DNA of 64,000 bases from Clavelina lepadiformis. Lineage: Eukaryota > Chordata > Ascidiacea > Aplousobranchia > Clavelinidae. A model generated the notes under the pieces. That model worked only from the letters and a program-made list of their open reading frames with translations. It had not been told where the DNA came from and did not search any database. The stretch is from positions 3,350,501 through 3,414,500 of the forward strand of contig NC_135241.1 of NCBI RefSeq assembly GCF_947623445.1. The letters run 5' to 3'. The position numbers were made by a program, and so were the translations under genes. Of the stretch, positions 1 to 64,000 are shown piece by piece (position 1 is the first letter of the stretch; each line of letters opens with the position of its first letter).

Positions 1-270
1 AGGTGTGTGGCATTTGTTCGACATCTGCTCGTTGAATTGCTTGTGCGGAGCCAGTCGGAAGATTGGAAGGATAACTAACTCTGTGTCTACTTCCTCGCGG
101 ACCTTTATCAGTATAATTCGAAGATTTACAGTTTTACCTAATACGTAGTATACTAAGATAAGATCAACACGGCTTTTTGGTTATGTATGTGATTTACGAA
201 TGACAGGAAGTTTTACAACCAGTTTCATGAAAATATATGTCTGAATAAAAGTTAACCTCAATCCTATCAC

Positions 271-1786
271 CTTTTTTGCGGCATATAATTTCATCTATTG
301 AAACACATTCCTTTTCATCCGGTAAGCCTCGTCTTATGTTTACAAGCTGTACAGTGTTCAGCACGCATCTTGCTACTTTCGAGTGGTCGATACTTTCCAT
401 TTGACTGCGCAGCCTGTCTCTTACAGTCATCATCGCAGGTCGCAGGGCTGGTGAGTGGTTCCAGCATTCTCTCATAACGTTTTGAAGCAAAGTTACGATT
501 GTTGCTTCATCTTCTCGGCCTTCTTCACGAAGCTCGGTTAATTTTTCTTGTATCTCAGCCTCATTGAAGCGGATGCCTTCGATAACGCGAAACACCAGTA
601 GGTTAGGCATCACACGAGCCGATTCGGGGTAGCGTCGCACCAACACAATGTATACAATAACACCAAAGCTGTAGACATCCATCGCGGTTGTGACGCGACT
701 TGAATCCGTCGTCAGACGTTCAGGAGCGGCGAATAGAAGTGTGTATTGGTTGCCTTCGTCAGGGTTATCATCATTCGGACCTTGGTTCGATAGAGTATGC
801 ATAGATAACGCGGCACCACCAAAATCGGCAACTTTGCAGTGCAAATCAGAATCCAGGAGGATATTTTGTGGTTTTAGGTCTCCGTGCGCGATCCGTGTAA
901 TTTGAAATAAATTGTGGATGTAAGTGATTGCGTCCGACACTTCATAGCATATTCGTAAAAGAAGGATGACCGATATAGTGTCGATGGTTTTGTTGAAAAG
1001 CAGGTCATGCAAGGAACCGGCCGCCATATACTTTGTAACCATTCCAATCCATCCTTCCCATTCTACCATGCCTTCGACTCGCATAACAAAATCGTGGCTG
1101 GCGAGATGCACCATCTTTATTTCCTTTAAAAACCTAAGAGAACATTTGTGCTTTATTCTGAGTGGTCCAGACCGCCTTTTTACCAGTTTTCCACCACTGA
1201 AGATTAGACCACCTCAACAATTCTCATCGACTTAAAGCCTAGTATCAGCATACTTCTTGCGTGAGGCTTCTATTTCCTGTTGAGATCCTTGTAAGGGTTG
1301 ACACTTCACAGCCAATCTGCCATGCACTCTGTGGTAACCAACAAGTACGGTACCAAAGTTGCCTCGTCCGAGTATGCTATCCTCAGCCTTGCATAGTATT
1401 TCGGATGCTTGAAATTCTTTCACGTCGTCCCGGGCTAGCAGAGCCTGTTGTCGGCAAACATATGACAATTTTATGGTTTGTGATCTTTTTCATGACTTTT
1501 GCAATTGCGATCGTTATCTAATTCGTGTATGCATTAACTCTTTTGAAGTCAAGCAAAGAATTGCACACTCACATAAGGATTGAGTTTTGAGAGATTCGTA
1601 TGTCATAACTCTTTCTCATGTGGGCCTGTACATGGGTACATTTCTTTGCTTGACCACTCTTTTGTTTATGTATAGTTCATGCAAGCCTTTATAAAAGCAG
1701 AAACTTTCAAAGCTTTAAATGGGATAAGAATCGTTAAAAGTTATATGAACTGTATGAGATCGTTTACTCACCTCAGCATCGTTCAT
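271..1786 (-). CDS. K0: kinase-TPR protein, 5' half only (runs off left edge)
   Basis: Exons in transcript order: 1772-1786 (micro-exon MNDAE), 1254-1444 (N-lobe) and 271-1133 (rest of kinase). The linker and TPR exons would lie left of base 1. The predicted protein shows the glycine loop GRGNFGTV, the AVK lysine, HGDLKPQN, ADFGG and APE, so the kinase looks catalytically competent. The exon 2 acceptor and phases match K1 to K4. N-lobe residues (QGSQQEIEA) group this copy with K3, whereas the C-lobe groups it with K1, a mosaic pattern. Bases 1-270 are intron 3. Confidence 0.85.
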
Positions 1787-2603
1787 AACGCCTGTCTCTA
1801 GCTGGCGAGTTGTTCGCTATTATAATCAGTTTATCTAGGCTTAAACTAGAATGTACATAAACATTTATGCCTTGTGCCTCATTTGCCAAACAATGCTTTC
1901 TAATTTTACCGTCATTGTTTTCCAACACCTGACTATAATTGAGTAAATGCTAAACAATATGCGCCACGCATTAGAATTACATGCTTTATATTTGCCGTCT
2001 CATACTTAAAGTTGTTACTGGAAAGCCTTGTACGCAGTTTTATATGCCCTAAGGCAGTAGCTAACATTTTTGGAAATGCTTTGGTGTGCGTCAATTTAGG
2101 TTTAAAGCGTTAGGTAATTTGTTGTTCAACATTAAGGTGTGGTTGTATTTAGAGCGTTGGCACGTTGGCCATAACTTTTATACAAACACTTTGCAAATAA
2201 CTTTTGTTCTATAAAATGCCAAGATATTTTCAATTTTATTGTGGCTGCTTCAATTAGGCTACTTATTATCACGATAAAGCCAATTCCTACAAAATGGGCC
2301 TTGGGGGAAATTTGAAAACAAACTGTCTACAAACACTTTCAATTTATTAATGATACATTTCAGAATTTAAAACAATTGCACAATACCTGTACTTAAGGTT
2401 TCGCATATAGTAGTTTAATTATGGCAGATTGTTTTTTCTGGAAAGTCTTTTTTCCACTGAAGCCTTTAATCTGAAATGAAAATGATGCTCTGTTTCGCCA
2501 CCTACCGGCGATATCGCAATAAACATTAACATTGCTCATTTTCAGTTGTCTGCAACGGAAACAATCGCTTTAGTCAAAACAACCTGTTTTAATTCATCCG
2601 ATA
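1787..2603. other. Spacer between K0 start and S1 stop
   Basis: This 817-bp stretch is repeated nearly unchanged at 10,163-10,979 and 21,032-21,848. It must hold the 3' UTR of the transporter and the 5' flank of the kinase gene. I see no open frame, no RNA gene and no convincing core promoter motif in it. Confidence 0.7.
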
Positions 2604-4210
2604 TCACGTTTTTAAACGTCGTTGCATTACTTTCGTGTTACTTCTCACGAAGTCATGCGGCACTCCGCACCAAGTCCATTTCTGAGCCGATTTTGGCAAA
2701 AATATACACAGCCAGTGACTGAAGAAAGGATGAACAAATCGAGGATCTACGTCTTTACGGCTACGCTGTCCACCTAAATCAGCATTGATTTCATTTTTTT
2801 CAATTTAGAGCACGTAGTACCCTATATCTAGGCCACGCCTCGGCCAGCGTCACAATGCGTAAGAAGAGTTACGTACATTTCTACTGCTAAGAATGAAAAA
2901 AGCAACTTTGTTTACGATGCCAGGGAAATACGTACATGTCACGAAGCTAGTCAGCAACCCCACGACGATCGTGAAGGTAAATCCCCACGCTGAAAGGTAC
3001 CAAAAAGACATCGAGTATATCTCCACCACTGCCGGCACAGTTCCGGTGGTGCTGCTCTGATGAGTTGACATTGCCGTTGAATGTGACGCGAGCGGTGTTG
3101 TTGCGTTGCTGGGCAACGACGTTTCTGTCATTGGGCACATGTCTGTTCGCAATGGAAGAAAGCCTTGAAATTGCTCAATGTACCAACTGTAGTCCAAAGC
3201 ACCGGTAAAAACCCACGCATTCATTGCGACACCGACAAGTAAACCAACAATCGCTCCCTGCGGAAGACAATATTTAGTGGGTAAGTTTTAAAACTTAAGC
3301 TGATCTTCCATTAAGACATGTACTAAAAAGTATAACCATCGAACTTAGCAAAGGTAACACGTAGTAGTTATACCCACCGCAGGATTGGCGCAAGGGAATA
3401 GAATTCCGAGTGTGAATAAGCCTAACATAGGCCCGCCTAGCAAGCCATGAATTGCAAAGGCTGCCTTTAAAAGTCCTTCAAGTCGGGATGTTAGAAATGC
3501 GAATAAGATGCCCAAAATTCCATAGAATACAACAGATCCTAAAACCAAACTTTTAATATCTAGTCTCTGTTCTATAAATTTCCGTGTAAACGTGCAATAG
3601 CGAGCTCTAGCGGTAATAGATTTTGACTTAATTTTGAACACTTACGTAATAGATGGCGCAAGAAAGTTATAAAGTATGTACCTCTTGCTATCCAGGTTGA
3701 CCTTTCTTCACTGAAATCCCACCAAGGAGAAAAAATATCCGTTACTGCGTAATGCGTAAACATCCCCCGGTGTTCCCAGCACTAAGGTGCCCGTTACAAC
3801 ACTTACAGATAATGATAGGCCCACTGGGTAGGGACTGAGTGACCTATAACATAGAAGGGGTAGCCTGTACATGATTGTCAACAGGGTAAGGCATCCTAAA
3901 GGTGTTTTCAATGTAAAAGTTGTAAATTTCTCATGTCAATGTCACAAAAATTGGCCTGCGAATTCGATACGGATGTAATACGCTGTTATTGCGTCACATT
4001 ATTTTTGTCTTGAAAGTGTTTTCCTATTTTGAAACAATGAAAACAATCGACCTACCTTCCACCAATGAGAAATTCATCACGGTCTTCTTTCTTTCTGTCT
4101 TTGTAGAAGTAAAGGCAACCAATCAGCGTTGACACAAGAAACATCAACGCAAAAACAACGTAATCACCAGCAGAAAATGTTCTTCGCGTAAAGTCAGGAG
4201 CAAAATCCAT
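2604..4210 (-). pseudogene. S1: SLC5A8/12-like transporter, disabled by internal deletion
   Basis: The remaining exons are 4056-4210 (start MDFAPDF), a chimeric exon 3682-3843, 3378-3538, 2936-3257 and 2604-2773. The chimeric exon joins the first 93 nt of exon 2 to the last part of exon 10 through a 3-base filler at about 3745. In unit B the missing stretch is about 12,125-14,631 and contains exons 3 to 9. The fusion is out of frame and reaches a stop shortly after (…FSLVGFQ), leaving about 96 residues and at most two membrane segments. Skipping the chimeric exon does not restore phase, because exon 1 ends in phase 2 and exon 11 needs phase 1. The downstream exons stay open, so the loss is young. 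The identical junction in S3 shows one shared event. Confidence 0.9.
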
Positions 4211-5953
4211 TGTGCATTGGAGAAATGTTTCAATCAACTATAACTATACACTAGCTTAACACTTGTGTATAATCTAGCGAGAATAGCTGTTTATATATTT
4301 TTATCTTGACTCCACAAGTTACCATAGTCTTTTCCTGTATAAGCGGTCGATAAACCGGTTGGCAGTTTTTATTGACTTGTTCTATGCCTATGGTAACTTC
4401 TTTAATATTGACTTTCTAGTTTCTAACTTCATGTCGCCAATGCTACTAAATTTTACCTGTTTCCCAAAGCTCCAGCAAGTCAAGTAAACTGTACGCATAA
4501 CGAAATCAAGGCCGAGTGCTCATTCACGCGAAGATTGTCGAGAAAAAGTCATAAACTGAACGTAGTATTAGCAATTCAGCCGCTTTAAATATAAAGTCGC
4601 TATCGATCCAATTCTCTGCAATCTACTGTACAGCCATGCTGATTAAATGCGAACACAATTTGAATACGATGTTTACTTTAGAGATATACGGATACAGCCG
4701 CGCGTTTGTGTGTTGACTGTAATAGCTGAGCTCTAGTTCTAGAATAGTTTCTTCACGTTACCACTAGCCCCATTTATACACCTTTTATGGCTGCTAGCAG
4801 TTCCCCAAATTTTAAGCGTAAAGGTTTGTTGTATTCCGGTCGCTTGCACGCACGGTAAACGTCGGGAAACAGCGATCAGGTCATGCGTGTGCAGCCGCAT
4901 TATTTCGTGCGTAACTCTGCTGTTATGCTTACAAACAGATTTTCAAAAGCAACACCTCAAGTGCGATAGTCAGAAAACCTTTTTGTTTGTCGACTTCAGT
5001 TTTATCTTTTAACTGTTTTTAGTGAATTTGATAAACTTACCTTTATTGTTACTTCTGTTGTTATCACATATTATGCTGTTTGTGGGGTATGCTTGTGATA
5101 AGGATTTTTAGTGTCACAGTTGGCCGAGAAAGGTAAAGGAATACTGCAAAACCTGTGTGTCTTAATTTCTTAAAGAACTTACATTAAAGGTTACGTCCAT
5201 ATTGCATGAGTGCATTGGTGATAAAGTATATTTATTCCAGCAATCACTTTCATGATTACTTTCTTTCATTAGATTCATTCACAGATACGTTATTTACATG
5301 TAAGCTATCGTTTATACACTATTTTCTATTCTTTTTTATGTAGTGAAATGCATAAACTGGTAGTTTATTAATGTTCCATCAAATGCCAATATGAAGGTAA
5401 ACAGCTACTAAAAACGAACGTTTAAAAATTTCTTTCCGTTTCAGAGAACTAATTACAACGGAAATTTACGACACCTTAATACGTGTTATACTGTTGGCTG
5501 CTAAAGTTTCCCAAAATAACTTCCGAAACTCCAGCCAGGTACTGTAAAACGAAGAATTAAAGTTTCGGTGGAATCTTCACCTAAGGCGATACCTGCTGGT
5601 TAGTTCTCTGAAGTCATGCTGGTGCAATATTTATTTAAATGAGTGTAAGGGTTTACCAAGTCTGAATTTATGTAAATTTTAAGTGAATGTAAGTAGGCGA
5701 ATAGAGCAATACATTATGCTGTTATTGCTTGACATCGAGGCATTAAATATATTCGTGCTCACGATAAAGCTCGCAACATATTAGTATGACGTTATGTATA
5801 TAAGATTATATACGTACACACAAGGCATTGAAAACAAGACTAATACAAGGTGAAAATGTGCTCAACAGAACATGATGCAGTCATTTGTTTGGTCGTAACC
5901 ATGCGCTGACAAACAAATGATTTGCTGTAATCACCAAAATTATTATTGGCTTG
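4211..5953. other. Spacer between S1 start and K1 stop
   Basis: This 1.7-kb spacer is repeated in units B and C (15,093-16,850 and 23,459-25,201). It contains the TATA-like box of the transporter (4290-4297) and the 3' UTR of K1. Short open frames here are not conserved between the three copies, so I call no gene. Confidence 0.7.
4290..4297 (-). promoter_or_regulatory. TATA-like box of S1
   Basis: On the minus strand the sequence reads TATATAAA, about 80 bp upstream of the transporter ATG. The same octamer is kept at the same distance in S2 and S3, although S1 and S3 are broken. Function is inferred from sequence and position. Confidence 0.5.
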
Positions 5954-8900
5954 TCATTTACAAATAGTCTGTTTTATTCGGGCAATTGGACTTTTTGATT
6001 TAATAACTTCACGAACCTCTTGTAATTCTCGCCTAGCGGCTTCATACAAGGCTTTCATGCTTTCTTGCTCTTTGGAAACACTTATGGCTTTTTTGTAGTC
6101 CGCTTCTGCGTTTTTGTAATTTTTCAGGGCGTACTTGCACGCGCCAAAAATGTAATGACTTAGCGCTTTAAATGAACAACGAAGATTTTGATCCGTTCCG
6201 AGGTCTAACGGTAAAAGTTTGTAACCTTTTTCAGCCAGTCTTAAACTTTTCTTGTAATCTTCTACCTTCAGACACCAATAGCTAACATCGATCATGCACA
6301 AGCTTTGATACTTGATTCTAATCTCTTCATCTGTTTTCGTGGATTGCTTGATTTTATCAATTGCATCTTCTCCGAAAGCGATTATGTCTCTCGCTAGGTC
6401 ACTAGGCTCATTTTCATCCAGCGAAATGGTAAAAAGTTTTTTAAGGATCTGGAACAAGTCATTAATGTGACAAACTTTATCAGACTTATCCGCGATGAAC
6501 GTGCACAGGTTGAGGCCACATTTGCACAGCGTTGCGGCACATCTTAAATTCTTATGTTGAATTAGTCTTTTTGCGGTCACTGCCACGTAGCCAACTACTT
6601 CCTGGCAAAAGTGCTCCGGTGGTTGGAATTCGGTGGCAATTTTGCAGAGATCTTCGGAAAGTTGTGTCTTATCCCCCTCCAGCTGTAGTAGAATAGCTAA
6701 GCGGAGCATATTTAACTTATTGATTAGACGTGGGTAGCCCGATACGTCACAGGTCTTTAGATACTGGTAGATTTCTTTGCTTTTGTTTTCTTTGAGTTCT
6801 GGAAAGTTTTCGTATAGTCTTGCCAAATCTATGTGAAATGTGTAAGATATAATGGTTGATGAAACGAGGTTTTGACAGATCTCCGAAGTTTTGCATAAAA
6901 CGCCCAGGGCTATACTTATCAGACGCTATTTCAGTCGATTTTACAAATATTTAGCTATATATCGTATCAGCGTGCAAACAGTTTAAAACATTCCACCAAA
7001 TACCAAAAACATGTCGCCATTACCTTCATTATTACAAGCGAGTTGATCATTGCTTACCATTTATTGTCTTGTAAATGCTATTTACTTTCTTTTCTTCACT
7101 TAACGCATTGTCAACTTCGCGGAACGTGTAATGCGACTTAAGGAAATATTCTTCCGCCTGTTCTGGTTTCTTCTCCATCTCGTAAATCGATCCGAGATTG
7201 TTACAGCAAGACCCATAAGCGATAAGCTTCCTACAATTGCTCCCAAATTCTCTCTCCAGTTCCGTTATTGTCTTCTTGTTGAATTCTATCGATCTTGTGA
7301 TGTTGTTGGTGCGGTTATAACAGGCTGCAATGCACTCCCAACACGCCGCTTTCGCTTGCAGAAGCCACTTTTTACTGTCATTCTCATCTGGAAGCATCAG
7401 ACTTAGAAGTTCCTCCGCGTAAGGCATGACGACACTGTTAACGATCAAGTCGGTCGCACTTCCAGACTTGGAAACAAGAGCTTGCATCACCCTTGCGCAT
7501 CTTTCAAAGAAAATAACCCTGGTGGATAATTTGGTCATCTTCACACAAAGGTCTTTTGCGTACTGCATCAATTGCAGGATTGGCAGCAGGATCTGGTCTG
7601 GGTGTTTCTTGTGAACCAATTGAACCACGTTGATTATAGCATGAGCCGTTTTCAGCAATTCATTTTGGGATAGTGATATCGTGCTGACTACCTTGCTCAG
7701 CCTTTCACAAGCTACGGTTGCTTCTGTGCTATTGTCAATGGACTCTTGAACGGAAGTTATATACTGGTGGACCGTTGCGTTTTCTGGCAATAATTGGAAT
7801 AAGTTTAAGCATAGTTATACTTACCGTTTGTTTTGGGTTTAATTTGAAAAATTGTATTTGCATATAAAGTCCGTGTTTCCCAAACGTAGTTTAACAGAAC
7901 CCTCCGCCCAAAACGTTTGGGAACCACTAGCCATAATCTATTGTTTTGATATAACTTGAAACTATTGAACTTGGATTGTTAATTAAAATTTACACCTTTG
8001 TCGTCATCAGTGAAACAATTCTCCAACATTTGCTCGTAATTGTTGGTTTTGTCTACTTCTGCGTTTCGCAAGAGCTCCTGCTTTTCTGAAAACAAATCCC
8101 CAAGCATATACATTGAAATAATTATAGTGGTTTTCGATCACATTGGCCGTCTTTCATTAGGTTCATACGAAGTTCGAAGCAAAAATACCAGAGCCGGAGT
8201 AAATGCAACCATTTTAATTTCAGACTTGTCTAGTAATATTTATGCTCATTCTCAAGGGAGGATAGAGCTAATCTTAAACAACGCGATTATTGCTTATAAT
8301 AATGACAGAACTATACGAAGTTGTTCTGTTGAAACCTGTGTTGGTCAGAGAAGTACTCATTGGTTCCACTGATGAGGTGTGTGGCATTTGTTCGACATCT
8401 GCTCGTTGAATTGCTTGTGCGGAGCCAGTCGGAAGATTGGAAGGATAACTAACTCTGTGTCTACTTCCTCGCGGACCTTTATCAGTATAATTCGAAGATT
8501 TACAGTTTTACCTAATACGTAGTATACTAAGATAAGATCAACACGGCTTTTTGGTTATGTATGTGATTTACGAATGACAGGAAGTTTTACAACCAGTTTC
8601 ATGAAAATATATGTCTGAATAAAAGTTAACCTCAATCCTATCACCTTTTTTGCGGCATATAATTTCATCTATTGAAACACATTCCTTTTCATCCGGTAAG
8701 CCTCGTCTTATGTTTACAAGCTGTAATACAGTGTTCAGCACGCATCTTGCTACTTTCGAGTGGTCGATACTTTCCATTTGACTGCGCAGCCTGTCTCTTA
8801 CAGTCATCATCGCAGGTCGCAGGGCTGGTGAGTGGTTCCAGCATTCTCTCATAACGTTTTGAAGCAAAGTTACGATTGTTGCTTCATCTTCTCGGCCTTC

Positions 8901-10162
8901 TTCACGAAGCTCGGTTAATTTTTCTTGTATCTCAGCCTCATTGAAGCGGATGCCTTCGATAACGCGAAACACCAGTAGGTTAGGCATCACACGAGCCGAT
9001 TCGGGGTAGCGTCGCACCAACACAATGTATACAATAACACCAAAGCTGTAGACATCCATCGCGGTTGTGACGCGACTTGAATCCGTCGTCAGACGTTCAG
9101 GAGCGGCGAATAGAAGTGTGTATTGGTTGCCTTCGTCAGGGTTATCATCATTCGGACCTTGGTTCGATAGAGTATGCATAGATAACGCGGCACCACCAAA
9201 ATCGGCAACTTTGCAGTGCAAATCAGAATCCAGGAGGATATTTTGTGGTTTTAGGTCTCCGTGCGCGATCCGTGTAATTTGAAATAAATTGTGGATGTAA
9301 GTGATTGCGTCCGACACTTCATAGCATATTCGTAAAAGAAGGATGACCGATATAGTGTCGATGGTTTTGTTGAAAAGCAGGTCATGCAAGGAACCGGCCG
9401 CCATATACTTTGTAACCATTCCAATCCATCCTTCCCATTCTACCATGCCTTCGACTCGCATAACAAAATCGTGGCTGGCGAGATGCACCATCTTGATTTC
9501 CTTTAAAAACCTAAGAGAACATTTGTGCATTATTCCGAGTGGTCCAGACCGCCTTTTACCAGTTTTCCACCACCGAAGATTAGACCACCTCAACAATTCT
9601 CATCGACTTATAGCCTAGCATCAGCATACTTCTTGCGTGAGGCGTCTATTTCTTGTTCAGATCCTTGTAAGGGTTGACACTTCACAGCCAATCTGCCATG
9701 CACTCTGTGGTAACCAACAAGTACGGTACCAAAGTTGCCTCGTCCGAGTATGCTATCCTCAGCCTTGCATAGTATTTCGGATGCTTGGAACTCTTTCACG
9801 TCGTCCCGGGCTAGCAGAGCCTGTTGTCGGCAAACATATGACAATTCTATGGTTTGTGATCTTTTTCATGACTTTTGCAATTGCGATCGTTATCTAATTC
9901 GTGTATGCATTAACTCTTTTGAAGTCAAGCAAAGAATTGCACACTCACATAAGGATTGAGTTTTGAGAGATTCATATGTCATAATTCTTTCTCATGTGGG
10001 CCTGTACATGGGTACATTTCTTTGCTTGACCACTCTTTTGTTTATGTATAGCTCATGCAAGCCTTAAAAAAAGCTAAAACTTTCAATGCTTTAAATGAGA
10101 TAAGAATCGTTAAACGTTTTATGATCTGTGTGAGATCGTTTACTCACCTCAGCATCGTTCAT
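5954..10162 (-). CDS. K1: protein kinase-TPR chimera (920 aa)
   Basis: Six exons in transcript order: 10148-10162, 9630-9820, 8645-9510, 7996-8085, 7058-7783, 5954-6828. They total 2,763 nt and every junction keeps phase. The first exon is a 5-codon micro-exon (MNDAE) with a strong donor (GAG/GTGAGT). The kinase domain spans about residues 20-300: glycine loop 31-38, Lys52, the N-lobe Glu in LKEI, a Thr-type gatekeeper region (MVTKYM), HGDLKPQN with Asp154, DFG at 172-174 and APE at 205-207. The Arg of the usual HRD motif is Gly, so this is a non-RD kinase. It is Ser/Thr or TKL-like by overall look, including the KPQN catalytic loop and RPxM near the end. A charged linker (about 358-387) leads to a helical region with TPR-like hairpins, for example NNLGSIYEMEK and YKNAEADYKKAI. 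There is no signal peptide or membrane segment. I do not recognise a named vertebrate orthologue. Confidence 0.88.
7877..7923. repeat. Short perfect inverted repeat in K1 intron 4 (hAT-like relic)
   Basis: An 11-bp inverted repeat (TTCCCAAACGT at 7877-7887 and its complement at 7913-7923) encloses a 25-bp loop. The outer end reads AGTGGTTCCCAAACG on the minus strand, resembling the CAGTGGTTCTCAAAC-type ends of hAT transposons. Corresponding hairpins in K2 (18781-18869) and K3 (27128-27216) have a longer loop. A tiny non-autonomous hAT relic is plausible but unproven. Confidence 0.45.
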
Positions 10163-10979
10163 AACGCCTGTCTTTAGCTGGCAAATTGTTTGCTATTATA
10201 ATCAGTTTATCTAGGCTTAAACTAGAATGTACATAAACATTTATGCCTTGTGCCTCATTTGCCAAACAATGCTTTCTAATTTTACCGTCATTGTTTTCCG
10301 ACACCTGACTATAATTGAGCAAATGCTAAACAATATGCGCCACGCATTAGAATTACATGCTTTATAATTGCCGTCTCATACTTAAAGTTGTTACTGGAAA
10401 GCGTTGTACGCAGTTTTATATGCCCTAAGGCAGTAGCTAACATTTTTGGAAATGCTTTGGTGTGCGTCAATATAGGTTTAAAGCGTTAGGTAATTTGTTG
10501 TTCAACATTAAGGTGTGGTTGTATTTAGAGCGTTGGCACGTTGGCCATAACTTTTATACAAACACTTTGCAAATAACTTTTGTTCTATAAAATGCCAAGA
10601 TATTTTCAATTTTATTGTGGCTGCTTCAATTAGGCTATTTATTATCACGATAAAGCCAATTCCTACAAAATGGGCCTTGGGGGAAATTTGAAAACAAACT
10701 GTCTACAAACACTTTCAATTTATTAATGATACATTTCGGAATTTAAAACAATTGCACAATACCTGTACTTAAGGTTTCGCATATAGTAGTTTAATTATGG
10801 CAGATTGTTTTTTCTGCAAAATCTTTTTTCCACTGAAGCCTTTAATCTGAAATGAAAATGATGCTCTGTTTCGCCACCTACCGGCGATATCGCAATAAAC
10901 ATTAACATTGCTCATTTTCAGTTGTCTGCAACGGAAACAATCGCTTTAGTCAAAACAACCTGTTTTAATTCATCCGATA
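10163..10979. other. Spacer between K1 start and S2 stop
   Basis: This is the unit B counterpart of 1787-2603. It should contain the K1 promoter and the S2 3' UTR. A possible extra 3' transporter exon exists here (acceptor CATTTCAG on the minus strand near 10,853) but is not needed by the S2 model. Nothing else is recognisable. Confidence 0.65.
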
Positions 10980-13900
10980 TCACGTTTTTAAACGTCGTTG
11001 CATTACTTTCGTGTTACTTCTCACGAAGTCATGCGGCACTCCGCACCAAGTCCATTTCTGAGCCGATTTTGGCAAAAATATACACAGCCAGTGACTGAAG
11101 AAAGGATGAACAAATCGAGGATCTAAGTCTTTACGGCTACGCTGTCCACCTAAATCAGCATTGATTTCATTTTTTCAATTTAGAGCACGTAGTAGCCTAT
11201 ATCTAGGCCACGCCTCGGCCAGCGTCACAATGCGTAAGAAGAGTTACGTACATTTCTACTGCTAAGAATGAAAAAAGCAACTTTGTTTACGATGCCAGGG
11301 AAATACGTACATGTCACGAAGCTAGTCAGCAACCCCACGACGATCGTGAAGGTAAATCCCCACGCTGAAAGGTACCAAAAAGACATCGAGTATATCTCCA
11401 CCACTGCCGGCACAGTTTCGGTGGTGCTGCTCTGATGAGTTGACATTGCCGTTGAAAGTGACGCGAGTGGTGTTGTTGCGTTGCTGGGCAACGACGTTTC
11501 TGTCATTGGGCACATGTCTGTTCGCAATGGAAGAAAGCCTTGAAATTGCTCAATGTACCAACTGTAGTCCAAAGCACCGCTAAAAACCCACGCATTCATT
11601 GCGACACCGACAAGTAACCCAACAATCGCTCCCTGCGGAAGATAACAATTAGTGGGTAAGTTTTAAAACTTAAGCTGATCTTCCATTAAGACATGTACTA
11701 AAAAGTTTAACCATCGAACTTAGCAACGGTAACACGTAGTAGTTATACCCACCGCAGGATTGGCGCAAGGGAATAGAATTCCGAGTGTGAATAAACCTAA
11801 CATAGGCCCGCCTAGCAAGCCATGAATTGCCACGGCTGCCTTTAAAAGTCCTTCAAGTCGGGATGTTAGAAATGCGAATAAGATGCTCAAAATTCCATAG
11901 AATACAACAGATCCTAAAACCAAACTTTTAATATCTAATCTCTGTTCTATAAATTTCCGTGTAAACGTGCAATAGCGAGCTCTAGCGGTAATAGATTTTG
12001 ACTTAATTTTGAACACTTATGTAATAGATGGCGCAAGAAAGTTATAAAGTATGTACCTCTTGCTATCCAGGTTGACCTTTCTTCGCTAAAATCCCACCAA
12101 GGAGAAAAAATATCCGTCACTGTTACGCTTGATAGGGCAATGAGTGACGTTGATACTAAACTAAAGCACATCAGTTATTTACTTCAACGGGTGAAAGATT
12201 TTTGAACGAACCAAGTCTTACAAAATTGCTACTTTATCTGAGTTGAAAATATCCCGTGTTTTGGTGCTTTGAGACCAGTTATTTCACAAATAAACGCCAC
12301 TTGTTACGTAGATCTTATACTCTTAAGACCCGGGTTGACTTTCATTTTACCTGAGACATGACGAATAAATACTTGCCACGATCAATCCTGGTGCTCCCGG
12401 ATTATTTTGAAACAAGTCCATCACAAGAAATGGTAAAAGCTAACAAAGTAAAGAATAAAGTTCTTTTTTCATTTGCACTTTCTTATACTTTTACTAAAGT
12501 TTAGTTGGTTGATGTTGCTTCAATTTGTTTACTCCAACTAATTTCTTTAGATCTCTGAATTTGCTTCCAAACATTGCATACAAACACATCAAGTCGATTA
12601 GAAAGCTTACTCTCGCTTTAATGAACAGAGTAATAGGTGATTAGTGGTATACAACACTTAAATAACCTGGTCCCGCTGTGTTAGATGAGCAAACTGTAAT
12701 GGATCACATTTGTGATAGTAGCCGTAAATTTCAACACCGACCAACATGGCAAGTACGTATAAAATCAGCAATCCAGCCCAATTGAGAAAAGCAGCCCTAC
12801 GGGGAAAACAGTTGTTAGTTCCTCTAGATATGCTCTTTAACAGCTAGTAATAGCAAAAAGTAAACGAATTTAAGCCGTCAACCGCCAAGCTATTTCACAA
12901 GTCGGAAAAGATTTGTTTTTGGTTGACTTAATCTTTTTATAATTTGTGGTAAATTTTGTGAAACAATGACACGCTTGGTTTGTTACTCACGCTTTTGCAG
13001 TGGTTGCCGATCTGCACGACATGAAACGTTGCACAGAAGCTTGATTGACTGCATACAAACTTGTTGCGCTTAGTCCACCGCCAACACATAGTGACCAGAA
13101 TGTGTTCGACAGTCGCGGGTCAGGATTGAAGCTGAAACCAAACGAAAGTGACAAACAGTTGTCATATTTTTTGAAAGCTTTACGTTTGCAGTTTATTCAA
13201 TCGACTTGGAAATGTTTTAAAAATCGTAAACTCATTCAATTTGTAATAAATTCGCAAGTTGACAGGTTCTATGTTAAAATTAGAATCGTGATGTAATTTG
13301 ATTCATTTACTTTCCAAAGTTAATTCTCCCTCCGTCGATGCATTTCTTCCATAAGACCTCATAGCCGCCAGCTTTTAAACTTCCTTGAATGAGCACCGAT
13401 ACAAAGCCAAAAACAATGAATATCATTTGAGCTACATCGATCCATATGACAGCTTTCAAGCCACCCTGTTGAATGTTGAAAACCTTGGAGTAATTTTATA
13501 CTAACTTTTGTATTTTTATACAAGTAGCAGTATATTTATGTTTTGTAACCAGTGCTTTCTTGTACACTGGTTCTGTGCGGTCATATACGCATAGCTTCGA
13601 ATTTACGTAAATTATAAACTTCGTATGCTTCGTATAACTTAAATATGCAGTCTACGAGATGTGCAATGTATTGTTCTTGAAGGTCATTTGCGTTAAGGCT
13701 GTGTCAAGGCTGTGAAAATCTTTGTCTTGTCATTCTTTTGCTTGCAAGCGCAGTGTTTAGTTTCGGTTTCGTTCCTCAGATGTTACCGCATGTAGGTTAT
13801 TTTTCGAAACTGGCGTTTCTGAAACTTTACGAATTGCTTAATTAGTGGGGTTATGTCGTACTCGACATCAATCGACAAGTGCATCTAATTGCGTGTACAC

Positions 13901-15092
13901 CTTTGCAAAGTAATGAAGTCGAAGAAATGAATCGTGATATTAAAAATGAATGAACACTTAACTACTCACCAGCGCTGTATAAATAATACAGACGAAGCTT
14001 GTTGATATTATGGCGCCCCATATGTTCCATCCAGTAACTGCATTAAGTGCGTAGGCTGGCGCGTATATGACGAAGCCCAGGTAAATGACAGTGTGGACAA
14101 TATACGTTATCGCACCCAAAATTCGTACCGACCGGTGAAACCTATACTCCAGGTACTGTGCAAGAAGAAAACAAATGTTGGTATATATTTTAGTGACAAT
14201 CCAATCCAGTGTTATGTTGTATACATATAGTATTTAGCGGTATCTTTCCAAACTAAAGCATCTCGCTGTAGACGACTAGACGGCATGCAAGCAGATTGAC
14301 ATATTGATCAATTAATCAATTAAAATCTTATTATACTGATATTAAATCTTATTATACTATACAGATATTTGTGAGACGTAGTTGCCCACAAAATCAATAC
14401 ACTCCTACTGACGACTTACTTCGTATGCACTTCTTAGTCGTAAGCCGTAGAAAATCGGAACGTAGATTTCTGATGCAACTGCAGCGGCCAAGAAAAATCC
14501 AATTACCAACCTACACCATGACAGACGCGTTTAGATGTTTCGGATCGCGGTGACTCACGGTAGCAATTGTACACTTAGATTACTTCCTCGATGTATTGAG
14601 ACTTATTACTTACCATATATATGTCGTCCCAAATGCGTAAACATCCCCTGGTGTTCCCAGCACTAAGGTGCCCGTTACAACACTTACAGATAATGATAGG
14701 CCCACTGGGTAGGGACTGAGTGACCTATAACATAGAAAGAGTAGCCTGTACATGGCTGTCAACAGGGTAAGGCATCCTAAAGGTGTTTTCAATGCAAAAC
14801 TTGTAACTTTCTCGTGTCAATGTCACAAAAATTGGCCTGCGAATTCGATACGGATGTAACACGCTGTTATTACGTCACATTATTTTTGTCTTGAAAGTGT
14901 TTTTCCTGTTTTGAAACAATGAAAACAATCGACCTACCTTCCACCAATGAGAAATTCATCACGGTCTTCTTTCTTTCTGTCTTTGTAGAAGTAAAAGCAA
15001 CCAATCAGCGTTGACACAAGAAACATCAACGCAAAAACAACGTAATCACCAGCTGAAAATGTTCTTCGGGTAAAGTCAGGAGCAAAATCCAT
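10980..15092 (-). CDS. S2: SLC5A8/12-like sodium-coupled monocarboxylate transporter (604 aa)
   Basis: Twelve exons in transcript order: 14938-15092, 14614-14724, 14420-14510, 13970-14155, 13311-13465, 12991-13131, 12667-12796, 12351-12439, 12057-12160, 11753-11913, 11311-11632, 10980-11149. They total 1,815 nt and all phases close. Length fits human SLC5A8 (610 aa). Family landmarks: FLIGGR then a LGTP loop, [35 protein letters not shown], and SSVTVTD in the sodium-site helix region. The protein should be a plasma-membrane Na+/monocarboxylate symporter. It is clearly diverged from S4 to S7, with an acidic-to-small change in the helix after exon 9 and a longer last extracellular loop. Exon 4 contains exons 4 and 5 of the other paralogs with no intron. 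The 3' end is uncertain: GTGAGA after …GVPHDF could be a donor, as in S4. It is the only full-length copy in the young duplication. Confidence 0.88.
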
Positions 15093-16850
15093 TGTGCATT
15101 GGGAAAACGTTTCAATCAACTATAACTATACACTGGCTTAACACTTGCGTATAATCTGGCGAGAATAGCTGTTTATATATTTTTTTAAATTGACCCAACA
15201 AGTTACCATAGTCTGTAAGTCTTTTCCTGTATAAGCGGTCGATAAACCGGTTGGCAGTTTTTATTGACTTGTTCTATGCCTATGTTAACTTCTTTAGTAT
15301 TGACTTTCTAGTTTCTAACTTCATGTCACCAATGCTACTAAATTTTACCTGTTTCCCAATGCTCCAGCAAATCAAGTTAACTGTGCGCATTTGAAACGAA
15401 ACCAAGACCGAGTGCTCATTCACGCGAAGATTGTCAAGAAAAAGTCACAAACTGGACGTAGTGTTAGCAATTCAGCCGCTTTAAATATAAAGTCGCTATC
15501 GATCCAATTCTCTGCAATCTACTGTACAGCCATGCTGATTAAATGCGAACACAATTTGAATACGATGTTTACTTTTAGAGATATACGGATACAGCCGCGC
15601 GTTTGTGTGTTGACTGTAATAGCTGAGCTCTAGTTCTAGAATAGTTTCTTCACGTTACCACTAGCCCCATTTATACACCTTTTATGCCTGCTAGCAGTTC
15701 CCCAAATTTTAAGCGTAAAGGTTTGTTGTATTCCGGTCGCTTGCACGCACGGTAAACGTCGGGAAACAGCGATCAGGTCATGCTTGTGCAGCCGCATTAT
15801 TTCGTGCGTAACTCTGCTGTTATGCTTACAAACAGATTTTTAAAAGCAACACCTCAAGTGCGATAGTCAGAAATCCTTTTTGTTTGTCGACTTTAGTTTT
15901 ATCTTTTAACTGTTTTTAGTGAATTTGATAAACTTACCTTTATTGTTACTTCTGTTGTTATCACATATTATGCTGTTTGTGGGGCATGCTTGTGATAAGG
16001 ATTTTTAATGTCACAGTTGGCCGAGAAGGGTAAAGGAATACTGCAAAACCTGTGTGTCTTAATTTCTTAAAGAACTTACATTAAAGGTTACGTCCATATT
16101 GCATGGGTGCATTGGTGAGAAAGTATATTTATTCCAGCAATTACTTTCATGATTACTTTCTTTCATTAGATTCATTCACAGATAAGTTATTTACATGTAA
16201 GCTATCGTTTATACACTATTTTCTACTCTTTTTTATGTAGTGAAATGCATAAACTGGTAGTTTATTGATGTTCCATCAAATGCCAATATGAAGGTAAACA
16301 GCTACTAAAAACGACCGTTTAAAAATTTCTTTCCGTTTTAGAGAACTAATTACAACGGAAATTTACGACACCTTAATACATGTTATACTGTTGGCTGCTA
16401 AAGTTTCCCAAAATAACTTTCGAAACTCCAGCCAGGTACTGTAAAACGAAGAATTAAAGTTTCGGTGGAATCTTCACCTTGGGCGATACTTGATGGTTAG
16501 TTCTCAGAAGTCATGCTGTTGCAATATTTATTTAAATGAGTGTAAGGGTTAACCAAGTCTGAATTTATGTAAATTTTAAGTGAATGTAAGTAGGCAAATA
16601 GAGCAATACATTATGCTGTTATTGCTTGACATCGAGGCATTAAATATATTCATACTCACGATAAAGCTCGGAACATGTTAGTATGACGTTATGTATATAA
16701 GATTATATACGTACACACATGGCATTGAAAACAAGACTAATACAAGGTGAAAATGTGCTCAACAGAACATGATGCAGTCATTTATTTGGTCGTAACCTTG
16801 CGCTGACAAACAAATGATTTGCTGTAATCACCAAAATTATTGTTGGCTTT
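15093..16850. other. Spacer between S2 start and K2 stop
   Basis: This spacer matches 4211-5953 and 23,459-25,201. It holds the S2 promoter region and the K2 3' UTR. A plus-strand 80-codon frame at 15,391-15,633 is not preserved in the sister copies, so I do not call it. Confidence 0.7.
15172..15179 (-). promoter_or_regulatory. TATA-like box of S2
   Basis: The minus strand reads TATATAAA about 80 bp upstream of the MDFAPDF start. It is conserved in S1 and S3 but not evident upstream of S4 to S7. Confidence 0.5.
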
Positions 16851-19800
16851 TCATTTACAAATAGTCTGTTTTATTCGGGCAATTGGACTTTTTGATTTAA
16901 TAACTTCACGAACCTCTTGTAATTCTCGCCTAGCGGCTTTATACAAGGTGCTTTCTTGCATGCTTTCTTGCTCTTCGGAAACACTTATGGCTTTTTTGTA
17001 GTCCGTTTCTGCGTTTTTGTAATTTTTCAGGGCGTACTTGCACGCGCCAGAAATGTAATGACTTAGCGCTTTAAATGAACAACGAAGATTTTGATCCGTT
17101 CCGAGGTCTAACGGTAAAAGTTTGTAACCTTTTTCAGCCAGTCTTAAACTTTTCTTGTAATCTTCTACCTTCAGACACCAATAGCTAACATCGATCATGC
17201 ACAAGCTTTGATACTTGATTCTAATCTCTTCATCTGTTTTCGTGGATTTCTTGATTTCATCAATTGCATCTTCTCCGAAAGCGATTATGTCTCTCGCTAG
17301 GTCACGAGGCTCATTTTTCTCCAGCAAAATGTCAAAAAGTTGTTTAAGGATCTGGAACAAGTCATTAACGTGACAAACTTTGTCAGACTTATCCGCGATG
17401 AACGTGCACAGGTTGAGGCCACATTTGCAAAGCGTTGCGGCACATCTTAAATTGTTCTGTTCAATCAGTCTTTTTGCGGTCACTGCCACATAGCCAACTA
17501 CTTCCCGGCAAAAGTGCTCCGGTGGTTGGATTTCGGTTGCGATTTTGCAGAGATCTTCAGAAAGTTGTGTCTTATCCCCCTCCAGCTGTAGTAGAATAGC
17601 CAAGCGGAGCATATTTAACTTATTGATTAGACGTGGGTAGCCCGATACGTCACAGTTCTTTAGATACTGGTAGATGTCTTTGCTTTTGTTGGCTTTGAGT
17701 TCCGGAAAATTTTCGTATAGTCTTGCCAAATCTATGTGAAATGTGTAAGATATAAAGGTTGATGAAAGGAGGTTTTGACAGATCTCCGAAGTTTTGCATA
17801 AAACACTCAGGGCTATACTTATCAGACGCTATTTCAGTCGATTTTACAAATATTTAGCTATATATCGTATCAGCGTGAAAACAGTTTAAAACATTCCAAC
17901 AAATACCAAAAACATGTCGCCATTACCTTCACTATTACAAGCGAGTTGATCATTGCTTACCATTTATTGTCTTGTAAATGCTATTTACTTTCTTTTCTTC
18001 ACTTAACGCATTGTCAACTTCGCGGAACGTGTAATGCGACTTAAGGAAATATTCTTCCGCCTCTTTTGGTTTCTTCTCCATCTCGTAGATCGATCCGAGA
18101 TTGTTACAGCAAGACCCATAAGCGATAAGCTTCCTACAATTGCTCCCAAATTCTCTCTCCAGTTCCGTTATTGTCTTCTTGTTGAATTCTATCGATCCTG
18201 TTATGTTGTTGGTGCGGTTATAACAGGCTGCAATGCATTCCCAACACGCCGCTTTCGCTTGCAGAAGCAACTTTTTACTGACATTCTCATCTGGAAGCAT
18301 CAGACTTAGAAGTTCCTCGGCGTAAGGCATCATGACACTGTTAACGATCAATTTGGGCGCACTTACAGACTTGGAAACAAGAGCTTGCATCACCCTTGCG
18401 CATCTTTCAAAGAAAATAACCCTAGTCGATGATTTGGTCATCTTCACACAAAGGTCTTTTGCGTACTGCATCAATTGCAGGATTGGCAGCAGGATCTGGT
18501 CTGGGTGTTTCTTGTGAACCAATTGAACCACGTTGATTATAGCATGAGCCGTTTTCAGCAATTCATTTTGGGACAGTGATATCGTGCTGACTACTTTGCT
18601 CAGCTTTTCACAAGCTACGGTTGCTTCTGTGCTATTGTCAATGGACTCTCGAATGGAAATTATATACTGGTCGACCGTTGCGTTTTCTGGCAATAATTGG
18701 AATAAGTTTAAGCATAGTTTTACTTATAGTTTTGTTTTGGGTTTACTTTGAAAAACTGTATTTGCATATGAAACCCGTGTTTCCCAAACGTAGTTTAACA
18801 GAACCCTGCTCCTCTAGTTTAATAGAACCCGTAGTTTAACAAAAACCTCCGCCCAAAAACGTTTGGGAACCACTAGCCATAATCTATTGTTTTGATATAA
18901 CTTGAAACTATTGAACTTGGATTGTTAATTAAAATTTACACCTTTGTCGTCTTTAGTGAAACAATTCTCCAACATTTGCTCGCTGCTGGTGTTGTCTACT
19001 TCTGCGTTTCGCAAGAGCTCCTGCTTTTCTGAAAATAATTCCCCAAGCATAAACATTGAAATAATTATAGTGGTTTCCGATCACATTAGCCGTCTTTCAT
19101 TAGGTTCATACGAAGTTCGAAGCAAAAAATACCAGAGCCGGAGTAAGTGCAACCTTAAACAACGCGATCATTGCTTATAATAATGACGGAACTATACGAA
19201 GTTGTTCTGTTGAAACCTGTGTTGGTCAGAGAAGTACTCATTGGTTCCACTGATGAGGTGTGTGGCATTGGTGCGACATCTGCTCGTTGGATTTCTTGTG
19301 CGGAGCCAGTAGCAAGATCGGAAGGATAACTAACTCTGTGTCTACTTCCTCGCGGACCTTTATCAGTATAATTCGAAGAATTACAATTTTACCTAATACG
19401 TAGTATACTAAGATCAACACGGGTTTTTGCCTATGTATATGATTTACGAATAACAGGAAGTTTTATAACCAGTTTTATGAAACTATGAAACTATACGTTA
19501 ACATCAATCCTATCACCTTTTTTGCGGCATATAATTTTATCTATTGAAACACATTCCTTTTCATCCGGTAAGCCTCGTCTTATGTTTACAAGCTGTACAG
19601 TGTTCAGCACGCATCTTGCTACTTTCGAGTGGTCGATACTTTCCATTTGGCTGCGCAGCCTGTCTCTGACTGTCATCATAGGAGGTCGCAGGGCTGGTGA
19701 GTGGTTCCAGCATTCTCTCATAACGTTTTGAAGCAAAGTTACGATTGTTGCTTCATCTTCTCGGCCTTCTTCACGAAGCTCGGTTAATTTTTCTTGTATC

Positions 19801-21031
19801 TCTGCCTCATTGAAGCGGATGCCTTCGATAACGCGTAACACCAGTAGGTTAGGCATCACACGAGCCGATTCGGGGTAGCGTCGCACCAACACAATGTACA
19901 CAATAACACCAAAGCCGTAGACATCCATCGCGGTTGTAACGCGACTTGAATCGGTATTCAGACGTTCAGGAGCAGCGAATAGAAGTGTGTATTGGTTGCC
20001 TTCGTCAGGGTTATCATCATTCGGATCTTGGTTCGATAGAGTATGCATAGATAACGCGGCACCACCAAAATCGGCAACTTTGCAATGCAAATCAGAATCC
20101 AGGAGGATATTTTGTGGTTTTAGGTCTCCGTGCGCGATCCGTATAGTTTGAAATAAATTGTGGATGTAAGTGATTGCGTCCGACACTTCATAGCATATTC
20201 GTAAAAGAAGGATGACCGATATAGTGTCGATGGTTTTGTTGAAAAGCAGGTCATGCAAGGAACCGGCCGCCATATACTTTGTAACCATTCCAATCCATCC
20301 TTCCCATTCTACCATGCCTTCGACTCGCATAACAAAATCGTGGCTGGCGAGATGCACCATCTTGATTTCCTTTAAAAACCTAAGAGAACATTTGTGCATT
20401 ATTCTGAGTGGTCCAGACCGCCTTTTACCAGTTTTCCACCACTGAAGATTAGACCACCTCAACAATTCTCATCGACTTATAGCCTAGCATCAGCATACTT
20501 CTTGCGTGAGGCGTCTATTTCTTGTTCAGATCCTTGTAAGGGTTGACACTTCACAGCCAATCTGCCATGCACTCTGTGGTAACCAACAAGTACGGTACCA
20601 AAGTTGCCTCGTCCGAGTATGCTATCCTCAGCCTTGCATAGTATTTCGGATGCTTGGAACTCTTTCACGTCGTCCCGGGCTAGCAGAGCCTGTTTTCGGC
20701 AAACATATGACAATTCTATGGTTTGTGATCTTTTTCATGACTTTTGCAATTGCGATCGTTATCTAATTCGTGTATGCATTAACTCTTTTGAAGTCAAGCA
20801 AAGAATTGCACACTCACATAAGGATTGAGTTTTGAGAGATTCATATGTCATAATTCTTTCTCATGTGGGCCTGCACATGGGTACATTTCTTTGCTTGACC
20901 ACTCTTTTGTTTATGTATAGTTCATGCAAGCCTTAAAAAAAGCTAAAACTTTCAATGCTTTAAATGAGATAAGAATCGTTAAACGTTTTATGATCTGTGT
21001 GAGATCGTTTACTCACCTCAGCATCGTTCAT
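16851..21031 (-). CDS. K2: protein kinase-TPR chimera (920 aa)
   Basis: Exons in transcript order: 21017-21031, 20499-20689, 19517-20379, 18942-19028, 17961-18686, 16851-17731, totalling 2,763 nt in frame. The architecture matches K1: MNDAE micro-exon, kinase with GRGNFGTV, AVK, HGDLKPQN, ADFGG and APE, a short linker, then the TPR-like half. Differences from K1 are concentrated in the TPR half (for example DILLEKNEP against TISLDENEP, and two extra codons near MQESTLYKA). The N-lobe (QGSEQEIDA) is like K1, while the C-lobe (LNTDSS, VYGFG) is like K3. All catalytic residues are present. The acceptor before exon 2 is AAAACAG here against ACAACAG in K1. Confidence 0.87.
18781..18869. repeat. 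Expanded hairpin region in K2 intron 4
   Basis: The same 11-bp inverted repeat as in K1 bounds a longer loop. The loop contains three imperfect copies of a TAGTTTAACAGAACCC-like motif, where K1 has one. This records an expansion (K2, K3) or contraction (K1) inside the duplicated array. Confidence 0.55.
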
Positions 21032-21848
21032 AACGCCTGTCTTTAGCTGGCAAATTGTTTGCTATTATAATCAGTTTATCTAGGCTTAAACTAGAATGTA
21101 CATAAACATTTATGCCTTGTGCCTCATTTGCCAAACAATGCTTTCTAATTTTACCGTCATTGTTTTCCGACACCTGACTATAATTGAGTAAATGCTAAAC
21201 AATATGCGCCACGCATTAGAATTACATGCTTTATAATTGCCGTCTCATACTTAAAGTTGTGACTGGAAAGCCTTGTACGCAGTTTTATATGCCCTAAGGC
21301 AGTAGCTAACATTTTTGGAAATGCTTTGGTGTGCGTCAATTTAGGTTTAAAGCGTTAGGTAATTTGTTGTTCAACATTAAGGTGTGGTTGTATTTAGAGC
21401 GTTGGCACGTTGGCCATAACTTTTATTCAAACACTTTGCAAACAACTTTTGTTCTATAAAATGCCAAGATATTTTCAATTTTATTGTGGCTGCTTCAATT
21501 AGGCTACTTATTATCACGATAAAGCCAATTCCTACAAAATGGGCCTTGGGGGAAATTTGAAAACAAACTGTCTACAAACACTTTCAATTTATTAATGATA
21601 CATTTCGGAATTTAAAACAATTGCACAATACCTGTACTTAAGGTTTCGCATATAGTAGTTTAATTATGGCAGATTGTTTTTTCTGCAAAGTCTTTTTTCC
21701 ACTGAAGCCTTTAATCTGAAATGAAAATGATGCTCTGTTTCGCCCCCTACCGGCGATATCGCAATAAACATTAACATTGCTCATTTTCAGTTGTCTGCAA
21801 CGGAACCAATCGCTTTAGTCAAAACAACCTGTTTTAATTCATCCGATA
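21032..21848. other. Spacer between K2 start and S3 stop
   Basis: This is the unit C counterpart of 1787-2603 and 10,163-10,979. I see no gene in it. It should carry the 5' control region of K2. Confidence 0.65.
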
Positions 21849-23458
21849 TCACGTTTTTAAACGTCGTTGCCTTACTTTCGTGTTACTTCTCACGTAGTCA
21901 TGCGGCACTCCGCACCAAGTCCATTTCTGAGCCGATTTTGGCAAAAATATACACAGCCAGTGACTGAAGAAAGGATGAACAAATCGAGGATCTACGTCTT
22001 TACGGCTACGCTGTCCACCTAAATCAGCATTGATTTCATTTTTTTCAATTTAGAGCACGTAGTACCCTATATCGACGTCACGCCTCGGCCAGCATCACAA
22101 TGCGTAAGAAGAGTTACGTACATTTCTACTGCTAAGAATGAAAAAAGCAACTTTGTTTACGATGCCAGGGAAATACGTACATGTCACGAAGCTAGTCAGC
22201 AACCCCACAACGATCGTGAAGGTAAATCCCCACGCTGAAAGGTACCAAAAAGACATCGAGTATATCTCCACCACTGCCGGCACAGTTCCGGTGGTGCTGC
22301 TCTGATGAGTTGACATTGCCGTTGAAAGTGACGTGAGCGGTGTTGTTGCGTTGCTGGGCAACGACGTTTCTGTCATTGGGCACATGTCTGTTCGCAATGG
22401 AAGAAAGCCTTGAAATTGCTCAATGTACCAACTGTGGTCCAAAGCACCGGTAAAAACCCACGCATTCATTGCGACACCGACAAGTAAACCAACAATCGCT
22501 CCCTGCGGAAGATAATAATTAGTGGGTAAGTTTTAAAACTTAAGCTGATCTTCCATTAAGACATGTACTAAAAAGTATAACCATCGAACTTAGCAACGGT
22601 AACACGTAGTAGTTATACCCATCGCAGGATTGGCGCAAGGGAATAGAATTCCGAGTGTGAATAAGCCTAACATAGTCCCGCCTTTCAAACCATGAATTAC
22701 CAAGGCTGCCTTTAAAAGTCCTTCAAGTCGGGATGTTAGAAATGCGAATAAGATGCCCAAAATTCCATAGAATACAACAGATCCTAAAACCAAACTTTTA
22801 ATATCTAGTCTCTTTTCTATAAATTTCCGTGTAAACGTGCAATAGCGAGCTCTAGCGGTAATAGATTTTGACTTAATTTTGAACACTTATGTAATGGATG
22901 GCGCAAGAAAGTTATAAAGTATGTACCTCTTGCTATCCAGGTTGACCTTTCTTCACTGAAATCCCACCAAGGAGAAAAAATATCCGTTACTGCGTAATGC
23001 GTAAACATCCCCCGGTGTTCCCAGCACTAAGGTGCCCGTTACAACACTTACAGATAATGATAGGCCCACTGGGTAGGGACTGAGTGACCTATAACATAGA
23101 AGGGGTAGCCTGTACATGATTGTCAACAGGGTAAGGCATCCTAAAGGTCTTTTCAATGTAAAAGTTGTAACTTTCTCATGTCAATTCCACAAAAATTGGC
23201 CTGCGAATTCGATACGGATGTAATACGCTGTTATTGGGTCACATTATTATTTTTGTCTTGAAAGTGTTTTCCTATTTTGAAACAATGAAAACAATCGACC
23301 TACCTTCCACCAATGAGAAATTCATTACGGTCTTCTTTCTTTCTGTCTTTGTAGAAGTAAAGGCAACCAATCAGCGTTGACACAAGAAACATCAACGCAA
23401 AAACAACGTAATCACCAGCAGAAAATGTTCTTCGCGTAAAGTCGGGAGCAAAATCCAT
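21849..23458 (-). pseudogene. S3: SLC5A8/12-like transporter, same deletion as S1
   Basis: The remaining exons are 23304-23458, chimeric exon 22927-23088, 22623-22783, 22181-22502 and 21849-22018. The chimeric exon has exactly the junction seen in S1, including the filler bases, and hits the same early stop. S3 has a further lesion: the donor of exon 11 reads ATGGGT where S1 and S2 have GTGGGT, so GT is lost unless a GT three bases further on is used. It is therefore more decayed than S1. A normal transporter cannot be made, because exons 3 to 9 are absent. Confidence 0.9.
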
Positions 23459-25201
23459 TGTGCATTGGGAAAATGTTTCAATCAACTATAACTATACACT
23501 GGCTTAACACTTGCGTATAATCTAGCGAGAATAGCTGTTTATATATTTTTATATTGAATCCACAAGTTACCATAGTCTTTTCCTGTATAAGCGGTCGATA
23601 AACCGGTAGGCAGTTTTTATTGACTTGTTCTATGCCTATGGTAACTTCTTTAATATTGACTTTCTAGTTTCTAACTTCATGTCACCAATGCTACTAAATT
23701 TTACCTGTTTCCCAAAGCTCCAGCAAATCAAGTAAACTGTACGCATAACGAAATCAAGGCCGAGTGCTCATTCACGCGAAGATTGTCGAGAAAAAGTCAT
23801 AAACTGAACGTAGTGTTAGCAATTCAGCCGCTTTAAATATAAAGTCGCTATCGATCCAATTCTCTGCAATCTACTGTACAGTCATGCTGATTAAATGCGA
23901 ACACAATTTGAATACGATGTTTACTTTAGAGATATACGGATACAGCCGCGCGTTTGTGTGTTGACTGTAATAGCTGAGCTCTAGTTCTAGAATAGTTTCT
24001 TCACGTTACCACTAGCCCCATTTATACACCTTTTATGCCTGCTAGCAGTTCCCCAAATTTTAAGCGTAAAGGTTTGTTGTATTCCGGTCGCTTGCACGCA
24101 CGGTAAACGTCGGGAAACAGCGATCAGGTCATGCGTGTGCAGCCGCATTATTTCGTGCGTAACTCTGCTGTTAAGCTTACAAACAGATTTTCAAAAGCAA
24201 CACCTCAAGTGCGATAGTCAGAAAACCTTTTTGTTTGTCGACTTTAGCTTTATCTTTTAACTGTTTTTAGTGAATTTGATAAACTTACCTTTATTGTTAC
24301 TTCTGTTGTTATCACATATTATGCTGTTTGTGGGGCATGCTTGTGATAAGGATTTTTAATGTCACAGTTGGCCGAGAAGGGTAAAGGAATACTGCAAAAC
24401 CTGTGTGTCTTAATTTCTTAAAGAACTTACATTAAAGGTTACGTCCATATTGCATGGGTGCATTGGTGAGAAAGTATATTTATTCCAGCAATTACTTTCA
24501 TGATTACTTTCTTTCATTAGATTCATTCACAGATACGTTATTTACATGTAAGCTATCGTTTATACACTATTTTCTACTCTTTTTTATGTAGTGAAACGCA
24601 TAAACTGGTAGTTTATTGATGTTCCATCAAATGCCAATATGAAGGTAAACAGCTACTAAAAACGACCGTTTAAAAATTTCTTTCCGTTTTAGAGAACTAA
24701 TTACAACGGAAATTTACGACACCTTAATACGTGTTATACTGTTGGCTGCTAAAGTTTCCCAAAATAACTTTCGAAACTCCAGCCAGGTACTGTAAAACGA
24801 AGAATTAAAGTTTCGGTGGAATCTTCACCTTGGGCGATACTTGATGGTTAGTTCTCAGAAGTCATGCTGGTGCAATATTTATTTAAATGAGTGTAAGGGT
24901 TAACCAAGTCTGAATTTATGTAAATTTTAAGCGAATGTAAGTAGGCAAATAGAGCAATACATTATGCTGTTATTGCTTGACATCGAGGCATTAAATATAT
25001 TCATGCTCACGATAAAGCTCCGAACATATTAGTATGACGTTATGTATATAAGATTATATACGTACACACAAGGCATTGAAAACAAGACTAATACAAGGTG
25101 AAAATGTGCTCAACAGAACATGATGCAGTCATTTGTTTGGTCGTAACCTTGCGCTGACAAACAAATGATTTGCTGTAATCACCAAAATTATTATTGGCTT
25201 T
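23459..25201. other. Spacer between S3 start and K3 stop
   Basis: Unit C version of 4211-5953. It includes the TATA-like box of S3 and the K3 3' UTR. I find no conserved open frame. Confidence 0.7.
23538..23545 (-). promoter_or_regulatory. TATA-like box of S3
   Basis: The minus strand reads TATATAAA about 80 bp upstream of the start codon. It persists although the gene body is disabled, as expected if duplication was recent. Confidence 0.5.
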
Positions 25202-28200
25202 TCATTTACAAATAGTCTGTTTTATTCGGGCAATTGGACTTTTTGATTTAATAACTTCACGAACCTCTTGTAATTCTCGCCTAGCGGCTTCATACAAGGC
25301 TTTCATGCTTTCTTGCTCTTTGGAAACACTTATGGCTTTTTTGTAGTCCGCTTCTGCGTTTTTGTAATTTTTCAGGGCGTACTTGCACGCGCCAGAAATG
25401 TAATGACTTAGCGCTTTAAATGAACAACGAAGATTTTGATCCGTTCCGAGGTCTAATGGTAAAAGTTTGTAACCTTTTTCAGCCAGTCTTAAACTTTTCT
25501 TGTAATCTTCTACCTTCAGACACCAATAGCTAACATCGATCATGCACAAGCTTTGATACTTGATTCTAATCTCTTCATCTGTTTTCGTGGAGTGCTTGAT
25601 TTTATCAATTGCATCTTCTCCGAAAGCGATTATGTCTCTCGCTAGGTCACTAGGTTCATTTTCATCCAGCGAAATGGTAAAAAGTTGTTTAAGGATCTGG
25701 AACAAGTCATTAATGTGACAAACTTTGTCAGACTTATCCGCGATGAACGTGCACAGGTTGAGGCCACATTTGCACAGCGTTGCGGCACATCTTAAATTCT
25801 TATGTTGAATCAGTCTTTTTGCGGTCACTGCCACGTAGCCAACTACTTCCTGGCAAAAGTGCTCCGGTGGTTGGATTTCTGTTGCGATTTTGCAGAGATC
25901 TTCAGAAAGTTGTGTCTTATCCCCCTCCAGCTGTAGTAGAATAGCCAAGCGGAGCATATTTAACTTATTGATTAGACGTGGGTAGCCCGATACGTCACAG
26001 TTCTTTAGATACTGGTAGATGTCTTTGCTTTTGTTGGCTTTGAGTTCCGGAAAATTTTCGTATAGTCTTGCCAAATCTATGTGAAATGTGTAAGATATAA
26101 TGGTTGATGAAACGAGGTTTTGACAGATCTCCGAAGTTTTGCATAAAACGCCCAGGGCTATACTTATCAGACGCTATTTCAGTCGATTTTACAAATATTT
26201 AGCTATATATCGTATCAGCGTACGTAAACAGTTTAAAACATTACACCAAATATCAAAAACATGTTGCAATTACCTTCATTGTTACCAGCGAATTGATCAT
26301 TGCTTACCATTTATTGTCTTGTAAATGCTATTTACTTTCTTTTCTTCACTTAACGCATTGTCAACTTCGCGGAACGTGTAATGCGACTTAAGGAAATATT
26401 CTTCCGCCTCTTTTGGTTTCTTCTCCATCTCGTAGATCGATCCGAGATTGTTACAGCAAGACCCATAAGCGATAAGCTTCCTACAATTGCTCCCAAATTC
26501 TCTCTCTAGTTCCGTTATTGTCTTCTTGTTGAATTCTATCGATCCTGTTATGTTGTTGGTGCGGTTATAACAGGCTGCAATGCATTCCCAGCACGCCGCT
26601 TTCGCTTGCAGAAGCCACTTTCTACTGACATTCTCATCTGGAAGCATCAGACTTAGAAGTTCCTCCGCGTAAGGCATCATGAAACTGTTAACGATCAATT
26701 TGGGCGCACTTCCAGACTTGGAAACAAGAGCTTGCATCACCCTTGCGCATCTTTCAAAGAAAATAACCCTAGTCGATGATTTGGTCATCTTCACACAAAG
26801 GTCTTTTGCGTACTGCATCAATTGCAGGATTGGTAATAGGATCTGGTCTGGGTGTTTCTTGTGAACCAATTGAACCACGTTGATTATAGCATGAGCCGTT
26901 TTCAGCAATTCATTTTGGGACAGTGATATCGTGCTGACTACTTTGCTCAGCTTTTCACAAGCTACGGTTGCTTCTGTGCTATTGTCAATGGACTCTCGAA
27001 TGGAAGTTATATACTGGTGGACCGTTGCGTTTTCTGGCAATAATTGGAATAAGTTTAAGCATAGTTTTACGTATAGTTTTGTTTTGGGTTTACTTTGAAA
27101 AACTGTATTTGCATATAAAGCCCGTGTTTCCCAAACGTAGTTTAACAGAACCCTGCTCCTCTAGTTTAATAGAACCCGTAGTTTAACAGAAATCTCCGCC
27201 CAAAAACGTTTGGGAACCACTAACCATAATCTATTGTTTTGATATAACTTGAAACTATTGAACTTGGATTGTTAATTAAAATTTACACCTTTGTCGTCTT
27301 TAGTGAAACAATTCTCCAACATTTGCTCGTAATTGTTGGTTTTGTCTACTTCTGCATTTCGCAAGAGCTCCTGCTTTTCTGAAAAAAATTCCCCATGCAT
27401 AAACATTGAAATAATTATAGTGGTTTCCGATCACATTAGCCGTCTTTCATTAGGTTCATACGAAGTTCGAAGCAAAAAATACCAGAGCCGGAGTAAGTGC
27501 AACCTTAAACAACGCGATCATTGCTTATAATAATGACGGAACTATACGAAGTTGTTCTGTTGAAACCTGTGTTGGTCAGAGAAGTACTCATTGGTTCCAC
27601 TGATGAGGTGTGTGGCATTTGTGCGACATCTGCTCGTTGGACATCTGCTCGACCTTTATCAGTATAATTCGAAGATTTACAATTTTACCTAATACGTAGT
27701 ATACTAAGATCAACACGGGGTTTTTGTCTATGTATATGATTTACAAATAACAGGAAGTTTTATAACCAGTTTTATGAAACCATATGTCTGAATAATAGTT
27801 AACCTCAATCCTATCACCTTTTTTGCGGCATATAATTTCATCTATTGAAACACATTCCTTTTCATCCGGTAAGCCTCGTCTTATGTTTACAAGCTGTACA
27901 GTGTTCAGCACGCATCTTGCTACTTTCGAGTGGTCGATACTTTCCATTTGACTGCGCAGCCTGTCTCTTACAGTCATCATCGCAGGTCGCAGGGCTGGCG
28001 AGTGGTCCCAGCATTCTCTCATAACGTTTTGAAGCAAAGTTACGACTGTTGCTTCATCTTCTCGGCCTTCTTCACGAAGCTCGGTTAATTTTTCTTGTAT
28101 CTCAGCCTCATTGAAGCGGATGCCTTCGATAACGCGTAACACCAGTAGTTTAGGCATCACACGAGCCGATTCGGGGTAGCGTCGCACCAACACAATGTAC

Positions 28201-29332
28201 ACAATAATACCAAAGCCGTAGACATCCATCGCGGTTGTAACGCGACTTGAATCGGTATTCAGACGTTCAGGAGCAGCGAATAGAAGTGTGTATTGGTTGC
28301 CTTCGTCAGGGTTATCATCATTCGGACCTTGGTTCGATAGAGTATGCATAGATAACGCGGCACCACCAAAATCGGCAACTTTGCAATGCAAATCAGAATC
28401 CAGGAGGATATTTTGTGGTTTTAGGTCTCCGTGCGCGATCCGTATAGTTTGAAATAAATTGTGGATGTAAGTGATTGCGTCCGACACTTCATAGCATATT
28501 CGTAAAAGAAGGATGACCGATATAGTGTCGATGGTTTTGTTGAAAAGCAGGTCATGCAAGGAACCGGCCGCCATATACTTTGTAACCATTCCAATCCATC
28601 CTTTCCATTCTACCATGCCTTCGACTCGCATAACAAAATCGTGGCTGGCGAGAAGCACCATCTTGATTTCCTTTAAAAACCTAAGAGAACATATGTGCAT
28701 TATTCTGAGTGGTCCAGACCGCCGTTTACCAGTTTTCCACCACTGAAGATTAGACCACCTCAACAATTCTCATCGACTTAAAGCCTAGTATCAGCATACT
28801 TCTTGCGTGAGGCTTCCATTTCCTGTTGAGATCCTTGTAAGGGTTGACACTTCACAGCCAATCTGCCATGCACTCTGTGGTAACCAACAAGTACGGTACC
28901 AAAGTTGCCTCGTCCGAGTATGCTATCCTCAGCCTTGCATAGTATTTTGGATGCTTGGAACTCTTTCACGTCGTCCCGGGCTAGCAGAGCCTGTTGTCGG
29001 CAAACACATGACAATTTTATGGTTTGTGATCTTTTTCATGACTTTTGCAATTGCGATCGTTATCTAATTCGTGTATGCATTGACTCTTTTGAAGTCAAGC
29101 AAAGAATTGCACACTCACATACGGATTGAGGTTTGAGAGATTCGTATGTCATAACTCTTTCTCATGTGGGCCTGTACATGGGTACATTTCTTTGCTTGAC
29201 CACTATTTTGTTTATGTATAGCTCATGCAAGCCTTAAAAAAAGCTAAAACTTTCAATGCTTTAAATGAGATAAGAATCGTTAAACGTTTTATGATCTGTG
29301 TGAGATCGTTTACTCACCTCAGCATCGTTCAT
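25202..29332 (-). CDS. K3: protein kinase-TPR chimera (919 aa)
   Basis: Exons in transcript order: 29318-29332, 28800-28990, 27818-28680, 27289-27378, 26308-27033, 25202-26076, totalling 2,760 nt with all phases kept. The kinase motifs are complete: GRGNFGTV, AVK, HGDLKPQN, ADFGG, APE. The TPR half mixes K2-like residues at its start (KANKSKD, KNCDV) with K1-like residues in the middle (LIQHKN, TISLDENEP, KALYEA). The N-lobe exon (QGSQQEMEA) resembles K0. This gene sits at the right edge of the young duplication, so its 5' flank beyond about 30,075 is not shared with K0 to K2. Its regulation could therefore differ. Confidence 0.87.
27128..27216. repeat. Expanded hairpin region in K3 intron 4
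   Basis: This is the same inverted repeat and triplicated loop motif as in K2. It supports a K2/K3 grouping for this intron. Confidence 0.55.
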
Positions 29333-30075
29333 AACGCCTGTCTTTAGCCGGCAAATTGTTTGCTATTATAATCAGTTTATCTAGGCTTAAACTAGAATGT
29401 ACATAAACATTTATGCCTTGTTCCTCATTTGCCAAACAATGTTTTCTAATTTTACCGTCATTGTTTTCCGACACCTGACTATAATTGAGTAAATGCTAAA
29501 CAATATGCGCCACGCATTAGAATTACATGCTTTATAATTGCCGTCTCATACTTAAAGTTGTTACTGGAAAGCCTTGTACGCAGTTTTATATGCCCTAAGG
29601 CAGTAGCTAACATTTCTGGAAATGTTTTGGTGTGCGTCAATTTAGGTGTAAAGCGTTAGGTAATTTGTTGTTCCGCTTTAAAGTGTGGTTATATTTAGAG
29701 CGTTGGCACGTTGGCCATAACTTTTATACAAACACTTTGCAAATAACTTTTGTTCTAAAAATTGCCAAGATTTTTTCAATTTTATTCTAGCTGCTTCAAT
29801 TAGGCTATTTATTATCACGTTAAAGCCAATTCCTACAAAATGGGCCTTGGGGGAAATTTGAAAACGAACTGTCTACAAACACTTTCAATTATAGATTATA
29901 CATTTCGGAATTTAAAACAATTGCACAATACCTCTACTTAAGGTTTCGCATATAGTAGTTTAATTATGGCAGGTTGTTTTCTCCACAGTCTTTTTTCAAC
30001 TGAAGCCTTTAATATGAAATAAAAATGACGCTCTGTTTCGCCACCTACCGGCTATTTCGCTATAAACATTAACTT
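27605..30075. repeat. Partial unit D: right edge of the segmental duplication
   Basis: Similarity to the other units continues through the 5' half of K3 and its upstream flank. It stops near 30,075, just downstream of where a transporter stop codon would be expected: the corresponding point in unit B is about 10,905, and the S2 stop is at 10,980. To the right the sequence is unrelated until the terminal exon of S4. A small further deletion of about 60 bp, relative to the other units, lies around 27,640. Confidence 0.85.
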
Positions 30076-30735
30076 TGTTGCTTCAGAATTGAAGTTCTTA
30101 CAATGGGAATGTTAAAGTTGCCAACACAAGAAGTCGTTGTGTTTTTTTATGATATGAGGTTATTTGAATAACGTCTTTAATGGTACCATCCAATGTACAC
30201 TACCCTTCGTACATTTCCCCACGATTGAATTTGCACTTCAGCTAGAGTTGCTCGCTCGTTGTCGCAGCGCGCATTAATTTTTGACTAGACTTTTTTGGTT
30301 TTCGTAGCAATTAGGTGTTTTACGAGAAGTGGGATGCCAGCCCAATTACACGTTAATTACACGTTAATGACATTTAAACTACAAATATCCATCTCAAATG
30401 GTGTTTTTGTCTATGGCGAAATCATACAAGTGCACACAATCCATGAAAGTAACTGTACAGTAATAAAAGAATTGCGTAATGGATACAGCAAAACGAATTA
30501 AAAATTTACAAAAAAGCAATTCAATTTATAGAAGCTGAATTTGTTTCAGGTCCTCAAACGGGGTCGCGACCCACAGTTTGCAAAACTTTGACCTAAGACA
30601 TACTAAAGTGACATGCAAAATTTCAGGGAACCCCATGCGAGTTTTTTTGATTAATTGCATTTGTAGTAATTTTACTTTACAATAAAATAAACAAAGAAAT
30701 TAGGCCTTTTTACAGGCATATGCGGGCCCAAAATT
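29333..30735. other. K3 upstream flank and end of the duplication
   Basis: From 29,333 to about 30,075 the sequence matches the other kinase 5' flanks. From there to 30,735 it is unique. Near 30,545-30,600 a stretch with CTCAAACGGGGTCGCGACCC resembles an end of a hAT-type transposon, but I cannot find its partner. No gene is visible. Confidence 0.6.
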
Positions 30736-33700
30736 TTATAACTTCGTTGTTTCTCCCTTCTTCAACATGACAGGGTCCTCCAAATTCTGATGAGAAAATT
30801 GTGCATTGAACTTCTTTCTTACTTCGCAGAATTCTGCTACAGTGTCTTCAGACAAGCGAACATTTACTGTAAAAAACTTACAAAGTCTGCACTGTTCTTT
30901 TCATCAAGGCTTCTACGATTCACTCCACATGTCATGCATTTTCTGAAAGACTCCGGCAAACATTTAAAGATCCAGTGATCAAAGAATGGATAGATCAAAC
31001 GAGGATCAACTGTCTTCCGATCCCTCCAACCGCCTAGAAAGTGTCATATGTTTGACGTAGGCTATGCATAATAATACCATCTTTAATAATCTTCAGTTAT
31101 TAATTTATTGCATATATAAACACTCACATGTAAGAAGACTTGCCAGCACACCCACTACTACCGTCCAACAGAAGCCAAAAACCGTATAAAGTTGATAAGA
31201 AAGTGCGTACAAATTGGCTTCTGGTGGCGTGTATGAAGTTGTTTCTGTCACTGTAGATGTTGTAGCTAGAGGACTGAGTGTAGTCGCATTTTCAAACCCA
31301 GGACAACTTTCAGTACTGTAAGAAAGTTGATCAAGAAACTCTGGCGATGGTGGATAGTTTCGACTTCCTATAAACACCCAAATTGCCGCCGCAAGTCCAG
31401 CGTTTGCACCAAAAAAGGCTCCCTAAGTCACAATGTAGACAACACTATTCACACAATATCCTCGACCTCGTTGTAAACCCGACAAAGTCATCCACATTAT
31501 ATAGCTGGAACCTTACCAGAGAATTTACAAAAGGAAATAAGACACCAAGGGTATAGAGTCCGAGCAAAGGACCACCTACAAGTCCAAGCACGCTGATTGC
31601 CGCCTGTAGTACTTGACCAAGGGTTGAGGCCAAGTAGGCAAAGAGTATGCATATTCCTCCATAAAATACAATCATTCCTATATATAATAAACACATTCTC
31701 ATAATATCCCATGTACTTGTTTTACATTTCTGCTACTTTTACTACCTCTGGATATCCATGTGTACGTTTTGTCACTCCAATTAAACACTGGCTTCAGGAA
31801 GTCTTCCACCGTAACACTTGCCATTGCTGTAATGGCTGTCGACACTGTGCTGTAAGCAAGTACATAGCACATCAGGGTGTGCATTAGCAACAGACTAGAT
31901 AAGAAGTTTTGACTTCATAATGTACTAACCTTAAACTGCCTGAGTATACACAAGCGATAAACAATCCTGGCATTCCGGGATAATTTTGAAAAATATCCAA
32001 CACAAGATATGGTAGAAGCTGAAAAATGTATTCTGAGATAAAATATGTAGTTTTTTTACTTGCTTGGGTTGTAAGTTTCTGTAAAACTACTTCTGTAGCC
32101 AATGACTGTGGACAGGTTTATGCTATATGCTGATACTTGGACCTTTCCTTTTGCCAACATATGTCATGTTGTGTCATAACATAACATCCCAGCGCATGTT
32201 TTGCTAACATTCCATGTTACTGGTTCTTTTAGATTCTACCGAAAATGGATGCATTTTTTTTTATTCTATAACTTGTGCAAAGGTCTGCAGCATGTGTGCT
32301 GTGTATTAAAGTATTTAATAAGCTTAAAGTTTATGTTTGTCACGCGGGTTTTGGGTCAATTTAGCCAATAACATCCAAGTTTTTCAAGGCCTTCCAGTCC
32401 TCAACCTATCACTCTCCTGAAAAAATCGGCCTCATTATTCGTTTCAGACAAAGCGATTAGTAAAGTCACATATCATGAGGAATCTGAGCGAAAAAAGATC
32501 AATGCACATAGATTACATAACATAACAACATAGATACATAGATTACATAACATACATAACATTACTGAAATAATTGTCATTTGTGTTGTTAGACCGATTT
32601 TGGTTATTTCACCTTGCCATCTAAAAACAAGACTACCTATTTCAACTGTAAATAGATAAACTGCTGGACAGCTGCAAATAAAGATCGGCATAAATAGATC
32701 GTTCGATGGATCATTTCTTACAAAACCTACCTGATCAGGCCTTTCTACAACAGCGTAGGAAAGCGGGTCACAATATTGGTAGTAAGCATACACAATGGTT
32801 CCACATAGAAGTGCAAATCCAGTTAACAATTCGAGCCCGATAAGATTTAAAAAAATGGCCCTGAAATATAAATGAAACCGTTAGATTAATTATAAGAAGG
32901 TCGTATTTTATCTTGCCTTATTCCGTACTTCAATTTATTGCTGAATTTCTGGAAATATAATTTGAAAAAATTTTGTACTTTTTAGCTTCGTGAACTGATT
33001 TGCAAGAAAGAAATCGTTGAACTTGTCCCTGGTTGACCCCATATAAGGCCATGAAAAGAAATCCCGAACCAAACGTTATGCTCCATACAGTGTGACGTAT
33101 CCTTGGATCAGTATCGAATCTAAACAAAAATTTTCGACACAAATATCTACTACCTTTGCTATTCAGACTAATTTGTGATTGTTTAAATGTATAGTAGCCT
33201 ACCTTTGATTGAAACACATTCGCTTATATTCTATTTTTTTTACTTACTTCAAGAATTCGATTCTTCCTCCTTCTTCACATGCTCTCCAGATGTTTTCAAA
33301 CCCTCCCATCACAACTGATCCTCGGATAATGATGCTGATGAACCCGATCAACATAATGATAGCTTGAAACGCATCAGTCCATATAACTGCTTTCAATCCG
33401 CCCTTTATGAGAAGATGAAAGTAGGTAAATATCATTTTGCAAGTTTGTCAAAGGGACTCCTTTCTACTTCTCATCACTTTTTACGGAAGATTGGGACAGT
33501 CCCAAACCAACTAACGGGATTTCCTGTTTTATTAATACGAAATGTATTAAATCACGTATAATACCCAGTCTCAGGTCTAACGCTAATATGTATGCGCATA
33601 GCCTACGTAGTGATTTAAAGTTCAACTTATGTTTACTTTATATTATTGGAGTTACGCGGTTTGTGTTATGTCACAACGATATTAGATATCTTTAAATATG

Positions 33701-35003
33701 AAGCAAGCAATCAGATAAATCATAACAAAATTGTCAAAATCATCTTACCAACGTACTGTAAAGAATGCAAACAGCTGCAGTCGAAAAGATTGCTCCCCAC
33801 AAGTCAAATCCTGTAACTGCAATGGACAAATCATAGTCTAAAGCTAAGTTTAGAAAATTCAAATTCGTTTACCTTCCTTGATATGTTTGGACTGTTGCAT
33901 GTTAAACAGTATAACAATTTAATGTGTCTATACTAAACTCGTTTGTGTACAGCATAGTTGATTACAATAGCAGCAAAAAACACATACCTGCGTTTAAGGC
34001 CAATGCCGGGGCATATATGACGATTCCGACGTAAAGTACGGTTTGTAGTAGATAGAGCAATGTTCCTTCGATCCTGATTAGGCGATTGAATCGTTTTTCA
34101 AGATACTTGAAACAGTACGAAACATGATACTTCAAAACAATTGACATTCCAAGAAATTTCTAGTCTAGGTTTTGGTAAGCGTTTTTTGCCTGTTACCAAA
34201 GCGTGAGTATTTCTATACTAACCTCGTATACACTTGATAGCTGCATATTGTAAAAGGTGGGAATGTAAATTTCAGCCACGACTATTGTCATCAATACATA
34301 ACCTAAAAGAGTCCTAAAAAGACTGATTAGTCAATTACGGGCTTTTTAACTCATAGTAATATGACGTCTGGTTTAGGACTAAGTCAGACGTTAGATGAAG
34401 AAGACTTCGATATTGAAATTAAAATCAATCCGTCAAAACTGTAGGGCTAGTGTTAGTAAGTAAATATATATGTGATGTAATTTTACTTCAAGTTGTCACT
34501 TCTTATGTAAGATATCTCTTTACCACACGGCCATACTAGCTTTAATGAGAGAAAAAAGGAGAAAATGTTGTTTACAAACAGCAAACGTTCTGCACGGCAA
34601 AAACATTCAGCAATTGTCACTCCTTTCTATTCACCACGAGTACATAGTTCCGAATCTGTAAACTTCTGACGGCGTCCCAAGCACCAGGACAGCTGACATG
34701 AAACCGACCGATAACGAGAAGGCAACGGGGTAGGCGCTCATTGACCTGTTCATGCAACTAAGTTGTTAATTTGGAAAGTTCCATTTGTAGCTTTTGTAAC
34801 GTTAGTTTATTGTCTTTTAATCGAATTTTGAAACGTAATTTACGCGCAACATCAGCTTACCTGCCGCCCAGTAAATATTCCTCTATGTTCTGTTTTTTTC
34901 TGTCTTTGATGACGTAAAATATCCCGATTGCTGTAGACACGGACAACATTAGAGCAAACACCACATAATCAGCGACAGAAAATGTTTTCGGAGAAAAATC
35001 CAT
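30736..35003 (-). CDS. S4: SLC5A8/12-like sodium-coupled monocarboxylate transporter (602 aa)
   Basis: Fourteen exons in transcript order: 34861-35003, 34635-34745, 34223-34313, 33988-34105, 33749-33816, 33248-33402, 32979-33119, 32731-32860, 31930-32018, 31746-31849, 31517-31677, 31128-31422, 30882-31033, 30736-30786. They total 1,809 nt in frame. Landmarks: MDFSPKTF start, [54 protein letters not shown], and [12 protein letters not shown] with ASVTVEDF in the sodium-site region. These match SLC5A8/SLC5A12 closely. The last exon encodes …KKGETTKL, a class I PDZ ligand (T-x-L) like the C-terminal TRL of human SLC5A8. Expected role: Na+-driven uptake of lactate, pyruvate or short-chain fatty acids at the plasma membrane. 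Intron 8 (32,019-32,730) contains simple ACATA-rich repeats. No lesion seen. Confidence 0.92.
32505..32575. repeat. ACATAGATT/ACATAAC simple tandem repeats in S4 intron 8
   Basis: Imperfect tandem copies of CATAGATTACATAACATA-type words lie inside intron 8 of S4. Low-complexity expansion is the simplest reading. Confidence 0.6.
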
Positions 35004-35401
35004 ACTTTTATTGGTATATGTTTAACTCTATAAGAAATTGCCTCCTTGTTTAGGTATACATTCTGTTTGCAGTAATTAATTAAAGGGTATCACAATATTT
35101 CTTTAAACTTTTTGTAACTTGTGACAAAAACTGATTTCTTAGCACTCGGCTCTACACTACTGCTTTCAACTGATGTTACTGTTTCAACTCATGCGCAGCA
35201 AAACGTCACTGTTGTTCTTGATAGCCTTGTTTCAAATTCCGTCCATTAACGCACTGTTTTGAAAAAATGAAGGGTAGAAGCCATCGTCGTGTTGACTTAC
35301 AGTTCCTTTACAAACTTGTTTTGGTGCAACGGTCTGATGCACTCTGATTGAGGCTGCGTAAACGTTAGTTATCGTCTTTTTAAAATCCGACTAAATCTCT
35401 T

Positions 35402-35430
35402 TCTTACCTTACTTTACCTTACCTTACCCT
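35402..35430. repeat. CTTAC microsatellite
   Basis: Five to six copies of CTTAC with single-base interruptions lie upstream of the S4 start. Confidence 0.7.
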
Positions 35431-35879
35431 GCAAAACAAACACGGCAATAATCTTTGTAAGGCTTTTCAATTTAGCATTTCAAAGCGTCGCCAGTGCAAA
35501 CTCCCCTTTGCTTTGTCAATTGTTTTTCTACTGCGGATACCTTCTTCGTCGACGCTTGCGATTTCGCACTCGCTGTCGTTGCTTTTTTAAGCTTAAGCTC
35601 CAACATTGCTTGTATAAGGTGTCTGGTAAACTTACAATATAAGTATGTTGCTATGATACTTAGAAGCTATTTGCACTTTCTTTCACCAAAGAACGAATTT
35701 GATCAATACAAATGATAAATTCGTTTACTTGTAAAACCGGTTTTTCTTGGACCCTAGGGACTAACTTTCAAAAATTGAAAGCATTCTTTCGGGTAACAAA
35801 ATTAATCAAGATCAAAGATCAAATTGAAATTCCCTTGTACAGCGCTATAAACTATGCGTAAAGGCGCCATCTTACGAAA

Positions 35880-36190
35880 AATCGGATAACATTTACTCCA
35901 TAAAAGTTGCTATAATGTATACGAACCGACTTCTCTTCTTGGAACGTCGATTGTGCTCATTTTAATTGTTTCCTGTACCCATTGTAAGAGACTGAAAGCC
36001 GCAGTGTATGTGTTAGTAGATGTAACATACTGTACAGCTTTAGTAATGTTAGTTTTTAACTCAAAATCATAACAGTTTTTGTTTCTTTGTTTTCCAAATT
36101 TACTTGCAGTTTCTGATGCCAACCATACGGCGTATTTCAAGTTAACAAATGAACGAAATGTATTCAGAAAATTCCTATTTCTTTAAAAAA
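35880..36190 (-). repeat. Diverged tandem copy of the S5 3' end
   Basis: Blocks such as GCCGCAGTGTATGTGTTAG (near 35,998 and 36,838) and the CTTGCAGTT(C/T)CTAATG-like stretch (near 36,090 and 36,952) occur in the same order and spacing in 35,880-36,190 and 36,720-37,040. The second block includes the last coding exon of S5. In the copy, the corresponding exon has an in-frame stop and no downstream reading frame. It is a relic of a local duplication of the transporter 3' end. Confidence 0.6.
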
Positions 36191-36897
36191 CTACTGAAAA
36201 AAATAAGTCTATTACTACAAAACGGACAATAAGGGAAGCATCACCACAAATTTCACCTCAGGTTTATTTCTTCTCAGAAACTGACATACCCCTTATATTA
36301 CACCACTTAAAAGCGATACCAGTGAAACAAAAGCATCGTATCAGCATAAACTTTCAGAATGTCCATTTTAACCAGTCTTTTCTCCATGACCCTTAACGTG
36401 TTCTTGCTAGCATGTGGTCTGCAACCACAAAAAACTGATATGGAAAATCGCTGCCGGTTCAAACACGACTTGCGCAAATCACGAAGTCGAACCCCACCGC
36501 TAGGGGCGAATAGTGAGCAGAAGTCAAGAATATTCTAAAGTTTAGCTTTTAGACTTTACCTTTATTTGCTACGCTTGCACATTAGGTTAACTTTCATAAA
36601 TCCAGGACATATTTTCGGATAACAGAATTAATGAACATAAAGATTTTCTGAAAAATATTGTTGTTTCAGAACATTGTCTCTCTTACGCATGGTTATACTC
36701 TTAGAGAAGGTCGTAGGGAAAAAAACAGATAACACCAAGTAGAATGTGCTATAATCTATGAAAGCCGTTTTAACTTCTTGAAAGTACGGGAGAGCTGACT
36801 TCTGATATTTTTTTACTGTTTTCATTGCAAAGTTGGAAGCCGCAGTGTATGTGTTAGGAAATAGTAGGCCATATACGTGTATAAGCGCTGTTTAATT

Positions 36898-39800
36898 TCA
36901 AGCTTGAACTTGGGACTTTGCTGTTTCTCTCTCTTTCAAAAGAAATTTTTCTTGCAGTTCCTAATGCAAAACAAACAGCAAATTTCAACTTGTCAAAAGA
37001 ATGAAAAGTTTTAGAGATAAATTTCTATTTCACTAAGACTAAAAAGTATAAAACAGTAATTCTCAGCTGTTAAAACTTACAAAGTTTTGTTCATCTTTAT
37101 AGTCGAAACCTTGTTGCTTCACTCCACATCTCAAGTACTTTAGGCAAAGTACAGGCAAATATTTAAAGATCCAATGGTCAAAAAACGGATAGATTAAACG
37201 AGGATCAACTGTCTTTCGGTTCTTCCAACCGCCTTTTGACATAAGAATAATTTCCTTTTTAACTCATAAAAAATATCTAGTCTTTTTGATAAAAAAGCTC
37301 ACCTGTAAGAAGACTCACTAACAGTCCTATTCCTATTGTTCAGAAAAAGCCAAACATTGTGTAAAGTTGATAGGAAAGTGCATACAAATTCGCTTCTGGT
37401 GGGTTGTAGGGAGTAGTTTCTTTCGCTGTAGTTGTGATATCTAGAGAGCTAGTTGTGGTGTCATTTTCAAACCCAGGACAATTTTTAGTACTGTAGGAAA
37501 GTTCGTTTAAAAATTCCGGTGATGGTGGATAGTTTCGACTTCCTATGAAAACCCAAATAGCCGCTGCAAGACCGGAATTAGCGCCAAAAAACGCTCCCTG
37601 AAATTCACGAGAAATCACATCGTCTTTTTCATCAATAAAAATGTTTGCGGAAAAACCGAATATCTTTAACGAAAAGCATAAAACTTACCACAGAGTTTGC
37701 AAACGGAAATAACATGCCAAGAGTATAGAGTCCGAGCAGAGGACCACCTACTAGACCAAGTACGCTGATTCCCGCCTGTAGTACTTGTCCAAGGCTCGAA
37801 GCCAAGTAGGCAAAGAGCATGCAAACACTTCCATAAAATATAATCATCCCTACATGTCGAAACAATGTAAAAGTATTTTAAACTTAATCAAGGTGGTGTC
37901 TTATTGTGTGTATAGTTTTCACACCCCTGGATATCCACGTGAAGGTTTCATCACTCCAATTAGATGTTGGTTTGAGAAAGTCTTGCACCGTAACGCTTGA
38001 CATTGCAGTGATGGCGGTTGATACAGTGCTGCAAATATGAAGTATAAGTTTAAAACGACTGAGAAAACCATGGCGTATGTGCCAGAGCAGGCATCGGACG
38101 TTGCTATATAGATGTTTTTGTAGGCGTATACTCACAGGGATGTTACTTGAAATAATCTAGCATTTCAGAGTATGCATTACAAACAGACTATTAAATTTTC
38201 TTCGTTTTAAAATGCAGTTACCTGAGACTACCTGAGTAAACACATGTGATGAACAATCCCGGCATTCCCGGATAATCTTGAAAAATGTCCAGTACAAGGT
38301 AAGGCATAAGCTGAAACGTTTTTGTGGAAATAAATGCTTTTTTTTGAATTGTAGCCACCAACTCTTTTTTAGAACAGCTCTACACATTATAACAATCTAT
38401 ATATCATTCGACTTTTCAAACATAAAGCGTAACAATCATACCTGATCAGGTTTTTCAACAACACCGTATGAAAGTGGATCGCAATACTGGTAGTAAGCGT
38501 ACGCAATAAGCCCACACATGATTCCAAATACATTTAGCAATACGACACCTATGTTGTTTAGCAAAACTGCCCTGCAGAATAGAACAAAGCATTATATAGG
38601 TTACAGGCTCAGAACCGTGCTTGACATTAATTTCCAAGCTATTGTGACAAACAATTCGTATTTAACGGTGCAGGCGTGTTACCATAAAAACTTTAAAAAA
38701 GTCACACTTTTTAGCTTCGTGGAATGACTTGCACGAAAGATATCTTTGAACCTGGCCTTGGTTGACCCCATATAAGGCCAGGAAAAGAGACCCACCACCA
38801 AACGTTAAGCTCCATGCTGTGTGTCGAATCCTCGGATCAGCCTTAAATCTTCACAAAAAGCTTTTTCGTTTGTTTCTTGCTCATGTACCTTGGTTGTTAA
38901 CTTAAAAGAACAGATCTTGTCATTTCTGGACATTAACAGTTACACCTACATAAGTTATTTAAAGAATCTCTTTTCATTTACTTCAGGAATTCGATTCTTC
39001 CTCCTTCTTCACATGCTCTCCAGATGTTTTCAAACCCTCCCATCACGACTGATCCTCGGATAATGATGCTGATGAATCCGATCAACATAATGATAGCTTG
39101 AAACGCATCAGTCCATATAACTGCCTTCAATCCGCCCTTTATGAGAAGACGGTAAGGAGGTTGTGTATCTTATGTCTTTGTTCATAACTGCAGTTTATTA
39201 TATTGAAGCAGTTTCGTGAAGCAAAATTCGTTCACATGGTTAAGTTTTTGTTTGTTTGTTTGGATTAGCTTTTGCATAAACTTTAGAAATTCATTTTAGG
39301 TTGGTAAATGACTTTACTGTATTTTATCTTACCAACGCACTGTAAAGGACACAAATGGCGGCAGTTGATATGATTGCTCCCCATAAGTGAAATCCCGTGA
39401 CTGCGTAAATCATAATAATTACTAAGTTTAAAATTGGAGATGGAAGCTTTTATTTGTCCAGCTGGTAATTATAATTGATCATAAAATGTTGTATTGTTAA
39501 TGTGGAAAGTAAATGTTTGAGACAGCAGACGATACTGGTACAGAATATAAGAATGTGAATGTAACATACTGTACAAACTTTGTAAAATTATTTGTACCAT
39601 GACGATCTTGATTGCGATTAGTTCTACGTTTCAAGAACTCTACCAAAAACCTGCGCTAAGGGCCAGTGCTGGGGCGTATATCACGATCCCAATGTAGAGT
39701 GCGGTTTGTAGTAGATAGAGCAATGTTCCTTCGATTCTGATTAGTCGATTGAAACGTTTCTCAAGATACTTGAAATATACAAAAGGTATTATGCGACCCA

Positions 39801-40613
39801 GATGTCAAAAAATAATTTCGTCCTTCAATTCGCTGTAGGTTCTGGTAAGCTTATTGATCCTTGGCTATACCTTAAACTTTAAACGACTAACCTCGTATAC
39901 ACTAGATAGATAGCTGCATGTTGTAAAATGTCGGAATGTAAATTTCAGCCACGACTACTGACATCCATAAAAAACCTAACATATACCTGAAAAAATTTGT
40001 CAGTCAATGTAAGCAGTTGGACATGATCTAAAACACGTGGTTTAGTTGTTCGGACATAAAAACATAAAAGTAAACTACTACATCTAAAGGCTTAATAATC
40101 CTGCTCAAAACTATGTGATACTTGCAGTGTATATTATGATCTTTTTCGAGCGCAGTGATGGCGGCACTATGTGAGCATATAGTTTTATGTGGTGGAAATG
40201 CTTTATTTTAATTGGCGCATTTCTTCACTTACCACGAGAACATGGTCCCGTATCTGTAAACTTCGGACGGAGTCCCAAGAACCACCAGAGCCGACATGAA
40301 ACCGACCGATAACGAGAAGGCAACAGGGTAGGCGCTCATTGACCTGTTCATGACACTCCTCTGTTACATTTATGTCACATCGTTGTACGGGCAGGCGATT
40401 CATGCTTATAACCCATTACCATAAACATACTTTACGATATTTTTATAATTTAATTTACATTTCAACTTACCTGCCTCCCATTAAATACTCTTCAATGTTC
40501 TGTTTTTTTCTGTCTTTGATGACGTAAAATATCCCGATTGCTGTAGACACGGACAACATTAGAGCAAACACCAAGTAATCAGCGAGAGAAAACGTTTTCG
40601 GAGAAAAATCCAT
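36898..40613 (-). pseudogene. S5: SLC5A8/12-like transporter with two disabling changes
   Basis: All fourteen exons are present: 40471-40613, 40233-40343, 39892-39986, 39651-39768, 39333-39400, 38982-39136, 38708-38848, 38442-38571, 38222-38310, 37925-38028, 37689-37849, 37303-37597, 37081-37232, 36898-36960. Exon 3 is 95 nt instead of 91. A 4-bp tandem duplication near 39,903 (CTATCTATCTAG against CTATCAAG in S4) shifts frame and makes an immediate stop. Exon 12 carries TGA where S6 has TGG (…FGFFW…), at about 37,340. All other exons and splice sites look sound and the family motifs persist, so inactivation is recent. A sequencing error could explain one change but hardly both. If the exon 3 stop is used, the product ends after about 115 residues. 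Confidence 0.85.
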
Positions 40614-42655
40614 ACTTTTATGTATAAGTATATTGTACATGCAGTATATAATCTAGCTAAGTTGCATGTTGCCTGCACAATTATAAAAGTAAAATTGACA
40701 ACAAATTTTAGTTTGTGAACTTGGAAGTGTACTTAGTAGATTTATACGTAAGACGCACTTGTGATTTGAGCCTACAAATTTGGTAGGATTTTTTATTACA
40801 AATTGTTACTGTTTTCTTAACGCACTCGGGTATACAATAAACACTTTCAGGTTGAATCCAACCTGACCTACAAGAGTATCGATGTAACACCACTAGAAAC
40901 ACCAGCTTCTTGAATTTTAGAGGTTCAAACGTCTTTTTGAATTTTCTGAAAGAGTGCGACCAAAAGATTAGCCTATATTTTGCTCACATAAGCGCCCTGA
41001 AAGTCATTTTCAAATGTCACAAGCTATTGCAGGTGGTCAGGTGAAGTTGACCATCCTGACCAGAGTGACCATCCTGACCAGAGTTGGGAATAGCATAACG
41101 CTTGATTTTGCTGCAAAATCTGCACTTTGATTTTTGGCATAATTTTGATAGCCTACTATATAAGTTAGTATTTATAATTACTAAAATCAGATCAACATTA
41201 TGCAAGTAATAAGTATAACCTCTTCATGTTACAACAGGATACAGACAGTGTTTAATTCGCAACATTTGTTTGCTTCGGTTTGATTCTACGTAACAAATTT
41301 GATGATATGTTGGTTGTGTTATTGAGTCGGTTGGGTTCCCGTAGGACAGTACCTTTATAACTCTATAGTTTACTGCCATAATAATAATAACATTGAGTAT
41401 TCAATGAACCTTACTATAACAGACAACCGCATGCAAAGTTGGCCAATGCATTCTACGTTCTAGTCGTTCTACGTTGGTTACAGTATAGCCGTAAGACTTG
41501 GTTTAAGTTTTTGACGCTATACGTTGTTTTATACCATGTCTGACAATACAGTATTGTCGTTTTTCTAATCTACCAGAAATTTATAAAAAGACTTCATTCA
41601 TTTTTCTAAATCCATTCATGAACTTTATTCTTCTTTTTTATGTTGACCAAGCAATTGTTCCTATGAGTAGCTCTGCCTTTCGTCACTCTCTTTCCGTTTG
41701 AAAGAAAAGTGTTTGCAAGGCAATCCGAATACAGATGTCGAGCTTATCACGTTTTCCGGTTTGGTTTGGTTTAAAATTCACTGTAAGGTCTTCAATTGCG
41801 CAATGCGAAAATGCGAATTTCTTTTAACTGCAAATATCTTACTACCAATATCGGCTGAAGAAAGAAAAAGCACTCGTTAATCAATCGTATACAAATTCTG
41901 ACATAACGCAAAGCAAAATGGAGAATATATGAAAACGAACGGATGCCAGGAAACTGCACGCAGGACATATGAATTTCCTGTCTTTGAGATTCATATGCAT
42001 TTTTGTTTGCATTTGAGAAATGTAAAAAACGTCTTCACTACAAATGTTCAGATTTCAAATGAAATAAAAAAATAAAGATTTTAGTTGAAAAATTCACCCC
42101 AGTAGTCACCAGAGTAATGTGGGTTGTTGATTCATCATCCCATTTTTTGTAACAATAGAAGTTTGCTAAATGTTCTTTTATCGTCCTACATACCCAAAGG
42201 AATTTTTATGCAGATCTTATAATATTTTAATACTATTTATGATGTACTCATGTGTGAATAATTTTCAAACGCCGTACTTTTTTGACCTGAATTTATTGTG
42301 TTTTTTATTTCAGTTAGCTTTCTGGATTAAATAAATCTAACGACTAGTCCAACCATGCAATGCAATGTGCATTATGTTCACATTCAGTTTAGCTCTACCT
42401 AGTTCGACAGAAGTATTCTGATTGCATTAGTTCTGAGTATTTGTGTTTTTGAAATGAGCATTCGTTTGGCTAAATCAATTCAACCGGGTTTCAATAATTA
42501 ATAGTTCCTAGCCTGATCAACGCCCTAAGCGACTGACTAGCTGAGTTGCAATGATTCGAATCACATTTTGCAAAAGTGAATAAATACACACTGTATAGTA
42601 TATTGTGGAATATAGTAGGTTGCGTATCATATATTAGAAACGGTGAGTCTAGAAC
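40614..42655. other. Spacer between S5 start and S6 stop
   Basis: Two kilobases without a convincing gene. It contains a perfect two-copy 18-bp tandem repeat (41,048-41,083). Short frames on both strands (60-66 codons) show no recognisable family. The promoter of S5 should lie at its left end. Confidence 0.6.
41048..41083. repeat. Perfect 18-bp tandem duplication (x2)
   Basis: TGACCATCCTGACCAGAG occurs twice head to tail. It is a short local duplication with no evident function. Confidence 0.9.
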
Positions 42656-45600
42656 TTATAAACTTCGTGATTTTGTTGTTTCTCTCTTCTCTAACATTAA
42701 CTTGTTCTGCAGGGAGTAAAATAGGCATTTTAGTGAATATAATGAATCTATTTTTATAAGTTTTGAAAGGTAGTTCTGGCTTGTTTTTGCACATGACGTT
42801 TGACTTCCTGGATAAACCAAGTCTCCAGTTATAAAACTTACTCCTTCACCGTCCCCATTGTACGATGCTTGTCGTTTTACTCCACATCTTGACCTTTTCT
42901 TGAAATACTCCGGCAAGCATTTAAAGATCCAGTGGTCAAAGAATGGATAGATCAAACGAGGATCAACTGTCTTCCGATCCCTCCAACCGCCTTTTGAACG
43001 AATGATTAATTAAAAGTCCTGTATTAATCTTTTTTTCATTCTCAGCGTAACAAATTGTATAATTTTGTGATGAGGAACTTACATGTAAGAAAACTTGCTA
43101 ACAATCCTATTCCTATCGTCCAGAAGAAGCCAAACATTGTGTAAAGTTGATAGGAAAATGCGTACATATTCACTTCTGGTGGCATGACAGGGGTTGTTTT
43201 TTCCAACGTTGGTATCATAGCTATAGGACTAGGTTCGGTCGCATTTTCAATACCAGGACATTTTGCAAGGCTATAGGAAAGTTCATCAAGAAATTTCGGT
43301 GGCGGTGGATAGTTTTGACTTCCTATGAACAGCCAAATCGCCGCAGCCAGCCCAGCATTTGCACCGAAAAAAGCTCCCTAAAACTTAAACCATTAGAGTG
43401 ATTTTACACCGTTTATCCATATATCAATGAACAGTTAAAAAAATTGCAGAAGATGTTTAGCCAAAAGCATAAAACTTACCACAGAGTTTGCAAATGGAAA
43501 TAACATGCCAAGAGTATACAGTCCGAGCAAAGGACCACCTACTAGTCCAAGCACGCTGATTACCGCCTGTAGTACTTGTCCAAGGCTCGAAGCCAAATAG
43601 GCAAAGAGTATGCATATTCCTCCATAAAATATAATCATCCCTACGCACAAACAACAAGTTAAACTTTGTAAACTTAATCAAGATGGTTTAAAAATTTCGT
43701 ACCCCTGGATATCCACGTGAAAGTTTCATCGCTCCAGTCAAATGTTGGTTTGAGAAAGTCTTGAACCGTAACGCTTGACATTGCAGTGATGGCGGTTGAC
43801 ACAGTGCTGTATAATACGAGAAAGGTGGTAGGCATATATGAATTTTCCTACAACATTCAAAGCGACACTGGTTCGCTAGATTCCATTAGCACCATTTTTA
43901 CAACTCGTGTGGTAGCTGAGTCTACAGCCCGCATTGCCACACATAGGTTAGAATTCCTGTTAAGCTCACTTAATAAAAATGAAGCGAACGTCGATCACGC
44001 CCGTGAAAGCTGCAGCAGCAACACGTGAGCGCTCGTGCTGTTGCGCGAAAGTCAGTCAGCAACAACAAACAGTTTGCATGTAAAGCTTATTTCACGCGTT
44101 CCCAGCAGTCCCACATAAAGATGATGGAATGCAAAACAAAAGCCAGCAGTAGTACGGGCAACAGTAACCGTCACTGAACGCATAAAGAAATTTCACCGGG
44201 CACAAAACGCTATAATACCACACACACTTACACTCACTTACAACACACAGTACAGTATGTACATTTGGATGCATTTTACAGCAGTGTCACTGATTAAAAT
44301 TAAACGGTTAAACCAACACGAAGTTGTCAGATTTTTAGCCATTCTACAGTCATAATCAATACCGCAACATCTTCAGTTAGCACAAGGTACGGTATGCGCC
44401 TAAGAAAGAAATTTAAAAACTACGTTTGCCGTAAATAAGTTCGCATTTATGATTTATTTACATTCGATCAATTTACCTGAGACTCCCTGAGTACACACAT
44501 GCGATAAACAATCCTGGCATTCCCGGATAATTTTGAAAGATGTCCAATACAAGATATGGCAGAAGCTGAAACAATTTAACGAAAATAAGTGTTTTGGTCT
44601 TGATGAGTCAATAACTAACTCTTTTGTTTTTTATTAACTTTGATTTTTTATCGCTTTTAACCGACGTCTATAACTAACGTTGTATAGATTCGACTTTTTA
44701 AACCTAATTTAAGACAATCTAAGATGACAACTTACCTGATCAGGTTTTTCCACAAAGCCATACGAAAGTGGGTCGCAGTTGTGGTAGTAAGCATATGTAA
44801 TAAGTCCACATGTTATTCCTAATACTGTCAATAATACGAGACCGATGGAATTCAGAAAGATAGCTCTGTAGTGTGGAAGAAAGCAATTTACAGGCATCGG
44901 AACTGTTCATGACATAGAAGATTCCGATTTATTGATAGGCCTATAAGAAACTTCTTTTCGAGGTTATAAACATGTTTCTATTTAAACTTTAAAAATCTCT
45001 TACTTTTTAGCTTCGTAGACTGATTTACACGAAAGATATCTTTGAACCTGGCCTTGATTGACACCGTAAGTAGACAAAAACTGAAACCCAGTTCCAAACG
45101 TCAAGCTCCATGCAGTGTGTCGTATCCTTGGATCAACGTCAAATCTGCAAAATCTTTCTTTGTACAGTGCTCGAGTTTGTTATGTTATTATTTTGACTTT
45201 TGCTTTCTATTGTAGTGGGATCCTATATTCTGCCGAGCGAAGATATCTGCGTCCAGAAAATAGATTTCTTTTCATTTACTTCAAGAATTCGATTCTTCCT
45301 CCTTCTTCACATGCTCTCCAGATGTTTTCAAACCCTCCCATCACGACTGATCCTCGGATAATGATGCTGATGAACCCGATCAACATAATGATAGCTTGAA
45401 ACGCATCAGTCCATATAACTGCCTTCAATCCGCCCTTTATGAGAAAAATGAAGGTAGAGAATTTGCAAATTCTTTGTAAGGTAGCCTATAATCACTTATA
45501 TTTGGATACAAACCTATTGTTGCGTGGTTTTTATCAGTAAATTACCGCTAATATGTTGTTAATATTAAGTAGGGGAGACCGGGGTTGGATGCTGTTAAGC

Positions 45601-47466
45601 ACTTTTTTCTGTTATTAATTTCACACGAATTATGTTAAGAACTTTAAGCGTTTAAGGAACTTTGGGTTATCAACCACCTTTCAGAAAAACATTGCATATT
45701 TTCACATGAACTTTTGCTAATTATAGTTAATTAAAATTTTCGCTTGTTACAACAATTCCCGAAATTGGGGCAAGGCGTAACACTGATTGGGGTAAGTCGT
45801 AACACCGATTAGGGTAAGTTGTAACGCCTCTCATAATGAATTGGTTATGTTTTTGTTGTATCATAGATGGTTTAATGCATCTGGTTAACGGCCTTGTATA
45901 CCGAAAATTAAACTGCTAAAATTTGACTTTGCAGTAGCAAAACGAATTTATTACCTCTAATTCTGTAAAGAAACCGAACATAATCTGAAAACTATATACG
46001 TGAATGATCTCATAGAAAGCGATATTTGGCGGTATTTAGCGCTTTTCGACCAGTAGTAGATTTTATTTTATCGGTGGTGTTACAACGTACGTAACCCTGT
46101 TACGTTTAACCCCAGTCTTCCCTTATATTTATTAAACTTCGTTTCAACAACAGCGATAATAATAATAATGATGTGCTCATCTTACCAACGCACTGTATAG
46201 AATGCAAATAGCTGCAGTTGACATGATCGCTCCCCACAGATTAAATCCGGTAACTATAGACAATAAACTAACAGTAAAATAAGAAATAGAAACGCTTGTG
46301 TTGTTTAAGTGACAATTTTATATAAAGAGTTTGGCTACTTCGATAGCAATACCGGTAGTCTACAGTAAATGTTTCTGTTAAAAATTTTACTTTGCAATTA
46401 CGTAGTCTTTACCTCAAGCAAGCTATAAGTGACGATACCTGAGCTTAATGCTAATGCTGGAGCGTATATCACGATCCCAATGTAGAGAAATGTTTGCATA
46501 AAATAGAGCAATGTTCCTTCGATTCTGATTAGTCGATTGAAACGTTTTTCGAGATACTTCACACAGCATAAAACAACAAAAATACAGAAAATTGTTTTAT
46601 TTTGACATTGTTTTGCCTAGGACTCTGAAATGGCTTGTTTCATCGACTAACCTCATAGACACTTGATAGCTTCATATTGTAAAAGGTGGGAATGTAAATT
46701 TCAGCCACCACGATTGTCATCCATACATAACCTAAAAGAGTCCTAAAAAGCACTGTCAATCGATCATGAGCAGAAGAAGACAACTCATTACTTAAAGGTT
46801 AGTAAATCTATGGATATATAGCGGTACAAAAGCAGAATATTAAAATGTCAATACTTCTGCTCAACACGTCAACCCGTAAATAGGAAATAATGTAATACTG
46901 TTGTCGATCTTGTTCTGCAGTAATTTACATTCGACAGTCATACGGTTATAGCTTAACCATAACCTTACGACGTTTTTGTCTTTTGTCAAAAGCGGAAAGA
47001 CGTGATGTAGTTCACAAGAATTTATTTCGCTACAAAAAGCTTAACGTTATGACATGACATTCCTTCACTTACCATGAGAACACAGTTCCATATTTATAAA
47101 TCTCAGATGGTGTACCAAGTATTAACACAGCCGACATGAAACCGACCGACAGTGAGAATGCAACCGGACAAGCGCTCATTGACCTGTGTATGAGACACTT
47201 TTTGTTTATCTATGTTATAAATTTCTAAATCGTATTTACAATAAAATGCTGGTAATGTCAGCCCTTGTCTTTCCTTAAAGATATCTCTTGGAAGTTAACG
47301 CATGATATGCGTCGCTAAGTTACCTGCCGCCCAAAAGATATTCTTCAATGTTTTGTTTCTTTCTGTCTTTGATGACGTAAAATATCCCAATTGCTGTAGA
47401 CACGGACAACATTAGAGCAAACACCACATAATCAGCGACAGTAAATGTTTTCGGAGAAAAATCCAT
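42656..47466 (-). CDS. S6: SLC5A8/12-like sodium-coupled monocarboxylate transporter (601 aa)
   Basis: Fourteen exons in transcript order: 47324-47466, 47073-47183, 46652-46742, 46439-46556, 46186-46253, 45280-45434, 45004-45144, 44736-44865, 44477-44565, 43703-43806, 43480-43640, 43083-43377, 42842-42990, 42656-42706. They total 1,806 nt in frame. It starts [10 protein letters not shown] and shows the same SLC5 landmarks as S4 ([41 protein letters not shown]-type helix). The tail ends …[10 protein letters not shown], so the PDZ-like T-x-L of S4 is interrupted by two inserted codons. Intron 5 (45,435-46,185) holds a MITE-like element. Intron 9 (43,807-44,476) is unusually long and contains an unidentified insertion with an imperfect palindrome near 44,010-44,050. 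No disabling change seen. Confidence 0.9.
45570..46125. mobile_element. MITE-like element in S6 intron 5, TA target site
   Basis: The left end reads GGGGAGACCGGGGTTGGATG, and the right end read on the other strand is GGGAAGACTGGGGTTAAACG. These form imperfect terminal inverted repeats of about 20-25 bp flanked by TA. The roughly 555-bp interior has no coding frame and includes three 22-bp tandem copies of a TTGGGGTAAGTCGTAACACCGA-type unit (20-base core TTGGGGTAAGTCGTAACACC). The TA target suggests a Tc1/mariner-type mobiliser, which is inference. Plain non-autonomous DNA transposon. Confidence 0.75.
45765..45830. repeat. 22-bp tandem repeat (x3) inside the MITE
   Basis: Three successive 22-bp units share TTGGGG(C/T)AAG and GTAAC(A/G)C. 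They sit in the middle of the MITE-like element and may be family-typical subterminal repeats. Confidence 0.8.
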
Positions 47467-48838
47467 ACTTTTATCAGCTTAAATGTGGACGGTGGATTTT
47501 CTGTTAAAATATAATGCTGGTTGTAGTAAAAATTTTGATTAGCTTGTAAGCGTTCTTTTGAATATATATACAGGATAATAGGAAAATCCAATCCTTAAAT
47601 GTTTTCATAAACATTCTTCGTTTTCATAAAATCAACTACCATACTGTAATTGCACTGCACTATATTGTCTAGTCTTGCTGTTCTCTATAAAGAGTTAATC
47701 GATTTTAAGGTTTTAGAATTTAGGCATAACCATTTCCATTACATATTTCCGTAGATTGCTTACGTATAGGCTACCGTTCTCATAGCGTATTTTCTCAAGC
47801 ACATTGGTTTTTATTATTATGTAAAAATATTTTTACAATCGCTTAACTATATGCCAATGATAGGTACTATATTTCCTATCTTATTAATGACGTCAGATTT
47901 AACTAAGTAATAATGTTGCTCAAACCTTATGATCTGATGTTGCAGAAGTTGAACTATCAAAGCTATGTCGCCATTCACTTCAAAGTACAGTGCATACAGC
48001 AGTTTCCGTTTAGCGGGAGAAATTTTCTGCACAGGAAACAGCATGAAAGATCAGCTTGACAGCAAAGTAATTCAGTCTTATGGTAAATACCAATTTATGG
48101 TGAAATCTTTGTATAGTTTTTGAATAACTGGCATTACCTAAGATCAGTGGCTTTCAAACGCGGACCGCCACCGCCAATGTTTTTATGCTGACCGGTGCCG
48201 CTTGCAGTCGCCCTTTTTACATCTATATCTTTACAATAATGTTTCGTATAAATAAATAGTTTAAACTAAATCTAATTAAATATAATCGAACTCATTCTTT
48301 ATTAAACGTTATAAAGGACAAGCAGATCAGTTTTGAGTTTAACACACACCAAATACACGTTTTGTCTTATTATTGCACATAGTTTCGAGACGTCGGTTCC
48401 TGAAATTATTTCTACATTTTTACCGGTCCGCGAAGGACTAAAAGTCGAAAAGAATGGTCTTAGATAACGTGACTTTCATGTTTACTACATTTTGGTTAGT
48501 TGGTTGGTTCAATGGTTAACAAATGTGTGCATGATTTGTAAGCCCCGACAAATTGATCTAGGATCCTGAGTGGAACTGCACCTGCGAATATCTTACTCAT
48601 CAAATCCTTATTAGAATATGACTCGAAACTATTCTTTTGCTTTTTCTATTTATTTGTTGGATGACAACACGCAATACGAATATGCAAAGCGAAATAGACA
48701 AGAATACAGCAATATAACAAATGTGCAGAAGCAGTCCCGACGTTTATGCAAATAACGTAATACTGTTTACTGCGTATTCATGCGTGTGTGTGTTTTAATA
48801 CATACAAAATGAAACATATTAACACGTTTTTGCTTTAA
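47467..48838. other. Spacer between S6 start and S7 stop
   Basis: No gene is supported. A possible hAT-like MITE lies at about 48,148-48,465. A stretch near 48,500-48,570 has weak tRNA-like words but does not fold convincingly. Confidence 0.55.
48148..48465. mobile_element. Possible hAT-like MITE
   Basis: The left end reads CAGTGGCTTTCAAACGCGGACCG and is matched in inverse orientation by CGGTCCGCG near 48,424-48,432 and a decayed outer part. CAGTGG-TTCAAAC ends are typical of hAT elements. No coding frame, and target-site duplication uncertain. The call rests on the ends alone. Confidence 0.4.
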
Positions 48839-51800
48839 CTAAAAATTTGAGCATCCATTGATATCTGCTTGCTCCGTCTTGTCACATTTAAACTCTGGAT
48901 TCAGATATGTCGCTCTATTTTCTTTCTGCAAATGAAATCGATCGGTTTGTGACTCATTCACGATTAAAAACGGAATATGTTTATTTGTTTCCTTTTTTAA
49001 CATATTTCTGCCGTTAAAACAGGTTGTGTTTAACATGCTTGATAACACGGTAATACCATGGTTTTTGTACGCGAGTTTAAGCGGCTTATTTACTAAAAAC
49101 ATACGTAATTTCATGATTTCAGTTAACCAATGAACCAATTTATGTGATCAAATATTTTTTCTTACCAATCCGGTCACCGAATAAAGTTCCACGTCATCTT
49201 TCTTTTCGTCGTCATGTTGAACGCCACATCGCATGGCCTTCTTGAAGGATTCCGGGAGACACTTGAAAACCCAGTGGTCAAAGAATGGATAAATCAGACG
49301 TGGGTCTACTCCCTTACGACCATACCATCCACCTAATAACAGCAAATGTTCTTAGATTTAGCACACCTGGTACTCGACCAATCTCCTTTTTAAACTTCTA
49401 ACTTATATGACTTATAATTGAAGCACAATGTTCGGATAGCTTTGCTACAGGCTAGTTGCCTATATGTGCCTACTGTTTTTGCTGTAGGTTGAGCTTGGTC
49501 AGAACATTCTTATGATACTATAGTTGATGAGAGTTGTATATGCGCTTTTGAATGGTTATATCCAAACGTATAGCATGCACAAAAACACGAAAGAACCTTA
49601 AAGGCAAAATCAAGCAAACTCGACGACTAAGCTATTCAGGTACTTTTCGAAAACTTACAAGCAATCCCGCTGACCAGCAATCCAACACCAAGAGTCCAGC
49701 AGAAGCCCCATACCGTATAAAGCATATAAGAAAGCGCGTATAAATCAGCCTCTGGTGGCGCGTTGTCCTGCGTTTGTGGCGGTGATGGAAGAGTCGTTGT
49801 TAATGCAGCTGTAGTTATATTTGTGAAGTTACCGGGACACATTGCTGTGCTGTATGAGAGTTCATCCAGGAAATCTGGCGACGGTCGATAGTTTCGACTT
49901 CCAATAAATACCCAAATTGCTGCTGCGAGTCCTGCATTTGTTCCAACAAATGCTCCCTATATGGAGATACAGTGTAAGAAATAACAGGAAAGCTGTCAAT
50001 CTTCAAAAGTGTTTGCATAGTTGGAAAGTTCAATCGTATATAATATAAGTAATTGTTAAGGTGCTTGCAATGTGTGGCTGTTTGTTCGTACCCAGCTATT
50101 AGCAAACGGGAATAAAATCCCAAGCGTGTAAAGCCCAAGTAATGGTCCTCCAACCAAGCCAAGAACGCTGATTGCTGCTTGCAAGAGGTGGCCCAGGGTC
50201 GATGTCAGATAAGCGAATAGCATGCACACTCCACCATAGAACACGACAAGACCTGTGTAGCAGGATAAAAGGTAATAACTGAGCCTAAACCGACAAAGTT
50301 TTTGTGTTTCTGTATTTTTACTCACGCCTAGGTGATTATAAAGGTATGAAAAAGCTCACGGGATTACCTCTTGACACCCAAGTGAAAGTGTTGTCCTCCC
50401 AATTGAAATATGGTTTTACGAAATCTTCTACAGTGACACTTGCCATTGCTGTTATTGCCGTGGATACAGTACTGAAATGGAAAACGGGTCGAACATCGTT
50501 TGTATATTTGTAACAGCTTTTGCTCATACAGTATATTTCTATGCAGAGACAAATTTACCTGAGGCTTCCTGAATATACACATGCAATGAAAAGTCCCGGC
50601 ATTCCTGGATAATTTTGAAAAATGTCAAGCACCAGATATGGAAGAAGCTGGGAAATAAAAGGTTATAAAGACTTTTTCGGTTTTGTTTTTACAGGCTAGA
50701 TATTTTAGGTTCATTTCTGCACCTGATCTGGTTTTTCAAGGACTTTGAATGAGATAGGATCGCAATCTTGGTAGTAAGCGTACAAAATTAACCCACACAT
50801 CACTGCAAAGACATTCAGTACTGTAAGTCCAATATTGTTAAGCATAATTGATCTGCAGAAAACAAAAAGAATAACAGTTTTTTGAGGATCAGTTCTACTC
50901 CATAAATATAGGAATAAGCCACATATCAAAGTTAAAACACTTACTTTTTCGCTTCCTTTACCGATCGACACGAGAGATATCGCTGGACCTGTCCTTGATT
51001 CACTGCATACAGCGCCATGAACAAGAAACCGGCACCAAACGATATGTTCCACGCTGTGTGTCTTTCTCTTGGATCAAGATCAAACCTATAATCGTATCAT
51101 ATTACCCGTTTAACTTTTTAGGTGGTTATTAAAAATGCATTTGGTAGAAACTGTACTTGCCGTGATTTAATGCATGCAATAGTTGTTGAAAATGAGTTGG
51201 TAATATATTTATAACAAGCTTTATAGGGAGCTAAGGAAACTAAAAGGTGTTTTGGCCAGTTCTTTTACATTAATGTTGTGTATTTTAAGCTGCGTGAGTG
51301 TCTGAATGAATAAGAATAATTTAGGACTCCATATAGCACTTAGTTGCTTGTTTACTTCCATAACTCCAGTCTTCCACCTTCCAGACATTTATTCCAAATG
51401 TTTTCAAACCCTCCCATTACGACTGATCCACGGATAATGATGCTGAGGAATCCGGCCAACATTACGACAGCCTGAATTGCATCAGTCCATATAACTGCCT
51501 TCAATCCGCCCTTTAAAGACAGAATTACAAACCCGGCTTTAAAATTGTAGGGAAGTTTTCACTACAGCGCTTAGGAAACTGAAAATATCATCTATGTGTC
51601 GACATAAATGACGGCAAATTGCAACATGCTGGATTGCAACTTACCAAGCTGCTGTAGACGATGCATACGATACCGGTGGAAACGACTGCTGCCCACAAGT
51701 TAAATCCCGTTACTGAAGATCGAATTTGTTTAAAACGGTTAGAAAATACAAATTTAGTAATTCAATCAAAAATATGTTTCAGCCAACTTATAGGCCTAAT

Positions 51801-52700
51801 ACGTTTTAGCACAAAATGCAAACAATTTGTCTGTAAAAAGCGTGTTTACCTGCATTAAGAGCCAGAGCCGGCGCGTAGATGACTATTCCGATATATAAGA
51901 CTGTTTGAAGCATGTACAACAGCGTCCCTTCAATTCTAATCAAGCGACTGAAGCGTTTTTCCAGGTACTTTTGAGAGTAACATGTTCTCAGTTTGGTTAT
52001 GACTAACGATGCAATACAACACGTTAAGCAGAATAATCTTATGCAAATTTTACCATGATACGAAGAAACTACGATTAAAGCAATTCCCTCTACCTCGTAC
52101 ACACTCGTTAGCTGCATGTTGTAGAATGTCGGGATGTAGATTTCTGCTGTCACAGTAGACATCAGCACGAAAGATAACAGAATCCTAAAATATAGCCACG
52201 AGTTTGCAAAAAAATAATTTGGAATCATTTCGATTTTTACAAAACATTTTGCAACTATTTTGCGCTGAAAAAGTGCAAGTTAGATGAAATAAGGTTTTTT
52301 ACCCACCATATATACATTGTGCCGTATCTGTAAACCTCAGATGGCGTCCCAAGTACCAACACAGCTGACATAAAACCAACCGACAGAGAAAACGCAACAG
52401 GGTAGGCACTCATTGACCTAAGTCAAATGGGAAATTGTAGCTCTAACTAATTCACTTTAAGGCCAACAGTGAAACCATTCAACAATTACAAACACAACTA
52501 GAATTACAAGTCAACAGTTTTTGGTGGAAATTGAGATAAACAGCGACAAAATTTCACCTTCCTCCGAGCAAATATTCCTCTGTGTTTTGTTTCTTTCGGT
52601 CCTTGATGGCGTAAAATATCCCAATTGCCGTGGAAACGAGTAACATCAAAGCAAACACAACATAATCTGCGACTGAGAAAGTTTTTGGAGAAAAATCCAT
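48839..52700 (-). CDS. S7: SLC5A8/12-like sodium-coupled monocarboxylate transporter (620 aa)
   Basis: Fourteen exons in transcript order: 52558-52700, 52307-52417, 52094-52184, 51850-51967, 51645-51712, 51356-51510, 50945-51085, 50723-50852, 50559-50647, 50368-50471, 50092-50252, 49659-49956, 49166-49332, 48839-48925. They total 1,863 nt in frame. All SLC5 landmarks are present ([62 protein letters not shown]). The tail has [10 protein letters not shown] and TYLNPEF, which recall human SLC5A12 (CGVQHD) and SLC5A8 (DNPAF), so this copy keeps the most ancestral-looking C-terminus. It ends in SNF, a possible PDZ ligand. It is the most diverged of S4 to S7 at DNA level and lies next to K4. No lesion seen. 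Confidence 0.92.
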
Positions 52701-55059
52701 CTTAATATCGCTGACTTATCAAAATGTATTTATCAGTTTTCCTATATGGTTACCTATAGGCTATAGCAATAGACATTTTTCATTTTTTAATAGTCAGTGT
52801 ATGCAATATGCACATCATATTTACACCTATATAGTTACGACTGTTAATTTTTTCCTTTAATAACTCAATATTAATTGTCTGTAAACAACCTTTTATGGAA
52901 AGCTGACAATCACAGATAGAAAGGTGGCCTTTTCTATTCTATATTTAGTATTTATTCGATCAACTTTTGTTTGACGCCAATGTCTTTCAGAGAAAATTTT
53001 GCCTGATTGTTAAACAACAAAGACATTGCTTCTGTCTCATGTTCATCAAGTCATACGGACAACCTGCCAGCAAACGCAATCGATTGTTTGATATGAAATT
53101 TGCAAAATAACATGTCACCATAATCGTTGACGAGAGAGATGGATTTATTGTTACGTGACACCACGAAAGGTTGATGAACTTTGTGCAATCCACCATTTCC
53201 GTGTTTTTTCATATGGGAGATACCCGACTGCAAAATTTACGTCTACTTTGCCTGGTCGCTATACACACTGCTCATGCAACAATGCACTAACTTTATAGCG
53301 ATTTCTGTTTACAGAATTTCAGTTCCTTTATACATCTAACATTCTCATTGAAGCTCATGCGTTTTTTTTGTTACATCCAACACCCATTAATGCAGTTATA
53401 CAAGGGTTGTCACGGTATTCTATTTCCCGATACGTTTACCCGCCATATTAATTTTTAATGAATATTTGATTATTTCAACCTTGAATCATTAACAAATAAG
53501 CCTTAATGTAATACTGTGCAAATGTACAAATGTTAACTTCAGTAATATAGACTATAACTGCACTTTTAGCATTTATCGTTCATACATCAACGACCTGCTA
53601 TAACAATGTCCCAGTTAAAATTGAAACAGGACGCTTCCGTAACCTGACATTTTCACCTGTGTTTGCTCGTGCTTTTAACAACGCTGTCCGAAAAGCTAGG
53701 CGTTTATTTAAGATTTAATAGGTCGACCCGCAGCCTCAATATATTAACCTAGTCAATGTTTGAAATCTTAATGACGTTAATCAAAGCTGGTGCACTGTGA
53801 GGTGACATCGTGTAGTTTGTTCTTTGTCGTATTTCATCAGAACTAATCGTAGCCTATATGTTCACGTCATTTTCATAGTTTCTTGCAACCAAACCTAAAT
53901 GTTATCACGTATTACCGTAAACATGACTCAAACCTACCTTTTAATCTTAACCTAAACTCGAGTACCTAATAGCTAAAATCAACTTTTTCACTGCGTGACC
54001 CACTTACGGTGAACAACTCACTTGTGGTGCCGTTATCATCACAACAGCTGTTGTTGACACCTTGCAAAGCCCATTATAATGCTTGCAACCATATCTAAGA
54101 AACATATGACACAAACAGCAGCTAAAACAATTGAATTAAATCTTATTTCGCTATTTGATGGCGTTATATCTACCATCATTCTTTCCGCGTCTACAGCTTT
54201 AATATTCAATATAATTTGGCCCGAGTTGACTTTTATTTGTGGTCCGTGGTAACATTAAGTTCGACCACCCTGAGTTTAACATTTATTGTTTCTACTGAAA
54301 TTAAAAACACGCCTACGTCATTCGGGAAACGTTTCCTGGGGAACTTTTCTTCCTTTTAACACTTCGTTTAAAATGATCGAAATGTGGCCAATTTTCTGTA
54401 CTTGCAAATCATAATCTTCTTTCTTTAAAGTCGCTGAGCCTTGGGCAAACTCATCTATTAGTTTATTTAGAAGTTACCCCACAATTCTAAGTATGAGCTG
54501 TAATCTGTCGGACTGAAAAATGTCCGTGCAGCTTATGCACTTCAGGGTATAGGCCTATATATGCCAAGTGCGATTACACTGAAGCTCCCCGTATACTGTG
54601 CTTATTACTATGCAAGTGGGACCTAGAAAGTGTCGGTTGTGTCGATTTCTTTTCTGAAACGGAGTTATTGACACGAGCAGCATTTTTAGGTTTTCCTGCA
54701 AAGTTTATAATTAAGCGCAGCATTCTTAAGGAAACTCTGAAAAAAAATTTCTACAAACAGCTGATTGGAAATGCATATTTGTCCATGCCTTGTCTTGACA
54801 TACTTTACGGTGACAGAGTTCAACAGGTCCTATAATTTAATCTGTATATTTGTCAAATTGCTTTATTAGCGGATATAAATTAATTATTATAGCTGCCTAT
54901 ATGACTGCGCGCGGTGAACTACTTTATTTATCAACCACAAGTATATGCGGTTATTTTAAATTCCATTTCCCCTTGCTTGATCGCTTAGCCTTTTACACTT
55001 CGTCCATCTGCGACACGACAAATGCGAATGATAGACTACTAACATCTTAAAATGTGCAG

Positions 55060-55081
55060 ATATATATATATATATATATAT
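55060..55081. repeat. (AT)n microsatellite
   Basis: Eleven uninterrupted AT dinucleotides in the spacer upstream of S7. Confidence 0.9.
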
Positions 55082-56710
55082 GCTTCTGTGATCAATCCTC
55101 TAAAGAGCAACTTGTCGTCATTATATTGGCCGTCATTATCTTTGGTAAAGAATGAATACAATTACTTCATAAACGTTTTGCGGACAATCCCCGCGTATTC
55201 TTTTACGGGAAAAACCCGGCTGCAAACTTTGCGTCAGCGTTGCAATTTTTAATGTTGCCTACCTAGCATTACGGCTACTTTCGGCAACTTACTTTACTTT
55301 GCACTTCTATTCACAGAGTTTCCGTTCCTAACCTGTCTAGCTTATAATTACCATGTTAGCTGTGTGTCTATTGTTCTTTTCTTACTAATCCCACGCTGCA
55401 ACGTTTAGAAACGTTGACATCATAATTAAAGCACCGATACTTTTTTGTGAACTTTCCCGTCTTGTAAACTTTGATCGGTGAAAAACATGTGATCCATGTT
55501 GCACACGCGAACCCATCACATCGCACAACGCACCTACCACACGCATCGCTTGTGGATCTTGCGACAATTGCATCAATCTGTTTGCTTGAAAATCACTCTG
55601 GTTTCTACTTCTGCCGTGAGAAAGACAGAATCGCTGTTTTTGTGATTCCTTTTGCGAATTACGTCATGACGTCATTGTTTTCCTTGTCGGGTGTAGGGGC
55701 TAAGAGATCGTTATGTGAGATTGCGATTATTTGTGTGTGAGTTGTGATGCGACCTACTTTCTTCTTCTGCTGTATACGCCTCGTGGCAATAACTTTAAGA
55801 ATGTCGGCATAGATCACCATTGTCTTGCTATTCGAAGTATTCTCTCTCTTTTCATGTTACGATTCTATGCAGAAAACTAACTTGAAAAAAATTTTCGCAA
55901 ATTTCATCAAAACATTAAATTTAATGACTGTAAATGGAAAAGGTTCTGTGCGTTTGCCTGGTTTTAAAAACAAAATTTGTTGTACAATTACTTTTGCTTT
56001 TACAGTCTAGAAATAATTTTTTTTAACTGTAAACTTTCAAAGCTAGATCCTCTTTTTGGCAACTGGGTTCTAGCTAGATAGTTTTCGGTCCGTCGGTTTC
56101 TTCCTGCAACCAAATTAAATGACTGTAGCTCTGGTAGCAGATATGCTTCCTTTACAAGTGTTGTTATGGCTAGGTCCTTTGTTTGGGAAAGCATCAGCTC
56201 CAAAAGTTTCTTTCTGGTGATCGAGCAAATAAAGTTTGCTTTTTGTTATTTTGTGTTTGCGTTGCAATTTCGGTGCTTTTTTACAACTCTCCGGCGCCTC
56301 TGCTAAACCATTAACCATGCTCTTTTTGATATGATTCTGTGTTTTCTGTATTGAAACCTGAAAAACAAAAGTGAAAGGACGTTTGTTTACTTTGTTTTGC
56401 AAAAATGCTTTAGACAGCTGGCGTCTGTTTTTGCTGTAGAAGCATGGTTATGACTTCACTTTTTGTAAACAAATTTCTATAATGATTGATAGAGAATAAA
56501 GAAACAATGAATAAAGGAATATAGGAGTAAATGTCCTATTTTCTCTATACATTTATGTTTAATATGCATGTTGCGTCATATTGAGTTACATTTACTTTCT
56601 GCGATTTTTCGAATTTTTGTTATTTTGCCTACATTTTAAACTGTTCACCCACGAGCATAGAACAGAAGCAAGCGTCGTTCATACCTTGCTTAAAAGTATT
56701 ACAACGGTAG

Positions 56711-56783
56711 TAAAACTTGGAATTGAACCCGGTTCACATGTTTACGAATCCGGCACGCTAACCACTCTGCTATCTCGAGAGTC
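56711..56783 (-). repeat. tRNA-Thr(CGT)-like relic, possible SINE head
   Basis: The minus strand reads GATAGCAGAGTGGTTAGCGT (A-box like), then TTCGTAA where an anticodon loop with CGT would sit, then GGTTCAATTCC (B-box like), in tRNA order and spacing. The anticodon and T stems pair poorly and there is no matching acceptor stem, so a working tRNA is unlikely. It may be a tRNA pseudogene or the head of a tRNA-derived SINE. No A-rich tail was identified. Confidence 0.45.
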
Positions 56784-57641
56784 GGCAATTTATAGTTTTT
56801 GTATTTTTGTACATGCTTTTCAAGTAATGTTCAAAACGTATTTTGCTGCAATAATAGCATAAGATAGTTGACCACTTGATCTTGACAAAGAGCAATAGAG
56901 GTTTCATTTTACACTGAATTGCTCAAGCACGGTTATTCATTCAGCCTGTAGCCAAACGTTTCTGGTCAGGTTCTTTATTTACTTGAGTTGGGCGCGGCTT
57001 GACTTATGGTCTTTCCTAGATTGGACACCATGCTGAAGAGAATGAGAATTGAGTCACAAAAGAAGTTATAACAAAACTACTGCGGAGCTTAATAGCATTC
57101 CAGAAATGTGTTTCAGAGGTATCGAAACGAACTAAAACCGTGCAAACAAAACACGAATTAATCGACAGCCATGATGAGAAACTTTTCCTACATCGGGATT
57201 TTTTGCCTTTGAGACTAAGAGAAAGACCGGTGCTGTATTCTTAGAACTCACATAAGCTATGAACGATACAGTATATGGCACAGCGCCTTTGCCTGCAATT
57301 TGCTCCTTCTACTGTCAAACAGGCTTATGGTCGGTATAATTATGGAGCTCGTCTACAAAGTACGCCCTCAACGATTTTGTATACTTGGCAAGAAAATGGG
57401 AAATAGCAAATGTGACTCTCTGCCAAGACATGACTACTTCATCGGTCAACCTCCAGAAATAGAGATTGAAGCTTCGCAAAACCAAATCGGCGTCGGTGTC
57501 TACCCCACCAACAAAGAAGTAAAACGTGAGCTCAGGGTTATCATCAATGAAACGCTTGTTTCCTTCTGTCCTGTCCTCGAATAGAGAATAGGCCTACTGT
57601 GGGGCAACTCTGGGCAGATCGTTCGCGTACCGCCTACACCT

Positions 57642-58097
57642 TTAGTCACCACCCAAGAAATTCACATCTCGCATCATTTGTAAAAACGATTGTTGGTTAT
57701 GGGTTCCAACTCTGGAGCTGGAACTGCTGCTACCGTTTGCACAGCAGCTCTCGCCTAACTCTACTCCACTGTGGAGCACTGTGCTTCTGCTTGGTGCCGC
57801 AGTGTTCACTACCACCGTATTGCCATAAACGGTGTCTTGTGTACCGTAACACAGTGACCGGGTGCTTGCTTCCCACACTACCGGTGGATAATCTCCCCAT
57901 TCTCGCGGGCATCCATCCTTCTGACTTCGCCGCAATAATGCTACTCTTTTTTTCGCGTCGGACAATGAGCCATCCCACTTACTCCACTCTAAGCTTTTTG
58001 TCCTACCAAACAAGCAAGATCGACGACTAAAATCGAGGCACCCATTTATACGACGATGATAATAATTGTAGTGAATACGGTACTGGTTAACAAACAA
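57642..58097 (-). CDS. Unidentified open frame, Ser-rich, doubtful
   Basis: A minus-strand frame of about 150 codons with a run of six serines near its end lies downstream of K4. I do not recognise the product. The same stretch is open for 143 codons on the plus strand and for 82 codons in another minus frame, so base composition alone may explain it. No splice context or poly(A) signal ties it to a gene. It could be a last exon of an unrecognised gene or simply non-coding GC-richer DNA. Confidence 0.2.
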   Translation of the reverse strand: MFVNQYRIHYNYYHRRINGCLDFSRRSCLFGRTKSLEWSKWDGSLSDAKKRVALLRRSQKDGCPREWGDYPPVVWEASTRSLCYGTQDTVYGNTVVVNTAAPSRSTVLHSGVELGESCCANGSSSSSSRVGTHNQQSFLQMMRDVNFLGGD

Positions 58098-58655
58098 ATC
58101 AATTATAAATTATTAGAATTTGCCCTTGATTGAAATTAAAATGCTTTTAAAAATAACGGCATCTGTCAGTATTTATAAGCGCAACTCGAATTTCACGGTA
58201 ACAAATCACAACACTTTTAACAGTTTTCAAACGTTAAATGTGAGCTACACTTCGCACACTCTATCTACAGTATGTTAAATATAGGTAGCATTAAACTATA
58301 CCAAAAGCCAGTTCGTAAGGCCAATTTGCTATACCGTTAACACAACCAGAGATATAGATCTCAAACTTTTTGAATTTGTTGACAAAACTGGACTTTTTAG
58401 TAATCACCACACAAAGCATATTGCGGATAAAATTGCTTCGGCCATCGCCCGAAGCAAGGGAAAGCAAGAACGCACCAATCAAACAGACGGAGGCAGTGGT
58501 CCGTCTTGAAAAGCCAGACTTGTACAACCAATCAGCGTTATTCAAGAGGAGACGTAAAATCAGAGTGAACGCATAAAGTGCAATTATAGAGTCATTCAAA
58601 CTACATGCAGCTTACTAATGGATAGCGGAAGCGTGCGCTAAGAAAGTGCATATTT

Positions 58656-58672
58656 TTTATTTCTATTTTATT
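58656..58672 (-). terminator. K4 polyadenylation signals
   Basis: Two AATAAA hexamers lie on the minus strand at 58,667-58,672 and 58,656-58,661. The first overlaps the last base of the K4 stop codon (TGAATAAA), implying an extremely short 3' UTR if used. Confidence 0.6.
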
Positions 58673-61600
58673 CACAGAAACCAGGGAAAGAGCAAACGCA
58701 TCGGTAAGGCAAATATTGCGTTCATGGGAGATCGAATGTTTTCAACAAATTTTCGTATTTGCTTCAATGGAACTTCCAACTCAGGATCATCTTTCATTAG
58801 GTCAACTGCAGCATTAAACTCAGTTTCAGCCTGATCGTAATCCTTAAACTTGTAGTTGCAGTAACCAAGCATCAAATGCAGCATGGATTTTATGTGAGAC
58901 ATGTTAGCTTCATCACCTAAATTTGTAGGAAGCAAACTAAAGGCTTCCTTGGCTGCATCAAAGGACTTTCTGTATTCCTTCGTTTTGATGTAGAAGCAGC
59001 TCAAATATCCCAGACAGGCGCTCAAGTACTTTCTTCTGACACGTTCTTCAGCCGTTGTACTTTGACGTATTTGTGCAGTCATCTCATTCAAAAGCGGTAT
59101 GAATTCTGATGGAATAAACCCAACTCGAGACGAAAACGATGCAATGCTGGCCACTTCTTTCATCATAACAGCTGCGAAGCCGTAGATGCAACGAATTTGG
59201 TCGTTAACATCCGGGATTAACTTACTCAGGCTCACGCCGCAACGTTGCATCGACGTTGCCTCGTTATAACATCTGTTGCTGAGTAGCTTTTCCGACATTT
59301 TCTTCAAGAGCGCCTCGCAGATTTCCACACTGTTTTCTTGAGCTGAGCTAGGCTCAGTGACATGCGCAGCCAAGTCACGACACAGACTGATTACATCGTC
59401 TTTGATGTCGAGCAAAAGTGCCATTCTCAGCGAAAGAAAAATCTTTTTAAATCGATGAACACCTTTCAACAATTTCTTCTGAAAGAACTCGAGTATTTCC
59501 CGCCCTTTATCTCTGGCCATTGTTGGGTTTTTCTCATATAGATCACATATGTCTGTAAAACAAACGAGAGTTACTTGGTCACATTGTTAAACAGTAATCG
59601 CAACTCAAAAGTAAAATGGCTACAACTAGAAACAAAAGCTGAAATATGTATGTGCCGATACGTACTTTCAAAAGTAATGCAGAGCTTGTTATATCTCCAT
59701 TCGTCTCCCTTTTCACTCTCAGCTTCCCGGTAGCAGTAATGAGCCTCGAGGAAATGTTTTTCTGCTTTTTTAAGCTTCTCAGCTTTTTCGTATTTCAGAC
59801 CTAAATTGTTGCAGCAAGCTCCAAACACGCTCAACTTTTTGCAGGAATCTCCGAAAGTTTTTTTCAGAGCGTTCACAGCATTTGAATATAGATGAATGGT
59901 CGCCAGAACCTGGTTTCCAAGCTTATCGTTGCACATTGCCATGAAATACCAGATGTTGGCTTTAAGTTTCACAACGTCTTCCTCTTCCTCTTGGTTGAGT
60001 GAGGCTATGCCCCGGAACAGACCAATCATGCAATCCAGGGCCTGATTGTTGATGGCTTTCTCCAAATCTCGATCATCCTTTACATTTTGAGCAACCGCAT
60101 ACGCAAGGGTTGCGATGCGTTTGAATGTGTCCAGTTGATGTTGGATGTCTGTGACTTTGTTGCATAAGGGAATTATTGATTGCAGGAGATGGATAAAAAT
60201 ACCGCTAGGTTTTGTTTGCAGTAAAGCTTCCACTAAATCGGTGATCTCTTTTAAGACGTTTCGGGCATATTCCTCGCTTAACTGCTTGGGTGGATCCTTT
60301 TCTACAAGTTTAATCAGTTCTTCGCAGGCGTTTAACCAACCATCTCTGTCTTTTTCTTTTAGCTTGTCACGAACGGTTTTGACTTTTTGTCGAAGGTTTT
60401 GAAATGCTAGGCATTGAAAAAAATTAACAAATCCATATGTTAATCAAGTTTTTTTGTTTAGTTTCGTGGTATGGGAAGCTAATAGTAGCCTACAATCTGT
60501 GCCCTTTATAGCAAAATATTTACACAAGTTAGATAAAAGTTATGTTAGTTGAGAAGTTAATAGCTGACGACACAAAGAGCATTGTATCACGGCAAATTTA
60601 CTTTTCAGGACAAAGTTAATGTTTAATATGTAAAAATATACTACTAATGAAATCAAAATCCTGTTAAAGCCACCATTTAGATTAGGTCATGTTTTTCTGT
60701 CACCCATGTTACGGCTAACGTGAATTATATAAAATCACAAACAACGCTGGGTCATTCTCTTTAATCTGTTATGCCTGACGTACCTGCTGACTCCTTTTGT
60801 TTGACGTCACCTGCGGGGGTTTCTTTGTTGACAGGTCTTGGCTTTTGCTTATTTGTTTGAGTGTTAGTTTGCTTATTACCTGCAAAGTTATTGTTAAGAG
60901 ACCAACCCTCAATAATGTTTTAAGCTTGAGAAAACTTGTTGATGGAATATGTTAAAAATACAGAAGTTTCTGGTTTACAACTGTACCTGATGTTGACAGT
61001 ATAGCTTGGTTGATGGTTTGACAGGCTTCTTCCTGAAACACGTCATCTCTAATGTCAACGTGAGCCAAAACGTTAGCAACATGTTGCGCCATAGTTGCAG
61101 GCTTGATAGTCGCCAGTTGTTGTTGAAGTTCATCTCGTACTTCCATCATTGGCGGACGCTCTGACGGGTCTTTCTTTACGCATCTGACCAAGAGGCTTTT
61201 AAGAAGAGAAATTATTTCGGCACCATGCTCATCATTTATTGACTTTAGATCTCCAATGTATTCGTCAATCAAAGACATGTCCAGACGAATGCCAGGGAAA
61301 ATATGTAACAACAACATTAGAAGATTCTGTTGCACTTCCGGGTACTGCTGGGTAATTGCCACGTACAGGATGACGCCGACGCTGAAAACATCCATAGCGG
61401 TCGTTAGCCTTTCGCTATCACCAGTAAGTCGTTCAGGGGCGCTAAAAACGAGAGTATATTGTCGTCCTTCTCCAGGTTTGTCTGGTCCTGCTCTAAGAGA
61501 TTTGGTGTGAAATGAAAAAGCAGCTCCGCCAAAATCAGCAACTTTACAGTGAAGATCTGAACTGAGTAAGATATTTTGTGGTTTTAGATCGCCATGTGCA

Positions 61601-62308
61601 ATTCTTTGATCTTCTAGCAATTTGTGAAGGTAGGTAATTGCGTCGGTGGTTTCGCAGGACATTCGTAGAAGTAAATCTGGAGGTATTTTTGCCAACGTGT
61701 CGCTGAATATGAGTTTGTCCATCGAACCGCCTGGCATATGCTCCATGACGATTCCGGTCCAGTCTTCACACTCAATCAAACCTTCCATGCGTACCACGTG
61801 TTTATGAACAGCCAATAACATCATTCGAACCTCGTTTAGTAATCTAGGAGACATATTGCAAGGTTCAAGGTTGTATATTTTAAGCTTGAGAATAACGTTT
61901 GTCATTTTGTCTGTGTGTTTACAACAAGCCAAAGAGTTCTTTGCTTTGAATCGCCTTATGATACTATTTTTTCTTACTCTTTTTTTGAGTTTTCCATTTC
62001 TTGCATTGAACCCTGAAGTGGTTGACACTTTATGGCAAGCTTTCCCAAAACACGGTGGTGCCCTAAGCGAACAGTTCCGAATCCTCCTTTACCAAGGATG
62101 TTGTTGTCTTTATTGCAGAAAATCTCATCGACTTGAAACCTTTTTATAGACTTGTGGAGCTCGGATGCCTACAATGCAATTTACATTTGCTTTACTTTGG
62201 GGTTGCTAGTTCCAAATTTAACACAAGCGTTACCTATTTGAAACAGTTTAACTCTGTAATTTAGCCAATATAAATATGTACAAATGCAAACTGATTTACC
62301 TTTGCCAT
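58672..62308 (-). CDS. K4: divergent protein kinase-TPR chimera (924 aa)
   Basis: Six exons in transcript order: 62300-62308 (micro-exon MAK), 61978-62168, 60987-61843, 60784-60879, 59666-60406, 58672-59552. They total 2,775 nt and all junctions keep phase. The kinase has GKGGFGTV, AIK (Lys50), LLNEV, a methionine gatekeeper (GIVMEHM), HGDLKPQN (Asp152), ADFGG (170-174) and APE. The non-RD glycine is shared with K0 to K3. The linker (GNKQTNTQTNKQ…KESAG) is polar and unlike K1's. The C-terminal half is helical with TPR-like hairpins (NNLGLKYEKAEKLKKAEKHF; YKFKDYDQAETEF). Intron positions match K1 exactly, so this is a true paralog, but it is far more diverged than K0 to K3 are from one another. 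It appears to be a single, stable copy. Confidence 0.88.
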
Positions 62309-64000
62309 AATCCGATTTTACAATTCTCTTTCGTAGGCAAGATAATCTAAACAACTTACGTACGGAATACTTAAAATCTTAGCTTCGTTTTTACAAGTAG
62401 TTCTTGGTCTTTGTTGCTTTTTCTCGCTCCAGCTATACATTTGTTTTCACTACTCAAATTACTAGCGGATTCCTGTGGGGTCAGCTGATAGTTGTCAAGC
62501 GTGGTCTTTGTTCAGACAAAACCAGCAAACAAAAGCATTTAAATATTCAACAAAACAATTCCAGCGCTTTAAACAGCTGCAGTGCAAAGCTATTGTTAAA
62601 CATTAACCAGTCGTAAGCTAATGGTCGCACCAAAGTGTTTAAAAGTTTTCTTCTGCATAAAGCTTTTTAAGTCGACTTTAAAATTGCAATAGTGGATGGA
62701 CAAAGAGTTTGAACGGTAAAATCGTCCTCGCAGTTTTCATTAAATTTGATAAGGGAAAATATTGTATTTTGTACATTCCTTCCCGCTACTGTATTTCTCT
62801 GTCTTTGCCTTGTTTTGGTTATACTTGTGTAACTTATACATTTTAAAGTTCCTATATTGCGTCGCTACATCCATAAAACAGCCTTATGTCACTAAGATTT
62901 GTAGACGAATCAAAATCTTGTTCTTCGTTTGATTGCTTTTGTTTTTACCGTGTGAGGCAGAAACTCAGCTTCAGCATCTAGCCGTGTGATATCTATGGAG
63001 CTTAGTAGCGCTTGACGAGCATCACGTGACTTGTTTTATGGCATTTAAAGCCCGAACGAACAAAGGCGAGAAAAGTGCTTACAAGTCTATTTTTGTTTTG
63101 TTTATTTTATCTATCCTTTTATTTTCCTATACTGGACAGGAATGGCATGTAGAAATGCGAGATGAAGGGGCTGGCGTGTTTACTTCAATCATTTTGCCGA
63201 AATATCATTGATTTTTGGGCTATACTTTAAATGGAAAAGAAATTTCTCAACCAACTTTAAAAAGTTAGTTGAGATTTAAGAAAATCAGATCGATCTAGCG
63301 ATAGTCAAAGTAAAACGTATTAAACAAATTTTATGGTGTAGATGTTTTATTAGTTAAGCTTTTACTATTACAGACTTAGGTAAAATATGTATTAAAATAC
63401 ATGTATTACGTATAAAATACATAGATTACGTAAGAAAATTCGACATTTGATAAGGACGATGCATAAAATACATTTGATTACATAGATGACCAGTGTCTCA
63501 CAAGTTTTCCGCAAATCATCAATACGTTGATGACATGGCGATCTGCCATAATACTATATCGATAAAAACATTCCGAAATAGTAAAAAGTATAAACAGTAA
63601 AAATATCGATAAAGGCAAGTCAGGTCTTATTCCTTATCACCACCAAGCGGTCAGTATTTCTAGTTACGTTATCATGCAAGGCTCACAGTTAAAGAATTAT
63701 ATCTAATTGCTTTCTAAATATTATGCTTGAGTGATTATGCAAGTTTTCCAATTGTAGATGGAAATGTAATTTTTTAATTCTTTGCGATGAAGTAGAAAAT
63801 CTGAGGGGTCATAAAACGTTTCAATGCCGCTTTCTTCGCATCGTTTCTGACATTTTACTCCAGAATATTTATTTATTTGACATTTATGCGATTTTCTAAC
63901 TTTGTTCTGTTAAAGTTTATTTTAAATGTTACAGAGAAAATATTTCATTGTCTTCAAACAGCAGTTTTTTTCTGGTTTTCAACTTGAATACGTTTCTGCA
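62309..64000. other. K4 upstream region
   Basis: No supported gene. Around 63,390-63,490 there are short repeats of ATAAAATACATAGATTACGTA-like words (unit about 20 bp, imperfect). Plus-strand frames at 62,404-62,616 and 63,026-63,211 lack recognisable features. The K4 promoter must lie at the left end. Confidence 0.55.

Follow-up and report, generated by a model that had tools for sequence, protein, structure and literature searches.

The genome of the ascidian Clavelina lepadiformis carries a large, tandemly duplicated family of genes in which a RIPK-like kinase domain is predicted to be followed, in one protein, by a tail of two helical modules of tetratricopeptide repeat (TPR) type. The kinase half is of an already known kind; what appears to be new is its pairing with this tail, the doubling of the module, and the number of such genes in a single ascidian. 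A chordate with dozens of RIPK-like kinases on TPR tails would present this kinase attached to another type of recognition or assembly part, and the family would offer a natural panel in which the kinase is constant and the tails vary. As the ascidian is colonial, it bears on how colonies sense microbes and non-self within cells.

Gene structure and distribution of the family

The window, i.e., the whole 64-kb stretch of DNA that was analyzed (contig C2, positions 3,350,501-3,414,500), holds the copies K0 to K4 (Table 1), and no further kinase copy was found within it by tblastn. K4 consists of six exons that encode 924 amino acids followed by a TGA stop codon. Its five introns are all of the GT-AG type, with matching phases of 0, 2, 1, 1, and 1. 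The single frame across six phased exons, proposed in an earlier sequence-only reading of this stretch, is thus borne out to the base, with the outer ends and the linker exon as claimed there. Compared with Pfam, the spliced protein matches Pkinase in its kinase half (2.3e-38) and TPR_2 in its C-terminal half (9.6e-8).

Table 1. Positions of the copies in the window (K0 to K4, nucleotides) and of the main arrays in the genome (Mb of the contig)
Feature	Position	Strand	Exons or content
K0	1..1786	-	exon 1 1786-1772, kinase exons 1444-1254, 1133-271; cut by window edge
K1	5954..10162	-	10162-10148, 9820-9630, 9510-8645, 8476-8336, 8085-7996, 7783-7058, 6828-5954
K2	16851..21031	-	21031-21017, 20689-20499, 20379-19517, 19357-19217, 19028-18942, 18686-17961, 17731-16851
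K3	25202..29332	-	29332-29318, 28990-28800, 28680-27818, linker 1 (within 27817-27379), 27378-27289, 27033-26308, 26076-25202
K4	58672..62308	-	six exons, as follows
K4 exon 1	62300..62308	-	ATG, GT donor, phase 0; start codon and three residues MAK, predicted
K4 exon 2	61978..62168	-	glycine loop GKGGFG, beta-3 lysine (AIK); GT-AG, phases 0 and 2
K4 exon 3	60987..61843	-	alpha-C Glu, HGDLKPQN loop, DFG, APE, remainder of kinase
K4 linker exon	60784..60879	-	phase 1-1, polar
K4 exon 5	59666..60406	-	TPR module 1; family alignment, all-helical model
K4 exon 6	58672..59552	-	TPR module 2 and stop codon; TPR_2 above gathering score, all-helical model
Main array C2	3.31-3.43 Mb		12 kinase exons
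Main array C5	21.82-21.94 Mb		12 kinase exons
Main array C9	14.43-14.75 Mb		8 kinase exons

K1 to K3 are also intact genes, whose script-delimited exon lengths differ by multiples of three (863/866, 87/90, and 875/881 nt); the first linker exon of K3 is shorter, and it is in frame by inspection. Each of them has two linker exons, against one in K4, followed by the same two TPR exons. They have their own candidate short first exon (MNDAE), and K0, whose TPR exons lie just beyond the window edge (locus L038), has a candidate first exon that is likewise as short as that of K4. Identity between K4 and K1 is about 50% for the kinase and 24-26% for the TPR exons, and K1 to K3 are copies of a second lineage. 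As they are 95-98% identical to one another in the kinase, they count as one independent witness besides K4, not three. The earlier claim that the same architecture occurs independently in K1 to K3 therefore stands as regards intact genes, but it amounts to one witness only, with two linker exons instead of one.

A search of the whole genome (209 Mb, 95 contigs) with the K4 kinase exon gave 138 matches. Pairing with the TPR exons was counted on 97 of these (the weakest 41 being left out). For exon 6, 62 of 63 rows entered the count; for exon 5, 59 of 67 did, the weak C7 and C6 rows being omitted, and three rows from another search were added. In the strong set of 43 kinase-exon matches (E below 1e-48), exons 5 and 6 both lie downstream, on the same strand and within 9 kb, in 35 cases, and at least one TPR exon does in 37, which agrees with the prior expectation of a lineage with many kinase-TPR genes. 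The six strong matches devoid of a TPR exon comprise four near-identical copies on C4 and single ones on C5 and C9. Among the 54 weaker matches, both TPR exons follow in 8 and at least one in 13; all are on C4, with smaller exons.

Related kinases without a recognized TPR tail and stand-alone modules both occur elsewhere in the genome, as would be expected if a kinase gene and a TPR gene stood side by side, joined in appearance only. The junction between the two halves, surveyed in 30 of the 32 exon 5 sources (L020 and L027, being partial, were left out), makes this reading very improbable. Order and strand are shared, the distance from the end of the kinase alignment to the module start is short (174-1388 nt), and compatible phase-1 splice sites are present in most members: an AG acceptor close to the module start in 28 of 30, at an identical offset in 22, and a donor close to the end of the kinase exon in 27. 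Moreover, in 25 of the 30 the stretch from the upstream stop to the module contains no in-frame Met, and the kinase is followed by both TPR exons on four contigs of chromosome size (C2, C3, C5, and C9). As the members are related and the counts have no chance control, these junction signs lend support but do not amount to a test. The gene structure supports the single kinase-TPR gene put forward in the earlier reading. K4 itself is one of the three members in which the survey script reports no donor; the donor is present in its gene model.

Alternatively, most of the family could be an artefact of the assembly or consist of arrayed copies in decay. Over kilobases, the C2 units share 94-98% identity, several exons are protein-identical between copies, a TAA interrupts exon 6 of one copy, and a TGA is found near the end of three C9 exon 5 matches, where module 1 may thus be shorter or differently spliced. 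Nevertheless, the kinase sequences of members on C2, C3, C5, and C9 diverge from that of K4 by about 40-60% while their reading frames stay open, and the exon lengths of K1 to K3 keep to multiples of three. In addition, the description of the published assembly gives a QV of 67.4 and 0.6% duplicated BUSCOs (PMC10884593), and an artefactual or decaying family is highly unlikely.

The kinase domain and its nearest relatives

The Pfam Pkinase model recognizes K4 with 132.6 bits and K1 with 123.3 bits, for a gathering cut-off of 31.7. The aligned kinase set comprises 44 sources (40 loci and K1 to K4, with L001-L008 left out; locus L027 contains two kinases, the second of which is also L034), and 43 of them have the full kinase exon. 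The catalytic loop HGDLKPQN, described earlier for every copy, is indeed found in K0 to K4. The non-RD character reported with it extends to the aligned set, as Gly replaces the HRD Arg in 43/43 exons. The residues said to be retained are conserved as well, with the catalytic Asp in 42/43 (the exception being locus L013, which has HGN), and the loop Lys and loop Asn in 43/43 each. The DFG Asp is kept in 42/43 and the alpha-C Glu in 41/43; the beta-3 Lys, read in K0 to K4 only, is present in all of these. Since its catalytic residues are kept, this kinase should be active, and not a pseudokinase.

Compared with solved structures (best 60 listed), K4 matches RIPK4 (98 bits), then RIPK1, RIPK3, and RIPK2 (81-78 bits), and K1 matches RIPK2 (110 bits), RIPK1 (101), RIPK3 (97), and RIPK4 (87). 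The ranks that follow the RIPKs are occupied by an EGFR chain and IRAK4 (71 bits) for K4, and by LYN and LCK (72 bits) for K1, so that the margin is modest in places. A 15-member family profile, searched in the same way, gives RIPK1 (152 bits), RIPK2 and RIPK4 (137), then a chain named 'Tyrosine-protein kinase', IRAK4 (126), and TYK2 and RIPK3 (120). As the RIPKs come out on top for K4, K1, and the profile, the catalytic domain does not appear to be a new kind of kinase, and the idea of an undescribed family is not supported in this respect. The domain is best described as RIPK-like, as ranked among solved structures only. The non-RD loop is not special to the K4 family either: in the alignments to K4, RIPK1 has HKDLKPEN and RIPK4 has HLNLKPAN.

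The remainder of the protein sets these genes apart from the RIPKs. K4 and K1 carry the TPR double module, and no death domain, CARD, or ankyrin repeat was found in the two spliced proteins (Pfam, E<=0.1), nor any RHIM core motif in K1 to K4; they are therefore termed RIPK-like, not RIPK1-5 orthologues. IRAK4, which follows RIPK1, RIPK2, and RIPK4 in the profile search and precedes RIPK3, is similar in its kinase. IRAK kinases have an N-terminal death domain, unlike K4 and K1 under the same Pfam threshold, and the genome has nine death-domain matches, of which none adjoins the 43 strong kinase matches.

In a kinase tree of 36 rows, built without 7 near-identical copies, the tail label needs four changes, which fit one gain and three later losses (L013; L009 with L012; L034), and the six distant tail-less kinases form a separate supported group. 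The root of this tree is unsure, and a single origin of the tail is thus compatible with it, not demonstrated. As the tree fits tail loss at three places, the kinase may act without it.

The two-module tail and its change between copies

The tail consists of two helical modules, one per exon (exons 5 and 6), of 240-280 residues each. The TPR-like half, earlier described as having 500 residues, measures about 540, but in each module Pfam sees no more than about one or two repeats. With a threshold of E<=0.01, TPR_2 is detected in 11/16 exon 6 members and TPR_1 in 11/17 exon 5 members, in both cases near the module end, and no TPR is detected in exon 5 of K4. Most of each module is thus unrecognized as TPR by Pfam, and sequence matches are mostly to one repeat per module.

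Structure prediction of the C-terminal half, a check suggested with the first reading, was performed exon by exon and yielded all-helical models for both modules, with a mean pLDDT of 67.7 for exon 5 and 64.9 for exon 6. This confidence is middling, and residues 163-231 of the exon 5 model, which bear its TPR signal, fall below 50. Foldseek searches with the two models gave no match below E 0.001; for exon 6, LGN/Pins chains came on top, as weak structural matches (best E 2.3e-3, rmsd about 10). The exon 5 profile matches designed TPR proteins and O-GlcNAc transferase, and kinesin light chain (KLC) and GPSM2 chains are among the natural proteins that come after these. The modules resemble the TPR domains of KLC and LGN/GPSM2, and differ from them in that the sequence match mostly covers one repeat per module and the structural match is weak. 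Such a tail is of a kind likely to bind partners, in line with the partner-recruiting role first suggested for it.

Profile comparison shows homology between the two modules. Aligned by hhalign, they score 99.5 (E 3.8e-14, 226 columns), against at best 20.8 for 30 column-shuffled controls, 62.1 for 30 block-shuffled controls, and 19-20 when either profile is reversed; a second comparison using other alignments also recovers this homology. Almost the full length of the exon 5 profile is matched by stand-alone modules in the same genome (L049 and L050; E 4e-28 and 2e-31), while reversed copies and one shuffled copy, used as controls, gave no match. A simple history would be the fusion of a module to a RIPK-like kinase, followed by duplication of the module. 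The reverse may also have occurred, with the stand-alone genes derived through loss of the kinase.

When 27 members are compared in 351 pairs, identity averages 53% for the kinase and 36-37% for the modules. The pooled dN/dS values for kinase, exon 5, and exon 6 are 0.33, 0.61, and 0.86 in the C9 cluster, 0.37, 0.59, and 0.77 in the C5 cluster, and 0.25, 0.36, and 0.41 in the C2 cluster, where the tail and kinase intervals overlap widely; repeating the analysis with slightly different members gave close values. By these estimates, the tail evolves faster than the kinase (0.36-0.86 vs. 0.25-0.37). The bootstrap intervals for exon 6 are 0.57-1.36 (C9), 0.56-1.05 (C5), and 0.24-0.78 (C2). As they include 1 or sit below it, the rate is explained equally well by relaxed constraint and by diversifying selection, the latter being a possibility. 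Between L026 and L033, exon 6 has no synonymous change while dS is 0.125 in the kinase, a pattern that suggests exchange between copies.

Known systems and proposed mode of action

In vertebrates, RIPK kinases connect infection with cell death by means of death-fold and related tails. The general layout of RIPK4, with an N-terminal kinase and a C-terminal interaction region, is comparable to that of K4, according to an animal-wide survey of RIP kinases (PMC9573974). The domains that this survey names include ANK, RHIM, CARD, LRR, Roc/COR, WD40, and death domains, as well as ZU5 and Zalpha in amphioxus; a word search of its main text returned neither TPR nor tetratricopeptide. Both terms are also absent from a study of RIPKs in sea cucumber that covered Ciona as well (PMC11507063). 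In the open-access literature, no animal kinase-TPR family was found among the matches listed, and the novelty of such a family in animals is provisional. The earlier statement that no named vertebrate protein is known with this order and spacing holds for the animal literature among the matches listed, but the order is known in plants: in the account of BSK3, a kinase is followed by C-terminal TPR motifs (PMC6336344). The likeness lies in the domain order, which K4 shares, and the tail of the K4 family differs in being a duplicated module. BSK3 is also described as anchored via myristoylation of Gly2 (PMC6336344), unlike K1 and K4, whose predicted starts (MNDAE and MAK) have no Gly2.

The proposed mode of action, held at about even confidence, is that of active RIPK-like kinases switched by partner-induced clustering through the variable tail. 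The kinase-TPR proteins would probably be cytosolic. Their tails would bind partner proteins that differ between family members, and this binding would bring the kinase domains together, so that the clustered kinases could phosphorylate each other or a shared downstream target. As the loop lacks the HRD Arg, the switch is likely to be proximity, and not the classical charge pairing of the activation loop. The RIPKs, the closest solved relatives, are immune or cell-death kinases, and by analogy with them the most probable setting would be innate immune or cell-death signaling.

The principal alternative is that these proteins are BSK-like scaffolds whose tail is under relaxed constraint. The tail would then mainly form homo- or heterodimers, or hold one constant complex, with kinase output secondary, and its change would reflect redundancy after tandem duplication. 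The C-terminal TPR motifs of BSK3 are described as contributing to homo- and heterodimers in Arabidopsis (PMC6336344), the tail dN/dS does not demonstrably exceed 1, and the tail is seemingly lost in some members. A pure scaffold would, nevertheless, need neither the catalytic residues that are kept in nearly all 43 exons nor a kinase dN/dS that stays at 0.25-0.37, and the predicted starts MAK and MND offer no Gly2 for myristoylation; this reading is regarded as somewhat unlikely. Reproductive or developmental kinases, for example in the germ line, would be expected to show the same pattern of arrays, fast tail, and conserved kinase, with duplication and tail change arising from sexual conflict, not immunity. 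This is considered distinctly unlikely, as the closest solved kinases are RIPKs, with their immune and cell-death roles, an argument that weighs little because kinase similarity does not fix the pathway.

The clustering-switched kinases may, more tentatively, be intracellular recognition kinases diversified in the germline of a chordate that stands close to vertebrates. In this rather unlikely extension, the RIPK-like kinase would stay constant while the doubled TPR module diversifies by tandem duplication and exchange between copies, and the colony would have a means of sensing microbes or non-self within its cells that needs no death-fold adaptors, following a logic comparable to that of plant NLR or receptor-kinase repertoires.

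Tandem units and the interleaved transporter-like genes

In the window, the kinase-TPR genes, in which RIPK-like kinase exons are followed by TPR modules in exons 5 and 6, are accompanied by another tandem family, whose genes also have several exons. When compared with Pfam, two joined exons of this second family matched the sodium:solute symporter profile (SSF) with an E-value of 3.5e-4, just under the cut-off, and its members presumably resemble SLC5 carriers. The tandem units that combine the two families are 94-98% identical across kilobases, and kinase-TPR copies extend beyond the left edge of the window, as far as 3.307 Mb on the same contig (C2).

Location of the features discussed (C1-C9, contigs of the Clavelina lepadiformis genome; L-numbers, loci elsewhere in that genome)
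Feature	Location	Strand	Description
Second tandem family	window ~2.6-4.2, 11.0-15.1, 21.9-23.5 and ~31-53 kb	minus	multi-exon genes interleaved with kinases
Tandem units	window 1-30 kb		~8.3-10.9 kb each; one transporter-like and one kinase-TPR gene
L009	C4 1.42 Mb		kinase-only, near-identical to L010-L012
L010	C4 2.00 Mb		as L009
L011	C4 2.90 Mb		as L009
L012	C4 2.61 Mb		as L009
L014-L019	C8; C4 22.3-22.6 Mb; C1; C2 2.37 Mb		separate group, more distant RIPK-like kinases
L049	C7 16.70 Mb		frame with TPR module
L050	C5 24.18 Mb		frame with TPR module

Kinases and TPR modules found separately

Recognised TPR exons are absent from L009-L012, and these four copies, scattered across 1.5 Mb of C4, look as if they had been spread by a mobile segment. 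The HGD catalytic loop, with Gly in place of the Arg of HRD, also occurs in the more distant kinases L014-L019, where a search for the TPR module found none. Conversely, no kinase match lies near the TPR-module frames L049 and L050, and the C7 cluster holds several kinase-free frames of this type, of ~280-290 residues each.

C4 also carries a weak kinase match that is followed, ~3.7 kb further downstream and in the same orientation, by a death-domain match (G000:C4:1225079-1229218). The genome that carries the kinase-TPR family may thus also contain a kinase-death gene of the classical type.

Probable decay and exchange among copies

Exon 6 of L036, a kinase-TPR copy at ~3.3075 Mb on C2, contains an in-frame TAA, and this copy is likely to be a recent pseudogene or to encode a shortened tail. 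Between L026 and L033, in the C9 cluster of kinase-TPR genes, dS is 0 in exon 6 but 0.125 in the kinase exon, which suggests that gene conversion or unequal exchange has taken place.
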